Shown here: positions 1 to 38,568 of the stretch, piece by piece
Position numbering within the stretch: position 1 is the stretch's first letter
Layout: each line of letters starts with the position of its first letter
Origin: Thermodesulfobacteriota bacterium
GTDB lineage: Bacteria; Desulfobacterota_D; UBA1144; Nemesobacterales; CSP1-2
Direction of reading: 5' to 3'
Length of the DNA stretch: 38,568 bases
Assembly: GCA_036397855.1 (NCBI GenBank)
Contig: DASWID010000125.1
Location: forward strand, 1-38,568
Made by a program: the position numbers and the translations under genes
Notes under the pieces: generated by a model
Seen by the model: the letters and a program-made list of their open reading frames with translations, nothing else
Databases searched by the model: none
Told to the model about the DNA's origin: nothing

Positions 1-556
1 TACTTAGAGAAATGTGTCTATCTCCTAGAATTTCAACCATATCGTTTAGTGTTGCTAAAACTCTTCTTGGTGATTCGTAGAAAATAAATGCGTGCCTGGC
101 CTCCTGAATTTCTCTGAGAAATTCTCTTCGTTTACTTTTTATTTTTGGAATGAAACCAAAGAAGGTAAAACTCGATGTCGGAAGGCCTGATATACTTATT
201 GCTGCTATTGCAGCGGTAGGCCCTGGGATACTAATCACATCGATTTCATTTTCAGAGGCATCTTTAACGAGTCTAAATCCTGGGTCAGAGATGCCCGGGG
301 TGCCGGCATCAGAAACCAAAGCAATACTCCTGCCGGCTACTAATTGCCTCAGAAGCTCTTCCGCCTTTTCTTTCTCATTGTGCTCGTGATAACTCGTAAG
401 GGGTTTTTTGATCTCATAGTGAGAAAGGAGCGTTCGGGTATTTCTAGTGTCTTCACAGGCGATGAGATCGACTTCTTTCAGAATCCTGATGGCCCTTAGA
501 GATATATCCTCAAGATTCCCAATAGGCGTTGATACAATATAAAGCTTTCCTTTCAT
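1..556 (-). CDS. rsmI: 16S rRNA (cytidine-1402 2'-O)-methyltransferase RsmI, 3' end cut by window edge
   Basis: RsmI is a SAM-dependent methyltransferase that 2'-O-methylates C1402 in the decoding centre of 16S rRNA. Translating the minus strand from the ATG at 554-556 gives the hallmark N-terminus: a short beta-strand ending STPIGNLEDIS, then CEDTRNTR, SDAGTPGISDPG and PGPTAAIAA, followed by FFGFIPK and FYESPRR. About 185 codons are present. The family is usually 270-290 residues, so roughly the last third lies beyond position 1. The reading frame is intact throughout. The start lies immediately beside a 35-bp heptamer repeat array and tRNA-Ser, so the gene's promoter must lie within or beyond these. 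Identification is by motif order and is firm. Confidence 0.95.
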   Translation of the reverse strand, partial: MKGKLYIVSTPIGNLEDISLRAIRILKEVDLIACEDTRNTRTLLSHYEIKKPLTSYHEHNEKEKAEELLRQLVAGRSIALVSDAGTPGISDPGFRLVKDASENEIDVISIPGPTAAIAAISISGLPTSSFTFFGFIPKIKSKRREFLREIQEARHAFIFYESPRRVLATLNDMVEILGDRHISLS

Positions 557-557
557 T

Positions 558-592
558 TGCATCCTGCATCATGCATCTTGCATCCTGTATCG
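558..592 (+). repeat. Heptanucleotide array, five tandem copies of TGCATCN type
   Basis: Five consecutive 7-bp units: TGCATCC, TGCATCA, TGCATCT, TGCATCC, TGTATCG. The array sits between the rsmI start codon and the 3' end of tRNA-Ser. The same unit recurs at 18192-18282 and 35544-35607. Seen directly; function unknown. Confidence 0.85.
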
Positions 593-597
593 TTCTA

Positions 598-683
<86 letters not shown>

Positions 684-749
684 AAATCCTATCAATCTAG
701 GGGAGATTATACATAAATGATCATTGAATTGTAGCGGGGTCGATTTTTT

Positions 750-783
750 AGTCGTCGGGCGGGCTTGGAAACCCTGCCTATCG
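750..783. repeat. REP-like GC palindrome, copy 1
   Basis: A short palindromic element in which a GGGCGGG-type arm is followed by TTGGAAA and an imperfect complement CCCTGCC, then TATCG. A closely similar copy is at 5321-5354, with the same trailing TATCG. Two copies in intergenic DNA of the window suggest a dispersed REP-like family. Confidence 0.6.
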
Positions 784-796
784 AAATGATGATGGT

Positions 797-829
797 AAAA
801 AAAAGCCAGGGGTTTCGCCCTGGCTTTTT
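797..829 (-). terminator. Rho-independent terminator downstream of the beta-helix gene
   Basis: Perfect 11-bp stem, AAAAGCCAGGG (801-811) with CCCTGGCTTTT (818-828), and a 6-nt loop. Read on the minus strand it is followed by eight consecutive T (complement of 804-797), as expected for the minus-strand gene ending at 885. T residues on the other side would let it work in both directions. Confidence 0.85.
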
Positions 830-844
830 CAAATTCTTGCCTAT

Positions 845-880
845 AAAGATAGAAGGGCTTGGAGCCCTTCTATCTTTTTT
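845..880. terminator. Strong hairpin, probable bidirectional terminator
   Basis: Perfect 15-bp stem (845-859 with 863-877) and a 3-nt loop TGG, with a T-run at 875-880 on the plus strand. It lies 5 bp past the stop of the minus-strand gene ending at 885. It may act with the hairpin at 797-829 as a tandem terminator, although its T-run is better placed for plus-strand transcription. Confidence 0.7.
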
Positions 881-884
881 ATAT

Positions 885-3800
885 TTACTTCTGCCCCTTC
901 ATCTTTCTCCTGATCGCCCTGAATCCAATCGCTAGTGCTGGAACGAGCGGTATCAGTAAGTTCGCCATCGCGGTACCTAGCTGTATCGGAGCAGCTCCAG
1001 CAATTGATGAACAACCATTCTCGTTACCCTGGTTCGCCGATAAACAAATACCTATGTCAAAATCATTGAAGTCTTGACACGTTTGTCCTGCCGGGCAATC
1101 AGAATTATCTCGACACCCTATAATACACACATTACTCTCACAAATTTCTCCAAGTGGACAATCTATATCATCTTGGCACTCCGGAGGTGTGGGTGTTGGT
1201 GTGGGTGTTGGCGGTGTTGGTGTAGGTGTTGGTGTGGGTGTTGGCGGTGTCGGTGTAGGCGTTGGTGTTGGTGTCGCTGTCGGTGTCGGTGTCGCTGTAG
1301 GCGTCGGTGTCGGTGGTTGACAGGCTGCAGCTCCTGAACAATTTGGATCCGCGCAGTCTGTCAATGCATTTATCTGTGGATTGTTATTGATAAGGTCAGC
1401 ACAGTTATTGAAGGCCACGCCTTCCTGACAGTCGAGCGAGTTGAAGCAGAGGTCGTTGTTACAATCCACCTTGCCCTGAGCATCAGCAGTATCTTGACAG
1501 CCTTGATTTATGCATTCGGGCGTGAGCGCACACTCTGGCAACTTACAGTTGTCTGTACAGGGAAATTCCTTGAACTCAAGTGCCCCTATGTCTGCTGCAA
1601 ACTGCTGATTACATCCAATAAATGCACATTCATGAGGAGTCATTTCCTTGTCTCTATCTACTCCTGCGTTTGTCGCCATGTCAACAGCGGGAGAAAAGGG
1701 AGTTCTCAGATGATAATTTCTCGCACCAGGATTCACAAAGAGAGGATCAGCGCCGAATTTATTGTTAACATTCGTTTGAAATATACATCCCTGGCCTATA
1801 AAAAGGTCCGAGGGAGGTATAAACACGTTTGTATTGTTAAAGTTTATCGTAGGACCGACAATGCAATTTTCCAGGTTTAAATTAGCCCCAAGAACACCAC
1901 ACCAAATGTCTCTACCTTCAAGACCAAGCAGATTTATCGGCTGTACGAGCGTGGGGGCATCATTGAATCTGATAATTGAGTTAAGGAGAGTAATGTTAGA
2001 TGGTATAATGGCAACAAATACGCCTCCACCCTGTCCATCGGCAGAGTTATCAGCAATGGTTGCATGATTTACCAAAACATCGGCTCCATCCGTAACACAA
2101 ATCCCACCTCCATTGGCCGATAGGGGATCGCCGAACGCTATATTCTGAGCAACGCAAACATTCTGAAATTGAGCGTCTGTAATTAATCCAGGTAATAATC
2201 CCTTACCGATATTTATTCCCCCGCCGCCGCATGGAAGATCCGTTAATGCATCTATTTCAGCTTCATTGCCAAGTATATCACTATCCTCAACGGTAATCTT
2301 ACCACCACATCCAGGAAGTAGGCCAGCAAGGCATCTATTTCCCACGTTGATCCCTCCTCCGGGATTAAATGCCTTATTGTCGTTGATTCGCGCCCTCCTT
2401 ATATCCCCCAGGGCTAACTCAGTTACGTTGTCGAGATTATCAAACGAGATCCCTCCGCCACTTCCAACTGAGATATTTTCTGTAACGTCAAAATCGAGGC
2501 CGTCAAGGAATCCCCCATGACCAATGAAAATCCCCCCACCAGATCCTTGAGAAAGCACTCCGGGATTCCCACTATTCGCATTATTGTTGCTAATCACGGT
2601 CCTTGCAGCACCCACCAGTTTGTCCATAGGATTTCCGGGAAATCCTATGGTAACCCGACAGTCGGTAGCGTACACACCTCCCCCTCTACCGGTACCGAGT
2701 AGATTCGAACCAGCATTGGCGACATTGCCATTTATGACTGTTGGGAAAATAGTACCCGTTCCATCAAATATCCCATCACCCGTAGGTTTGAGAATAAGAT
2801 CTGATTCACCCCTGCACGCAAGACCACCTCCATCGCCTTCATTAGCCTTGTTTTCAAGCAAGAAATCAGACTCCATTGTCAGTATCGAGTCGTCGGTAGC
2901 AAAACAGCCACCACCACTATCATCGGCTATGTTCTGCGATAAGACATTCCCATAAAACGTAACTACACTTGCTTTCGTATAACAACCGCCACCATCTCCA
3001 CTGCCGTCTGTCCCGGCAAGATTGTGAAAAATAGTGTTTCTGACAACCTGAAGTGATGAGTCCTTGCTATTAATACCTCCGCCATTGTCCTCGGCCTGAT
3101 TATCCTTAACTAAAGTGTCAACCATGAACACCTCTCCAAAATCGTCCATAAACACCCTAACGATTTGTATGCCGCCGCCGTCATATGCATGATTTCCCTG
3201 GAGCTGTGAGTTCATGATGTTGAGCGTTGAATCTACGACAAAAAGGCCTCCCCCATCTCCACTGCCCCCGCCTCCAAATTCTACTATTTCGTTATTTCTA
3301 ATATCGCAGTTGTCTATCTGACCATCTGACTCTAAGATCAGACCACCAGCACCACCTATACTCTGAGTTAGAGCGGTATCCGTAAATGAAGCGTCGTTAT
3401 TCTCGACAACGCATCTATCGAATTGAGTGCTGCCTACTAATTCGCATTCAGTACAATCACACCAGGCAAAACCCCCGCCAGATCCAGGCACCGCCCTGCA
3501 CGAGTTGATGTCGAGGTCGATCCCGGTGAATCCGCCCGTTCGGGTTACGAGTAGACAACCTCCGGCGATTATAGTATCACCATTGCCATTGTCATCTACA
3601 CATAAGTCTCCGTCCGACTGGGCATTTCCAAGATGTAAAATTAAACTGTCCAACGTTATGTTCGCCGAATCCTCGATGATTACGGCTCGAGTGTTAGTGT
3701 CTCCGGCCACGAAAGTTAGATTAGACGGAGACCTTGAACCGTTTGCAAAATTACTGCCTGGAAGAAAGCCGCCAATGACAGACAGGTTGCTAAAACTGCC

Positions 3801-4070
3801 TATGCCAAATGGCCCGTAGCCGCCCGCCTCGACCCTGATCTGGTCTCCATTAGCGGATGGCACTCCATTAATTGCGAATTCTATCTCTCGACACGGCGAC
3901 ATTGGATTAGTACATGGGTCGTTTGCATCGCTGCCGGAAGCTGATACAAACTTCGTCCCAGGGACAGCACCAGCAAACGATTCGGAAGCAAACAGCACAA
4001 ATACAAAAAATATAAGAAAGATAATAGATAAAGGAACGAACCTACTGATATTTGATTCTGATTTTAACAT
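885..4070 (-). CDS. Secreted right-handed beta-helix repeat protein with Thr-Pro linker and C-terminal sorting-like tail
   Basis: A 1061-aa exported surface protein. Residues 1-33 form a signal peptide (basic start, long hydrophobic core, SFA/GAVPG). Residues about 35-835 are dense in GGG-I/L/F/V turns and N-x-A/S-x-x-GGG repeats, typical of right-handed parallel beta-helix or polymorphic outer-membrane-type proteins. The end ADIGALEFKE resembles the choice-of-anchor Q motif. Next come a Cys-rich segment, a (Thr-Pro)n linker at about 918-962, and another Cys-rich segment with CxxxxxC spacing (CQDDIDCPLGEIC). The last about 42 residues are NGCSS, a hydrophobic helix with internal prolines, then RAIRRK, resembling a CTERM sorting signal. 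AAGGAGG lies about 8 nt before the ATG and a good promoter lies at 4143-4172. The ligand or function is unknown; adhesion or surface display is inference. Confidence 0.8.
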   Translation of the reverse strand: MLKSESNISRFVPLSIIFLIFFVFVLFASESFAGAVPGTKFVSASGSDANDPCTNPMSPCREIEFAINGVPSANGDQIRVEAGGYGPFGIGSFSNLSVIGGFLPGSNFANGSRSPSNLTFVAGDTNTRAVIIEDSANITLDSLILHLGNAQSDGDLCVDDNGNGDTIIAGGCLLVTRTGGFTGIDLDINSCRAVPGSGGGFAWCDCTECELVGSTQFDRCVVENNDASFTDTALTQSIGGAGGLILESDGQIDNCDIRNNEIVEFGGGGSGDGGGLFVVDSTLNIMNSQLQGNHAYDGGGIQIVRVFMDDFGEVFMVDTLVKDNQAEDNGGGINSKDSSLQVVRNTIFHNLAGTDGSGDGGGCYTKASVVTFYGNVLSQNIADDSGGGCFATDDSILTMESDFLLENKANEGDGGGLACRGESDLILKPTGDGIFDGTGTIFPTVINGNVANAGSNLLGTGRGGGVYATDCRVTIGFPGNPMDKLVGAARTVISNNNANSGNPGVLSQGSGGGIFIGHGGFLDGLDFDVTENISVGSGGGISFDNLDNVTELALGDIRRARINDNKAFNPGGGINVGNRCLAGLLPGCGGKITVEDSDILGNEAEIDALTDLPCGGGGINIGKGLLPGLITDAQFQNVCVAQNIAFGDPLSANGGGICVTDGADVLVNHATIADNSADGQGGGVFVAIIPSNITLLNSIIRFNDAPTLVQPINLLGLEGRDIWCGVLGANLNLENCIVGPTINFNNTNVFIPPSDLFIGQGCIFQTNVNNKFGADPLFVNPGARNYHLRTPFSPAVDMATNAGVDRDKEMTPHECAFIGCNQQFAADIGALEFKEFPCTDNCKLPECALTPECINQGCQDTADAQGKVDCNNDLCFNSLDCQEGVAFNNCADLINNNPQINALTDCADPNCSGAAACQPPTPTPTATPTPTATPTPTPTPTPPTPTPTPTPTPPTPTPTPTPPECQDDIDCPLGEICESNVCIIGCRDNSDCPAGQTCQDFNDFDIGICLSANQGNENGCSSIAGAAPIQLGTAMANLLIPLVPALAIGFRAIRRKMKGQK
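1186..1318 (-). repeat. Low-complexity hexanucleotide tract encoding the Thr-Pro linker
   Basis: Degenerate tandem GGTGTN/GGTGTCGGC-type repeats encode alternating Thr and Pro (about residues 918-962 of the beta-helix protein). The unit length is a multiple of three, so copy-number change would lengthen or shorten the linker without a frameshift. Confidence 0.8.
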
Positions 4071-4142
4071 CCTGCATCCTCCTTCAGAGTTTTTTCAGTT
4101 ATCTCACCCTCAACTGTGGACAAAGCTCACAGATTACTTCAC

Positions 4143-4172
4143 ATTTTAAACCTATTTTGAGACCTTTGTCAA
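4143..4172 (-). promoter_or_regulatory. Sigma70-type promoter for the beta-helix gene
   Basis: On the minus strand, -35 TTGACA (4172-4167), an 18-nt spacer and -10 TAAAAT (4148-4143). The predicted start near 4136 gives a leader of about 66 nt before the ATG at 4070. The rest of the 273-nt gap 4071-4343 is AT-rich with nothing else I can identify. Confidence 0.55.
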
Positions 4173-4343
4173 TACCTTTTTTGTTTTTTGTCATTTAAAG
4201 TTTGGACGTGAGCAGCCTATGAATTAAAGGTGTTCACTTTGAAAATCTAGCCAACACACCTTTTTAATTCCAATAATCCATACGAGAAATCGAAAGGGAA
4301 AATTTTCTCTTTTATAACGCCGAGAGAGGAGTATGGAAATCTT

Positions 4344-5111
4344 TCAATTAGCATTGTTCTTTTCTTCATTTAGTAGCTCTTCGACATGATTTCTCAGATT
4401 ATTGTAGTTTCTTGCGCCTATGACATTGGCCGCTTGCAGCTTATTGTCGTTTCTGGTCTTACCGATAAGTAGAGAAGGAACCGTGCCGATTCCGTTTTCT
4501 ACTCCTGCCTTCTTCTCCCCGAGGATTTGAGATTCATATGTCTTCTCACTGACGCATTTTTTAAAATCGCCTAATTCTAATCCTGAGTCCTCAGCATACG
4601 CTATGATCTTGTCCATATTCAGATTCTCTGGATTTGTGAATACAAACTCCTGGAACTCCCAGTATTTCCCTTGTTCTCCTGCACACCTAACGGCATTGGC
4701 AGCAGGGATTGCCATGCCGTGGGTTTCCCTTGGAAAATTCCTATAAATGTACCTAACCTTACCAGCGCTTATATAATCATTATCAAGCTTAGGTAACACT
4801 TCATTGTGAAAATGTCTGCAAAAAAGCGACTGGTAGTCACAATACTCAATCAGTGTAATGGGTGCATTCTTATCCCCCTTCGCGTAATCAGTTTGCTCGT
4901 CAATAGTGATCATCTTCGATCTTAAGGGTACTCCAGGCACGCCAATCGTAGGTCTCTTTTTCAACTCCTCAACAGAAGATGACAATTTCTCATTTTCAAT
5001 TCTCATTTGTGACAACTCTTCCCCGAGGTTTGAAATTCTCAGGTAAGCTCCGATGGCGAGAATTAAACTTAGAAGAGCCAGAACCAGGGTAAGGATAAAT
5101 AGATTTCTCAT
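4344..5111 (-). CDS. Membrane-anchored DsbA-family thioredoxin-fold protein with altered active site (SLFC)
   Basis: A 255-aa protein. One N-terminal membrane helix (about 3-22) and a short coiled coil (about 25-52) precede a DsbA/BdbD-type domain. The family fingerprint is clear: ITLIEY-CDYQ-xLFC-RHFH, YRNFP, a helical insertion with AVRCAGEQGKYWEF, and the cis-Pro loop GTVPSLLIG (P212). The usual redox motif CPFC reads S95-L-F-C98, so the nucleophilic Cys and the Pro are lost. Extra cysteines occur at 91, 143 and 176, so C91 could partner C98. It may be an isomerase, a holdase or an oxidoreductase using C91/C98; only the fold is certain. It is followed downstream by a gap of several hundred bases before any clear partner. 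Confidence 0.85.
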   Translation of the reverse strand: MRNLFILTLVLALLSLILAIGAYLRISNLGEELSQMRIENEKLSSSVEELKKRPTIGVPGVPLRSKMITIDEQTDYAKGDKNAPITLIEYCDYQSLFCRHFHNEVLPKLDNDYISAGKVRYIYRNFPRETHGMAIPAANAVRCAGEQGKYWEFQEFVFTNPENLNMDKIIAYAEDSGLELGDFKKCVSEKTYESQILGEKKAGVENGIGTVPSLLIGKTRNDNKLQAANVIGARNYNNLRNHVEELLNEEKNNAN

Positions 5112-5125
5112 GATAGAAATGCTAT

Positions 5126-5153
5126 TTTATATACAATTCATCTCAATTGTCAA
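5126..5153 (-). promoter_or_regulatory. Promoter for the DsbA-like gene, very short leader
   Basis: Minus strand: -35 TTGACA (5153-5148), 16-nt spacer, -10 TATAAA (5131-5126). A start about 7 nt past the -10 is near 5119, only about 8 nt before the ATG at 5111. No Shine-Dalgarno is visible there, so the transcript may be nearly leaderless. Confidence 0.55.
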
Positions 5154-5320
5154 CAAGAACAAAGTCTTAGCCCGATACACGGTTCTTAAAACAGGGGCGA
5201 AGCCATATGAAGGAAATGTCATTTGGGTAAAGACCTCACCTCTTTGGTCGCGGTACGGTAACTCTCAGCCCTTCCGATGTCCATTACCTCGCGCTACGCT
5301 TCCGGTTGACCATCAAGCCG

Positions 5321-5354
5321 CCGGTCGAGCGGGGTTAGAAAACCCCGCCTATCG
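5321..5354. repeat. REP-like GC palindrome, copy 2
   Basis: AGCGGGGTT-agaa-AACCCCGCC forms a near-perfect 8-9-bp stem and is followed by TATCG. It matches the element at 750-783 across its whole length with a few substitutions, the palindrome being more perfect here. Confidence 0.65.
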
Positions 5355-5387
5355 TTTCTGCTAAAACCAACAACCCTATCACACTGA

Positions 5388-5444
5388 GTAGTGAGCCTTG
5401 AGCTTAGTCGAAAGGTCGAACTATCGAAGTGTGACTCGACGTAT
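5388..5444. repeat. TCGAACTATCGAAG dispersed repeat, copy 1
   Basis: Contains AGGTCGAACTATCGAAG, preceded by gagcttagtcgaa. The reverse complement of 37918-37976 carries the same AGGGTCGAACTATCGAAG core with a related CTGAG-containing flank. Confidence 0.55.
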
Positions 5445-5477
5445 TGACTATCCTCTGGTTGTGGCCTTTCGAAAATA

Positions 5478-6083
5478 TCATGCTGCCAATTCGAAGATTC
5501 TCTTTATATGATTCTTGGGTATTTCAATAGGCTCTATTCTATCGTCTATATTCTCTCTCCACCGTTTAAACTCATATCCGTAGACCGCACATCTTAGCAG
5601 CGATCTAATGTGTTTATGCATAACAATAAGTATTGTTTCGTTTGGATAAGAGAGGGCTATGTCTTTAATAGTTTTTACTATTCTTTTCTGGGCCGATTGT
5701 ATCGTCTCAGTTCCATCGGGTATTGGCACAGACGTGGGGTCTTCTTCAAACCATTTTTTGAAATTAGAGTCATATAATAATTCTTGAATCTGTTTCCCAT
5801 TCCAACTTCCATGATCGATTTCCTTAAGGCCAGGATTTATATGAAGCGGTATTCCAAGATGATCTGCGTAGGTTTTGGCCGTTTCGTATGCTCTTTTCAA
5901 TGGACTGCTAATGATCCTCTGTATGCCTAAACTCTCAATTAGGGGTAGGTTAGCGTACGCTTCGTCTCGTCCCTCTTTGCACAAAGGTATATTGGATGTT
6001 CCGACGAGCCGCTTTTCCAAGTTCCATTGTGTTTTACAATGACGCGCTAGGTAGATTCTTGGAGGGTGTTCGAGGGTATACAT
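5478..6083 (-). CDS. Histidine phosphatase family protein (phosphoglycerate mutase-like), RHC variant
   Basis: A 201-aa single-domain member of histidine phosphatase clade 1, which transfers phosphate through a phospho-histidine. Visible motifs: LARHC at 12-16 (catalytic His15), the SPLKRAYETA helix with a phosphate-binding Arg (R64), EIDHGSWNG with acid/base Glu88, and VMHKHIRSLL with the second His (H156). The glycine of the usual RHG signature is Cys16. Family members dephosphorylate sugar phosphates, nucleotides such as alpha-ribazole phosphate, or proteins. Nothing nearby (no cobalamin genes) fixes the substrate. The gene lies 114 bp after the 550-aa gene in the same direction and may be co-transcribed. 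Confidence 0.85.
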   Translation of the reverse strand: MYTLEHPPRIYLARHCKTQWNLEKRLVGTSNIPLCKEGRDEAYANLPLIESLGIQRIISSPLKRAYETAKTYADHLGIPLHINPGLKEIDHGSWNGKQIQELLYDSNFKKWFEEDPTSVPIPDGTETIQSAQKRIVKTIKDIALSYPNETILIVMHKHIRSLLRCAVYGYEFKRWRENIDDRIEPIEIPKNHIKRIFELAA

Positions 6084-6197
6084 TTGTAGTTAATTAGTGA
6101 TACGATTTATCAACTAAGCTAACTCAAGATAATCAATGAAGTTTAATATCTTAAGGGCCTACAATAAAGGCTATTAGAATTATAATAAAATCTTTTA

Positions 6198-7850
6198 TTA
6201 CTGAGCGCTTCCAAACTTATATTTTGACTCTTTAAGCTGAGGGAGAAATCGTCCGCCAAGCATAATTGAACCCTGTTTTGTGCCTTCTGTTAATCTCGAT
6301 ATCAAATACTCCGTGTTTGGTCCTAAGATGTTTACACCATGATCAGATTCTACTAAACAGAGTAATTTCATCTCTGATCCGTTCTGGTTTGCGAGCTCAT
6401 AAACACAAGAATAGTTTAAAAGTGCAGCTTCCACAGTTCCACAAGGCATGGATGGGTTAGTCTCACCTGCGTGATATTCGTTTTGTTTGAACCACGCTGG
6501 GTCCGGATATCCATGAAAGTGAAGGATCGGCATACCTTCCTTAATCATGTCATGGGCATAAAGTGCTGCTGAAAGTGCCTGTGCAAGGATTACATATGTA
6601 TCAAAAGATGGTCTGATATCCCTTCTATTAAGATCAATGCCAACAGGTGTTTGTAGAAACAGCTTCCCCTTCACTAATCCTATTCTTACAATATCTGAGT
6701 TTGGATCTAAATTTGTCTTATCACTTCCCGATCTTGATGTTAAAATCCAAATATCAGGAACCTGTTGATAAATGAGTTTCTCTCTCATAACAGTTTTTAT
6801 GAATAATCTACCGATTTCGTTTTGCCTAACTATTTCGCCGTTCACTCCGTCCAGTTTCGATAATTTTTCCCATTCTTCAAACGTTAATTCTTTGGCACCT
6901 TCGTATTTGGGTGCTTCTGCAATTGCTATAAATCCATAAGATACGCCTGTTCTCCCCTCAAAGATCTTTTGGACTACGTCCCTATGAGATAGTCTGGTAA
7001 TTTTGTCACTGAAACTTGAACCCTGAGGGAATAAGTCGGTATGTTTTAAGTTTCTTCCCAAATTGGCTAATTGAAGCGCATACTCAGATTTTCCCGGGTC
7101 GAATTCACCTTTTATAAAGCGATTGAGCACTGGAGGCTTAATTGGCGCGTAAATTTTGGGAATAAATGAATTCAACATGAATTCATCAAGTTGCGCGACA
7201 GAAAATGTGGAATCTGAGAGATTCATATTTATAATTGAGATTCTTTCTTCTGAAACACCAATAACGACTTCTGACATTGTTCTAATTATATTCTGTAATC
7301 CGATGCTTATCTTTCTCTCGTATGGCGTGTTTGTATCCGCAAACTCGTCGTTTAACGGCATTAGGGTTACGACCTGAGTATTGAAAGGATCCTGAACGTG
7401 CTTTTTTGTAAGGTCGTCAGCCCATGCACTGGCCTTTATAATTTCGGTTACTGACTTATTAGGAGAACGCAAAAGGTAATATATTGTTTCCGCAAGATTA
7501 CTGAATAATTTTCTTGTCTTTGAATAAGGCCTATCAACATCAATAACCGCATTAATATTTCTTTTGATCTTTCTTATTCTTAAGATTTTTGAAATGAGGC
7601 CATCTGGCTCAATGTCGGATGCCTTGTTCCACTGTATTACATGGACACCGCTTTGAGTAAGCTTCTCGTATAATTTGTATCGAAAGTCAATGATCGTCTT
7701 GTTTGCGTAACCCTTAGGAAGAGGTCTAAAAGTAACTCTGACCTTTTCGGCCATCTGTTTCGGATCGCGAGGATCTACCAGATCCTTTTGGACAGGCATC
7801 CCTGCCAAACTTATTATCGTTTCCAGGTCCAGATCCGCCAATTCGGCCAT
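6198..7850 (-). CDS. Unrecognised 550-aa soluble protein
   Basis: I do not recognise this family. It is a full-length ORF with ATG at 7850 preceded by TTGGAGGATAATTTAGA, a good ribosome-binding site. There is no signal peptide, membrane helix, repeat or common nucleotide-binding motif. The N-terminal 130 residues are mixed alpha/beta with a basic stretch (ILRIRKIKRN). The C-terminal part is rich in hydrophobic beta-strands and holds LHFHGYPDPAWF (His-rich, about 450-461), PCGTVEAALLNYSC (about 474-487) and LCLVESDHGVNILGPN (about 500-515), which look like conserved core motifs. Composition matches its neighbours, so recent transfer is not suggested. The downstream histidine phosphatase and upstream PlsC give no firm clue. 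Confidence 0.75.
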   Translation of the reverse strand: MAELADLDLETIISLAGMPVQKDLVDPRDPKQMAEKVRVTFRPLPKGYANKTIIDFRYKLYEKLTQSGVHVIQWNKASDIEPDGLISKILRIRKIKRNINAVIDVDRPYSKTRKLFSNLAETIYYLLRSPNKSVTEIIKASAWADDLTKKHVQDPFNTQVVTLMPLNDEFADTNTPYERKISIGLQNIIRTMSEVVIGVSEERISIINMNLSDSTFSVAQLDEFMLNSFIPKIYAPIKPPVLNRFIKGEFDPGKSEYALQLANLGRNLKHTDLFPQGSSFSDKITRLSHRDVVQKIFEGRTGVSYGFIAIAEAPKYEGAKELTFEEWEKLSKLDGVNGEIVRQNEIGRLFIKTVMREKLIYQQVPDIWILTSRSGSDKTNLDPNSDIVRIGLVKGKLFLQTPVGIDLNRRDIRPSFDTYVILAQALSAALYAHDMIKEGMPILHFHGYPDPAWFKQNEYHAGETNPSMPCGTVEAALLNYSCVYELANQNGSEMKLLCLVESDHGVNILGPNTEYLISRLTEGTKQGSIMLGGRFLPQLKESKYKFGSAQ

Positions 7851-8072
7851 TCTAAATTATCCTCCAAAACATCACCTGCATGAACATAACTATCTCTCCA
7901 ATAATTTTGAGAAAAGCTTAAACTGTATAACTGTAAACTATTTTTTTTACATCATCAACTTATGCTAAAATTTTTAATATTTCTCACTTGGCAAAAAATA
8001 CATTAGGGGGCTGTGAATTAAATAAATCTTTTGGATTGTGGTTAAGTTGTGCTCAGTTATAAATTGCAAAAG

Positions 8073-8813
8073 CTAAGACGCGATTCGCATCGTGTCATAT
8101 TCACCCAAGCCTTTCATCATTAAATCTCGAACAAGACTCTCAAGCTCTTCTCTCCCAGCTTTACCTTGGGGCAGACTTTTTACATCTATGGCAGGAAAAA
8201 TTTTCATTGACATCGTACCGGGTTTTATCGACAGGGAACCTTTGGGCATAATTTCGTATCCACCTGATATCACCACTGGTACAACAGGTATCCGAGCGAG
8301 CAAAGCTATTATAAACCCACCTTTTTGGAATGGAAGGAGCTTTCCATCGGGGCTTCTTGTTCCCTCGGGAGCTAATATCACAGGGGGTCCGTTTCTGATT
8401 TGTTTTGCGATATTTTTAACTTGTTCCGTATCCCTCTTCGATCCATCTCGTGCGACAAAATATTGACCTGTAAGTTTTGATACCCAACCAACGAAGGGAA
8501 TCTTTGCCACATCATCCTTCATGATTGCTCTCCACTCTATAGGCAGAAACCCGCAATAGAAGGGAATATCAATTGCGCTTTGGTGATTGTACATGATTAC
8601 ACAGGGCTCATCAGGAATGTTATCAAGACCTTCGATCCTAACCTTGATCCCGCATCCTCTAATAAGACAATATCCCCACGGTCTGGTTGCGTACTTTATC
8701 ACGTGCTTTGGGGCTATTATGGACAGAATTACACCGAAACTACCTATTATAACGGTTACTAGAAAGACCACGATCCAGCAGTATATTGTTGTAATTAATC
8801 GATATGCTTTCAT
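8073..8813 (-). CDS. plsC: 1-acyl-sn-glycerol-3-phosphate acyltransferase (PlsC/AGPAT family)
   Basis: Transfers an acyl chain to the sn-2 position of lysophosphatidic acid to give phosphatidic acid at the inner membrane. It has 246 residues, the family's usual size. A strong N-terminal hydrophobic segment (about 9-34) anchors it. The catalytic NHQSAID (H77-x4-D82) is the HX4D box, followed by an FVARDGSKRD substrate region and APEGTRS (E150-G-T-R) for phosphate binding. The later PVVPVVISG segment is also typical. It is divergent from the TolC gene, with a 210-bp AT-rich intergenic region between them. Exact acyl-acceptor specificity cannot be read from sequence. Confidence 0.9.
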   Translation of the reverse strand: MKAYRLITTIYCWIVVFLVTVIIGSFGVILSIIAPKHVIKYATRPWGYCLIRGCGIKVRIEGLDNIPDEPCVIMYNHQSAIDIPFYCGFLPIEWRAIMKDDVAKIPFVGWVSKLTGQYFVARDGSKRDTEQVKNIAKQIRNGPPVILAPEGTRSPDGKLLPFQKGGFIIALLARIPVVPVVISGGYEIMPKGSLSIKPGTMSMKIFPAIDVKSLPQGKAGREELESLVRDLMMKGLGEYDTMRIAS

Positions 8814-9023
8814 CAGGTATTTATTGGAAAGTAACTACGATCCAGGTGGGTTTGTCAAGATTTTTACTGCAATTAATCTTTATTTTATGGTATTGTGAAG
8901 TAACAATTTTTTATAGTAAAATCGAATAAAATTCTTATTGACAAAGATTAGTCTAACTGATGATCGTAATTGAAAAACAATTGAGAATTCTCACCTGTAA
9001 TCTTTTCTACTCAATTTCAATCT

Positions 9024-10544
9024 ATGGATAAACTTGGACATTCTAATTTTGAACCGCCTTCCTCCATAAATTATTACATATTGATTTTCATTATATTTTT
9101 AACTTTCGGTTGTGCGCAGGGCTTTCCAGAGTTAAATCCCTCTAAGGAGACATCAACCGCTCCAGGCGCAGTGTGGAGGCCTCACACCGGAGAATATTCT
9201 GAGTTTTTCCCGACTGAGGAATTGGCTGGAGTGCCGTCTGAATTAGGAGAATATATTAATGAGTTGACACTTTCCCAATTAGTTGATGTTGCTCTTGTGA
9301 ACAATCCGACTACTATACAGGCATGGGAGCGAGCAAAAGCTGCTGCGGCTGCTTGGGCGGTGGCACGTGGGATATATTATCCGCAGATCGACGGCTCTGC
9401 AGAATATGCCTATAATAAAGGTGGAGGCGAGGCTAAGGGTCTGAATAGATACAAAGAGCAATATGGACACGTCGGTGCCACGCTGAACTATCTCCTCCTG
9501 GATTTCGGTGGTCGAAGTGCTCAGTCCCAGGCTGCACGTCAAGCACTATATAATGCAAACTGGAATCATAATCAGGCGATACAGGATGTGCTGTTGAATG
9601 TAGCTTCGGCGTACTATAAGTATATTGGTAACAAGGCTCAGACTCGCGCTGATGAAGTGTCTTTGGAGGAAGCCAAGATTAGTTTAGAAGCTGCAGAGCT
9701 TCGGCTTGAGGCAGGCGTGGGGACGCTTCCTGATGTATTGCAGGCTAAGGCGACAATGGCGCAGGTGCAATTTGATCTTGTGGCCGATAGGGGTGCAGTG
9801 GAAACGTCTCGCGGAACGCTGGCAACTGCGGTTGGTTGGTCTGCGGACACGGAATTTGATGTCGCTGATGAGCCTTCGGAGCTGCCGCTCAAGGCTCTAC
9901 AGCAAAACGTAGAGGATTTGATTGTCACCGCAAAGAAGAACCGCCCTGAATTTGCAGCAGTTGAAGCTTTTGTCTCACAAAGGGAAGCAGAGCTTCGTGA
10001 GGCACAATCTAATCGGTTTCCGCAGCTGTTTGCCGTTGGACAGATCGCAAGATGGTGGGTTCGTCCTGACGGTCTCTCAAGTGATTATTTTACCAACTAC
10101 TTAGTCGGTCTTCAGCTTCAGATCCCGATCTTCCAAGGATTTGCTCTAGTTAATGCAGTTCGCGAAGCACGCGCGAATTTAAAGGCTGCTCAAGCTGCCT
10201 TGCTTGTCGAGGAACAGGTGGTGATACAAGATGTCTGGAATGCATACTATAACTTCCGAACAGCCGCCCAACAGCTAGAGGCGAGCGAAGTACTCGTGGC
10301 CAGCGCTAAAGAGTCTTACGATGCATCTCTTGCACGCTTCCGCTCTGGGGTAGGGGATATTGTGGAACTACTGAATGCTCAAACCTTGCTGGCTGAGGCG
10401 CGGGCAGAAAAGGTTCAGTCTAGAACAAGCCTGTTTACTTTTTATGCAGAGCTAATACATGCAATAGGGGCAGAAATACCTTCGATAAATAATGGTATTA
10501 CTAACGCCGATCCTAAGAGTGGTCCTGGAATTGAAAATGAGTAA
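9024..10544 (+). CDS. TolC-family outer-membrane efflux lipoprotein
   Basis: A 506-aa outer-membrane factor. The N-terminus carries a hydrophobic signal ending LTFGC, a plausible lipobox. The body has the two-fold TolC repeat: LSQLVDVALVNNPTTIQAWERAKAA, a beta-strand pair (YPQIDGSAEY, then ATLNYLLLDFGGR), long Ala/Glu helices, and the second copy QIPIFQGFALVNAVREARANLKAA. It forms the trimeric channel through the outer membrane for RND or ABC exporters. The stop overlaps the start of the following adaptor gene (ATGAGTAA, 8 nt), showing it was the first gene of a pump operon. That operon is now broken, so this channel may serve a pump encoded elsewhere or be on the way to decay. Confidence 0.93.
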   Translation: MDKLGHSNFEPPSSINYYILIFIIFLTFGCAQGFPELNPSKETSTAPGAVWRPHTGEYSEFFPTEELAGVPSELGEYINELTLSQLVDVALVNNPTTIQAWERAKAAAAAWAVARGIYYPQIDGSAEYAYNKGGGEAKGLNRYKEQYGHVGATLNYLLLDFGGRSAQSQAARQALYNANWNHNQAIQDVLLNVASAYYKYIGNKAQTRADEVSLEEAKISLEAAELRLEAGVGTLPDVLQAKATMAQVQFDLVADRGAVETSRGTLATAVGWSADTEFDVADEPSELPLKALQQNVEDLIVTAKKNRPEFAAVEAFVSQREAELREAQSNRFPQLFAVGQIARWWVRPDGLSSDYFTNYLVGLQLQIPIFQGFALVNAVREARANLKAAQAALLVEEQVVIQDVWNAYYNFRTAAQQLEASEVLVASAKESYDASLARFRSGVGDIVELLNAQTLLAEARAEKVQSRTSLFTFYAELIHAIGAEIPSINNGITNADPKSGPGIENE

Positions 10545-10755
10545 AAACTCTTTATCGTTTAAATACTATGGCCTAAATTTAATCTTCATATCAATTTGTT
10601 CTATGATCCTGTTTTCCTGCGATAGAAGAAAAGATTCGGGCGCTCCCCCTGCTACCGTCGTAACAGTGGCAGAGGCTATGAAGGAACCATTCCCGTTTAC
10701 CTTAGCTATTTTGGTAATACCCAGTCGGTAAGACTCGGTAGGTATTAGTGTGCTT
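10537..10755 (+). pseudogene. Remnant of RND periplasmic adaptor (membrane fusion) lipoprotein
   Basis: An ATG inside the TolC stop (8-nt overlap) starts a 64-codon frame: a signal peptide with lipobox ILFSC, then APPATVVTVAEAMKEPFPF, which is how RND/HlyD-type adaptors begin. The frame then goes wrong (LAILVIPSR, stop at 10731). A neighbouring frame over the same bases reads YFGNTQSV, the expected first beta-strand of such adaptors, so a frameshift occurred near 10700-10715. Nothing of the biotinyl-lipoyl or hairpin domains follows, nor any RND pump gene. About 300 adaptor codons and the pump have been lost. Confidence 0.75.
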
Positions 10756-10784
10756 TTTACTTTTTAATTAGGTTCATTCCGTTT

Positions 10785-10806
10785 CCAGGAGGTCATGACC
10801 TCTTGG
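10785..10806. promoter_or_regulatory. 22-bp near-perfect palindrome upstream of the porin gene
   Basis: An inverted repeat centred on AGGTCATGACCT, extending to 22 bp with one mismatched pair. It lies 18 bp before the porin ATG and includes its only Shine-Dalgarno-like GGAGG. The dyad with no loop suits a dimeric repressor site, or a hairpin that hides the ribosome-binding site. Confidence 0.4.
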
Positions 10807-10823
10807 GGCTTCAATTAATGTAA

Positions 10824-12116
10824 ATGTGTATATCAAAGCAATCAGTTTTGATCTTATTCCAACTGAGTTGTCTAATATTGACAATGACATTTAAGTCCAG
10901 CGCTGACGATCCTCCGGATCGGAATCTTAACAATAATAGTAAGTTAGCAAACTTCCTCGACTCCTGGTCAAAAGAGGATTATTTTACAGGAAATTGGGGA
11001 GGGTTAAGAGAGAAACTCAGTGATATGGGTGTTAATTTTTATGGATATTACGAAACTGACATTCTGGGAAATCCACTTGGCGGAATTAGAAAAGGCGTAC
11101 AATATTCAGGTGTTTTAGATGTATTTTTGGATTTGGATTTTGGAAAATTACTTCATATTAGTGGGTTGAAATTCCGGATTTCTGGCGCCTGGTCATCTGG
11201 TCGTAGCCTTTCTGCAAGAGATATTGGAAATTTTTTTGACGTTTCTAACGCTTTCAGTGGTAATGCGATAAGGCTCTATCAGCTTTATATCGAACAATCG
11301 CTGTTTCGGGACAAGCTAAATATTGCAGTTGGTAGGATTGGTACAGGTGATGAATTCATGACTTCCCCACTTTTCAACAATTTCGTTAGCCTGGCCTTTA
11401 ATCAAAACCCTATCAGCATTTTTTTCAACATACCATCTTTCACCGTAGATCCATTCTCGACTTTAGGGGTCAGGATAAAGGCCTCTCCAGATAAGAGATT
11501 TTATACGATGATCGGAGCTTACAATTCAAGTCCCGCCGCTCTGAGGGACAGTGTTCGTGGACTGGATTTTGGATTTGAGAAGGGTGCCTTGTTAATAGGT
11601 GAGCTAGGTTATCTACCTAACCAAGAAGGGGATTCAAAAGGTCTTCCCGGCACTTACAAGATTGGGGGTTATTATGATACTGGCGGGTTTGATGATCTGT
11701 CCAATGCTGATGATGAGTTGAGGGGAAACTATGGTTTATATTTACTCATGGAGCAGATGGTTTATCGGGAAGGAGGACCCGAGAGCCAACAAGGGTTAAC
11801 ACCTTTTGCAACTGTTACCTTTGCTCCTAAGTCGGAAATAAATACCTTTCGATTTTTTTTCTCTACGGGGTCCGTATACAGAGGACTTTTTCCTGGACGT
11901 GATGACGATAATACATCATTCGGTCTTGCCTACGGAAAGTTCAGTAAGAAACTAAGAAACCAAGGCTTTGAAATGGCGTTCGAGTTGACACACATGTTTG
12001 TCGTGACACCCTGGTTGAGCATTCAGCCTGACCTTCAATTTATCGTTCATCCTGCCGGAACGGGAGATATCCCAAACGCTTTTGTTCTAGGAATCGAGTT
12101 GATTATTGATTTATAG
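10824..12116 (+). CDS. Carbohydrate-selective porin, OprB family
   Basis: A 430-aa outer-membrane beta-barrel. A signal peptide (about 1-27) is followed by the OprB signature YFTGNWGGLREKLSDMGV, then alternating amphipathic strands: FYGYYETDILGN, GLKFRISGAWSSG, NIAVGRI, TLGVRIKASP and KIGGYYDTGGFDDL. It ends on a C-terminal aromatic-poor strand, GIELIIDL. OprB-like porins pass sugars such as glucose, which fits the sugar-oxidation genes that follow the transposon, although that link is inference. The start chosen is the ATG at 10824; the ATG at 10818 is followed at once by a stop. The RAYT element begins 10 bp after the stop codon and left the gene intact. Confidence 0.87.
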   Translation: MCISKQSVLILFQLSCLILTMTFKSSADDPPDRNLNNNSKLANFLDSWSKEDYFTGNWGGLREKLSDMGVNFYGYYETDILGNPLGGIRKGVQYSGVLDVFLDLDFGKLLHISGLKFRISGAWSSGRSLSARDIGNFFDVSNAFSGNAIRLYQLYIEQSLFRDKLNIAVGRIGTGDEFMTSPLFNNFVSLAFNQNPISIFFNIPSFTVDPFSTLGVRIKASPDKRFYTMIGAYNSSPAALRDSVRGLDFGFEKGALLIGELGYLPNQEGDSKGLPGTYKIGGYYDTGGFDDLSNADDELRGNYGLYLLMEQMVYREGGPESQQGLTPFATVTFAPKSEINTFRFFFSTGSVYRGLFPGRDDDNTSFGLAYGKFSKKLRNQGFEMAFELTHMFVVTPWLSIQPDLQFIVHPAGTGDIPNAFVLGIELIIDL

Positions 12117-12125
12117 AGCATATAA

Positions 12126-13124
12126 ATGGGGTCATTGCTTGACTTTGTACTTTCTAAGCAATTTTAGGAGTTTTAGGTCGGTTTTGTCCATTCTCTCAAT
12201 CTCTCCCTGTATCTTTGAAACCCTAGTCGTCGATATGCCAAATTCCTCTGCCACAGCCTTGAGCTCCAGATTCGCTATCCTCCTCAACAAATAGACGGCA
12301 GCTTTATATGCCCTAGCATCTCTTCGATCCATTATTTCATCTAATGAAACAAAATATTCGCTTCCCACTGTGTTAAGTACCTCAATTTTCGTCGGTCTCG
12401 TCGGTACTGTCTGTGTTATTGGCACATTATTTATACTTTCCTTATTAATTCGACCATCCATATCCTCCAAAAATCCCTTACGCCCCAACCAGATTTGTCC
12501 CTTTATCTTCTCCCATGGGCTTGGCCCACCAATTCCGTCCAATACGAAGAGTCTGTATTGAGCGCGCGCCTCTGTTTCATCATGACTAAATAGCTCCAGA
12601 ACCCCCTTTGTATCCAACCACCTCGGCCCCGCTCTCAGACCAACTGTACTATTAAAGCTGCTCCATTCCCATTGCTCAGGCTGATCAACAATACCAGCCC
12701 TTACGGGATTCAAAACTACATATCTGCAAAGTTCCAGTAAATAACCCTCACGTTCAACGATTAGGCTCTTGTATCTGCCCTGAAATAAATGGCCATGTCG
12801 CCCATGTTTCCTATTAAACATCTGGGAATAAACGGCATTAAGTCGTCTCATTCCAGAGACTAAATTGCCCTCGGGTGTCTCGATAACTAGATGGTAATGA
12901 TTGTCCATTATACAATAGGCATAACATTTCCATCTTTTCTGTTCTATCTCCTTGCCGGTTAGATCAAGAAAATCCCTTCGATCCTCCTCGTCTAAGAATA
13001 TCTCCTGCTTGTTATTCCCGCGTGAAGTAATATGATATAGAGCACCTGGAAACTCTAGTCTCAATTGTCTTGCCATAATAATATGAAAGTATACACCCAG
13101 TACAAAGTCAAGCAATGACCCCAT
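12126..13124 (-). mobile_element. RAYT/IS200-like element bounded by perfect 26-bp inverted repeats
   Basis: 12126-12151 and 13099-13124 are exact inverted copies of a 26-bp sequence beginning ATGGGGTCATTGCTTGAC. Between them lies one transposase gene. Both ends overlap the coding frame: the left repeat encodes the last residues and the TGA stop, and the right one holds an upstream in-frame ATG. Outside the repeats a GCATAT hexamer is shared (left GCATATAAATGGGG, right as complement GCATATGGGG). I see no target-site duplication. Confidence 0.75.
12132..13076 (-). CDS. REP-associated tyrosine transposase (RAYT, TnpA_REP / Y1_Tnp)
   Basis: A single-strand DNA transposase of the HUH superfamily. 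From ATG 13076 it has 314 residues. It opens MARQLRLEFPGALYHITSRGN, the classic RAYT start. The HUH pair is H60-Y-H62 in MDNHYHLVIETP, and the likely nucleophile is Y83 in the AVYSQMFNRKHGRHGHLFQGRYKS block. VVLNPVRAG and WEWSS follow. The C-terminal about 70 residues form a helix-turn-helix resembling the DnaA DNA-binding domain (AVAEEFGISTTRVSKI). An upstream ATG at 13124 would add 16 residues that do not match the family, so I prefer 13076. The frame is intact and may be active. Confidence 0.9.
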   Translation of the reverse strand: MARQLRLEFPGALYHITSRGNNKQEIFLDEEDRRDFLDLTGKEIEQKRWKCYAYCIMDNHYHLVIETPEGNLVSGMRRLNAVYSQMFNRKHGRHGHLFQGRYKSLIVEREGYLLELCRYVVLNPVRAGIVDQPEQWEWSSFNSTVGLRAGPRWLDTKGVLELFSHDETEARAQYRLFVLDGIGGPSPWEKIKGQIWLGRKGFLEDMDGRINKESINNVPITQTVPTRPTKIEVLNTVGSEYFVSLDEIMDRRDARAYKAAVYLLRRIANLELKAVAEEFGISTTRVSKIQGEIERMDKTDLKLLKLLRKYKVKQ

Positions 13125-13209
13125 ATGCCTAATATTGAAATCGATATTCTCCTGTGTGATAATGACAGATTATTTACATCCCTGACGCAATTTTATGGAG
13201 GAAATTTAG

Positions 13210-14025
13210 ATGGCGATCAATAAAGATGGCATATTGAAGGGGCAACGAGCACTGGTGACCGGATCTAGCTCTGGCATAGGAAGGGAGGTAGCAATAGAGC
13301 TGGCTAAGGCTGGAGCATCTGTGGTTATCAACTATAGAGCCGGTGGTGATAGGGCCCGGCAGGTGGTTCAAGAGATAGTGGATGCCGGAGGAGAAGCTAT
13401 AGACCTGCAGGCTGATGTGAGTAAAGAGGATGAGGTCCAGAGTATGTTCAAGGAGATGGTTGATGCTTATGGAAGCATCGATATACTGGTTAACAACGCA
13501 GGTATGCAAAGAGATGCTGCGTTTCAAGAAATGACACTTGAGCAATGGTACGCGGTGATATCGGTAGATTTAACGGGTCAGTTCCTATGTTCCAGGGAAG
13601 CTGTTAGAGAGTTTTTAAGAAGAGGGATAGTCCCAGAACTGTCCAGCGCAATGGGGAAGATCATATGTATGTCCTCTGTGCATGATTCCATACCATGGGC
13701 TGGGCATGCAAATTATGCCGCATCTAAGGGGGGAGTCAGTATGCTCATGAAAACCCTTGCCCAAGAGCTTGCCCCCAATCGTATCCGTGTAAATGCCATC
13801 TCTCCTGGCGCTATAAAGACTGATATAAATAAATCGGTATGGGATACTCCAGAGGGCATGAAGGGGTTGCTAGAGTTGGTTCCATATGGTCGTATTGGAG
13901 AAGTTTCCGATATTGCTAAGGCTGCGGTTTGGCTGGCTTCTGATGATTCTGACTATGTAACAGGGGCCACAATTTACGTGGACGGTGGTATGATGCTTTA
14001 CCCTAGTTTTAGGACAGGCGGTTAG
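13210..14025 (+). CDS. SDR-family dehydrogenase, glucose 1-dehydrogenase-like
   Basis: A 271-aa classical short-chain dehydrogenase. Cofactor motif TGSSSGIG at 17-24, NNAG at 95-98, catalytic Ser155/156, and Y169-AAS-K173 are all present. The C-terminus VTGATIYVDGGMMLYPSF closely matches bacterial glucose 1-dehydrogenases, which oxidise beta-D-glucose to glucono-1,5-lactone with NAD(P)+. RRGIVPELSSAMGKI is a somewhat longer loop than usual. ATG 13210 is preceded by GGAGG at good spacing. The next gene is an SMP-30 lactonase, the enzyme expected to open the lactone product, which supports a sugar role. The exact sugar is not proven. Confidence 0.85.
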   Translation: MAINKDGILKGQRALVTGSSSGIGREVAIELAKAGASVVINYRAGGDRARQVVQEIVDAGGEAIDLQADVSKEDEVQSMFKEMVDAYGSIDILVNNAGMQRDAAFQEMTLEQWYAVISVDLTGQFLCSREAVREFLRRGIVPELSSAMGKIICMSSVHDSIPWAGHANYAASKGGVSMLMKTLAQELAPNRIRVNAISPGAIKTDINKSVWDTPEGMKGLLELVPYGRIGEVSDIAKAAVWLASDDSDYVTGATIYVDGGMMLYPSFRTGG

Positions 14026-14089
14026 TTTATGAGACAATGATATTCAATCAGTATATATAAGCTGAAGATAGAAATTCTAATTGATAAAA

Positions 14090-14986
14090 ATGAGTAAGAA
14101 AATTGAGAAACTCGAAGCCGTTCTGGCTCTAAGGGCAGATGCAATTGTTGGTGAGTCACCTGTATGGAGTACTAGTGAGAATTTGTTGTATTGGGTTGAC
14201 ATCACAAGAGGAGTGATTCACCGTTATAATCCAAAAAATGGTCTCGATGAGAAATTTAGAGTTCCTCAACCGGTCTCTGCGCTAGCGTTGAGGGAAAGGG
14301 GAGGGTTGGTGTTGGCTTTAAGGGATGGGTTTGCATTTTTTGATCCCCTGAGCGGAGAATTAGAGATCATTAACGATCCTGAGGAGAACCTTCCAGACAA
14401 CCGATTCAACGATGCTAAATGCGATCCTCAGGGTAGGTTTTGGGGTGGGACTATGTCGAATACACACTGGAACGAACCTTCCGGGAGTCTTTATCGCCTT
14501 GATCCCGACCTTAATGTTACGAAGATGAGGAGCGAGGTTGTTTGTTCCAATGGCATGGGTTGGAGTCCAGATGGCAAAACAATGTATCACACGGAGAGCT
14601 TTCGCTACGCTATTTATGCTTTTGATTTCGACCCATCTACTGGTGATATTTCTAACCGTAGGGTGTTCGCGACCGTCGATCAGAAAAGCGGGGCATTCCC
14701 GGATGGGTTGACTGTTGATGAGAATGGTTTTGTTTGGAGTGTCCATAATGTGGTGGGTAAGGTGGTGCGCTACAGTCCTGAAGGCATGATCGTCTCAGAG
14801 ATCGAAGTTCCAGTGCCCCGACCGTGCGGTTGTACTTTCGGCGGAGAGGATCATAATAGGCTTTACATAACAACAGCGAGAGAGACCTTAACTGATGAAA
14901 CGCTTAGAGAGATACCACTCTGTGGAAGTGTTTTTGTGGTTGAACCGGGGGTTAGAGGGTTTCCTGAGCCGCTCTTTAAAGGTTAA
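14090..14986 (+). CDS. SMP-30/gluconolactonase/LRE-family lactonase
   Basis: A six-bladed beta-propeller lactonase of 298 residues from ATG 14090 (a TTG at 14081 would add three). The metal ligands of the family are in place: Glu22 in GESPVW, Asn in RFNDAKCDPQGRFWGGTM, the Asn of NGMGWSPDGKTMY, and Asp in FPDGLTVDENGFVW. It hydrolyses sugar lactones such as gluconolactone with a divalent metal. It sits 64 bp after the dehydrogenase in the same direction, so the two probably act in sequence. The usual ADS/TDS after the third blade strand is replaced by HTES, a conservative change. The C-terminus reads EPLFKG, complete. Confidence 0.88.
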   Translation: MSKKIEKLEAVLALRADAIVGESPVWSTSENLLYWVDITRGVIHRYNPKNGLDEKFRVPQPVSALALRERGGLVLALRDGFAFFDPLSGELEIINDPEENLPDNRFNDAKCDPQGRFWGGTMSNTHWNEPSGSLYRLDPDLNVTKMRSEVVCSNGMGWSPDGKTMYHTESFRYAIYAFDFDPSTGDISNRRVFATVDQKSGAFPDGLTVDENGFVWSVHNVVGKVVRYSPEGMIVSEIEVPVPRPCGCTFGGEDHNRLYITTARETLTDETLREIPLCGSVFVVEPGVRGFPEPLFKG

Positions 14987-15101
14987 AAGAATAATGACGG
15001 AAGAATTTTCAATCCCAGGTAATGAGTGGTTAAAATTCTCATCGATTATACTGGGATTTCTACTGATGTCGACCATAGTATTATGGTCCTGAAGTTAAGT
15101 G

Positions 15102-16202
15102 CTAACTGAAGAGATTATTGATGTCATCTATTGAAGCAGGTGGTAGTTTTGCAACCCACATGTTTTCTTCGACATGGTTCATTCTACTCATACCTACGAG
15201 CGCTGACGTAATTCCAGGAGTCGAGCGGACAAATTGAATCGCCCTCTGCGCATCGGTATCTAAGTCCCTTAAGTGTTTCACGATAAAGTCGGGAAGTTTT
15301 TCGGTTAGTTGTCTTTGTAACAGAGATGAACTTGCGATAACCGTCACACCTAACCTGCGGGCTGACTCAATCACAGTAAGCATCTCTCCGTCCAGACTCT
15401 GATTTCTCAATATTAATGGTTCCGGCATTGCTAGGTTAAATGGAAGTTGTATCACTTTAAAGTGATGTTCTTTGCCAGCGATCTTTTCAGCTAAATCAAC
15501 CAACTCCGGCAGGGATAAAGAGCTATCATATTTTGCTTCCTGTCTATAACCGTTCCATGTGGCAGTACCATACATCCTAATTTTTCCGTCCGAGACTTTC
15601 TTTTCTAAGAGTTCAAAAACACTAGCTATGCATTTATTGAATTCTTCCCTGGAAAGTTCTCGTAGTTGTTCTTCGGGATTATGCAGATAATAAATATCTA
15701 TTGATTCAAGGCCTAAATTTTCAAGGCTGGTTTCAAGCTGATTGTCGATGTATTTTGTGGTCATACAATGCATTCCGGATACCATATCATCAAGGGTAGC
15801 AATTCCCGGTTCTAAAAAGTTTTCATCAAAGTACTTTCGCATGTCTGAGGGGGGTTCGGAGTCGAAGGGAATATAGCCACCTTTTGTTGCAACAATTAGC
15901 TCGTCCCTATTAAAATTCCCCTCGTTAAATACAGTTTCAAGGGCAGACCCTATTGCACGCTCACTCCTTTGGAATCTGTAATTTATTGCGGTGTCGATGT
16001 GATTACAACCCAGACCTATTGCATGTGTTAATGCGTTTTGATAACTGATGTCAGTTGCATCATCATGGTTTCCAAGGTACGAGCCAAAACCAATGGATGA
16101 GATCCATAGATCCTGAATCTTCCTAAAGTGGTCGTGGCTGACCCGGTCTCCTAACTTTTCCCTATAGCGAAGAGTCCCTTCTTTTGTGGCGTATTTTTTC
16201 AT
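15102..16202 (-). CDS. Aldo/keto reductase family protein
   Basis: A 366-aa (alpha/beta)8 NADPH-dependent oxidoreductase. The catalytic tetrad is visible: Asp70 and Tyr75 in HIDTAINYRFQRSE, Lys107 in VATKGGY, and the His in IDIYYLHNPEEQ. The cofactor-binding end contains FVRSTPGITSALVGMSRMNHVEEN. The N-terminal about 30 residues and a mid-protein insertion make it longer than the usual 280-330 residues and place it in the less-studied large AKR group. The gene converges on the lactonase gene, so it is not in the same operon; a shared sugar role is only a guess. Substrate unknown. Confidence 0.88.
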   Translation of the reverse strand: MKKYATKEGTLRYREKLGDRVSHDHFRKIQDLWISSIGFGSYLGNHDDATDISYQNALTHAIGLGCNHIDTAINYRFQRSERAIGSALETVFNEGNFNRDELIVATKGGYIPFDSEPPSDMRKYFDENFLEPGIATLDDMVSGMHCMTTKYIDNQLETSLENLGLESIDIYYLHNPEEQLRELSREEFNKCIASVFELLEKKVSDGKIRMYGTATWNGYRQEAKYDSSLSLPELVDLAEKIAGKEHHFKVIQLPFNLAMPEPLILRNQSLDGEMLTVIESARRLGVTVIASSSLLQRQLTEKLPDFIVKHLRDLDTDAQRAIQFVRSTPGITSALVGMSRMNHVEENMWVAKLPPASIDDINNLFS

Positions 16203-16351
16203 TTTGTCTATTTCATAAAAGTTACGAATCTACATGAATTATCAAGGCTTTATTCAATTGAAGGAGATACGAGAGTATTAATTCTGCATCACCAAACTAA
16301 CATTACCCTTTTACAATTCTATGAGAATTCGTAACGACGAACCAATGCTCT

Positions 16352-16373
16352 CTGGATTAGTTTCTTAATCCAG
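16352..16373. other. Small perfect hairpin between aldo/keto reductase and cold-shock genes
   Basis: CTGGATTA and TAATCCAG (8 bp) flank a 6-nt loop. It has no T-run on either side, so it is not a standard terminator. Nothing else is identifiable in the 280-bp gap 16203-16482. Confidence 0.4.
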
Positions 16374-16482
16374 TAATATCGCCATGAGATAAAGTGACTA
16401 TTTAAGTTACTTTGCTCTTAAGGTAGATTAACCTGAGAATCCAGTATGGGTTTTCCCAGCGAGGAACTTGCCTAAACTCTAC

Positions 16483-16686
16483 TTAGTTAACCTTACTTAC
16501 GTTGCTGGCTTGGAGTCCCTTGGGGCCTTGAATCACTTCAAACTGAACAACATCACCTTCAACTAGGGACTTGAAGCCAGACGACTCAATTGCGCTGTAA
16601 TGAACGAAAACGTCATCACCGCCGTCCTGCTCTATGAATCCATAGCCTTTGGATTCGTTGAACCACTTTACTTTACCTTTATGCAA
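16483..16686 (-). CDS. Cold-shock protein, CspA family
   Basis: A 67-aa single cold-shock domain that binds single-stranded RNA/DNA as an RNA chaperone. RNP1 is KGYGFI and RNP2 is VFVHYSAI. It begins [13 protein letters not shown] and ends [11 protein letters not shown], all canonical. The start codon is TTG at 16686-16684, preceded by AAGGAG eight bases upstream; no in-frame ATG exists nearby. A likely promoter lies at 16718-16745, giving a leader of only about 25 nt, shorter than the long thermosensor leaders of cold-induced cspA genes. This one may be constitutive. Confidence 0.95.
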
Positions 16687-16717
16687 AAGTCTATCTCCTT
16701 AAAAAAAATTTAACAAA

Positions 16718-16745
16718 AAAATACATTTGTTTATAACTTTGTCAA
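16718..16745 (-). promoter_or_regulatory. Promoter for the cold-shock gene
   Basis: Minus strand: -35 TTGACA (16745-16740), 16-nt spacer, -10 TATTTT (16723-16718). It is followed by a T-rich leader and the AAGGAG ribosome-binding site. The divergent thiol peroxidase gene has its own TTGACA at 16787-16792 with a weaker -10. Confidence 0.5.
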
Positions 16746-16868
16746 ATTTCAGGTCTCTTAGGAGCAAATATGTCCTTGTATTTCTATTGACATATAAACT
16801 TCGACTATATAGCCTAATTACCAATTAGAAGTTTTTTTAAGATCTTGATCTGAGGAGGTATTTACATT

Positions 16869-17390
16869 ATGGCACAGGAAAGGCCTGGAGCTGTGAAGAT
16901 GAAGGGGAATCCTGTTACTTTATTGGGTCCAGAAATAAAGGTTGGTGACAAGGCTCCGGATTTCAATGCGATTGAAGCCTTGGGTTCTCCCCCAGTCACA
17001 TTGGGTAGTCTGAAGGGAAAGGTAAAGGTATTTAATGTAGTCGTGTCTGTTGACACACCTGTTTGTGATGTTCAAACAAAACGTTTCAATCAAGAGGCGG
17101 CAAGCCTTCCCGGTGATGTGGAAATTCTTACAGTCAGCATGGATCTTCCATTTGCGCAGAAGCGTTATTGCGGGGCAGCAGGAATTGATAAGGTGAGGAT
17201 GATTTCCGATTATCGCGATGCAAATTTTGGGGAGGCTTATGGAGTATTGATTAAGGAAAACCGGCTTCTAGCTAGAGCCGTCTTTGTAGTAGATAAGAAC
17301 GATACGGTTCAGTATGCTGAATATGTAGATGAAGTAACACACGAGCCAAACTATGACGGGGCACTTGCCGCGATAAAGAAGGTTGCTTAA
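16869..17390 (+). CDS. tpx: Thiol peroxidase (atypical 2-Cys peroxiredoxin)
   Basis: Reduces hydrogen and lipid peroxides using thioredoxin. It has 173 residues, typical for Tpx. The peroxidatic Cys66 is in SVDTPVCDVQT and the resolving Cys101 in KRYCGAAGI, about 35 apart as in known Tpx proteins. KGNPVTLLG near the start, VGDKAPDF and the end EPNYDGALAAIKK are family hallmarks. ATG 16869 follows GAGGAGG at good spacing. It is divergent from the cold-shock gene and followed by a 152-bp gap with a weak 6-bp hairpin (17416-17436, no T-run). Confidence 0.96.
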   Translation: MAQERPGAVKMKGNPVTLLGPEIKVGDKAPDFNAIEALGSPPVTLGSLKGKVKVFNVVVSVDTPVCDVQTKRFNQEAASLPGDVEILTVSMDLPFAQKRYCGAAGIDKVRMISDYRDANFGEAYGVLIKENRLLARAVFVVDKNDTVQYAEYVDEVTHEPNYDGALAAIKKVA

Positions 17391-17542
17391 GAATCAATTA
17401 TCATTCGTCAAGGTGGAGCCCTGCATCAAAGGGCTCTATCGATCCTGTTCCAAATGTGAGATTATTCTTCAGAGTTTTTAATTAATTGATTTTTGATGTA
17501 TCATTAGAAGAGATAAATAGTGTATACAAAGGAGAGAATGTC

Positions 17543-18106
17543 ATGGGGCTTGGAGATATGTTGTCAAAGATATTTAATAGCGAGGGTATTAAAGAACCAA
17601 AATCTAGGGAATGGGACAATTCCGTACCCCCAGTTGAGAATATCGACGATAAGAAGGGTGGGTCCCCAGAAGGAATAGTTTTAAAAGACAGACCTGTCGT
17701 CGATCATGAGGGAAATCTGAGTTCGCCGTCGACTGCAAACGAAGGTGGATCCGTGACCGAATCTGGAGGGGCTAAGAGGGATTCGACCAATGAGGGTTCG
17801 ACTCCTGCCGAAGTTACTGAGGAAAACGTCTTAGAGGTACTGAGCGGTGTATACGACCCAGAGATTCCTATAGATATCGTGAACCTGGGCCTTATATATG
17901 GTGTCGATATAGAAGACGGAAATGTTCATATAAAAATGACTATGACTGCTCCCGGATGTCCGTCTTCTGCAGAAATTGCTGCGGAGTCAAGGATTCTTAT
18001 TGAAGAGCTGCCCGGAGTGAAATCGGCTACTATTGAGATTGTTTGGGATCCGCCATGGGACCCGAGCAGGATGAGTGAGGACGCAAGGCAGAGTATGGGT
18101 CTTTGA
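17543..18106 (+). CDS. MIP18/DUF59 (SufT-like) iron-sulfur assembly factor with long N-terminal extension
   Basis: A 187-aa protein. Residues about 88-187 form a MIP18/DUF59 domain: YDPEIPIDIVNLGLIYGVDI, TAPGCP with the conserved Cys139, LPGVKSATIEI, and the WDPPWDPSRMSEDAR tail. Such proteins (SufT, PaaD-like) help mature or deliver Fe-S clusters. Residues 1-87 are Ser/Glu/Gly-rich and probably disordered, apart from a short amphipathic start MGLGDMLSKIF. I chose ATG 17543 because AAGGAG lies 7 nt upstream; an upstream non-ATG start at 17486 lacks that. No suf genes are adjacent. The Fe-S-rich ACIII operon downstream is a possible client, which is inference. Confidence 0.87.
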   Translation: MGLGDMLSKIFNSEGIKEPKSREWDNSVPPVENIDDKKGGSPEGIVLKDRPVVDHEGNLSSPSTANEGGSVTESGGAKRDSTNEGSTPAEVTEENVLEVLSGVYDPEIPIDIVNLGLIYGVDIEDGNVHIKMTMTAPGCPSSAEIAAESRILIEELPGVKSATIEIVWDPPWDPSRMSEDARQSMGL

Positions 18107-18191
18107 TTCTGCATGAAGCTTGTCAAATTGGTATCTTTAACTTTTTAACATTATCCAATCAGTTATATATTCCGTAGTGAAAGTTAGAATG

Positions 18192-18282
18192 ATGCATGAT
18201 TCACGATACATGATTCATGATGAAAAACGGAAGTAGAGAGTTTAATCGTGCATCTTGAATCCTATATCCTGCATCCGTATCG
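18192..18282. repeat. Opposed heptamer arrays (TGNATCN) upstream of bioD
   Basis: 18192-18222 holds about four units in minus orientation (complement TGAATCA, TGTATCG, TGAATCA, TGCATC). 18249-18282 holds about five in plus orientation (TGCATCT, TGAATCC, TATATCC, TGCATCC, GTATCG). The 26-nt middle is unrelated. As RNA the two arms could pair into a long imperfect hairpin. The remainder of the gap 18107-18347 shows nothing else. Confidence 0.75.
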
Positions 18283-18347
18283 TAAACTGTGTATCGGTTT
18301 CTAAGCGCAATTTAGCGTTTGTTGCTCACTGGTTGTAATCTCTCAAA

Positions 18348-19085
18348 ATGTCCAATCTTCCCAAAGGAATCTTTGTTACTGGAACAGATACCGGTGTTGG
18401 TAAGACTGTGGTGTCGGCGACAATCGCCTGGACACTGCAGCAATCTGGTAAAAGGGTTGCAGCGATGAAGCCAATCCAAACAGGCGCAGGGGAAGATGGA
18501 CTATTGGATATTGAGTTTATTCAAAAGGTTATGGGGACTAACTATCCACTCGAAGCCGTTTGTCCGTACAGATTTCCAATGCCACTCGCACCTCTGGCTG
18601 CCTCCAATTTAGCGGGAGAACGAATAGACATTGAAAGAATCAAGTCGGCTTATTTTGATCTAAGCTCACGGCACGAGATAGTGATTGTTGAAGGAGCCGG
18701 CGGTTTACTTGTTCCTATAACAGAGACCTATTTCATGTCTGATTTAGCACATGATTTAGAGCTTGGTCTCATAATCGTAATTAGGCCGGGCCTTGGAACT
18801 TTGAACCACACTCTCCTTACCCTTGAGTATGCGAGATCGCATGGCTTGAATATACTTGGATTTGTCATCAATAACTTTCCTGATAGTCCTAATCTAGCAG
18901 AACGAATGAATCCAGAGTTATTGCTTAAACTTACAGGGGAGAAGATTCTGGGTGTAATCCATCATGATCATGAGATCAGCATAGAAAGGGGGAATGTAGG
19001 TAATCTCATCGAGACATCGGGAACCACATTAACACACGATCTTGGGGGAACATTCTTGGTAGAGGATTTTATCTCAAGGCTTTGA
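18348..19085 (+). CDS. bioD: ATP-dependent dethiobiotin synthetase BioD
   Basis: Closes the ureido ring of dethiobiotin from 7,8-diaminopelargonic acid, CO2 and ATP, the penultimate step of biotin synthesis. It has 245 residues. The P-loop GTDTGVGKT (12-20) opens the protein, Lys41-Pro in AAMKPIQTG binds carbamate, and VEGAGGLLVPI carries the conserved Glu and glycines. LGTLNHTLLTLEYAR and GFVINNFP follow as in BioD. No other bio genes are next to it. No clear Shine-Dalgarno precedes ATG 18348. Confidence 0.95.
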   Translation: MSNLPKGIFVTGTDTGVGKTVVSATIAWTLQQSGKRVAAMKPIQTGAGEDGLLDIEFIQKVMGTNYPLEAVCPYRFPMPLAPLAASNLAGERIDIERIKSAYFDLSSRHEIVIVEGAGGLLVPITETYFMSDLAHDLELGLIIVIRPGLGTLNHTLLTLEYARSHGLNILGFVINNFPDSPNLAERMNPELLLKLTGEKILGVIHHDHEISIERGNVGNLIETSGTTLTHDLGGTFLVEDFISRL

Positions 19086-19271
19086 TCTTTTCTCTATTAG
19101 ATTACGTAAAAATCAATAAGCCATGGGCAATCGTCCAGGTGTCTTAAAAAGCATTTAATAGTGATAAACTCGAAAACCGCCTGCTGCAAACATGTTGTCC
19201 GAATTTTTTTGTGTTTAGGTCAATATCTCGCATATACTTACCACCTTGCATTGATTTCCTCTTGAAAAAAC

Positions 19272-19299
19272 TTGACAGAATATGTCGATGTGATATACA
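19272..19299 (+). promoter_or_regulatory. Promoter of the alternative complex III operon
   Basis: -35 TTGACA (19272-19277), 16-nt spacer, -10 TATACA (19294-19299). Start predicted near 19306, about 62 nt before the actA ATG. The rest of 19086-19367 has no gene I can support. Confidence 0.55.
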
Positions 19300-19367
19300 T
19301 ACTATCCGTTTGTTTAATTCTAGCTGTAAACTCTCCATCGAAAACGTTTCAGAATTAAGGCAAACAG

Positions 19368-19934
19368 ATGAAAAAATGGCTCAATTTTACATCCGTTCCT
19401 ATACTTGCAGTTATCATCCTGCTAATGTTTCACCTTTATTCTGCCGAGAGCAGGGTTAAAGGGCCGTCTCAACCAATCTTTTTTAGTCACAAAATCCATG
19501 CCGGAGATAACGAGATCCCTTGCCAGTACTGTCATAGCTATGTTGAAATTTCAACTATTCCCGGCATTCCTTCAGATCAAAAGTGCATTGGATGCCACCT
19601 TTTTATCATAGGTAAGGATGAGGATTATAAGTATGATGGTGGATCGATTAATATCAAAAATGAGATCGAGAAGGTAAAGGGTTACTGGGATCGAAATGAA
19701 CCAATCCCATGGGTAAAAGTCACTTTTGTGCCAGACTTTGTTCATTTTAATCATAAACGCCATGTACGCCGTGAAATAGAATGTAAGGTTTGTCATGGTG
19801 AGGTTCAAACAATGGATGTAGTTTATCAGGTGCAAAAGTTTAGCATGGGGTTCTGCGTCACCTGTCATCAGGAAAAAGCTAGGGACGCTCAGGAATTGAC
19901 TATGCTTAAGGATTGTTTGACCTGTCATTATTAA
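19368..19934 (+). CDS. actA: Alternative complex III subunit ActA, pentahaem cytochrome c
   Basis: First gene of the ACIII operon. This complex is an analogue of cytochrome bc1 that oxidises quinol and reduces cytochrome c or an oxidase. The 188-aa protein has one N-terminal membrane/signal helix (about 9-25) and five CxxCH haem c sites: CQYCH, CIGCH, CKVCH, CVTCH and CLTCH at the extreme C-terminus. FFSHKIHA and FNHKRHV supply likely distal His ligands. The five-haem count and gene order match known ActA. The stop is 12 bp before actB, so translation is probably coupled. Confidence 0.93.
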   Translation: MKKWLNFTSVPILAVIILLMFHLYSAESRVKGPSQPIFFSHKIHAGDNEIPCQYCHSYVEISTIPGIPSDQKCIGCHLFIIGKDEDYKYDGGSINIKNEIEKVKGYWDRNEPIPWVKVTFVPDFVHFNHKRHVRREIECKVCHGEVQTMDVVYQVQKFSMGFCVTCHQEKARDAQELTMLKDCLTCHY

Positions 19935-19946
19935 TTTGGAGACGAA

Positions 19947-22925
19947 ATGCCTGAGAAGAAAGAGGGTGGTATTAACGGTATCAAAAGAAGGGATTTTCTA
20001 AAAATAATTGGAGTTGCGGGAGGAACTGCGGCCGCTACCGGTTGCTCTTCTGACCCGGTCGAACAGTTAATCCCGTTTGTTATTCCTCCATATGGCATAA
20101 TTCCAGGTGTTCCCAATTGGTATGCTACAACCTGCAGAGAATGCCCAGCTGGTTGTGGGACCCTTGTCAAAAATCGTGAAGGAAGGGCTATTAAGGTAGA
20201 AGGTAATCCCAAGAGCACCGTCAGTTACGGTAAAACATGTGCAAGAGGTCAAGCTGCTCTTCAGGGGCTTTACAATCCTGACCGTATCCGTTCTCCCCTT
20301 GTAAAGACCTCTTCCGGCAAGCTACAACCCTTGGGGTGGGAGCAAGCTGAAAAGGTTTTATTAGATAAAATTCAAGAGCTGCTTGATCAGGGCAAGGCTC
20401 ACAAGATAGTTATTATTACTAACAATGTCACGGGTACTCTTAACGATCTCATAGATGAATGGATGAATGCACTTGGCGGGGGTAAACATATAGTTTATGA
20501 AACCTTTGCACACGAACCTATTAAAGAAGCAAATAAGATTACCTTCGGGGTCGATAGTATTCCATCCTACGAGATTGAGAGAGCAAAGTACCTGCTTTCG
20601 TTTGGCTCAGACTTCATTGAGACATGGCTTTCACCCGTAGAGTTTGCCAATAAGTTTAGTCAGATGCACAGCTACAAAGATAAAAGCAAAAGTATGGGCA
20701 AGTTTGTTCAAATTGAACCGAGATCCTCGATTACAGCATCGAGTGCAGATCAATGGGTGGCCATTAGACCAGGTACTGAGGGATTTCTTGCCCTGGGGAT
20801 TACAAATTTGATCTTAGATAGTGGCAGGGCCTCGATAGCAAGTGGAGAAGCCGCTAGGCTTAAAAATCTCGTCGGTTCCTACACACTTGATAAAGTTTCT
20901 ACAATTTGTGATATACCGAAAGATACCATAGTTGAAATTGCAAAAGATTTTGTTGAGTTAAGTCCTAGTCTTGCGATCGGAGGAGGGGCTGCATACACAA
21001 CTACTAATGCTACACAGACCCTTTCTGCAATAAATATCCTGAACTATGTTGCGGGCAACATCGGTGATACGGTTAACTTTGGAGATACGCTTACCATCGC
21101 AAATTCAAATTCATTTAGTGAGATTACATCTCTCGTGGAATCGATGAAGAACGGAGATGTTGAACTTCTTTTTATTTATAATGTTAATCCTGTATTTACG
21201 TTACCTGAGGTTTTGAAATTCGAAGAAGCAATAATGAAGGTGCCCTTCGTCGCGAGCTTCTCGAGCTTTATGGATGAAACGACAGAGCATGCCAGTATTA
21301 TCCTTCCTGACAACACACCACTTGAAAGCTGGGGTGATTACATTCCAAAGGGAAGTGTTTATGGATTGATTCAGCCAACAATGAGTGCCGTTTTTAATAC
21401 TAAATCCACCGGAGACGCGATTATATCTATCACGAAAAAAATCAATGGACTTGAGAATCAATTCACTGCTAATAACCTCTATGAATACCTGCTAGAGTCG
21501 TGGAGGAAGATTCATTCGAGGATTGCTTCACAAAAGGATTTTGAAACATTCTGGGTTGAATCGGTAGAGAATGGGGGGGTTTTTAGGGAACTTCCTCCAT
21601 TACAAGTCCAACTAACCAATGAGGCTTATAGTATCGATTTCTCGGACCTTCAGCCAGAGATAAAAGGTGATGGCGAATTGTATTTTATACCTTTCCCATC
21701 ATATAGATATTATGATGGCAGGGGGGCAAATAAGCCTTGGTTACAGGAGCTTCCAGATGCCCTGACGACCGCAGTGTGGGATTCATGGGTTGAAATCCAC
21801 CCCGATACTGCCGGTAAAATCGGGATAAGGGAGGGTGACTTTGTCTCAATTGAATCAAAATACGGTAGCATTGAAACGCAAGCATATATATATAAAGGTA
21901 TCAGGCCCGATACAATTGCGGTTCCACTCGGCTTAGGTCACAAGAGCTATGGAAGATACGCAAAAGACAGGGGTGTGAGTCCAGTCAAGATCCTGCCTGC
22001 AGCTATAGATAAGAGCTCTGGGGGATTTGCATGGCTTACCACCAAGGTAAATGTATCTAACACTGGAAAAAGGGAACAATTAGTAATGACACAATACACA
22101 ACGGCTCAGCATGACCGCAATATAGCATTGGCCACCACCCTACCCGAGCTAAGAGGAAATGGCGGGGAGAATCATCAACAAGAGGATGACAATGTTGATC
22201 TGTATCCGCCCCGGAAATATCTAACCCACCGCTGGGGAATGTCAATCGATTTATCGAAGTGTACTGGTTGTGGGGCATGTGTTACCGCCTGTTACGCGGA
22301 GAATAATGTGCCCTTTGTCGGGAAGGAACAGGTTGCGAGAAGGCGTGAAATGTCTTGGATCAGGATTGAAAGGCATTATGAGGAAAAAGATACCAGTCAC
22401 GGGTTCAATACTAGATTCATACCGATGCTATGTCAGCAATGTGGTAACGCACCATGTGAGCCGGTATGCCCAGTGTATGCTACCTACCATAACCCTGAAG
22501 GGTTGAATGCGATGATATACAATCGTTGCGTGGGTACCAGGTACTGCTCGAATAACTGTCCTTATTCTGTAAGGAGGTTTAATTTTTTTACTTACCAATG
22601 GCCACAGCCACTTAACTGGCAACTTAACCCGGATGTCACCGTTCGCACAAAGGGGGTTATGGAGAAGTGCACTTTTTGTGTCCAGAGGATTAAATACGTG
22701 CAAAATATTGCTAAGGATGAGAATAGGGATGTCAGGGATGGTGAGATAACGCCGGCATGTGCACAGGCTTGTCCTACCGAAGCGATCGTTTTTGGTGATC
22801 TTAAAGATGAAAATAGTAAGGTAGCCCAACTCTCAAATGAGGGGAGGGGTTATAAAGTGTTGTCGAATCTAAATACACAACCATCGATAACATATCTAAA
22901 AAAGGTTTACTGGGATAAAGCATAA
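19947..22925 (+). CDS. actB: Alternative complex III subunit ActB, molybdopterin-oxidoreductase-like plus Fe-S domain
   Basis: A 992-aa periplasmic electron-transfer subunit. A Tat-type signal (KRRDFLK, R14-R15) is followed by Cys33 in ATGC, which could be lipidated. Residues about 55-720 resemble bis-MGD molybdoenzymes, and in characterised ACIII this domain carries no molybdenum. An N-terminal CxxCxxxC-x27-C (63, 66, 70, 98) is retained. The C-terminal ferredoxin-like domain carries clusters: C772-xx-C-xx-C-xxx-C782, C829-xx-C-xxxx-C-xxx-C841, C861/C867/C871, C908-xx-C911 and C938-xxx-C942. That is enough for four Fe-S centres. Stop and actC start overlap (TAATG). Confidence 0.94.
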   Translation: MPEKKEGGINGIKRRDFLKIIGVAGGTAAATGCSSDPVEQLIPFVIPPYGIIPGVPNWYATTCRECPAGCGTLVKNREGRAIKVEGNPKSTVSYGKTCARGQAALQGLYNPDRIRSPLVKTSSGKLQPLGWEQAEKVLLDKIQELLDQGKAHKIVIITNNVTGTLNDLIDEWMNALGGGKHIVYETFAHEPIKEANKITFGVDSIPSYEIERAKYLLSFGSDFIETWLSPVEFANKFSQMHSYKDKSKSMGKFVQIEPRSSITASSADQWVAIRPGTEGFLALGITNLILDSGRASIASGEAARLKNLVGSYTLDKVSTICDIPKDTIVEIAKDFVELSPSLAIGGGAAYTTTNATQTLSAINILNYVAGNIGDTVNFGDTLTIANSNSFSEITSLVESMKNGDVELLFIYNVNPVFTLPEVLKFEEAIMKVPFVASFSSFMDETTEHASIILPDNTPLESWGDYIPKGSVYGLIQPTMSAVFNTKSTGDAIISITKKINGLENQFTANNLYEYLLESWRKIHSRIASQKDFETFWVESVENGGVFRELPPLQVQLTNEAYSIDFSDLQPEIKGDGELYFIPFPSYRYYDGRGANKPWLQELPDALTTAVWDSWVEIHPDTAGKIGIREGDFVSIESKYGSIETQAYIYKGIRPDTIAVPLGLGHKSYGRYAKDRGVSPVKILPAAIDKSSGGFAWLTTKVNVSNTGKREQLVMTQYTTAQHDRNIALATTLPELRGNGGENHQQEDDNVDLYPPRKYLTHRWGMSIDLSKCTGCGACVTACYAENNVPFVGKEQVARRREMSWIRIERHYEEKDTSHGFNTRFIPMLCQQCGNAPCEPVCPVYATYHNPEGLNAMIYNRCVGTRYCSNNCPYSVRRFNFFTYQWPQPLNWQLNPDVTVRTKGVMEKCTFCVQRIKYVQNIAKDENRDVRDGEITPACAQACPTEAIVFGDLKDENSKVAQLSNEGRGYKVLSNLNTQPSITYLKKVYWDKA

Positions 22926-24259
22926 TGAGCCAAGATTCAACATTGACTTATTCGAAGGTAAATGAAGACGTAATCAGGATGCTTGATAAACCTACCTTTA
23001 AGTGGGTTGCTTTGTTTCTTCCTACATTGGCGTGCGTTGGATTCGGACTATTCTGCTTTCTTTACCAGGTCTATACTGGCTTGGGAGTTGCCGGGTACAG
23101 ACATCCGGTATTTTGGGGAGTCTATATAACCAATTTTGTATTTTGGGTTGGGATCGCACATTCTGGAACCCTTATATCTGCGATCCTCTATCTATTCCGG
23201 GCGAGATTCAGGATGTCAATTTATCGAATAGCAGAGGCGATGACAGTTTTTGCGGTGCTCACCGCAGGTCTCTTTCCAATCATTCATCTGGGACGTCCCT
23301 GGAATTTTTACTGGCTATTTCCATATCCTAATCAGCGTGAAATCTGGATAAATTTTAAGTCTCCTTTGATCTGGGATGTCTTTGCAGTCAGCACCTATTT
23401 AACAGTGAGCGCTACTTTCTTTTTTGTCGGCATGATACCGGACATAGCGGCGGTCAGGGATAGGGTAAGAGAAGTTCCCAGAAAAATCATCTATACAATT
23501 CTATCTTTGGGATGGAAGGGTTCTAACTGGGAATGGTTACACTACACCAGGGCTTATCTATTTTTTGCGGCCTTTGCTACTCCGCTTGTTCTTTCGGTTC
23601 ATAGCGTTGTGTCCTGGGACTTCGCAATGGCAAACCTTCCGGGTTGGCATACTACGATCTTTGCCCCATATTTCGTGGCAGGTGCTATTTTTTCTGGTCT
23701 TGCTCTTGTAATTTCTCTAGCAGTTCCTATAAGAAAGCTATTTCATCTGGAGGAATATATTACTCTCGATAATTTTGAAGGAATGGCCAAACTTATCATT
23801 TTTACGTCGATGATTGTAACTTATGCATATGCTGCGGAATTTTTACTGGCCTGGTACAGTGGGAATCCTGCTGAATGGGGCCAGTTTAAATACAGGGCAA
23901 CCGGTGATTATGCACTCTTTTACTGGATTATGGTCTTTTGTAATTCTGCTGTTCCAATCGTTCTTTGGTTTAAGGGTGTAAGGAGAAATATTAAGGCCCT
24001 GTTTGTAATCTCGATATTCATTAATATTGGAATGTGGTTTGAAAGGTTCAACATAATAGTGATCTCACTTTCACATGGGTTTGAGCCAGGCGCTTGGGGT
24101 ATTTATAAGCCTACTTGGGTTGAATTGGGAATCACCGTCGGCAGCTTTGCCTGGTTTTTCATGTTCTTCCTAATATTCATAAAAACACTTCCCGCTATTT
24201 CTATCGCTGAGATGAAAGAAATACTTCCAATTCCAAGGAAGGAGGCAAAAGCACGATGA
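22925..24259 (+). CDS. actC: Alternative complex III subunit ActC, NrfD-like membrane protein
   Basis: A 444-aa NrfD/PsrC-like integral membrane protein with about ten predicted helices. It is one of the two quinol-interacting cores of ACIII. Typical features: YQVYTGLGVAGYRHPVFWGVYITNFVFWVGIAHSG near the start, ILYLFRARFR, LGRPWNFYWLFPYPN, and the loop SWDFAMANLPGWHTTIFAPYFVAGAI. FERFNIIVISLSHGF lies near the end. It overlaps actB by one base and actD by four (ATGA), so the three are translated together. Confidence 0.95.
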   Translation: MSQDSTLTYSKVNEDVIRMLDKPTFKWVALFLPTLACVGFGLFCFLYQVYTGLGVAGYRHPVFWGVYITNFVFWVGIAHSGTLISAILYLFRARFRMSIYRIAEAMTVFAVLTAGLFPIIHLGRPWNFYWLFPYPNQREIWINFKSPLIWDVFAVSTYLTVSATFFFVGMIPDIAAVRDRVREVPRKIIYTILSLGWKGSNWEWLHYTRAYLFFAAFATPLVLSVHSVVSWDFAMANLPGWHTTIFAPYFVAGAIFSGLALVISLAVPIRKLFHLEEYITLDNFEGMAKLIIFTSMIVTYAYAAEFLLAWYSGNPAEWGQFKYRATGDYALFYWIMVFCNSAVPIVLWFKGVRRNIKALFVISIFINIGMWFERFNIIVISLSHGFEPGAWGIYKPTWVELGITVGSFAWFFMFFLIFIKTLPAISIAEMKEILPIPRKEAKAR

Positions 24260-24768
24260 AACCCGATCAGGGTGTAGTTGGAATTTATAGCTATTTGGAT
24301 ACAACAATCGAAACTATAAAGAACCTTCGGACAGCTGGTTTTAAGAACTTTCGTGTTTTTTCACCATTCCCTTGTCATGAGTTAGAGGAGGAACTTGATC
24401 AACCGGAGAGTATAGTTCGCTTTTTTACTTTGGGTGGTGCCTTGCTTGGCGCTATTTGTGGTTTTTCATTTACCATACTTACTTCTCTCGCTTGGCCATT
24501 AAGCGTAAGTGCAAAACCCATCGTGTCCATTCCTCCATACATGATTATTGTTTTCGAGCTTACGGTCTTAATTGGGTCTCTTTCAACTTTATTGGGTCTC
24601 CTGATAAATTCCCGATTGAGGCGTAATGTACCAAGGGGAGTTTACGACTCGAGATTCTCAGAGGACAAGTTCGGGATTGTTGTTGCTTGTTATAAACACA
24701 ATTTGCCCAAAGTTGAAGAAATTATGAAATCATCAGGGGCGGAAGAAATTCGGCTCGAGGGTATATGA
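24256..24768 (+). CDS. actD: Alternative complex III subunit ActD (DUF3341)
   Basis: A 170-aa membrane subunit. An N-terminal ferredoxin-like cytoplasmic part (GIYSYLDTTIETIKNLRTAGFKNFRVFSPFPCHELEE) is followed by two membrane helices (about 58-80 and 97-117, separated by SVSAKPIVSIPPYM) and a short C-terminal domain, DKFGIVVACYKH. This is the DUF3341 pattern found only in ACIII and related operons. It makes contacts with the ActC core and carries no cofactor. Confidence 0.93.
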   Translation: MKPDQGVVGIYSYLDTTIETIKNLRTAGFKNFRVFSPFPCHELEEELDQPESIVRFFTLGGALLGAICGFSFTILTSLAWPLSVSAKPIVSIPPYMIIVFELTVLIGSLSTLLGLLINSRLRRNVPRGVYDSRFSEDKFGIVVACYKHNLPKVEEIMKSSGAEEIRLEGI

Positions 24769-24801
24769 AATAGGTTATATGCTATTGGAGGTGATTCTGT
24801 T

Positions 24802-25317
24802 TTGCTTGATGGTTTAAAGATTTATTTTTTACCAATAGTCCTGGTAATGGTTGTTCTTCTGACCGGACGAGCATTTGGTTGGCCCTGGTCGACCGATATG
24901 ATGTATCAGCCCTCCATTAAACCCTATGAAGAGCCACTTCCCTATCCTGACCTGTCAATTACGAATAAAGGAATAAGGGTGGACCCGATAATCCCAAGAG
25001 AAGTGTTTGAAGAAATGACAGTAAATCCGGTTAGCCCGGATAAGGCTTCGCTGGGAAATGGCGAGGTAGTTTTTAAGAATTTCTGTGCACCCTGTCATGG
25101 ACCGGAGGGGAAGGGTGATGGTCCAGTAATTAAAAAGGGGTTTTATCCCGTCAACCTTACTGCGCCACTTACTCAGGGCAGAACGGATGGCTATATATAT
25201 GCTTATATCAGGTTTGGTGGCAAGGTGATGATGCCAAGTTATCGTGAAAGCATCGGTGAACAGGATGCATGGAACGTAGTAAATTATGTGAGAAAACTTC
25301 AGGGGAAACCGAAATAG
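24802..25317 (+). CDS. actE: Alternative complex III subunit ActE, monohaem cytochrome c
   Basis: A 171-aa monohaem cytochrome c. One N-terminal hydrophobic segment (about 5-22) precedes WSTDMMYQPSIKPYEEPLPYP, a conserved ActE segment. The haem site is FKNFCAPCHGPEGKGDG, with the distal Met in VMMPSY. The start is TTG 24802, supported by GGAGGTGA eight bases upstream; no ATG fits. Known ActE proteins are often lipoproteins, but no Cys follows the hydrophobic segment here, so it is probably anchored by an uncleaved helix or processed by signal peptidase I. Confidence 0.93.
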   Translation: MLDGLKIYFLPIVLVMVVLLTGRAFGWPWSTDMMYQPSIKPYEEPLPYPDLSITNKGIRVDPIIPREVFEEMTVNPVSPDKASLGNGEVVFKNFCAPCHGPEGKGDGPVIKKGFYPVNLTAPLTQGRTDGYIYAYIRFGGKVMMPSYRESIGEQDAWNVVNYVRKLQGKPK

Positions 25318-25339
25318 CATAGAGGAGAATTTCCTATTA

Positions 25340-26593
25340 ATGGATGATTTAGTAAGAGACGATGTTTTATCCAGGAGGCTTCAAACTCCTAAGTCGGTCA
25401 TATTGATACTCTTGCTGCTTGTGATCATTGGAATAGCGGCCTTTATATCGCGTATATTGGGCCCAAATCCTGATGGTGCATGGCAGATTTATCTCGTTAA
25501 TTTCCTGTTTTGGACTGGTGTTGCACAGGCCGGAATAATTTTTTCATGCGCACTTCGTATAACAAATGCAAGGTGGGGGAGGCCACTAATTCGAATTAGC
25601 GAAGGTTTTGGTTCATTTATTCCTGTTTCTTTCATCTTATTGATTATCCTGTTTATAGGTAAGGATCATATACTTCCTTATGCAACTGAGCATTATCACC
25701 CCCCCAAAGATATTTGGCTTAGCATCCCCTTTGTAATATTGCGGAACGTTGGCGGGTTCTTTATTCTGATTATCCTGAGCTTCTTCTACGTTTACTATTC
25801 ATTGAGAATGGACCTGGGCGGGATTGGAGATAAACTGCAGGGCATAAGTTCATGGATCGCCTCCGATTGGAAGGGAGACGATGAGAGGGATATGATCTGG
25901 CCTAAAATAAAAAAACTGGCCCCCGCAATAGTGCTCGTTTATGCAGGTGTATTTAGCTTTTTTGCGTGGGATCTTATAATGTCCCTTGATCCTGAGTGGT
26001 TTAGCACTCTTTTAGGTCCCTTTTACTTTGTTGGAAACTTTGTGGCCGCTATTGGTGGTACCATAATTATTTCTTCATTTGTGAGAAAGTATACGGGTCT
26101 TCAGGACTATATTACGAGATTTCAGTATCATGATATGGGGAAACTGCTATTGGGTTTCTCGCTATTCTGGGTTTATCTTTTCTTTTCTCAGTATCTACCA
26201 ATATGGTATGCGAACATGCCGGAAGAGACAGGATTTGTGTATAAACGCGTCCGGGTTGAGCCATTCTGGAGTTTCGGATGGGTTGTTCTATCCTGTTGTT
26301 TTATATTCCCTTTTATAACCCTGTTTTCAAAAACTAGCAAGATTGTTGTACCCATACTCGTGTTCATAGCCTCAGTTTCATTTATCGGCTTTTGGCTGCT
26401 TGAGTATATATTAGTAATTCCTTCGTTTACATCTTATATAAATTTCGGATTAATCCAGATTTTAATTACGCTTGCTTTCCTTGCCGGATTCCTTCTAACT
26501 TTCCTTTTCTTTGTGAGGGTCTTTCCAATAATCCCGTACGGCGATCCCTATTTTGAAGGGAAGGCGAATACTCATAACCATGGAGGACATTGA
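25340..26593 (+). CDS. actF: Alternative complex III subunit ActF, second NrfD-like membrane protein
   Basis: A 417-aa paralogue of ActC with about ten helices, forming the other membrane core of ACIII. RRLQTPKSVILILLLL at the start, NFLFWTGVAQAGIIFSCALRITNARWGRP, FAWDLIMSLDPEWFSTLLGPFYFVGNFV and the His-rich end EGKANTHNHGGH are diagnostic. ATG 25340 follows GAGGAG. The stop overlaps the start of the 46-aa gene by one base (TGATG). Confidence 0.93.
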   Translation: MDDLVRDDVLSRRLQTPKSVILILLLLVIIGIAAFISRILGPNPDGAWQIYLVNFLFWTGVAQAGIIFSCALRITNARWGRPLIRISEGFGSFIPVSFILLIILFIGKDHILPYATEHYHPPKDIWLSIPFVILRNVGGFFILIILSFFYVYYSLRMDLGGIGDKLQGISSWIASDWKGDDERDMIWPKIKKLAPAIVLVYAGVFSFFAWDLIMSLDPEWFSTLLGPFYFVGNFVAAIGGTIIISSFVRKYTGLQDYITRFQYHDMGKLLLGFSLFWVYLFFSQYLPIWYANMPEETGFVYKRVRVEPFWSFGWVVLSCCFIFPFITLFSKTSKIVVPILVFIASVSFIGFWLLEYILVIPSFTSYINFGLIQILITLAFLAGFLLTFLFFVRVFPIIPYGDPYFEGKANTHNHGGH

Positions 26594-26733
26594 TGGAAGA
26601 GCACGTAGACCAAATCACTCAATTTGTAGTTGCTGTACTATGTCTTGTAATTTTGGGCGCAATATCCACTATTGCAGCAGTCGCCCTGTTTGGCCCCGTA
26701 ATTGCCCCTTTGATGAACTATCTCCCCGGGTAA
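26593..26733 (+). CDS. 46-aa single-helix membrane peptide at end of the ACIII operon
   Basis: A small ORF overlapping the actF stop by one base (TGATG), with GGAGG seven nt upstream. It encodes MEEHVDQITQF, then one strongly hydrophobic helix (about 11-36) with small residues (GAISTIAAVALFG), and a short LMNYLPG end. The acidic amphipathic start and single helix suggest a structural or assembly subunit of ACIII or a linker to a terminal oxidase. Overlap and spacing argue that it is translated; function is inferred from position alone. I see no oxidase genes after it. Confidence 0.75.
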   Translation: MEEHVDQITQFVVAVLCLVILGAISTIAAVALFGPVIAPLMNYLPG

Positions 26734-26800
26734 TTGATAGGTTTTTCCCCGAGAGTGATTAGGATTAAGGGAGATTTGCGGCTAAAGAGTTGTAGAAGTA

Positions 26801-26822
26801 GAGACGAAAAATTTCGCGTCTC
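26801..26822. other. Short inverted repeat in the leader of the crotonase gene
   Basis: GAGACG and CGTCTC flank ten bases (AAAAATTTCG), just before AAAGGAGG of the next gene. There is no T-run. It may be a leader hairpin or a remnant of a small dispersed palindrome. Confidence 0.35.
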
Positions 26823-26844
26823 AACATGAATAAAGGAGGTCAAA

Positions 26845-27693
26845 ATGGCAAAAGCTAAATCATCAAAGTCGGTACAAAAAGAAAAGACTTCTAAGAAGAA
26901 GGGCTCGTCCCTGAAATTTGAAAACATTCTCTATGAGAAAAAAAATCGCATAGCACGTGTCACGATTAACCGTGCCGAGGTTCGAAATGCACTTAATTCT
27001 GCGACTAGAGAGGAGCTTGCAATCGCTATCGAGGATGCCTGGGTGGATGATAATATTGGAGTAATAGTACTCACCGGGGCGGGGGATAAGGCCTTTTCTG
27101 CCGGTGGAGATCTGTCCTGGATTGTTGATCCTAAAAAGAAGGTTGACGCAAAGTTCATGCTTGTTCACTACAGGCTTGCGAATGCTATGAGAAATTGCGG
27201 AAAGCCTATCATTGCTAGGGTGAATGGTTATTGTGTCGGTGGCGGGAATGAGCTTAACATGCTATGCGACCTGACAATCGCGTCTGAGGATTCAATTTTT
27301 GCTCAGGCGGGTCCGTTGGTGGGTAGTGCTCCTATCTGGTATGGATTGCAGCAGCTCCAACATTCCGTTGGTGACAAAAAAGCCAGAGAAATTGTTTATC
27401 TATGTAATCGATATTCCGCCAAAGAGGCTATGGAGATGGGTTGGGTCAATACGGTTGTTCCAAAGGAAAAACTTGATGAGGAGGTCAATGCCTGGTGCGA
27501 GAGATTGCTTCAGATGAGCAGGCAATCGCTAAGGATCGCAAAGTTTCAGATTAACTTTGCTTCTGATATGGCACATGCTCAAATTACACACGGTCTGGAG
27601 CTCGCAAGATTCTTTATGAAGGCTCCCGAGATGGTCGAGGGGGCAAAGGCATTTTTGGAGAAGCGCAAGCCCGATTTTTGGAGTGTGGAATAG
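26845..27693 (+). CDS. Enoyl-CoA hydratase/isomerase, MenB/BadI-like branch
   Basis: A 282-aa crotonase-fold protein. The first 22 residues are Lys/Ser-rich and probably disordered. The oxyanion-hole parts are FSAGGDL (84-90) and GYCVGGGNEL (118-127). The C-terminal half matches MenB and BadI best: GDKKAREIVYLCNRYSAKEAMEMGWVNTVVP and FLEKRKPDFWS. MenB makes dihydroxynaphthoyl-CoA for menaquinone, and BadI opens a ring CoA ester. Both need an Asp in the loop G-S-x-D-x-G-Y-G; here the loop is GSAPIWYG, with Pro143 at the Asp place, so neither reaction is assured. AAAGGAGG precedes the ATG. The position after ACIII is suggestive only. Confidence 0.82.
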   Translation: MAKAKSSKSVQKEKTSKKKGSSLKFENILYEKKNRIARVTINRAEVRNALNSATREELAIAIEDAWVDDNIGVIVLTGAGDKAFSAGGDLSWIVDPKKKVDAKFMLVHYRLANAMRNCGKPIIARVNGYCVGGGNELNMLCDLTIASEDSIFAQAGPLVGSAPIWYGLQQLQHSVGDKKAREIVYLCNRYSAKEAMEMGWVNTVVPKEKLDEEVNAWCERLLQMSRQSLRIAKFQINFASDMAHAQITHGLELARFFMKAPEMVEGAKAFLEKRKPDFWSVE

Positions 27694-27712
27694 AGGTTCA
27701 ATAACAAAATTC

Positions 27713-27835
27713 TTAGCCACGAAATCACACATATGTACACCAATTTAATAGGTATCTTGAACCCTGCATTGTGAATGCGCCATCCCGGGTTTTTCATTAT
27801 TTTATTTGTGTTTATTCGTGATAATCAGTGGCTAA
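27713..27835. repeat. Imperfect inverted repeat between converging genes
   Basis: TTAGCCAC (27713-27720) and GTGGCTAA (27828-27835) bracket the gap between the crotonase and LLM genes. The right side contains TTTGTGTTTATTCGTG. A related GTGTTCATTTGTGTC stretch lies at 35613-35627. It may serve as a bidirectional terminator region or be a dispersed element. Confidence 0.4.
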
Positions 27836-27838
27836 ATC

Positions 27839-28777
27839 TTATGTTGTTGAAAAGGCTGGGATAACCTCCTTGGCAAAAAAGCTAAGTGTATCAGGGTTCA
27901 TATAGTCTGAAAAGAATATTGTATATTTGCTGATTCCCCTTTTAGCGTTTGCTTCGACCTTCTTTATACATTGATCCGGGGTTCCTATGATTCCAAATTT
28001 TTCAATTTCCCCGAAGAAGCCATATCTTTTTTTGGCTATCGGGATTTTTTCTTCTAGCTCCTTTTTATCTTTCGCAATTACGCAAATTGTCTGCTGAGAT
28101 ATCTTAATGCTATTTATGTCTCGACCAATATCCGAGCAGTGTTTCTTCAGTGCAGCAAGCTTTTGATCGATCTCCAGGGCATTGGTTCCGGGGCAGTTCC
28201 ATTCATCTGCAAGCTCGGCAGCAGCACGAAGTAAATACCTCTCGCCTCCACCGCCAATTATGATAGGGGGGTGGGGTTTTTGGATTGGTTTGGGATTGCA
28301 ATATGCATCAACGATTTGATAGTGTTTGCCCATGAATGTTGTTTTATCCTCCGTCCACATAGCTTTAATTATCTTTACCGATTCCGACAATTGATCGATT
28401 CTTGTGACTGTGTCAGGAAAGTCATAACCGTAGGCTCTGTATTCAGGCTCGAACCAGCCGGCTCCAATTGCAAACTCTAGTCTTCCATTGCTGATAACGT
28501 CAAGCGTGGATCCCATCTTTGCAAGAAGCGAAGGCTGTCTAAACGAATTGCACAGTACCAAAGTTCCGATTCTGACTTCTGATGTTACTGTTGAGAGGGC
28601 GGACATCATGGTCCACGCCTCATAGATATCCAAATCTATGGCTCCCATTCCAAGAATGTGATCATAGAACCAAATCGAGTGGAAACCAAGCTGATCACAC
28701 AGCTCAGCGGCCTCTCTAATTTTTGAGAAATCAATTTTCTGCTGTCGGAGCATAACCCCGAAATCAATTTTAGCCAT
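27839..28777 (-). CDS. LLM-class (luciferase-like) F420/FMN-dependent oxidoreductase
   Basis: A 312-aa TIM-barrel protein of the bacterial luciferase superfamily, subgroup using coenzyme F420 or FMN. Motifs: AAELCDQLGFHSIWFYDHI, VRIGTLVLCNSFRQPSLLAKMGSTLDVISNGRLEFAIGAGWFEPEYRAYGYDF, and the phosphate-binding KPHPPIIIGGGGERYLLRAAAELADEWNCPG. These are typical of F420-dependent members. ATG 28777 follows AAAGGGTGA. The substrate cannot be told. The pattern suggests the organism makes F420, but FMN use is possible. Confidence 0.9.
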   Translation of the reverse strand: MAKIDFGVMLRQQKIDFSKIREAAELCDQLGFHSIWFYDHILGMGAIDLDIYEAWTMMSALSTVTSEVRIGTLVLCNSFRQPSLLAKMGSTLDVISNGRLEFAIGAGWFEPEYRAYGYDFPDTVTRIDQLSESVKIIKAMWTEDKTTFMGKHYQIVDAYCNPKPIQKPHPPIIIGGGGERYLLRAAAELADEWNCPGTNALEIDQKLAALKKHCSDIGRDINSIKISQQTICVIAKDKKELEEKIPIAKKRYGFFGEIEKFGIIGTPDQCIKKVEANAKRGISKYTIFFSDYMNPDTLSFFAKEVIPAFSTT

Positions 28778-28879
28778 TCTAAGTCACCCTTTCCTTTACG
28801 CTAGTTGACGAGACCTTTCACTTTAACAGAGTGATACAGTTCAATCAACATTTCTAGGAAAATGGATCAATATATAAGT

Positions 28880-28908
28880 TTGACACATTGATGAATATGC
28901 ATTAATTT
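28880..28908 (+). promoter_or_regulatory. Promoter of the cyclophilin gene
   Basis: -35 TTGACA (28880-28885), 17-nt spacer, -10 TAATTT (28903-28908). The CDS begins at 28941 after AGGAGAG. Confidence 0.55.
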
Positions 28909-28940
28909 TACAGGCTATTGATTCTGACACAGGAGAGAAT

Positions 28941-29690
28941 ATGTACAAAAAGGGTCTTTTGAAAAAGGCTTTATCACCTCTTTTTATAATCTTTGATATT
29001 CGTCATTTTAAAATCTTGATCGTTTTGTTTTCACTCTCAGTTCTCATGTTTGTCGTGGGCTGTGAAAGAAAAGAATCAGAAAAAGGCGAATTGGAACAGG
29101 ATGAACAGGAGCAAGCGGAACAAGGTAAACAGGTTCAGGAAGCACAAGGAGAAATTAGCACAAAAACTGTTAGTACTGAGGGAGGTAACCCAATCGTCCT
29201 GATGTCTACGTCAATGGGCGATATTAAGATTGAACTCTATCCTGAAAAGGCACCTATCACTGTCGAGAATTTTCTGGGCTATGCAAAAGATGGTTTTTAT
29301 GATGGAACTATATTTCATCGCGTCATTCCAGGTTTTATGATTCAGGGTGGGGGTTTTACCCCTGATATGAATCAAAAGCCCGCCAAAGATCCTATTAAAA
29401 ACGAAGCGGATAATGGGCTGAAGAATGACAAGGGTACGATTGCAATGGCGCGTACCAATGTTGTGGAGAGCGCGACTTCACAATTTTTCATAAACCAGGC
29501 TAGCAATGATTTTCTGAACCATGGCTCAAGAGACTTTGGTTATGCCGTGTTTGGAAAGGTTGTCGAGGGAATGGATGTTGTCGATAAGATTGCCGCGGCA
29601 AGAACGGGTTCAGTGGGGATGTATCAGGATGTCCCCGAAGAGGTAATCGTGATAAAATCTGTAAAGGTTTTAGGACCCGAAGCCCAATAA
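28941..29690 (+). CDS. Lipoprotein cyclophilin, peptidyl-prolyl cis-trans isomerase
   Basis: A 249-aa periplasmic PPIase. A long N-terminal region with lipobox FVVGC (Cys41) is followed by a Glu/Gln-rich linker (about 42-75), then a complete cyclophilin domain: [24 protein letters not shown], the catalytic [13 protein letters not shown] (Arg127), GTIAMAR, SQFFIN and [17 protein letters not shown]. It catalyses isomerisation of Xaa-Pro bonds to help fold exported proteins. The beta-helix protein and other exported proteins here are conceivable clients. The start is well supported by promoter and ribosome-binding site. Confidence 0.94.
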
Positions 29691-29770
29691 TTATCAATAT
29701 GAATCCTGTCACTGTCTGTTAAATTATTTTTTAGATTAACAGGTGTCCTCAGGTAATAATCCAGTCAATC

Positions 29771-30811
29771 ATGGCAAAACTTACATATAAGATAGCGGGT
29801 GTCAACATCGATGCCGGAAACTCTTTTGTTGAATCAATTAAGCCACTTGCTAAGAAAACATATAAATCCAATGTTATTGGAAAGTTTGGCAATTTTTCGG
29901 GATCGTACCTTTTCCCGATAGATAAATATAAGAACCCCGTACTTGTGGCTTCTACTGATGGTGTTGGAACGAAACTCAAAATCGCTATCCTGGCTGGGAA
30001 GCTTGATACTATAGGAATTGATCTGGTTGCAATGAATGTGAATGATATAGTTACCAGTGGGGCCGAGCCACTTTTTTTCCTCGATTATCTAGCAACCTCA
30101 AAGTTGAATCCTAAAGAAGGGGTCGAGGTTATCAAAGGTATAGTTAAGGGTTGTAGTGAAGCTGGATGTGCTCTTCTTGGTGGTGAGACAGCTGAAATGC
30201 CAGGATTCTACAAGGAGAGTGAGTTTGATTTGGCAGGGTTTGCAGTGGGAGTAGTAGAAAGAGATAAAATAATAGACGGTTCAAGGGTAAGACCAGGTGA
30301 TATTGTAATTGGAATTTCTTCTAGTGGGCTCCATTCAAACGGATATTCGTTAGCAAGAAAGGTTCTCTTCGATAGGAAGAAGTTTAGGTTAACGGATAGA
30401 CCGGCACCTCTGAAGGATAGTATTGGAGATGAGCTATTAAATCCTACAAGGATTTACGTAAAGGCAATACTCAGCCTTAAGAAGAATTATGAGATTCACG
30501 GAATTGCCCATATTACTGGAGGGGGACTGATAGAGAATGTTCCAAGGGTTGTTCCCAAAGACTGTACGGTAGTTATAGATTCCACTCTATGGAAGCTCCC
30601 CCCAATTTTTGAGTTGATTAAGGAATTTGGTCGTATAGAAAAAGACGAAATGTTTAGAACCTTTAACTGTGGAATTGGTATGGTACTGGTCGTATTAAAG
30701 GAGCAAGCAGGTGGAGTCTTAAAAAAACTCAAAAGGCTCGGAGAAGAATCTATGGTTATTGGCGAGATCAGAAAGTGGCGAAGGGGACAGTCTCTAATCG
30801 TAATAACCTAG
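29771..30811 (+). CDS. purM: Phosphoribosylformylglycinamidine cyclo-ligase (AIR synthetase)
   Basis: Catalyses ATP-dependent ring closure of FGAM to aminoimidazole ribotide in purine synthesis. The 346-aa protein carries the family hallmarks: YKIAGVNIDAGNSFVE, VASTDGVGTKLKIA (ATP/FGAM), GIDLVAMNVNDIVTSGAEPLFFLDY, GCALLGGETAEMPGFY, SSGLHSNGYSLAR and HITGGGLIENVPR. The length matches bacterial PurM. No other pur gene is adjacent. The neighbour on the right converges on it, with a 29-bp gap. Confidence 0.97.
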   Translation: MAKLTYKIAGVNIDAGNSFVESIKPLAKKTYKSNVIGKFGNFSGSYLFPIDKYKNPVLVASTDGVGTKLKIAILAGKLDTIGIDLVAMNVNDIVTSGAEPLFFLDYLATSKLNPKEGVEVIKGIVKGCSEAGCALLGGETAEMPGFYKESEFDLAGFAVGVVERDKIIDGSRVRPGDIVIGISSSGLHSNGYSLARKVLFDRKKFRLTDRPAPLKDSIGDELLNPTRIYVKAILSLKKNYEIHGIAHITGGGLIENVPRVVPKDCTVVIDSTLWKLPPIFELIKEFGRIEKDEMFRTFNCGIGMVLVVLKEQAGGVLKKLKRLGEESMVIGEIRKWRRGQSLIVIT

Positions 30812-30840
30812 GATTATATCATTGAATTTCGATGAAAGTA

Positions 30841-31761
30841 TCATCTAATACTCCATCCAAAGCTGTATCTGAATATTGCCCTAATGTTCAATCTTTCCAA
30901 TTCCCAGCTTTGAGGAAATGGACTAAAAGGAGCCGCAACCCTTATCGCCCTTATGGCTTCGTCGTCTAGACGTGTGAAGCCCGATGAATCTAATAAATTT
31001 ACATTCTCAAGATATCCATCGCTTCTGATTGTGAATACGAGCAATAACTCTCCCTGTTCACCCCTCATACGAGATGCTTCAGGATAATGCCACACTCCCT
31101 CAATTTGTCTTTTTAACTTTAGGAAATATGACAGATACCTGAATTCCGTTGTGTTTAAGTCAACGGTGTCCTCTTTGTTGTATATATCCCTGGCTCCTAG
31201 AAAATCCCTAGAGCTCTTTTGCTCGGCTGCATATTGGCTTGGAGAAGAATTAAAGAGCTGTTCTCTTGAAATTTCAGGTTTTTTGTTTTCTTTTAACTCC
31301 TTTTCAGGCATCTCTGATTCCTTTAATACCTCTTTAGGAACAGACGCAATCTTGGTCGGTTTCTTTCTGGGCTCTTGCTTTTTTGGTTTCTCTTGTTTTC
31401 TCTCTGCCTGTGGTTGCTTGCGCTGCGGTGGCCGCTGCGGCTGGGGTATTTGGGCTGTGCTTCCCCTTTTTGTGAAATCCTCCCTAGTCTTTTCCTCGAG
31501 TGCTTCGTGCGATCTTTCAGCTAAACGTTTTAACTCCTTTGGGGGCTTTGTCTCCTTTTCCTTTGGTACGGGCAATTCGGTAATTTCTATGAACTTTGGT
31601 TTTTCTTTTAGGGCTTCTGCTTGCTTATCTTGTATGTAGACTTGGGAGAAAACTACAATCAGAAAAATGAGGATATGAAGGAGGATAGATACTATAATGA
31701 AAGTTATAGTTAATCTTTTTGTACTCCTCCCCCTTGACCGCTTTTTGTCAACAGAATTCAC
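30841..31761 (-). CDS. TonB-family C-terminal domain protein (energy transducer)
   Basis: A 306-aa protein. A single N-terminal membrane helix (about 17-43, after a basic start) leads into a Lys/Glu/Pro-rich spacer (about 55-170), and the C-terminal about 95 residues form a TonB-like domain: LKRQIEGVWHYPEASRMRGEQGELLLVFTIRSDGYLENVNLLDSSGFTRLDDEAIRAI. TonB proteins carry proton-motive energy to outer-membrane receptors. The start appears to be GTG 31761, which places a Lys/Arg-rich stretch before the helix. No exbB/exbD or receptor gene adjoins, so partners are elsewhere. It could also be a TolA-like protein, but the domain fits TonB better. Confidence 0.88.
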   Translation of the reverse strand: MNSVDKKRSRGRSTKRLTITFIIVSILLHILIFLIVVFSQVYIQDKQAEALKEKPKFIEITELPVPKEKETKPPKELKRLAERSHEALEEKTREDFTKRGSTAQIPQPQRPPQRKQPQAERKQEKPKKQEPRKKPTKIASVPKEVLKESEMPEKELKENKKPEISREQLFNSSPSQYAAEQKSSRDFLGARDIYNKEDTVDLNTTEFRYLSYFLKLKRQIEGVWHYPEASRMRGEQGELLLVFTIRSDGYLENVNLLDSSGFTRLDDEAIRAIRVAAPFSPFPQSWELERLNIRAIFRYSFGWSIR

Positions 31762-31957
31762 GCCTTATATAATAACATCCGAATGGCTTGATTTCTATAT
31801 TTTAAAGATACTATTATCAATTACCTCTAACAGCTCGTAACATAAAATTTATCATGGATAATGATTCAGTTCGAGAAAGTGATTCTCTAAGGAAAACCTT
31901 GGGACACTAATCGATGTGAAAAAAATGTTGTAACAGAAGTGCAAGAAACAGGTATTC

Positions 31958-32776
31958 TCAATCTTCCATCCCAAGTATTTTTAATATCGATTGATTCCAA
32001 CCAACGGGTCCTATACCATCAGCATAGATTAGATTATCAAGTCTTATTCTTTGATCGTATCTCCCATCGGTTTTCTGCACCAAAATAGGTATATCGACAA
32101 CCTCAAGCATTGGAAGATCATTTAAGCTGTCTCCCAATCCAACGGTGGTTAGGTCAGGAAATTTCTTTTTAAATATTTTTAGTAATATGTTAATTGCTTT
32201 TCCTTTATCGTTCTTACCCATAATGTGATGATAAATAGTACCCTGGGTATAGTTAAATCCCCTTCTAATTATCTCTTCTTTTATGTATTGAACTTCTATA
32301 TTATTTCCGAATACGATGAAGGGCTCATCGAATTCTCGCATCTTTGATAGCTTCGCTAACTCAGGATCAAGGCCTGTATATTCTGAAATCTCAGAAATTT
32401 TCATATCTGAAAAGGACTTGAGTTTTATGCCAGTTTCGTTTCTTATCGAATTTAAGACCTCTACTAATTTCTTGTATTTTGTTCCAAGCACTATGACCTT
32501 GTAGTTATTCATATCTGTATCGTATTTAAAGCTGTCGAGACCGTAGTCCGCTGGAACGTAAATCCCACCTCCATTCTCTGAAATGAATGGATCATGGTTA
32601 TCTGTGTGATCTCTATGTATTTCTATCTCCGGCCTTGTTTTACTCGAGGAAAATATCAGAGGGATATTCCTCAGCTTAATGGTCTTTAAGGCAGTTTTAG
32701 CTGCGCCAAAGGAATATGTATTATGGTCTAGCAGGGTTCCGTCTAGGTCCGAGAATATCAGGAATTGTTTACTCAT
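31958..32776 (-). CDS. HAD phosphatase of the mannosyl/glucosyl-3-phosphoglycerate phosphatase family
   Basis: A 272-aa Cof-type HAD hydrolase. Motif I is FSDLDGTLLD (Asp10, Asp12). The MPGP-type motif SSKTRPEIE follows, then ENGGGIYVP, and motif IV is GLGDSLNDLPML. SSSKTR and ENGGGI are diagnostic of the mannosyl-3-phosphoglycerate phosphatase family, which removes phosphate from mannosyl- or glucosyl-3-phosphoglycerate. The start is ATG 32776, which overlaps the gpgS stop as ATGAGTAA, so the two are co-translated. With GpgS it would yield glucosylglycerate. An earlier in-frame start at 32809 lies inside gpgS and is unlikely. Confidence 0.9.
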   Translation of the reverse strand: MSKQFLIFSDLDGTLLDHNTYSFGAAKTALKTIKLRNIPLIFSSSKTRPEIEIHRDHTDNHDPFISENGGGIYVPADYGLDSFKYDTDMNNYKVIVLGTKYKKLVEVLNSIRNETGIKLKSFSDMKISEISEYTGLDPELAKLSKMREFDEPFIVFGNNIEVQYIKEEIIRRGFNYTQGTIYHHIMGKNDKGKAINILLKIFKKKFPDLTTVGLGDSLNDLPMLEVVDIPILVQKTDGRYDQRIRLDNLIYADGIGPVGWNQSILKILGMED

Positions 32777-33977
32777 TATCGTCATCAACTGCCTGTCGCA
32801 GCAGGTCAAGAATGTCTGGAATAGCAGAGGTTACCCTATTCCAGTTTGGGATTAATGGGGAACCGAGGGGGTCCTCAACGAAACTCTTACTTGCAATCCC
32901 TAATCCTTTAACAAAGGTTTCCACGGCTAATGTCTCGTCATGCCTATAAAATAAAAGGTCATTAATTACCGCGTCATCGCTGTATCTCTCCATCGTATCC
33001 TGTGCAGTTCTTAAATAAGTTGAGATCAAGGTGCTAAAAAAGCCGTCCGAGAATATCGCCCCCTGCGATGAGAGTGTTCTAAATAGACTTATAGATATAT
33101 CTATACACATCTTCAACAGGCCTCCTTCAGGGTTATCGGAAGAGAGATTCTGGTGTTTGTGTTCATAATTATCGCACAGGTCAACCTGGCAAATTCTCTT
33201 TGGAGACACATTTCTAAATACCTCTGCCAAGACTCCAACCTCCAATCCCCAGTCTGATGGTATTCGGTTTACCCTCGCCAGGTCTACATCCATTGAGAAC
33301 TCTCCTGCGAGCGGATATCTGTAGCTGTCGAGATATACCAAGAATGGTAAATAGCCGAGAATTTTTTGCAAAGACCGAATAATTGGAGTTATAAATAGCC
33401 TGGTTACTCTGCCATACATTCTGTCTGTAACTCTTTGATAATAGCCCTTGCAAAATTCATATCCGAGGTTGGGGTTTGCTACAGGATAGCAGAGCCTTAC
33501 CAATAATTCCCTGCTATAACTCAGTATATCGCAGTCGTGAAGTGTGATGACCTCACTTGATTCTTCGGCTAATACATACCCATACGCGATCCAGGCTGCC
33601 CTCCCTTTACCTGGCACACCTACATAGAGACCATTCTCCTCTAATAGCGTAAATATAGAACTTATTCGATCACCGTCAGTCCAGATTATTTTTGTCTTTT
33701 GAGGGAGGACCGAAAAGAAATTCTTTGCATGTTTGAATTCTTCCTCATTAGCATTTCCGAGAGTGACCACTATCTCATTCAGGTAATTTACTTGTGTCAG
33801 TTCCTTAATAATATTTTTTAATGCCTTCCCCTGCAATTCAGAATATAAACTGGGGAGAATAAGGGCTATAGGGCTGTGCCTGGAATATTCCTTTAGATCT
33901 TCTTCCAGCTTTTCAACATTATCTTTCCTCAGCCTGTGAAGAGTTGAAATTGCTTCAGTCTGATAGAAATCTCCCAT
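32769..33977 (-). CDS. gpgS: Glucosyl-3-phosphoglycerate synthase
   Basis: A 402-aa glycosyltransferase (GT81-like) that joins a sugar from NDP-glucose to 3-phosphoglycerate, the first step to glucosylglycerate. Visible: IALILPSLYSE near the start of the fold, the loop VPGKGRAAWIAYG (PGKGRA 122-127) and the metal-binding HDCDI (D148, D150). Next come GYYQRVTDRMYGRVTRLFITPIIRSL and YPLAGEFSMDVDLARVNRIPSDWGLEVGVL, blocks typical of GpgS. Mannosyl transfer is the alternative, but the sequence fits the glucosyl enzymes better. The phosphatase gene overlaps its stop by 8 nt. The product protects against salt or nitrogen stress in several bacteria. Confidence 0.88.
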   Translation of the reverse strand: MGDFYQTEAISTLHRLRKDNVEKLEEDLKEYSRHSPIALILPSLYSELQGKALKNIIKELTQVNYLNEIVVTLGNANEEEFKHAKNFFSVLPQKTKIIWTDGDRISSIFTLLEENGLYVGVPGKGRAAWIAYGYVLAEESSEVITLHDCDILSYSRELLVRLCYPVANPNLGYEFCKGYYQRVTDRMYGRVTRLFITPIIRSLQKILGYLPFLVYLDSYRYPLAGEFSMDVDLARVNRIPSDWGLEVGVLAEVFRNVSPKRICQVDLCDNYEHKHQNLSSDNPEGGLLKMCIDISISLFRTLSSQGAIFSDGFFSTLISTYLRTAQDTMERYSDDAVINDLLFYRHDETLAVETFVKGLGIASKSFVEDPLGSPLIPNWNRVTSAIPDILDLLRQAVDDDNE

Positions 33978-34156
33978 GTAACTAACCCCTTGTTTAATTG
34001 ATTTTTTAAATTATTTAAATCTACGCAGTAAAAGTTTTAATGTAACATAATACGTTAGAAAGAGCCAATTAATCGGTGTAGTCTTTATCCAAGGAGATTA
34101 TCGAATTCTGGGACTCAAGCAAAAGAATTTTTGGTATGAAGGGTATCCAATTGTTA

Positions 34157-34738
34157 TCAAATCAAATATTTTATAATTATGAAGCCTAGCAAAAGCAGGA
34201 TGAAAAAGAGTGTGACAAGTAGATTAAAATATTTATCAATAAAGCCTTTGATCTGGTCACCAAAGAGATAGATTAATGCACCCTCTAAGAAAAACCTTGC
34301 CGATCTCCCGATAACAGATGCTAAAATTAATATCATTACATTAATCTTGAAAACACCAGCTGTTACTGTAAAAACCTTAAAGGGAATAGGGGTAAGTGCA
34401 GCGGCTAGGATTGCGATAAAGGCGTTTTCTTCATATCTTCCGCTAACATATAGAAAAGCATTATGGCTGAAGACATAGGTAAAAAAAAAGTTATCAACAA
34501 GTTCCCATAAACCCCATCCGATTAGGTAACCAAATATAGCGCCGAGGACAGACATAATTGAACATATTGCCGCATACCATAATGACCGCTTTGGCTTACC
34601 AAGGCAAAGTGCCATGAGGAGTGGGTCAGGAGGGATAGGGAAAAGGGATGCTTCCAAGAATGAAACGAGAGAGAGTGCCGGGACACCATATCTAGTATCC
34701 GCCCATTGGAGTACCCAGTTATAGAGCTTCTTAAGCAT
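34157..34738 (-). CDS. DedA/YqaA-type (VTT/SNARE-associated) membrane protein
   Basis: A 193-aa inner-membrane protein of the YqaA group of the DedA/VTT superfamily, whose members include lipid flippases and scramblases. Re-entrant-loop features: SFLEASLFPIPPDPLLMALCLGKPKRSLWYA, then GAIFGYLIGWGLWE, ALTPIPFKVFTVTAGVF and SVIGRSARFFLEG with the conserved Gly-Arg. A final hydrophobic segment (about 170-192) ends the protein. It overlaps the surE stop by 8 nt (ATGCTTAA). SurE with this protein is a common pairing. The exact transport role is not known for YqaA. Confidence 0.92.
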   Translation of the reverse strand: MLKKLYNWVLQWADTRYGVPALSLVSFLEASLFPIPPDPLLMALCLGKPKRSLWYAAICSIMSVLGAIFGYLIGWGLWELVDNFFFTYVFSHNAFLYVSGRYEENAFIAILAAALTPIPFKVFTVTAGVFKINVMILILASVIGRSARFFLEGALIYLFGDQIKGFIDKYFNLLVTLFFILLLLGFIIIKYLI

Positions 34739-35498
34739 GTGCTAGGCTTTTAGTTAGGTCTTTGGTCAGGGTTTCGAGAAATTCATAGTCTGTAAGGTCT
34801 AATTTTATAGGTGTAACAGATACGAAACCTTGGCTAACCGCAACGAGATCAGAATCCTCAATGCTTAAAAAGCGGAGTTCGTTTCCGCCTATCCAGTAAT
34901 ACTTTCTTCCCCTTGGATCAATCTTTTCCACTATTGGCTCCCCGTACACACGCTTACCCTGTTTAGTTACTTCAATTCCTTTGACGCTGTCTTTCGGGAG
35001 ATTCGGTATGTTAACATTTAGCAGTGTCCCAAGCGGAAGAGGATTCGTGATGACATATTTTGTTACGGACTGGGCGTAATAGGAGGCAGTGTCAAAGAAA
35101 AAATCTTTTTTGCTTGCCAGAGATACCGCGATTGAGGGGATCCCAAGAAGTGTTCCCTCCATGGCAGCACTGACGGTTCCGGAATATGTTATGTCGTCTC
35201 CGAGGTTTTCCCCTTTGTTTATCCCGGAGACTATTATGTTGGGTCTACCTTCTTTAAGTAGACCATTGACTGCGACATTAATGCAATCGGTTGGAGTTCC
35301 ATCCACGCTGTATATATTTTCGCTGATCTCCTCTATCCTGAGCGGATGATGTAAGGACAATGCATGACTCGCTGCGCTCTGCTCTCTATCAGGGGCGACG
35401 ACAAAAACCTTTCCCAAGGGTCTGAGGCTATCGGCTAGTGCGTGAAGGCCTTCGGAATTAATCCCGTCGTCATTTGATATAAGGATCCTTATTGCCAT
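34731..35498 (-). CDS. surE: 5'/3'-nucleotidase SurE
   Basis: A 255-aa survival protein that hydrolyses nucleoside 5'- and 3'-monophosphates, and polyphosphate in some bacteria. The metal site is ILISNDDGINSEG (Asp10, Asp11). SALSLHHPLR, GTPTDCIN, NIIVSGINKGENLGDDITYSGTVSAAMEG and SVTPIKLDLT follow in family order. ATG 35498 is at the upstream edge of the repeat-containing gap. The next gene (YqaA-like) overlaps its stop. Confidence 0.96.
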   Translation of the reverse strand: MAIRILISNDDGINSEGLHALADSLRPLGKVFVVAPDREQSAASHALSLHHPLRIEEISENIYSVDGTPTDCINVAVNGLLKEGRPNIIVSGINKGENLGDDITYSGTVSAAMEGTLLGIPSIAVSLASKKDFFFDTASYYAQSVTKYVITNPLPLGTLLNVNIPNLPKDSVKGIEVTKQGKRVYGEPIVEKIDPRGRKYYWIGGNELRFLSIEDSDLVAVSQGFVSVTPIKLDLTDYEFLETLTKDLTKSLAHA

Positions 35499-35543
35499 AT
35501 AACTATTTAGTCACAAGTAAAGATGGTGTTACAATGATGAAAT

Positions 35544-35607
35544 GATGCACGGTGCATGATTCATGATACTGAAACGTCCTGCATCCTGCATCGTGCATCC
35601 TGCATCT
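35544..35607. repeat. Opposed heptamer arrays beside tRNA-Pro
   Basis: 35544-35570 holds about four units in minus orientation (gatgcac, ggtgcat, gattcat, gatact). 35580-35607 holds four perfect plus units (TGCATCC, TGCATCG, TGCATCC, TGCATCT). The spacer is 9 nt, so the two arms could fold into one hairpin. Same unit as at 558-592 and 18192-18282. Confidence 0.8.
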
Positions 35608-35664
35608 TGATCCGTGTTCATTTGTGTCAATTCCTGGTTGAATAGATATATTGACTTTGATGAA

Positions 35665-35740
35665 TGGTCGGGGTGACTGGATTCGAACCAGCGACCCCCG
35701 GCCCCCCAGGCCGGTGCGCTACCAACTACGCTACACCCCG
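35665..35740 (-). tRNA. tRNA-Pro (anticodon GGG), CCA encoded
   Basis: Minus strand: acceptor arms CGGGGTG and CACCCCG, D-arm GCGTAGTTGGTAGCGC, anticodon stem CCGGC/GCCGG with loop CTGGGGG and anticodon GGG, and T-arm CTGGTTCGAATCCAG. Discriminator A and genomic CCA end it. Length is 76 nt. Confidence 0.96.
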
Positions 35741-35785
35741 ATTTAATTGATTTAATTCGATGGATAGATATGAACCCCAAGTGAA

Positions 35786-36130
35786 CTATTCAGTTACATC
35801 CTTGATCGATTTTAATTCACTCAGGATTTCATGTAATAAAACGTTTACTTTCGTGCTTACCCTCTTTTGGTTTTCCTCTTCTTTTAACTTTTTTTTAGCT
35901 CCAGCAATCGTAAAATTCTGCTCATAGAGCATGTGCTTTATTTTCATGATTAAGTGAATTGTCTCCCTGTCATAGAGCCTTTGAGATTTTCTCCTGATAG
36001 GTCTAATGTCTGAAAACTCGCTTTCCCAATAGCGAAGAACATATGGCTTGATACCGGTGAAATCACTTACTTCACCTATTCTGAAATAGATCTTATCGGG
36101 AAGTCTAATTTCAGCCCTATCGTCTAGCAT
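35786..36130 (-). CDS. MerR-family transcriptional regulator
   Basis: A 114-aa small MerR regulator. The winged helix-turn-helix (YFRIGEVSDFTGIKPYVLRYWESEF) is followed by RPIRRKSQRLYDRETIHLIMKIKHMLYEQNFTIAGAKKKL and a short dimerisation helix. It has no Cys pair or effector domain, so it is not a metal sensor. It resembles the small regulators found near ihf genes in deltaproteobacteria. I take ATG 36130; an upstream TTG at 36139 would add only three residues. Target genes are unknown. Confidence 0.9.
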   Translation of the reverse strand: MLDDRAEIRLPDKIYFRIGEVSDFTGIKPYVLRYWESEFSDIRPIRRKSQRLYDRETIHLIMKIKHMLYEQNFTIAGAKKKLKEEENQKRVSTKVNVLLHEILSELKSIKDVTE

Positions 36131-36199
36131 ACTTAACAAACTAGATTAAACTTTTTAAAATGTCAAGATGATTTAAAAATATATATAAAATTTCTAAAC

Positions 36200-36805
36200 T
36201 TACAAAACTCCCTTAAAGGTTTTTCTATGAATCGGAGAAGGGCCGAATTTTCTTATCGCTTCGAGGTGTTCCTTTGTTGGATACCCTTTGTGTTGTTTGA
36301 AGTTATATTGAGGATATAGAAAGTGGTAATCGTCCATGATCGCATCCCTCGTAACCTTAGCGAGGATCGAGGCGGCAGCAATTGAGCAGCATTTGGCGTC
36401 GCCCTTGATCATTGTTTCTTGTTGGATCCGGATTGGAATGGTGTAGTTTCCGTCGATTAATATATAATCGGGCTGAGTATCTAAGTTTTTAACTGCTTGC
36501 TCCATTGCTAATAATGATGCTCTGAGTATGTTGATTTGATCGATTATGTCCGTTTTTATAATGGCAATAGCTGTGGTTAAAGCAGATTTTTTGATTTCAT
36601 AAAAGAGTTCTCTCCTTTTTTTAGGGGAAAGCTTCTTTGAATCGTTGATGCCATGTAGCTTGCAGCCTTGGGGAAAGATAACAGCCGCGGCTACTACCGG
36701 TCCTGCAAGTGGACCTCTTCCAGCTTCGTCCACTCCGGCCGGGAGTTTACCTTCTATCCATAGTCTTTTTTCAAAAGAATAATCGGGAAGACTGAATGTT
36801 ATCAT
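36200..36805 (-). CDS. rnhB: Ribonuclease HII
   Basis: A 201-aa nuclease that cuts RNA in RNA-DNA hybrids, including single misincorporated ribonucleotides. The active-site strand AGVDEAGRGPLAGPVVAAAV supplies Asp26 and Glu27. DSKKLSPKKR, ILIDGNYTIP (third Asp) and KGDAKCCSIAAASILAKVTRDAIM (fourth) follow. The end HKGYPTKEHLEAIRKFGPSPIHRKTF is the usual RNase HII tail. It reads with dapA upstream, separated by a 90-bp gap with a terminator-like hairpin. Confidence 0.97.
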   Translation of the reverse strand: MITFSLPDYSFEKRLWIEGKLPAGVDEAGRGPLAGPVVAAAVIFPQGCKLHGINDSKKLSPKKRRELFYEIKKSALTTAIAIIKTDIIDQINILRASLLAMEQAVKNLDTQPDYILIDGNYTIPIRIQQETMIKGDAKCCSIAAASILAKVTRDAIMDDYHFLYPQYNFKQHKGYPTKEHLEAIRKFGPSPIHRKTFKGVL

Positions 36806-36855
36806 ATGCTATTGTCAGAGAAGTGTCTAACTCCATCCTGTCCCCAACAAAAATC

Positions 36856-36878
36856 TCCTCCCCCTGCTAGGGGGAGGA
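36856..36878 (-). terminator. Hairpin terminator downstream of dapA
   Basis: Perfect 10-bp inverted repeat TCCTCCCCCT / AGGGGGAGGA with a 3-nt loop. On the minus strand it follows the dapA stop and is trailed by GATTTTTG. The sequence also resembles short GC palindromes that are dispersed in genomes. Confidence 0.6.
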
Positions 36879-36895
36879 TTCAGGTGGGGGTCGCC

Positions 36896-37771
36896 TCAAA
36901 TAAGCCCATATTCCTTCATGGTATCTTTAAGCTGCTCCAAGTTATGATGTGACATACTCGAGAGTGGTAGCCTTAATTCATTGTTGATTTTCCCCATCAG
37001 ACTCAGTCCTGTCTTAACAGGTATAGGATTGGTTTCAAAGAACATAGCCTCGTTTAGCGGATGAAGTTTATAATGATATTCCCTTGATTGATTGAATTTC
37101 TCATCGACGAATGTGTTATAAAGCTCAGAGACATCCCTTGGCGCGATGTTAGCAGTGACTGTTATGAAACCTTTCGCGCCAATGGCTAGAAGTGGGAAGT
37201 TAAGCGAATCTTCACCAGAAAGGACGATGAAATCCATTCCACAAAGGTAGAGGATTTTACTTGCCTGTTGAATTGATCCCGAGGCTTCTTTTACTCCAAC
37301 AATGTTTTTAGCATACTGTGCTAGCCTGGCTATGGTATCGGGGTTCATATTGACCCCAGACCTTCCAGGTATATTATAGAGGATTAGAGGTATATTTACC
37401 TCAGATGCTATTTTCTTAAAGTGTAGAAAAAGCCCCTCCTGAGTTGGTTTATTGTAATATGGAACTACTAATAGCGCTGCATCAGCTCCGACCTTCTCGG
37501 AAAATTTTGTAAGTCTTATTGCCTCCTCGGTACTGTTGGATCCGGTTCCTGCTATAACCGGTATCCTCTTTTTTACCGTTTTGACTGTGAGTTCAATAAC
37601 ATGCTCGTGTTCTTCATGAGAAAGGGTAGGGGATTCACCGGTCGTACCACATGGAACAATGCCGTGTGTTCCGTTTTCTATCTGGAATTCAATCAGTTCT
37701 CTCAGGGCCTTTTCATCTACGGTTCCATTCTTAAAGGGAGTAACTATCGCAACAATCGAACCGTGAATCAT
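36896..37771 (-). CDS. dapA: 4-Hydroxy-tetrahydrodipicolinate synthase
   Basis: Condenses pyruvate with aspartate semialdehyde, the first step of the diaminopimelate/lysine branch. It has 291 residues. Thr43-Thr44 lie in PCGTTGESPTL, Tyr132 in LILYNIPGRSGVNM, and the Schiff-base Lys161 in IVGVKEASG. VVPYYNKPTQEG and the PVIAGTGSNST block are also typical. ATG 37771 follows GGAGGCATC. No other lysine gene lies in the window, and the downstream hairpin suggests it ends its own transcript. Confidence 0.97.
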   Translation of the reverse strand: MIHGSIVAIVTPFKNGTVDEKALRELIEFQIENGTHGIVPCGTTGESPTLSHEEHEHVIELTVKTVKKRIPVIAGTGSNSTEEAIRLTKFSEKVGADAALLVVPYYNKPTQEGLFLHFKKIASEVNIPLILYNIPGRSGVNMNPDTIARLAQYAKNIVGVKEASGSIQQASKILYLCGMDFIVLSGEDSLNFPLLAIGAKGFITVTANIAPRDVSELYNTFVDEKFNQSREYHYKLHPLNEAMFFETNPIPVKTGLSLMGKINNELRLPLSSMSHHNLEQLKDTMKEYGLI

Positions 37772-37917
37772 TTATGATGCCTCCATAGCCGCTTGCTTAG
37801 TTTTCATTATATTGGAGATGATTTGGAAATCAAGAAATAGTATTGGGGCTTGACGAGCAAATTCCCATTAACTTGCTACAAGATTACCATTGAAAGTGCG
37901 AGCACATTAGCGGAGCC

Positions 37918-37976
37918 TTTGGCGACCCTTCGATAGTTCGACCCTTCGGTTGCACCCTTCGAGGAACTCAGGACGG
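37918..37976. repeat. TCGAACTATCGAAG dispersed repeat, copy 2
   Basis: Tandem-like CCCTTCGATAGTTCGACCCTTCGG, then CACCCTTCGAGGAACTCAGGACGG. The reverse complement shares its core with 5388-5444. It directly precedes the RAYT fragment, so it may mark an insertion or deletion edge. 37772-37917 between dapA and this repeat shows nothing else. Confidence 0.55.
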
Positions 37977-37986
37977 AAGGGTAAGG

Positions 37987-38334
37987 GAGAAGATAGGCAA
38001 GATAGGAGGAGAGCATCCTCGGCATGAGAGAGTATGGTTGAGGCCGTCGGTGGACAAGGTAGTTAGCAATGTGGCTACGGCATGTGGGACAGGAGTCGAT
38101 GAGGTGCTTAGGTGGAGAAGGGGAAGCGGTAGTGAAGCGGGGAAGGTAGGCATGTATTTAGTGAAGCGGTTATGTGATATGACGCTTAATGAGGTAGCGG
38201 GGATGTTTGGAGTGAGTAGTTATGGAGTAGTGGGGTGGGCTTGTAACTGGGTGAGGGTAAAAATGGATAGCGATAAAAGGTTTAGGAAAAAGGTCTAAGA
38301 GGCTATGAATAGAACTTATAAACAAAAGATTTGA
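37987..38334 (+). pseudogene. 3' fragment of a second RAYT/IS200-like transposase
   Basis: Only the C-terminal DNA-binding part remains: RPSVDKVV, then YLVKRLCDMTLNEVAGMFGVSSYGVVGWACNWV, the DnaA-like helix-turn-helix typical of RAYT C-termini. The HUH and tyrosine domains are missing. A TAA at 38296-38298 interrupts the frame, which then stays open for 11 codons to TGA 38332-38334. That TGA is followed by CCCC, just as in the intact element at 12126-13124. The true 5' boundary is uncertain. Confidence 0.75.
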
Positions 38335-38338
38335 CCCC

Positions 38339-38568
38339 TTCTCCTCTATAACAATCGGCGGCGTATCAGGAACCTGGGGCGGAAAAATTACAGTAAACTC
38401 AGATAACGCTCTATTTGCCGATAAAGGACGTTGTGTATTCCCGTACTTAGTTGACCTCTGGAACTTAGGCTCCGTACCTACCGGAGCATTCGAGTACAAA
38501 CTGCAAAGGGGCACGCGGTCGCTCGTGGAAGACCATCCGGGTCTTGTCGCAAGCCAGACGGTTAAAAC
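38339..38568 (+). CDS. Partial CARDB-like domain of a secreted/surface protein (both ends missing)
   Basis: The frame stays open from the RAYT fragment's end to the window edge, reading SSITIGGVSGTWGGKITVN, then FPYLVDLWNLGSVPTGAFEYKLQRG and HPGLVASQTVK. Beta-strand pattern and NLG-x-VPTGAF resemble CARDB adhesion modules. No start codon or signal peptide is present on the left, where the transposase remnant abuts it, so the protein looks truncated by the insertion. A minus-strand frame over part of it has no recognisable content. Confidence 0.45.

Follow-up and report, generated by a model that had tools for sequence, protein, structure and literature searches.

The heptanucleotide arrays in the stretch of DNA analysed here (38,568 nucleotides, below 'the window') belong to a dispersed intergenic family with the unit TGNATCN. 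The reading of them that we favour, at a probability of roughly 0.45, is that they are dispensable non-coding repeats lying between cistrons, probably within operon mRNAs (that they are transcribed is judged from position), polar with respect to transcription and under selection at the mRNA level. The main rival is that they are protein targets in duplex DNA; plain slippage, and movement driven by a REP-associated tyrosine transposase (RAYT), are weaker.

Three TGNATCN arrays lie in the window, at 558-592, 18190-18276 and 35543-35607, and the coordinates given in the first-pass annotation were right to within a few bases. As it had also described, the first is a single five-copy array and the other two, read out unit by unit, have a minus arm followed by a plus arm around a short spacer. 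The five units of 558-592, all perfect and in plus orientation, occupy the gap between the adjoining gene for tRNA-Ser(tga) (598-683) and a downstream TP_methylase-family gene (2-556) which, from its start MKGKLYIVSTPIGNL, we take to be RsmI-like; both genes are on the minus strand, and the far end of the array is 1 bp from the probable ATG (554-556). In the second element the minus (GATNCAN) arm (18190-18224; four of five units perfect) and the plus (TGNATCN) arm (18242-18276; three of five perfect) are separated by 17 bp (18225-18241) that are A/G-rich on the plus, here the mRNA, strand, and its co-directional plus-strand neighbours are a gene with a FeS_assembly_P domain upstream (17486-18106) and bioD, for dethiobiotin synthase, downstream (18348-19085; TIGR00347, above the cut-off). 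In the third, the minus arm (35543-35570; two of four units perfect), a 9-bp spacer (35571-35579) and the plus arm (35580-35607; all four perfect) come between two minus-strand genes, that for tRNA-Pro(ggg) upstream (35665-35740) and a SurE family gene downstream (34731-35498). Matches to TGNATCNTGNATC number 11 in the window; shuffles that preserve dinucleotides predict 0.17, and none of 100 gave more than one. Rfam matched two tRNAs there and nothing else.

The window is a contig of a 3.10-Mb draft genome, G000, across which TGNATCNTGNATCNTGNATC, representing three tandem units, has 206 matches and a reversed control pattern none; the units are neither at chance frequency, nor out of tandem phase, nor confined to the three places. 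A self-match test at lag 7 over 430 kb of G000 gave 24 loci, lags other than multiples of 7 giving 0-5, and in the relative G002 the lag-7 test returned no loci except a run of N. The initial judgement that this is no random simple repeat was therefore sound, counts for the dispersed family being far above those of shuffles and reversed pattern, and so was the exclusion of CRISPR, since 7-bp units without spacers are unlike repeats of 20-50 bp with unique spacers of constant length. Within the unit TG and ATC are fixed, and the third position (N3: C 55%, T 21%, A 15%, G 9%) and the seventh (N7: C, A and G about 28% each, T 14%) are largely free, so that of the constant TGNATC with one free base originally proposed the heptad stands and the single free position becomes two. 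Arrays range from one to sixteen units; of 44 loci read in fetched stretches of G000, 23 are two-armed, all minus then plus. Spacers, in 62 two-armed elements from three genomes, are 8-51 bp long with a G+C of 0.33.

Of the six relatives within the same family, four are array-rich (G001, G003, G005 and G006), G004 is poor and G002 empty; outside the family there are mere traces. A scan of named genomes, which gives examples and is no survey, yielded among the matches listed 102 of 117 that are plain uniform heptamer satellites. Two-armed TGNATCN elements are frequent in G061 (250 pattern matches; one locus titled Nitrospirae bacterium NC_groundwater_1506) and G065 (88 pattern matches; titled Nitrospiraceae bacterium SURF_35), and among the matches listed small numbers come from one Syntrophaceae genome, one Anaerolineales genome and other genomes.

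Orthologous sites may be occupied or empty, and the gap between tRNA-Thr and tRNA-Tyr illustrates both: G004 has just 7 bp there and no array, G002 a short gap, G001 one unit per arm, and G000, G003 and G006 full elements. Between rplE and rpsN, G006 carries an element and G003 another sequence, and at one further site a TGNATCN element in G006 corresponds to an opposed array of another heptamer in G003. At single sites the elements are dispensable. Orthologous arrays of G003 and G006, a pair about 94% identical, differ by indels of 7, 14 and 28 bp, that is by whole units, plus point changes; the tRNA-Thr/Tyr element has seven changes in the 28 bp of its right arm, with left arm, spacer and near flank identical, and one G003 array has four additional near-identical TGCATCC-type units. 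Divergence between the two is 0.044-0.064 at the fixed bases, 0.13-0.14 at N3, 0.10-0.12 at N7 and 0.079 in the near flank. The slower divergence at TG.ATC is consistent with constraint, with the qualification that the free-base figure would be too high if units had been misaligned or exchanged.

By simple ORF calls together with ARAGORN, 37 of 39 classified array loci in G000 are outside called ORFs. Flanking genes are co-directional at 30 of 37 arrays (among all gaps of 60 bp or more the figure is 136 of 217) and convergent at three; many arrays fill almost the whole gap, and about nine adjoin tRNA genes, two of these being within the tRNA-Thr/Tyr/Gly/Thr cluster. One tRNA operon and one ribosomal-protein operon have elements in their interior. 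These are the positions of neither promoters nor terminators.

The elements are also directional. Of the elements whose spacer has an A/T imbalance and whose neighbours are co-directional, 35 have the A-rich strand as mRNA strand and eight have it as the opposite strand. Oriented by the A-rich spacer strand, N7 is mostly purine in both arms, with a significant difference between arms in every genome; oriented by gene direction alone, 50 two-armed elements have mostly purine at N7 and 13 mostly pyrimidine (p=3e-6), the background of intergenic gaps being about 50-53% purine. The corresponding figures for one-armed arrays, 18 and 10, do not differ significantly, and the window element at 18190-18276 is not purine-major at N7. 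The test was exploratory, with no held-out set, and polarity was seen in all five genomes. On the mRNA strand a typical element reads (GATRCAR)n, A-rich spacer, (RTGMATC)n. Given that the elements are aligned with transcription, the best reading is that they act, or are selected, at the level of mRNA.

How might such elements live? As intercistronic repeats selected in the message, they would be copied or converted only occasionally, and would grow and shrink by 7-bp slippage and by exchange of units. Selection would act on the transcribed form, which could at most be a helix whose paired steps are 3 and 2 bp long in turn, N3 and N7 forming the mismatches between them, and an element might serve as a spacer that separates or punctuates adjacent genes in the mRNA, neither starting transcription nor ending it.

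The alternative that survives best places the function in duplex DNA, the arrays being multi-site targets for a protein making one contact with TG.ATC in every 7 bp and loaded from both sides of the A-tract; a nucleoid-associated protein or a ribbon-helix-helix protein would be a candidate. The fixity of five bases in seven, diverging more slowly than the free bases and the near flank, argues for it, as does the IHF/HU binding proposed for opposed heptamer and octamer arrays of Geobacter metallireducens (PMC2700814). Yet there is no reason why such a site should align with transcription, and the variation in number of units and the emptiness of orthologous sites in close relatives also tell against it; we hold it to be unlikely, though deserving of serious attention. 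The Geobacter sequences, classes 1-3 of 'global regulator binding sites', are putative IHF/HU sites proposed without test (PMC2700814). Like the present elements they are tandem heptamers or octamers in opposite-strand pairs at variable distance, intergenic and multicopy, with the difference that TGNATCN is not among the units reported (PMC2700814). Six of the seven genomes in the window's family do have tandem copies of the class-3 unit, MTYCTGA, with opposed arms in G003 and G000; the window arrays are not of the class-3 form (about five tandem MTYCTGA, in opposed pairs), and other elements in the same genomes match MTYCTGA.

It is improbable that the arrays are functionless products of 7-bp replication slippage, for which an idea of polymerase footprints has been put forward in the case of heptamer repeats (cited in PMC4692102). 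Gains and losses of whole units fit slippage, as do the extra TGCATCC-type units of the G003 array and the existence of several unrelated period-7 families in G003 and G006. Slippage, however, makes neighbours alike, and in 65 perfect arrays the free-base identity of adjacent units is 0.29 against 0.328 +- 0.021 in shuffled units. Since adjacent units are no more alike than random ones, the arrays did not arise by recent copying of one unit, and tandem duplication of a single unit is rejected. Opposed arms, two specific free positions and polarity would likewise be left unexplained.

Might the hairpin itself be the functional RNA structure, as a terminator, a stabiliser of mRNA or a processing site? 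We consider this very doubtful. The opposed arms can, as had been suggested from the first, be folded by prediction into a hairpin, its helix broken by regularly spaced mismatches, and in four examples predicted folds are better than those of shuffles (z -1.5 to -5.2). The free bases nevertheless avoid pairing. Identity at N7, with each arm read in its own orientation, is equivalent to pairing in the hairpin, and among 166 mirrored pairs from 61 distinct elements of G000, G003 and G006 it was found in 22 (0.133; on permutation, right arms being exchanged among elements of one genome, 0.277 +- 0.032); N3 shows the same avoidance more weakly. One near-perfect palindrome, the tRNA-Thr/Tyr element of G006, was omitted from that test and is included in the later analysis of five genomes, in which N7 identity over all registers was 0.119, 0.189, 0.185, 0.237 and 0.036, permuted values being 0.25-0.34 and P 0.007 or less in each genome. 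The test was exploratory in G000, G003 and G006 and was then repeated in G061 and G065, where the avoidance held. Of 90 elements, 73 have a weaker predicted RNA fold than the same elements given resampled free bases. This avoidance disfavours a perfect hairpin as the functional form, and on the same ground a compensatory hairpin RNA is rejected. There is no compensatory pattern and no excess of covariation; the rarity of convergent neighbours and the placement of many arrays inside operons are further points against a functional hairpin. The arms of the G006 tRNA-Thr/Tyr element are complementary over 28 bp bar one mismatch, so good pairing is tolerated. With arms oriented by gene direction, N7 pairing is 0.20 observed and 0.22 expected from arm composition; being no rarer than composition predicts, anti-pairing may be a mere by-product of polarity, which accounts for it and may be its cause. 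Mismatch types are neither preferred nor avoided beyond arm composition, and G.U wobble is not enriched. Sense and antisense strands fold equally, which rules out worse folding of the sense strand. Intrinsic terminators, with a perfect G+C-rich stem and a T-run at an operon 3' end, are rejected because the stems here are interrupted and lie mostly between co-directional genes.

That the arrays are REPIN-like elements moved by a RAYT has, in our estimate, little chance of being correct. REPINs too consist of two inverted halves around a spacer, extragenic and dispersed, and by definition have a conserved 16-mer along with a cognate RAYT (PMC3116915); for TGNATCN elements the 16-mer is lacking, and no cognate RAYT was found at the RAYT loci inspected. 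The architecture of opposed arms around a spacer, the 17 Y1_Tnp matches in G000 (one within the window) and a few spacer cores that recur with unrelated flanks in G003/G006, G061 and G065 favour such an origin. RAYT-like genes are present in G000; G004, however, has 13 Y1_Tnp matches and almost no arrays, and the two counts do not track each other, which speaks against RAYT mobilisation. Only two of six RAYT loci whose flanks were inspected are within about 1 kb of an array, in both cases one-armed. In G000 no spacer core is common to any two of 30 elements, there is no fixed 16-24-base word, and the free bases are effectively random.

Recurring cores with unrelated flanks mean that copying happens, and the early suggestion of mobility is borne out for a minority of elements, in other genomes, none of the 30 in G000 having a common core. 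Copy-paste had seemed to be indicated by identical 62-bp cores in G061; because the flanks are alike too, these are mostly duplications of longer segments. Of MITE or insertion-element signs, target-site duplication was absent at the few sites considered (tRNA-Thr/Tyr and rplE-rpsN), where the outer ends vary, and a reverse transcriptase as source is dismissed for want of any RVT_1 match in G000. Of the transposase genes themselves, the RAYT-like Y1_Tnp gene of the window (12132-13124) has a perfect 26-bp inverted repeat (13099-13124 / 12126-12151) at or near both its ends, and at L057:676-1632 a Y1_Tnp transposase is fused to a bacterial DnaA C-terminal DNA-binding domain.

The units of the cyanobacterial Calothrix repeats (STRR) differ from TGNATCN. 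The Calothrix heptanucleotide repeats are, like the present arrays, tandem and multicopy (as cited in PMC4692102). Our nearest published analogue is the Xanthomonas heptamer arrays, GGGAATC / (GGGANTN)n, described in two genomes by Rehm et al. in 2015 with function unexplained (PMC4692102). They share with TGNATCN a heptamer with two free positions; there are about 185 per genome, with 70-75 opposed pairs and about 90% intergenic (PMC4692102). As here, most have co-directional ORFs on either side and few have divergent ones, and they occupy the same sites in related species with variable length and sequence (PMC4692102). The present family has the opposed, close, intergenic pairs (23 of 23 minus then plus) and lacks the GGGANTN sequence; that unit forms G-quadruplexes (PMC4692102), whereas TGNATCN is not G-rich. 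The TAACTGA repeats of Beggiatoaceae, cyanobacteria and Bacteroidetes are short intergenic tandem heptamers, often beside a start codon, where they seemingly replace the Shine-Dalgarno sequence, a situation similar to that of the 558-592 array with its adjacent probable ATG; they differ in being almost always direct only, without free positions and with another unit (PMC4679880).

A literature search by repeat sequence gave nothing relevant. Publication of opposed degenerate heptamer arrays for Geobacter metallireducens and Xanthomonas (PMC2700814, PMC4692102) means that the kind is known, though unexplained, and the first-pass annotation's surmise of an undescribed family is half right, what is distinctive here being the TGNATCN unit, the polarity and the anti-pairing of the arms. 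In the accessible part of the Xanthomonas account no test of polarity or anti-pairing was found (PMC4692102), nor was a polarity test found for such repeats in the literature to the extent that it was accessible. Published guesses for the over-representation of heptamers in bacteria are G-quadruplexes, IHF/HU sites and polymerase slippage; polarity and arm anti-pairing are measurable, discriminate among these ideas, and can be tested directly in the Xanthomonas and Geobacter genomes that have similar arrays. Should they prove general, a common but nameless type of intergenic sequence would gain an anatomy and a level at which it acts. It is a long shot that the opposed arrays of TGNATCN, MTYCTGA, GGATTNC, GGAATTA and GGGANTN, from unrelated bacteria, form one general class of intercistronic element, with two arms of 7-bp period around an A-rich spacer, polarity with transcription, and an origin in some process that delivers units already varied at their free positions. 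If they did, the period of 7, which steps through the three frames, would place both stop and start codons in each frame of the gaps within operons.

Opposed period-7 arrays of other units occur in the same genomes (CAGAAGT/MTYCTGA, GGAATTA, GGATTTC with GCAATCC, and CGTAAGN), at L199:5570-5640, L199:8542-8662, L204:14178-14260, L204:4331-4428, L205:3923-4001, L211:849-886 and L249:12417-12476. A second repeat, CATTTGTCAATTG(TGA), often borders one-armed arrays near toxin-antitoxin-like genes (L047:2080-2100, L053:250-275, L059:6902-6930, L059:8597-8626, L057:2140-2160 and L052:493-517). Arrays of G061 at L297:826-908, 1600-1626 and 2505-2552 are directly before ORFs with a type IV prepilin-like start (the TLIEL motif, read from DNA), some of them following a common 'ccccttaccaaggggggaattaaagggggg' repeat. 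Within the window, ORF 885-4070 contains tandem repeats based on the hexamer GGTGTN (1186-1317) and has directly downstream, by strand, a 33-bp near-perfect palindrome (845-877) that is a likely terminator. One 992-aa ORF (19947-22925) combines a QrcB-like molybdopterin part with a QrcC-like iron-sulfur part, unlike the named families, in which QrcB and QrcC are separate subunits.

Follow-up and report, generated by a model that had tools for sequence, protein, structure and literature searches.

The act operon of Candidatus Dadabacteria, which encodes alternative complex III (ACIII), ends in a small gene located immediately behind actF. Comparison across the phylum shows this small ORF, at the level of sequence, to be a conserved protein-coding gene with its own ribosome-binding site, and we propose that its product, predicted to form a single membrane helix, is probably a small accessory subunit of ACIII specific to the Dadabacteria. 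In many bacteria ACIII takes the place of the bc1 complex; its subunits have been catalogued from only a few organisms.

The window (the whole stretch of DNA analysed, 38 568 nt) is a contig of a 3.1-Mb MAG that groups with Candidatus Dadabacteria. It carries an ACIII operon on the forward strand in the order actA-actB-actC-actD-actE-actF, followed by the small ORF. The actA gene (19368-19934) encodes a pentaheme cytochrome c with an N-terminal membrane helix (Cytochrome_C7 and QrcA-type matches; the translation holds five CXXCH motifs and one hydrophobic segment), and actB (19947-22925) a fused molybdopterin-like and Fe-S subunit, as judged from Pfam and NCBIfam matches. The NrfD-type membrane subunit ActC (22925-24259; PF03916, E=2e-26) is followed by ActD (24256-24768; PF11821, the Pfam ActD family, E=4.7e-43, and ActD chains of the PDB) and by the monoheme cytochrome c ActE (24802-25317, with a TTG start as listed), recognized from cytochrome c matches and its translation. 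The second NrfD-type membrane subunit, ActF (25340-26593), was assigned from PDB ActF chains, an AlphaFold2 model and Foldseek; a sequence search matched it to ActF chains from four solved ACIII sequences (best E=6.1e-28). Gene overlaps also occur elsewhere in the operon (one base between actB and actC, four between actC and actD), an enoyl-CoA hydratase gene lies 111 bases downstream of the small ORF, and scans for promoters and terminators gave nothing above shuffled sequence.

The initial annotation had described the small ORF (26593-26733, forward strand) as overlapping actF by one base, as having its own GGAGG and as encoding one clean membrane helix, and each of these features was confirmed. 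The actF stop codon TGA occupies 26591-26593 and the ATG of the small ORF begins at 26593, forming TGATG; the GGAGG lies within the last actF codons at 26582-26586, six nucleotides before the ATG; and the ORF runs for 46 codons to a TAA at 26731-26733. The annotation's expectation that most gene callers would overlook the ORF was put too strongly: Prodigal calls genes from 90 nt. The 46-aa peptide contains one hydrophobic segment (residues 12-30, mean Kyte-Doolittle hydropathy 2.83), and AlphaFold2 predicts one helix from residue 2 to residue 41 (mean pLDDT 83.9).

The phylum set comprised 57 genomes of one class (G000-G056), taken by inference as Candidatus Dadabacteria. The actF gene is present in 55 of them, and the short ORF anticipated behind actF in relatives was found at this position in all 55; the two remaining genomes (G006 and G034) have neither. 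This count includes one locus in which the peptide is cut at a contig end (L027) and one with an 84-aa frame (L022), the other peptides being 46-52 aa long. All 55 ORFs start with ATG; the one-base overlap with actF occurs in 32, another 19 are adjacent to actF or up to 3 bases away, and spacings of 18, 20, 49 and 105 bases occur in one locus each. Constant position at the actF end together with absence where actF is absent marks the small ORF as a member of the act operon that is inherited with it, and the earlier suggestion of a real subunit is well supported by this conservation, at least as far as sequence can support it, although the peptide shows no similarity to solved ACIII chains. In the locus with the 84-aa frame (L022/L149, genome G037), the usual stop codon has gone and the frame continues into an arginine-rich tail, and in its near relative L021 the peptide stops at LPW.

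A profile of the peptide (A1; 30 members drawn from the same 57 genomes, with L022 trimmed to 49 aa) found the 55 actF-bearing genomes at E 2.6e-11 or better and missed G006 and G034; in four Dadabacteria genomes (G009, G043, G050 and G051) there was also a second, weak match elsewhere (E 0.02-0.05). When a 48-peptide profile was run over 80 actF loci of named genomes in the three forward frames, matches at the actF end were obtained in 21 and none in the other 59. Twenty of these 21 loci are contigs already in the 57-genome set and so are not independent, only L155 being new. One locus, L161 (CACLTT010000002.1), is filed as uncultured Candidatus Hydrogenedens; its actF region is the same as that of G043 (L032), and it is probably misassigned.

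Constraint on the small ORF acts on its protein. Summed Nei-Gojobori pN/pS values for the peptide were 0.217 (14 sequences), 0.083 (12 sequences) and 0.235 (13 sequences), the two shifted frames gave values of 1.07-6.18, and the most variable sites are third codon positions. In matched groups the peptide gave 0.217, 0.083 and 0.264 and ActF 0.152, 0.087 and 0.229 (the third group differed slightly between the two runs, hence the peptide's 0.235 and 0.264). Constraint on the peptide is slightly weaker than on ActF in two of the three groups, yet the values lie near enough together to indicate that selection maintains the small gene almost as strictly. Peptide distances also follow ActF distances closely (Mantel r 0.93, 0 of 9999 permutations, 49 genomes; of the 55 loci L027 was left out by name and the others by a limit on ActF length), as vertical co-inheritance predicts, a result that shows co-inheritance and not contact.

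A purine-rich Shine-Dalgarno match of at least four bases precedes the small ORF in all 55 loci, and it reads GGAGG or AGGAGG in 44 and only GGGG in two. The ActF C-terminus is GGH or GGHH in 45 of the 55 genomes, and in nearly all of those 45 it is the end codons of actF that form the Shine-Dalgarno sequence. Where the junction has been disturbed the signal has been kept: in L010 the ActF end is altered, yet GGAGG and its spacing are unchanged; in L053 ActF ends early and GGAG is still present; and in L015 and L017, with spacers of 49 or 105 nt, AGGAG stands six nucleotides before the ATG. This retention suggests that selection keeps the peptide's own start.

Outside the phylum the small ORF was not found. 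A short membrane ORF was defined by fixed limits on length (30-70 aa), on the position of its start relative to the actF stop (-4 to +30) and on hydropathy (2.0 or more). One was present in 52 of the 55 Dadabacteria loci and in 7 of 2000 shuffles, and the remaining three Dadabacteria loci have an ORF that falls beyond the limits by its start (+49, +105) or its length (84 aa). None was present in the 133 non-Dadabacterial loci, which form two sets sharing no actF regions (0/76 and 0/57). The first began with 80 loci, drawn from 78 of the 93 ActD-bearing outside genomes, and L080, L084, L113 and L137 were dropped because no actF was recognized in them; the second consists of 59 loci minus two with less than 250 nt downstream. 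The A1 profile gave 17 weak matches (E 0.003-0.047) in 329 outside genomes, and these were rejected because they equal the number expected by chance (329 x 0.05 = 16). This absence applies to the loci examined and to what a profile of 47 positions can detect; a remote single helix could be missed. Since the ACIII loci examined outside the phylum do without it, the small ORF would not be needed for the core reaction in general.

Alignment of 48 distinct peptides reveals the features that are shared. There is a single hydrophobic stretch. Glycine occupies column 25 in 41 of the 48 and column 28 in 38, phenylalanine occupies column 29 in 43, and near the end of the helix an invariant glycine is followed by proline in 41; the tail bears lysine in 33 of 47 and tryptophan in 32 of 47. 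The window's own peptide departs from several conserved positions (V19, A23, Y43 and G46). An acidic N-terminus had been claimed, and indeed every one of the 48 peptides has D or E before the helix, but the segment is net negative in only 25; on average it carries 1.9 K/R and 2.5 D/E, and the part after the helix 1.3 and 0.1, respectively. The window peptide had no match in Pfam or NCBIfam at E 0.001 or at E 1. Searches with the 30 A1 members gave scattered weak matches in Pfam, most frequently to OppC_N (16/30, best E 0.0088) and with the lowest single E value for DctM (0.0056, one member only), and in NCBIfam the best E was 0.02; we read these as hydrophobic-helix matches and not as homology. 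Against the PDB, the single sequence gave TatC at E 1.1, which was rejected, as were the chance-like matches of the A1 profile to CD28 (E 0.12) and Gp14 (E 5.4); with CD28 as the best match of this profile, no solved ACIII chain in the PDB resembled the peptide.

We envisage that synthesis of the peptide is coupled to that of ActF through re-initiation at TGATG and that the product would insert into the membrane as a single helix. The helix may lie on the outside of the ActC/ActD/ActF membrane arm, with ActF its most likely partner, and make contact through a face of small residues formed by the glycines at alignment columns 25 and 28. The invariant glycine and the proline that follows would break off the helix close to the membrane surface, leaving a short tail that usually bears lysine and tryptophan. 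By analogy with what is thought of other single-helix respiratory subunits, the peptide might serve to stabilize the membrane arm or to seal it with lipid, and it would take the gene position that ActG holds in other phyla.

A helix at this position could instead be a piece of ActF that has been split off. However, the AlphaFold2 model of ActF has ten long helices (mean pLDDT 89.1, with only the last seven residues below 50), and Foldseek aligned it to the ActF chains of 9ilt, 8k9e, 6lod, 6btm and 6f0k with query TM scores of 0.77-0.81. On this model ActF appears complete, and the peptide as a missing ActF helix is ruled out; the model-based test applies to ActF, and ActC, ActD and ActE were judged by hydropathy only. 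Subunit IIa of the Aquifex aeolicus ba3 oxidase offers a comparison: this 41-aa protein is described as corresponding to a helix that subunit II lacks (PMC3128077). Like the peptide, subunit IIa is a single helix of about 40 aa whose gene lies beside that of a core subunit and remained unannotated until a short ORF was sought (PMC3128077); unlike it, subunit IIa is taken to stand in for a subunit II helix, whereas the peptide replaces no helix of ActF.

The peptide could instead serve only in biogenesis, as an assembly or insertion factor dedicated to ActF or ACIII and absent from the finished enzyme. The position at the actF end, the translational overlap and the strict co-occurrence fit such a factor equally well, as do the tight linkage and the similar constraint. 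On the other hand, constraint so close to that of ActF, and a protein that consists of a helix with only a short end on either side, speak rather for a structural helix. Neither point is decisive, and we consider an assembly factor unlikely.

The protein with which the peptide is most naturally compared is ActG. In 31 of the 76 non-Dadabacterial loci of the first set (among L088-L136), actF is followed by members of one single-helix protein family, behind which, by inspection, a SCO1-like gene often lies. A profile of this family (A3, built from 21 of the 31 proteins) matches 8k9e chain G, named ActG, at E 3.3e-8 over profile positions 52-107, and by this similarity the family is ActG. It is thus found in 31 of 76 outside loci although ActG has been described as specific to Chloroflexus aurantiacus (PMC9316378). 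The A3 profile found no canonical ActG in any of the 57 Dadabacteria genomes at E 0.01; as a control it found 6 of 6 genomes, five of them outside its building set. The actG gene of C. aurantiacus follows actF (PMC3150298), and ActG is described as having a single predicted transmembrane helix and as missing from some act clusters (PMC5928083). The ActG of C. aurantiacus (8k9e chain G) therefore resembles the peptide in its gene position directly after actF, in its one membrane helix and in not being present in every act cluster (PMC5928083, PMC3150298). It differs in that its helix is followed by a conserved region carrying the motif IPI.RAM. This region is missing from the peptide, which ends soon after its helix at 46-52 aa and shows no detectable profile similarity, the two profiles failing to align in hhalign (probability 2.3%). 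The initial annotation had stated that known ACIII structures contain small single-helix components, and this is true of ActG (8k9e_G), but the peptide, as far as profiles can tell, has the gene position of ActG without being detectably ActG.

Could the peptide nevertheless be an ActG reduced to its membrane helix by loss of the periplasmic domain? It shares with ActG the position of the gene and the number of helices, and a family that stands behind actF in 31 of 76 outside loci, matches 8k9e_G and was found in none of the 57 Dadabacteria genomes would be accounted for. A lone helix diverges fast and could hide a distant homology. Nevertheless, the low profile-profile probability and the absence from the peptide of precisely the part of the family that matches 8k9e_G make this derivation improbable. 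Within the preferred reading of an accessory subunit, it is tempting to go further and to suppose that a protein unrelated to ActG has replaced it, having arisen in the Dadabacteria ancestor from sequence just behind actF. The peptide would then occupy the lateral site of ActG on the membrane arm of ACIII, and the disordered Gly-Gly-His end of ActF would be kept mainly because its codons serve the peptide as ribosome-binding site; we offer this extension tentatively, as a possibility. More generally, the link between actF and a single-helix gene throughout a phylum suggests that the membrane arm has a lateral site which unrelated small proteins fill in different lineages.

It had also been suggested that the peptide may link ACIII to its oxidase; the reading considered here is a link to a cytochrome oxidase in a supercomplex. 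Such supercomplexes of ACIII and oxidase are described for R. marinus and F. johnsoniae (PMC5928083, PMC8361435), and COX1 is present in 55 of the 57 Dadabacteria genomes. However, in the 15 genomes in which actF and COX1 lie on one contig they are at least 31.7 kb apart (31.7 to 296 kb), and the contact described for F. johnsoniae is made by oxidase subunit III (PMC8361435). The window's MAG has three COX1 genes, none of them on the window's contig, and no oxidase gene is among the scanned ORFs neighbouring the small ORF. Gene order therefore gives a linker no support, and on gene placement we reject the oxidase link as very improbable, although a physical supercomplex may still exist. Finally, a chance ORF, or a sequence maintained solely for a signal in RNA or translation, would suit a short ORF without a convincing family match, but it is scarcely credible given pN/pS values of 0.08-0.26 in frame and above 1 in the other frames, variation concentrated at third codon positions and an ORF in 52 of 55 Dadabacteria loci against none of 133 outside.

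CydX is a small protein tied to one respiratory complex, and both CydX and CcoM are single helices. CcoM, a 36-aa subunit, is likewise tied to one respiratory complex (PMC10433244), although the complexes differ and no sequence relation of either protein to the peptide is implied. A parallel in another respect is ActH of R. marinus, a lineage-specific extra ACIII subunit described as having no homologues elsewhere (PMC5928083); unlike the peptide, ActH lies in the periplasm, folds for the most part into a three-helix bundle and was recognized through mass spectrometry (PMC5928083). Among the matches listed in searches of the literature on ACIII subunits, no title or start of an abstract described the peptide, and no paper found contained both 'Dadabacteria' and 'alternative complex III'. 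The peptide would appear to be a single-helix accessory subunit of a respiratory complex whose sequence family is not described in the literature searched. Its sequence can be looked for directly by mass spectrometry and compared with any helix left unassigned in future maps.

The small gene has been retained even in genomes of about 1 Mb (family f8). In 35 of the 55 actF-bearing genomes, those of about 1 Mb included, there is no PF13631 cytochrome b match and the small gene is kept, so that ACIII is the only complex III recognized there. In the window's own genome (G000), a COX1 gene and a cytochrome b match lie a few kilobases apart on another contig (C98, 3212-8153), which may mean that the MAG encodes a bc-type complex in addition to ACIII. 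G034, a single contig of about 1.6 Mb, has no ActF, COX1 or cytochrome b match, and its near relatives have ActF and COX1; aerobic respiration may have been lost in G034, or its assembly may be incomplete (91%). In several outgroup loci (L163, L166, L170-L172, L186, L190, L192, L198 and L215), actF is followed by the gene for a membrane-anchored multiheme cytochrome, which is ActA-like by eye and gives a gene order unlike that of the window.
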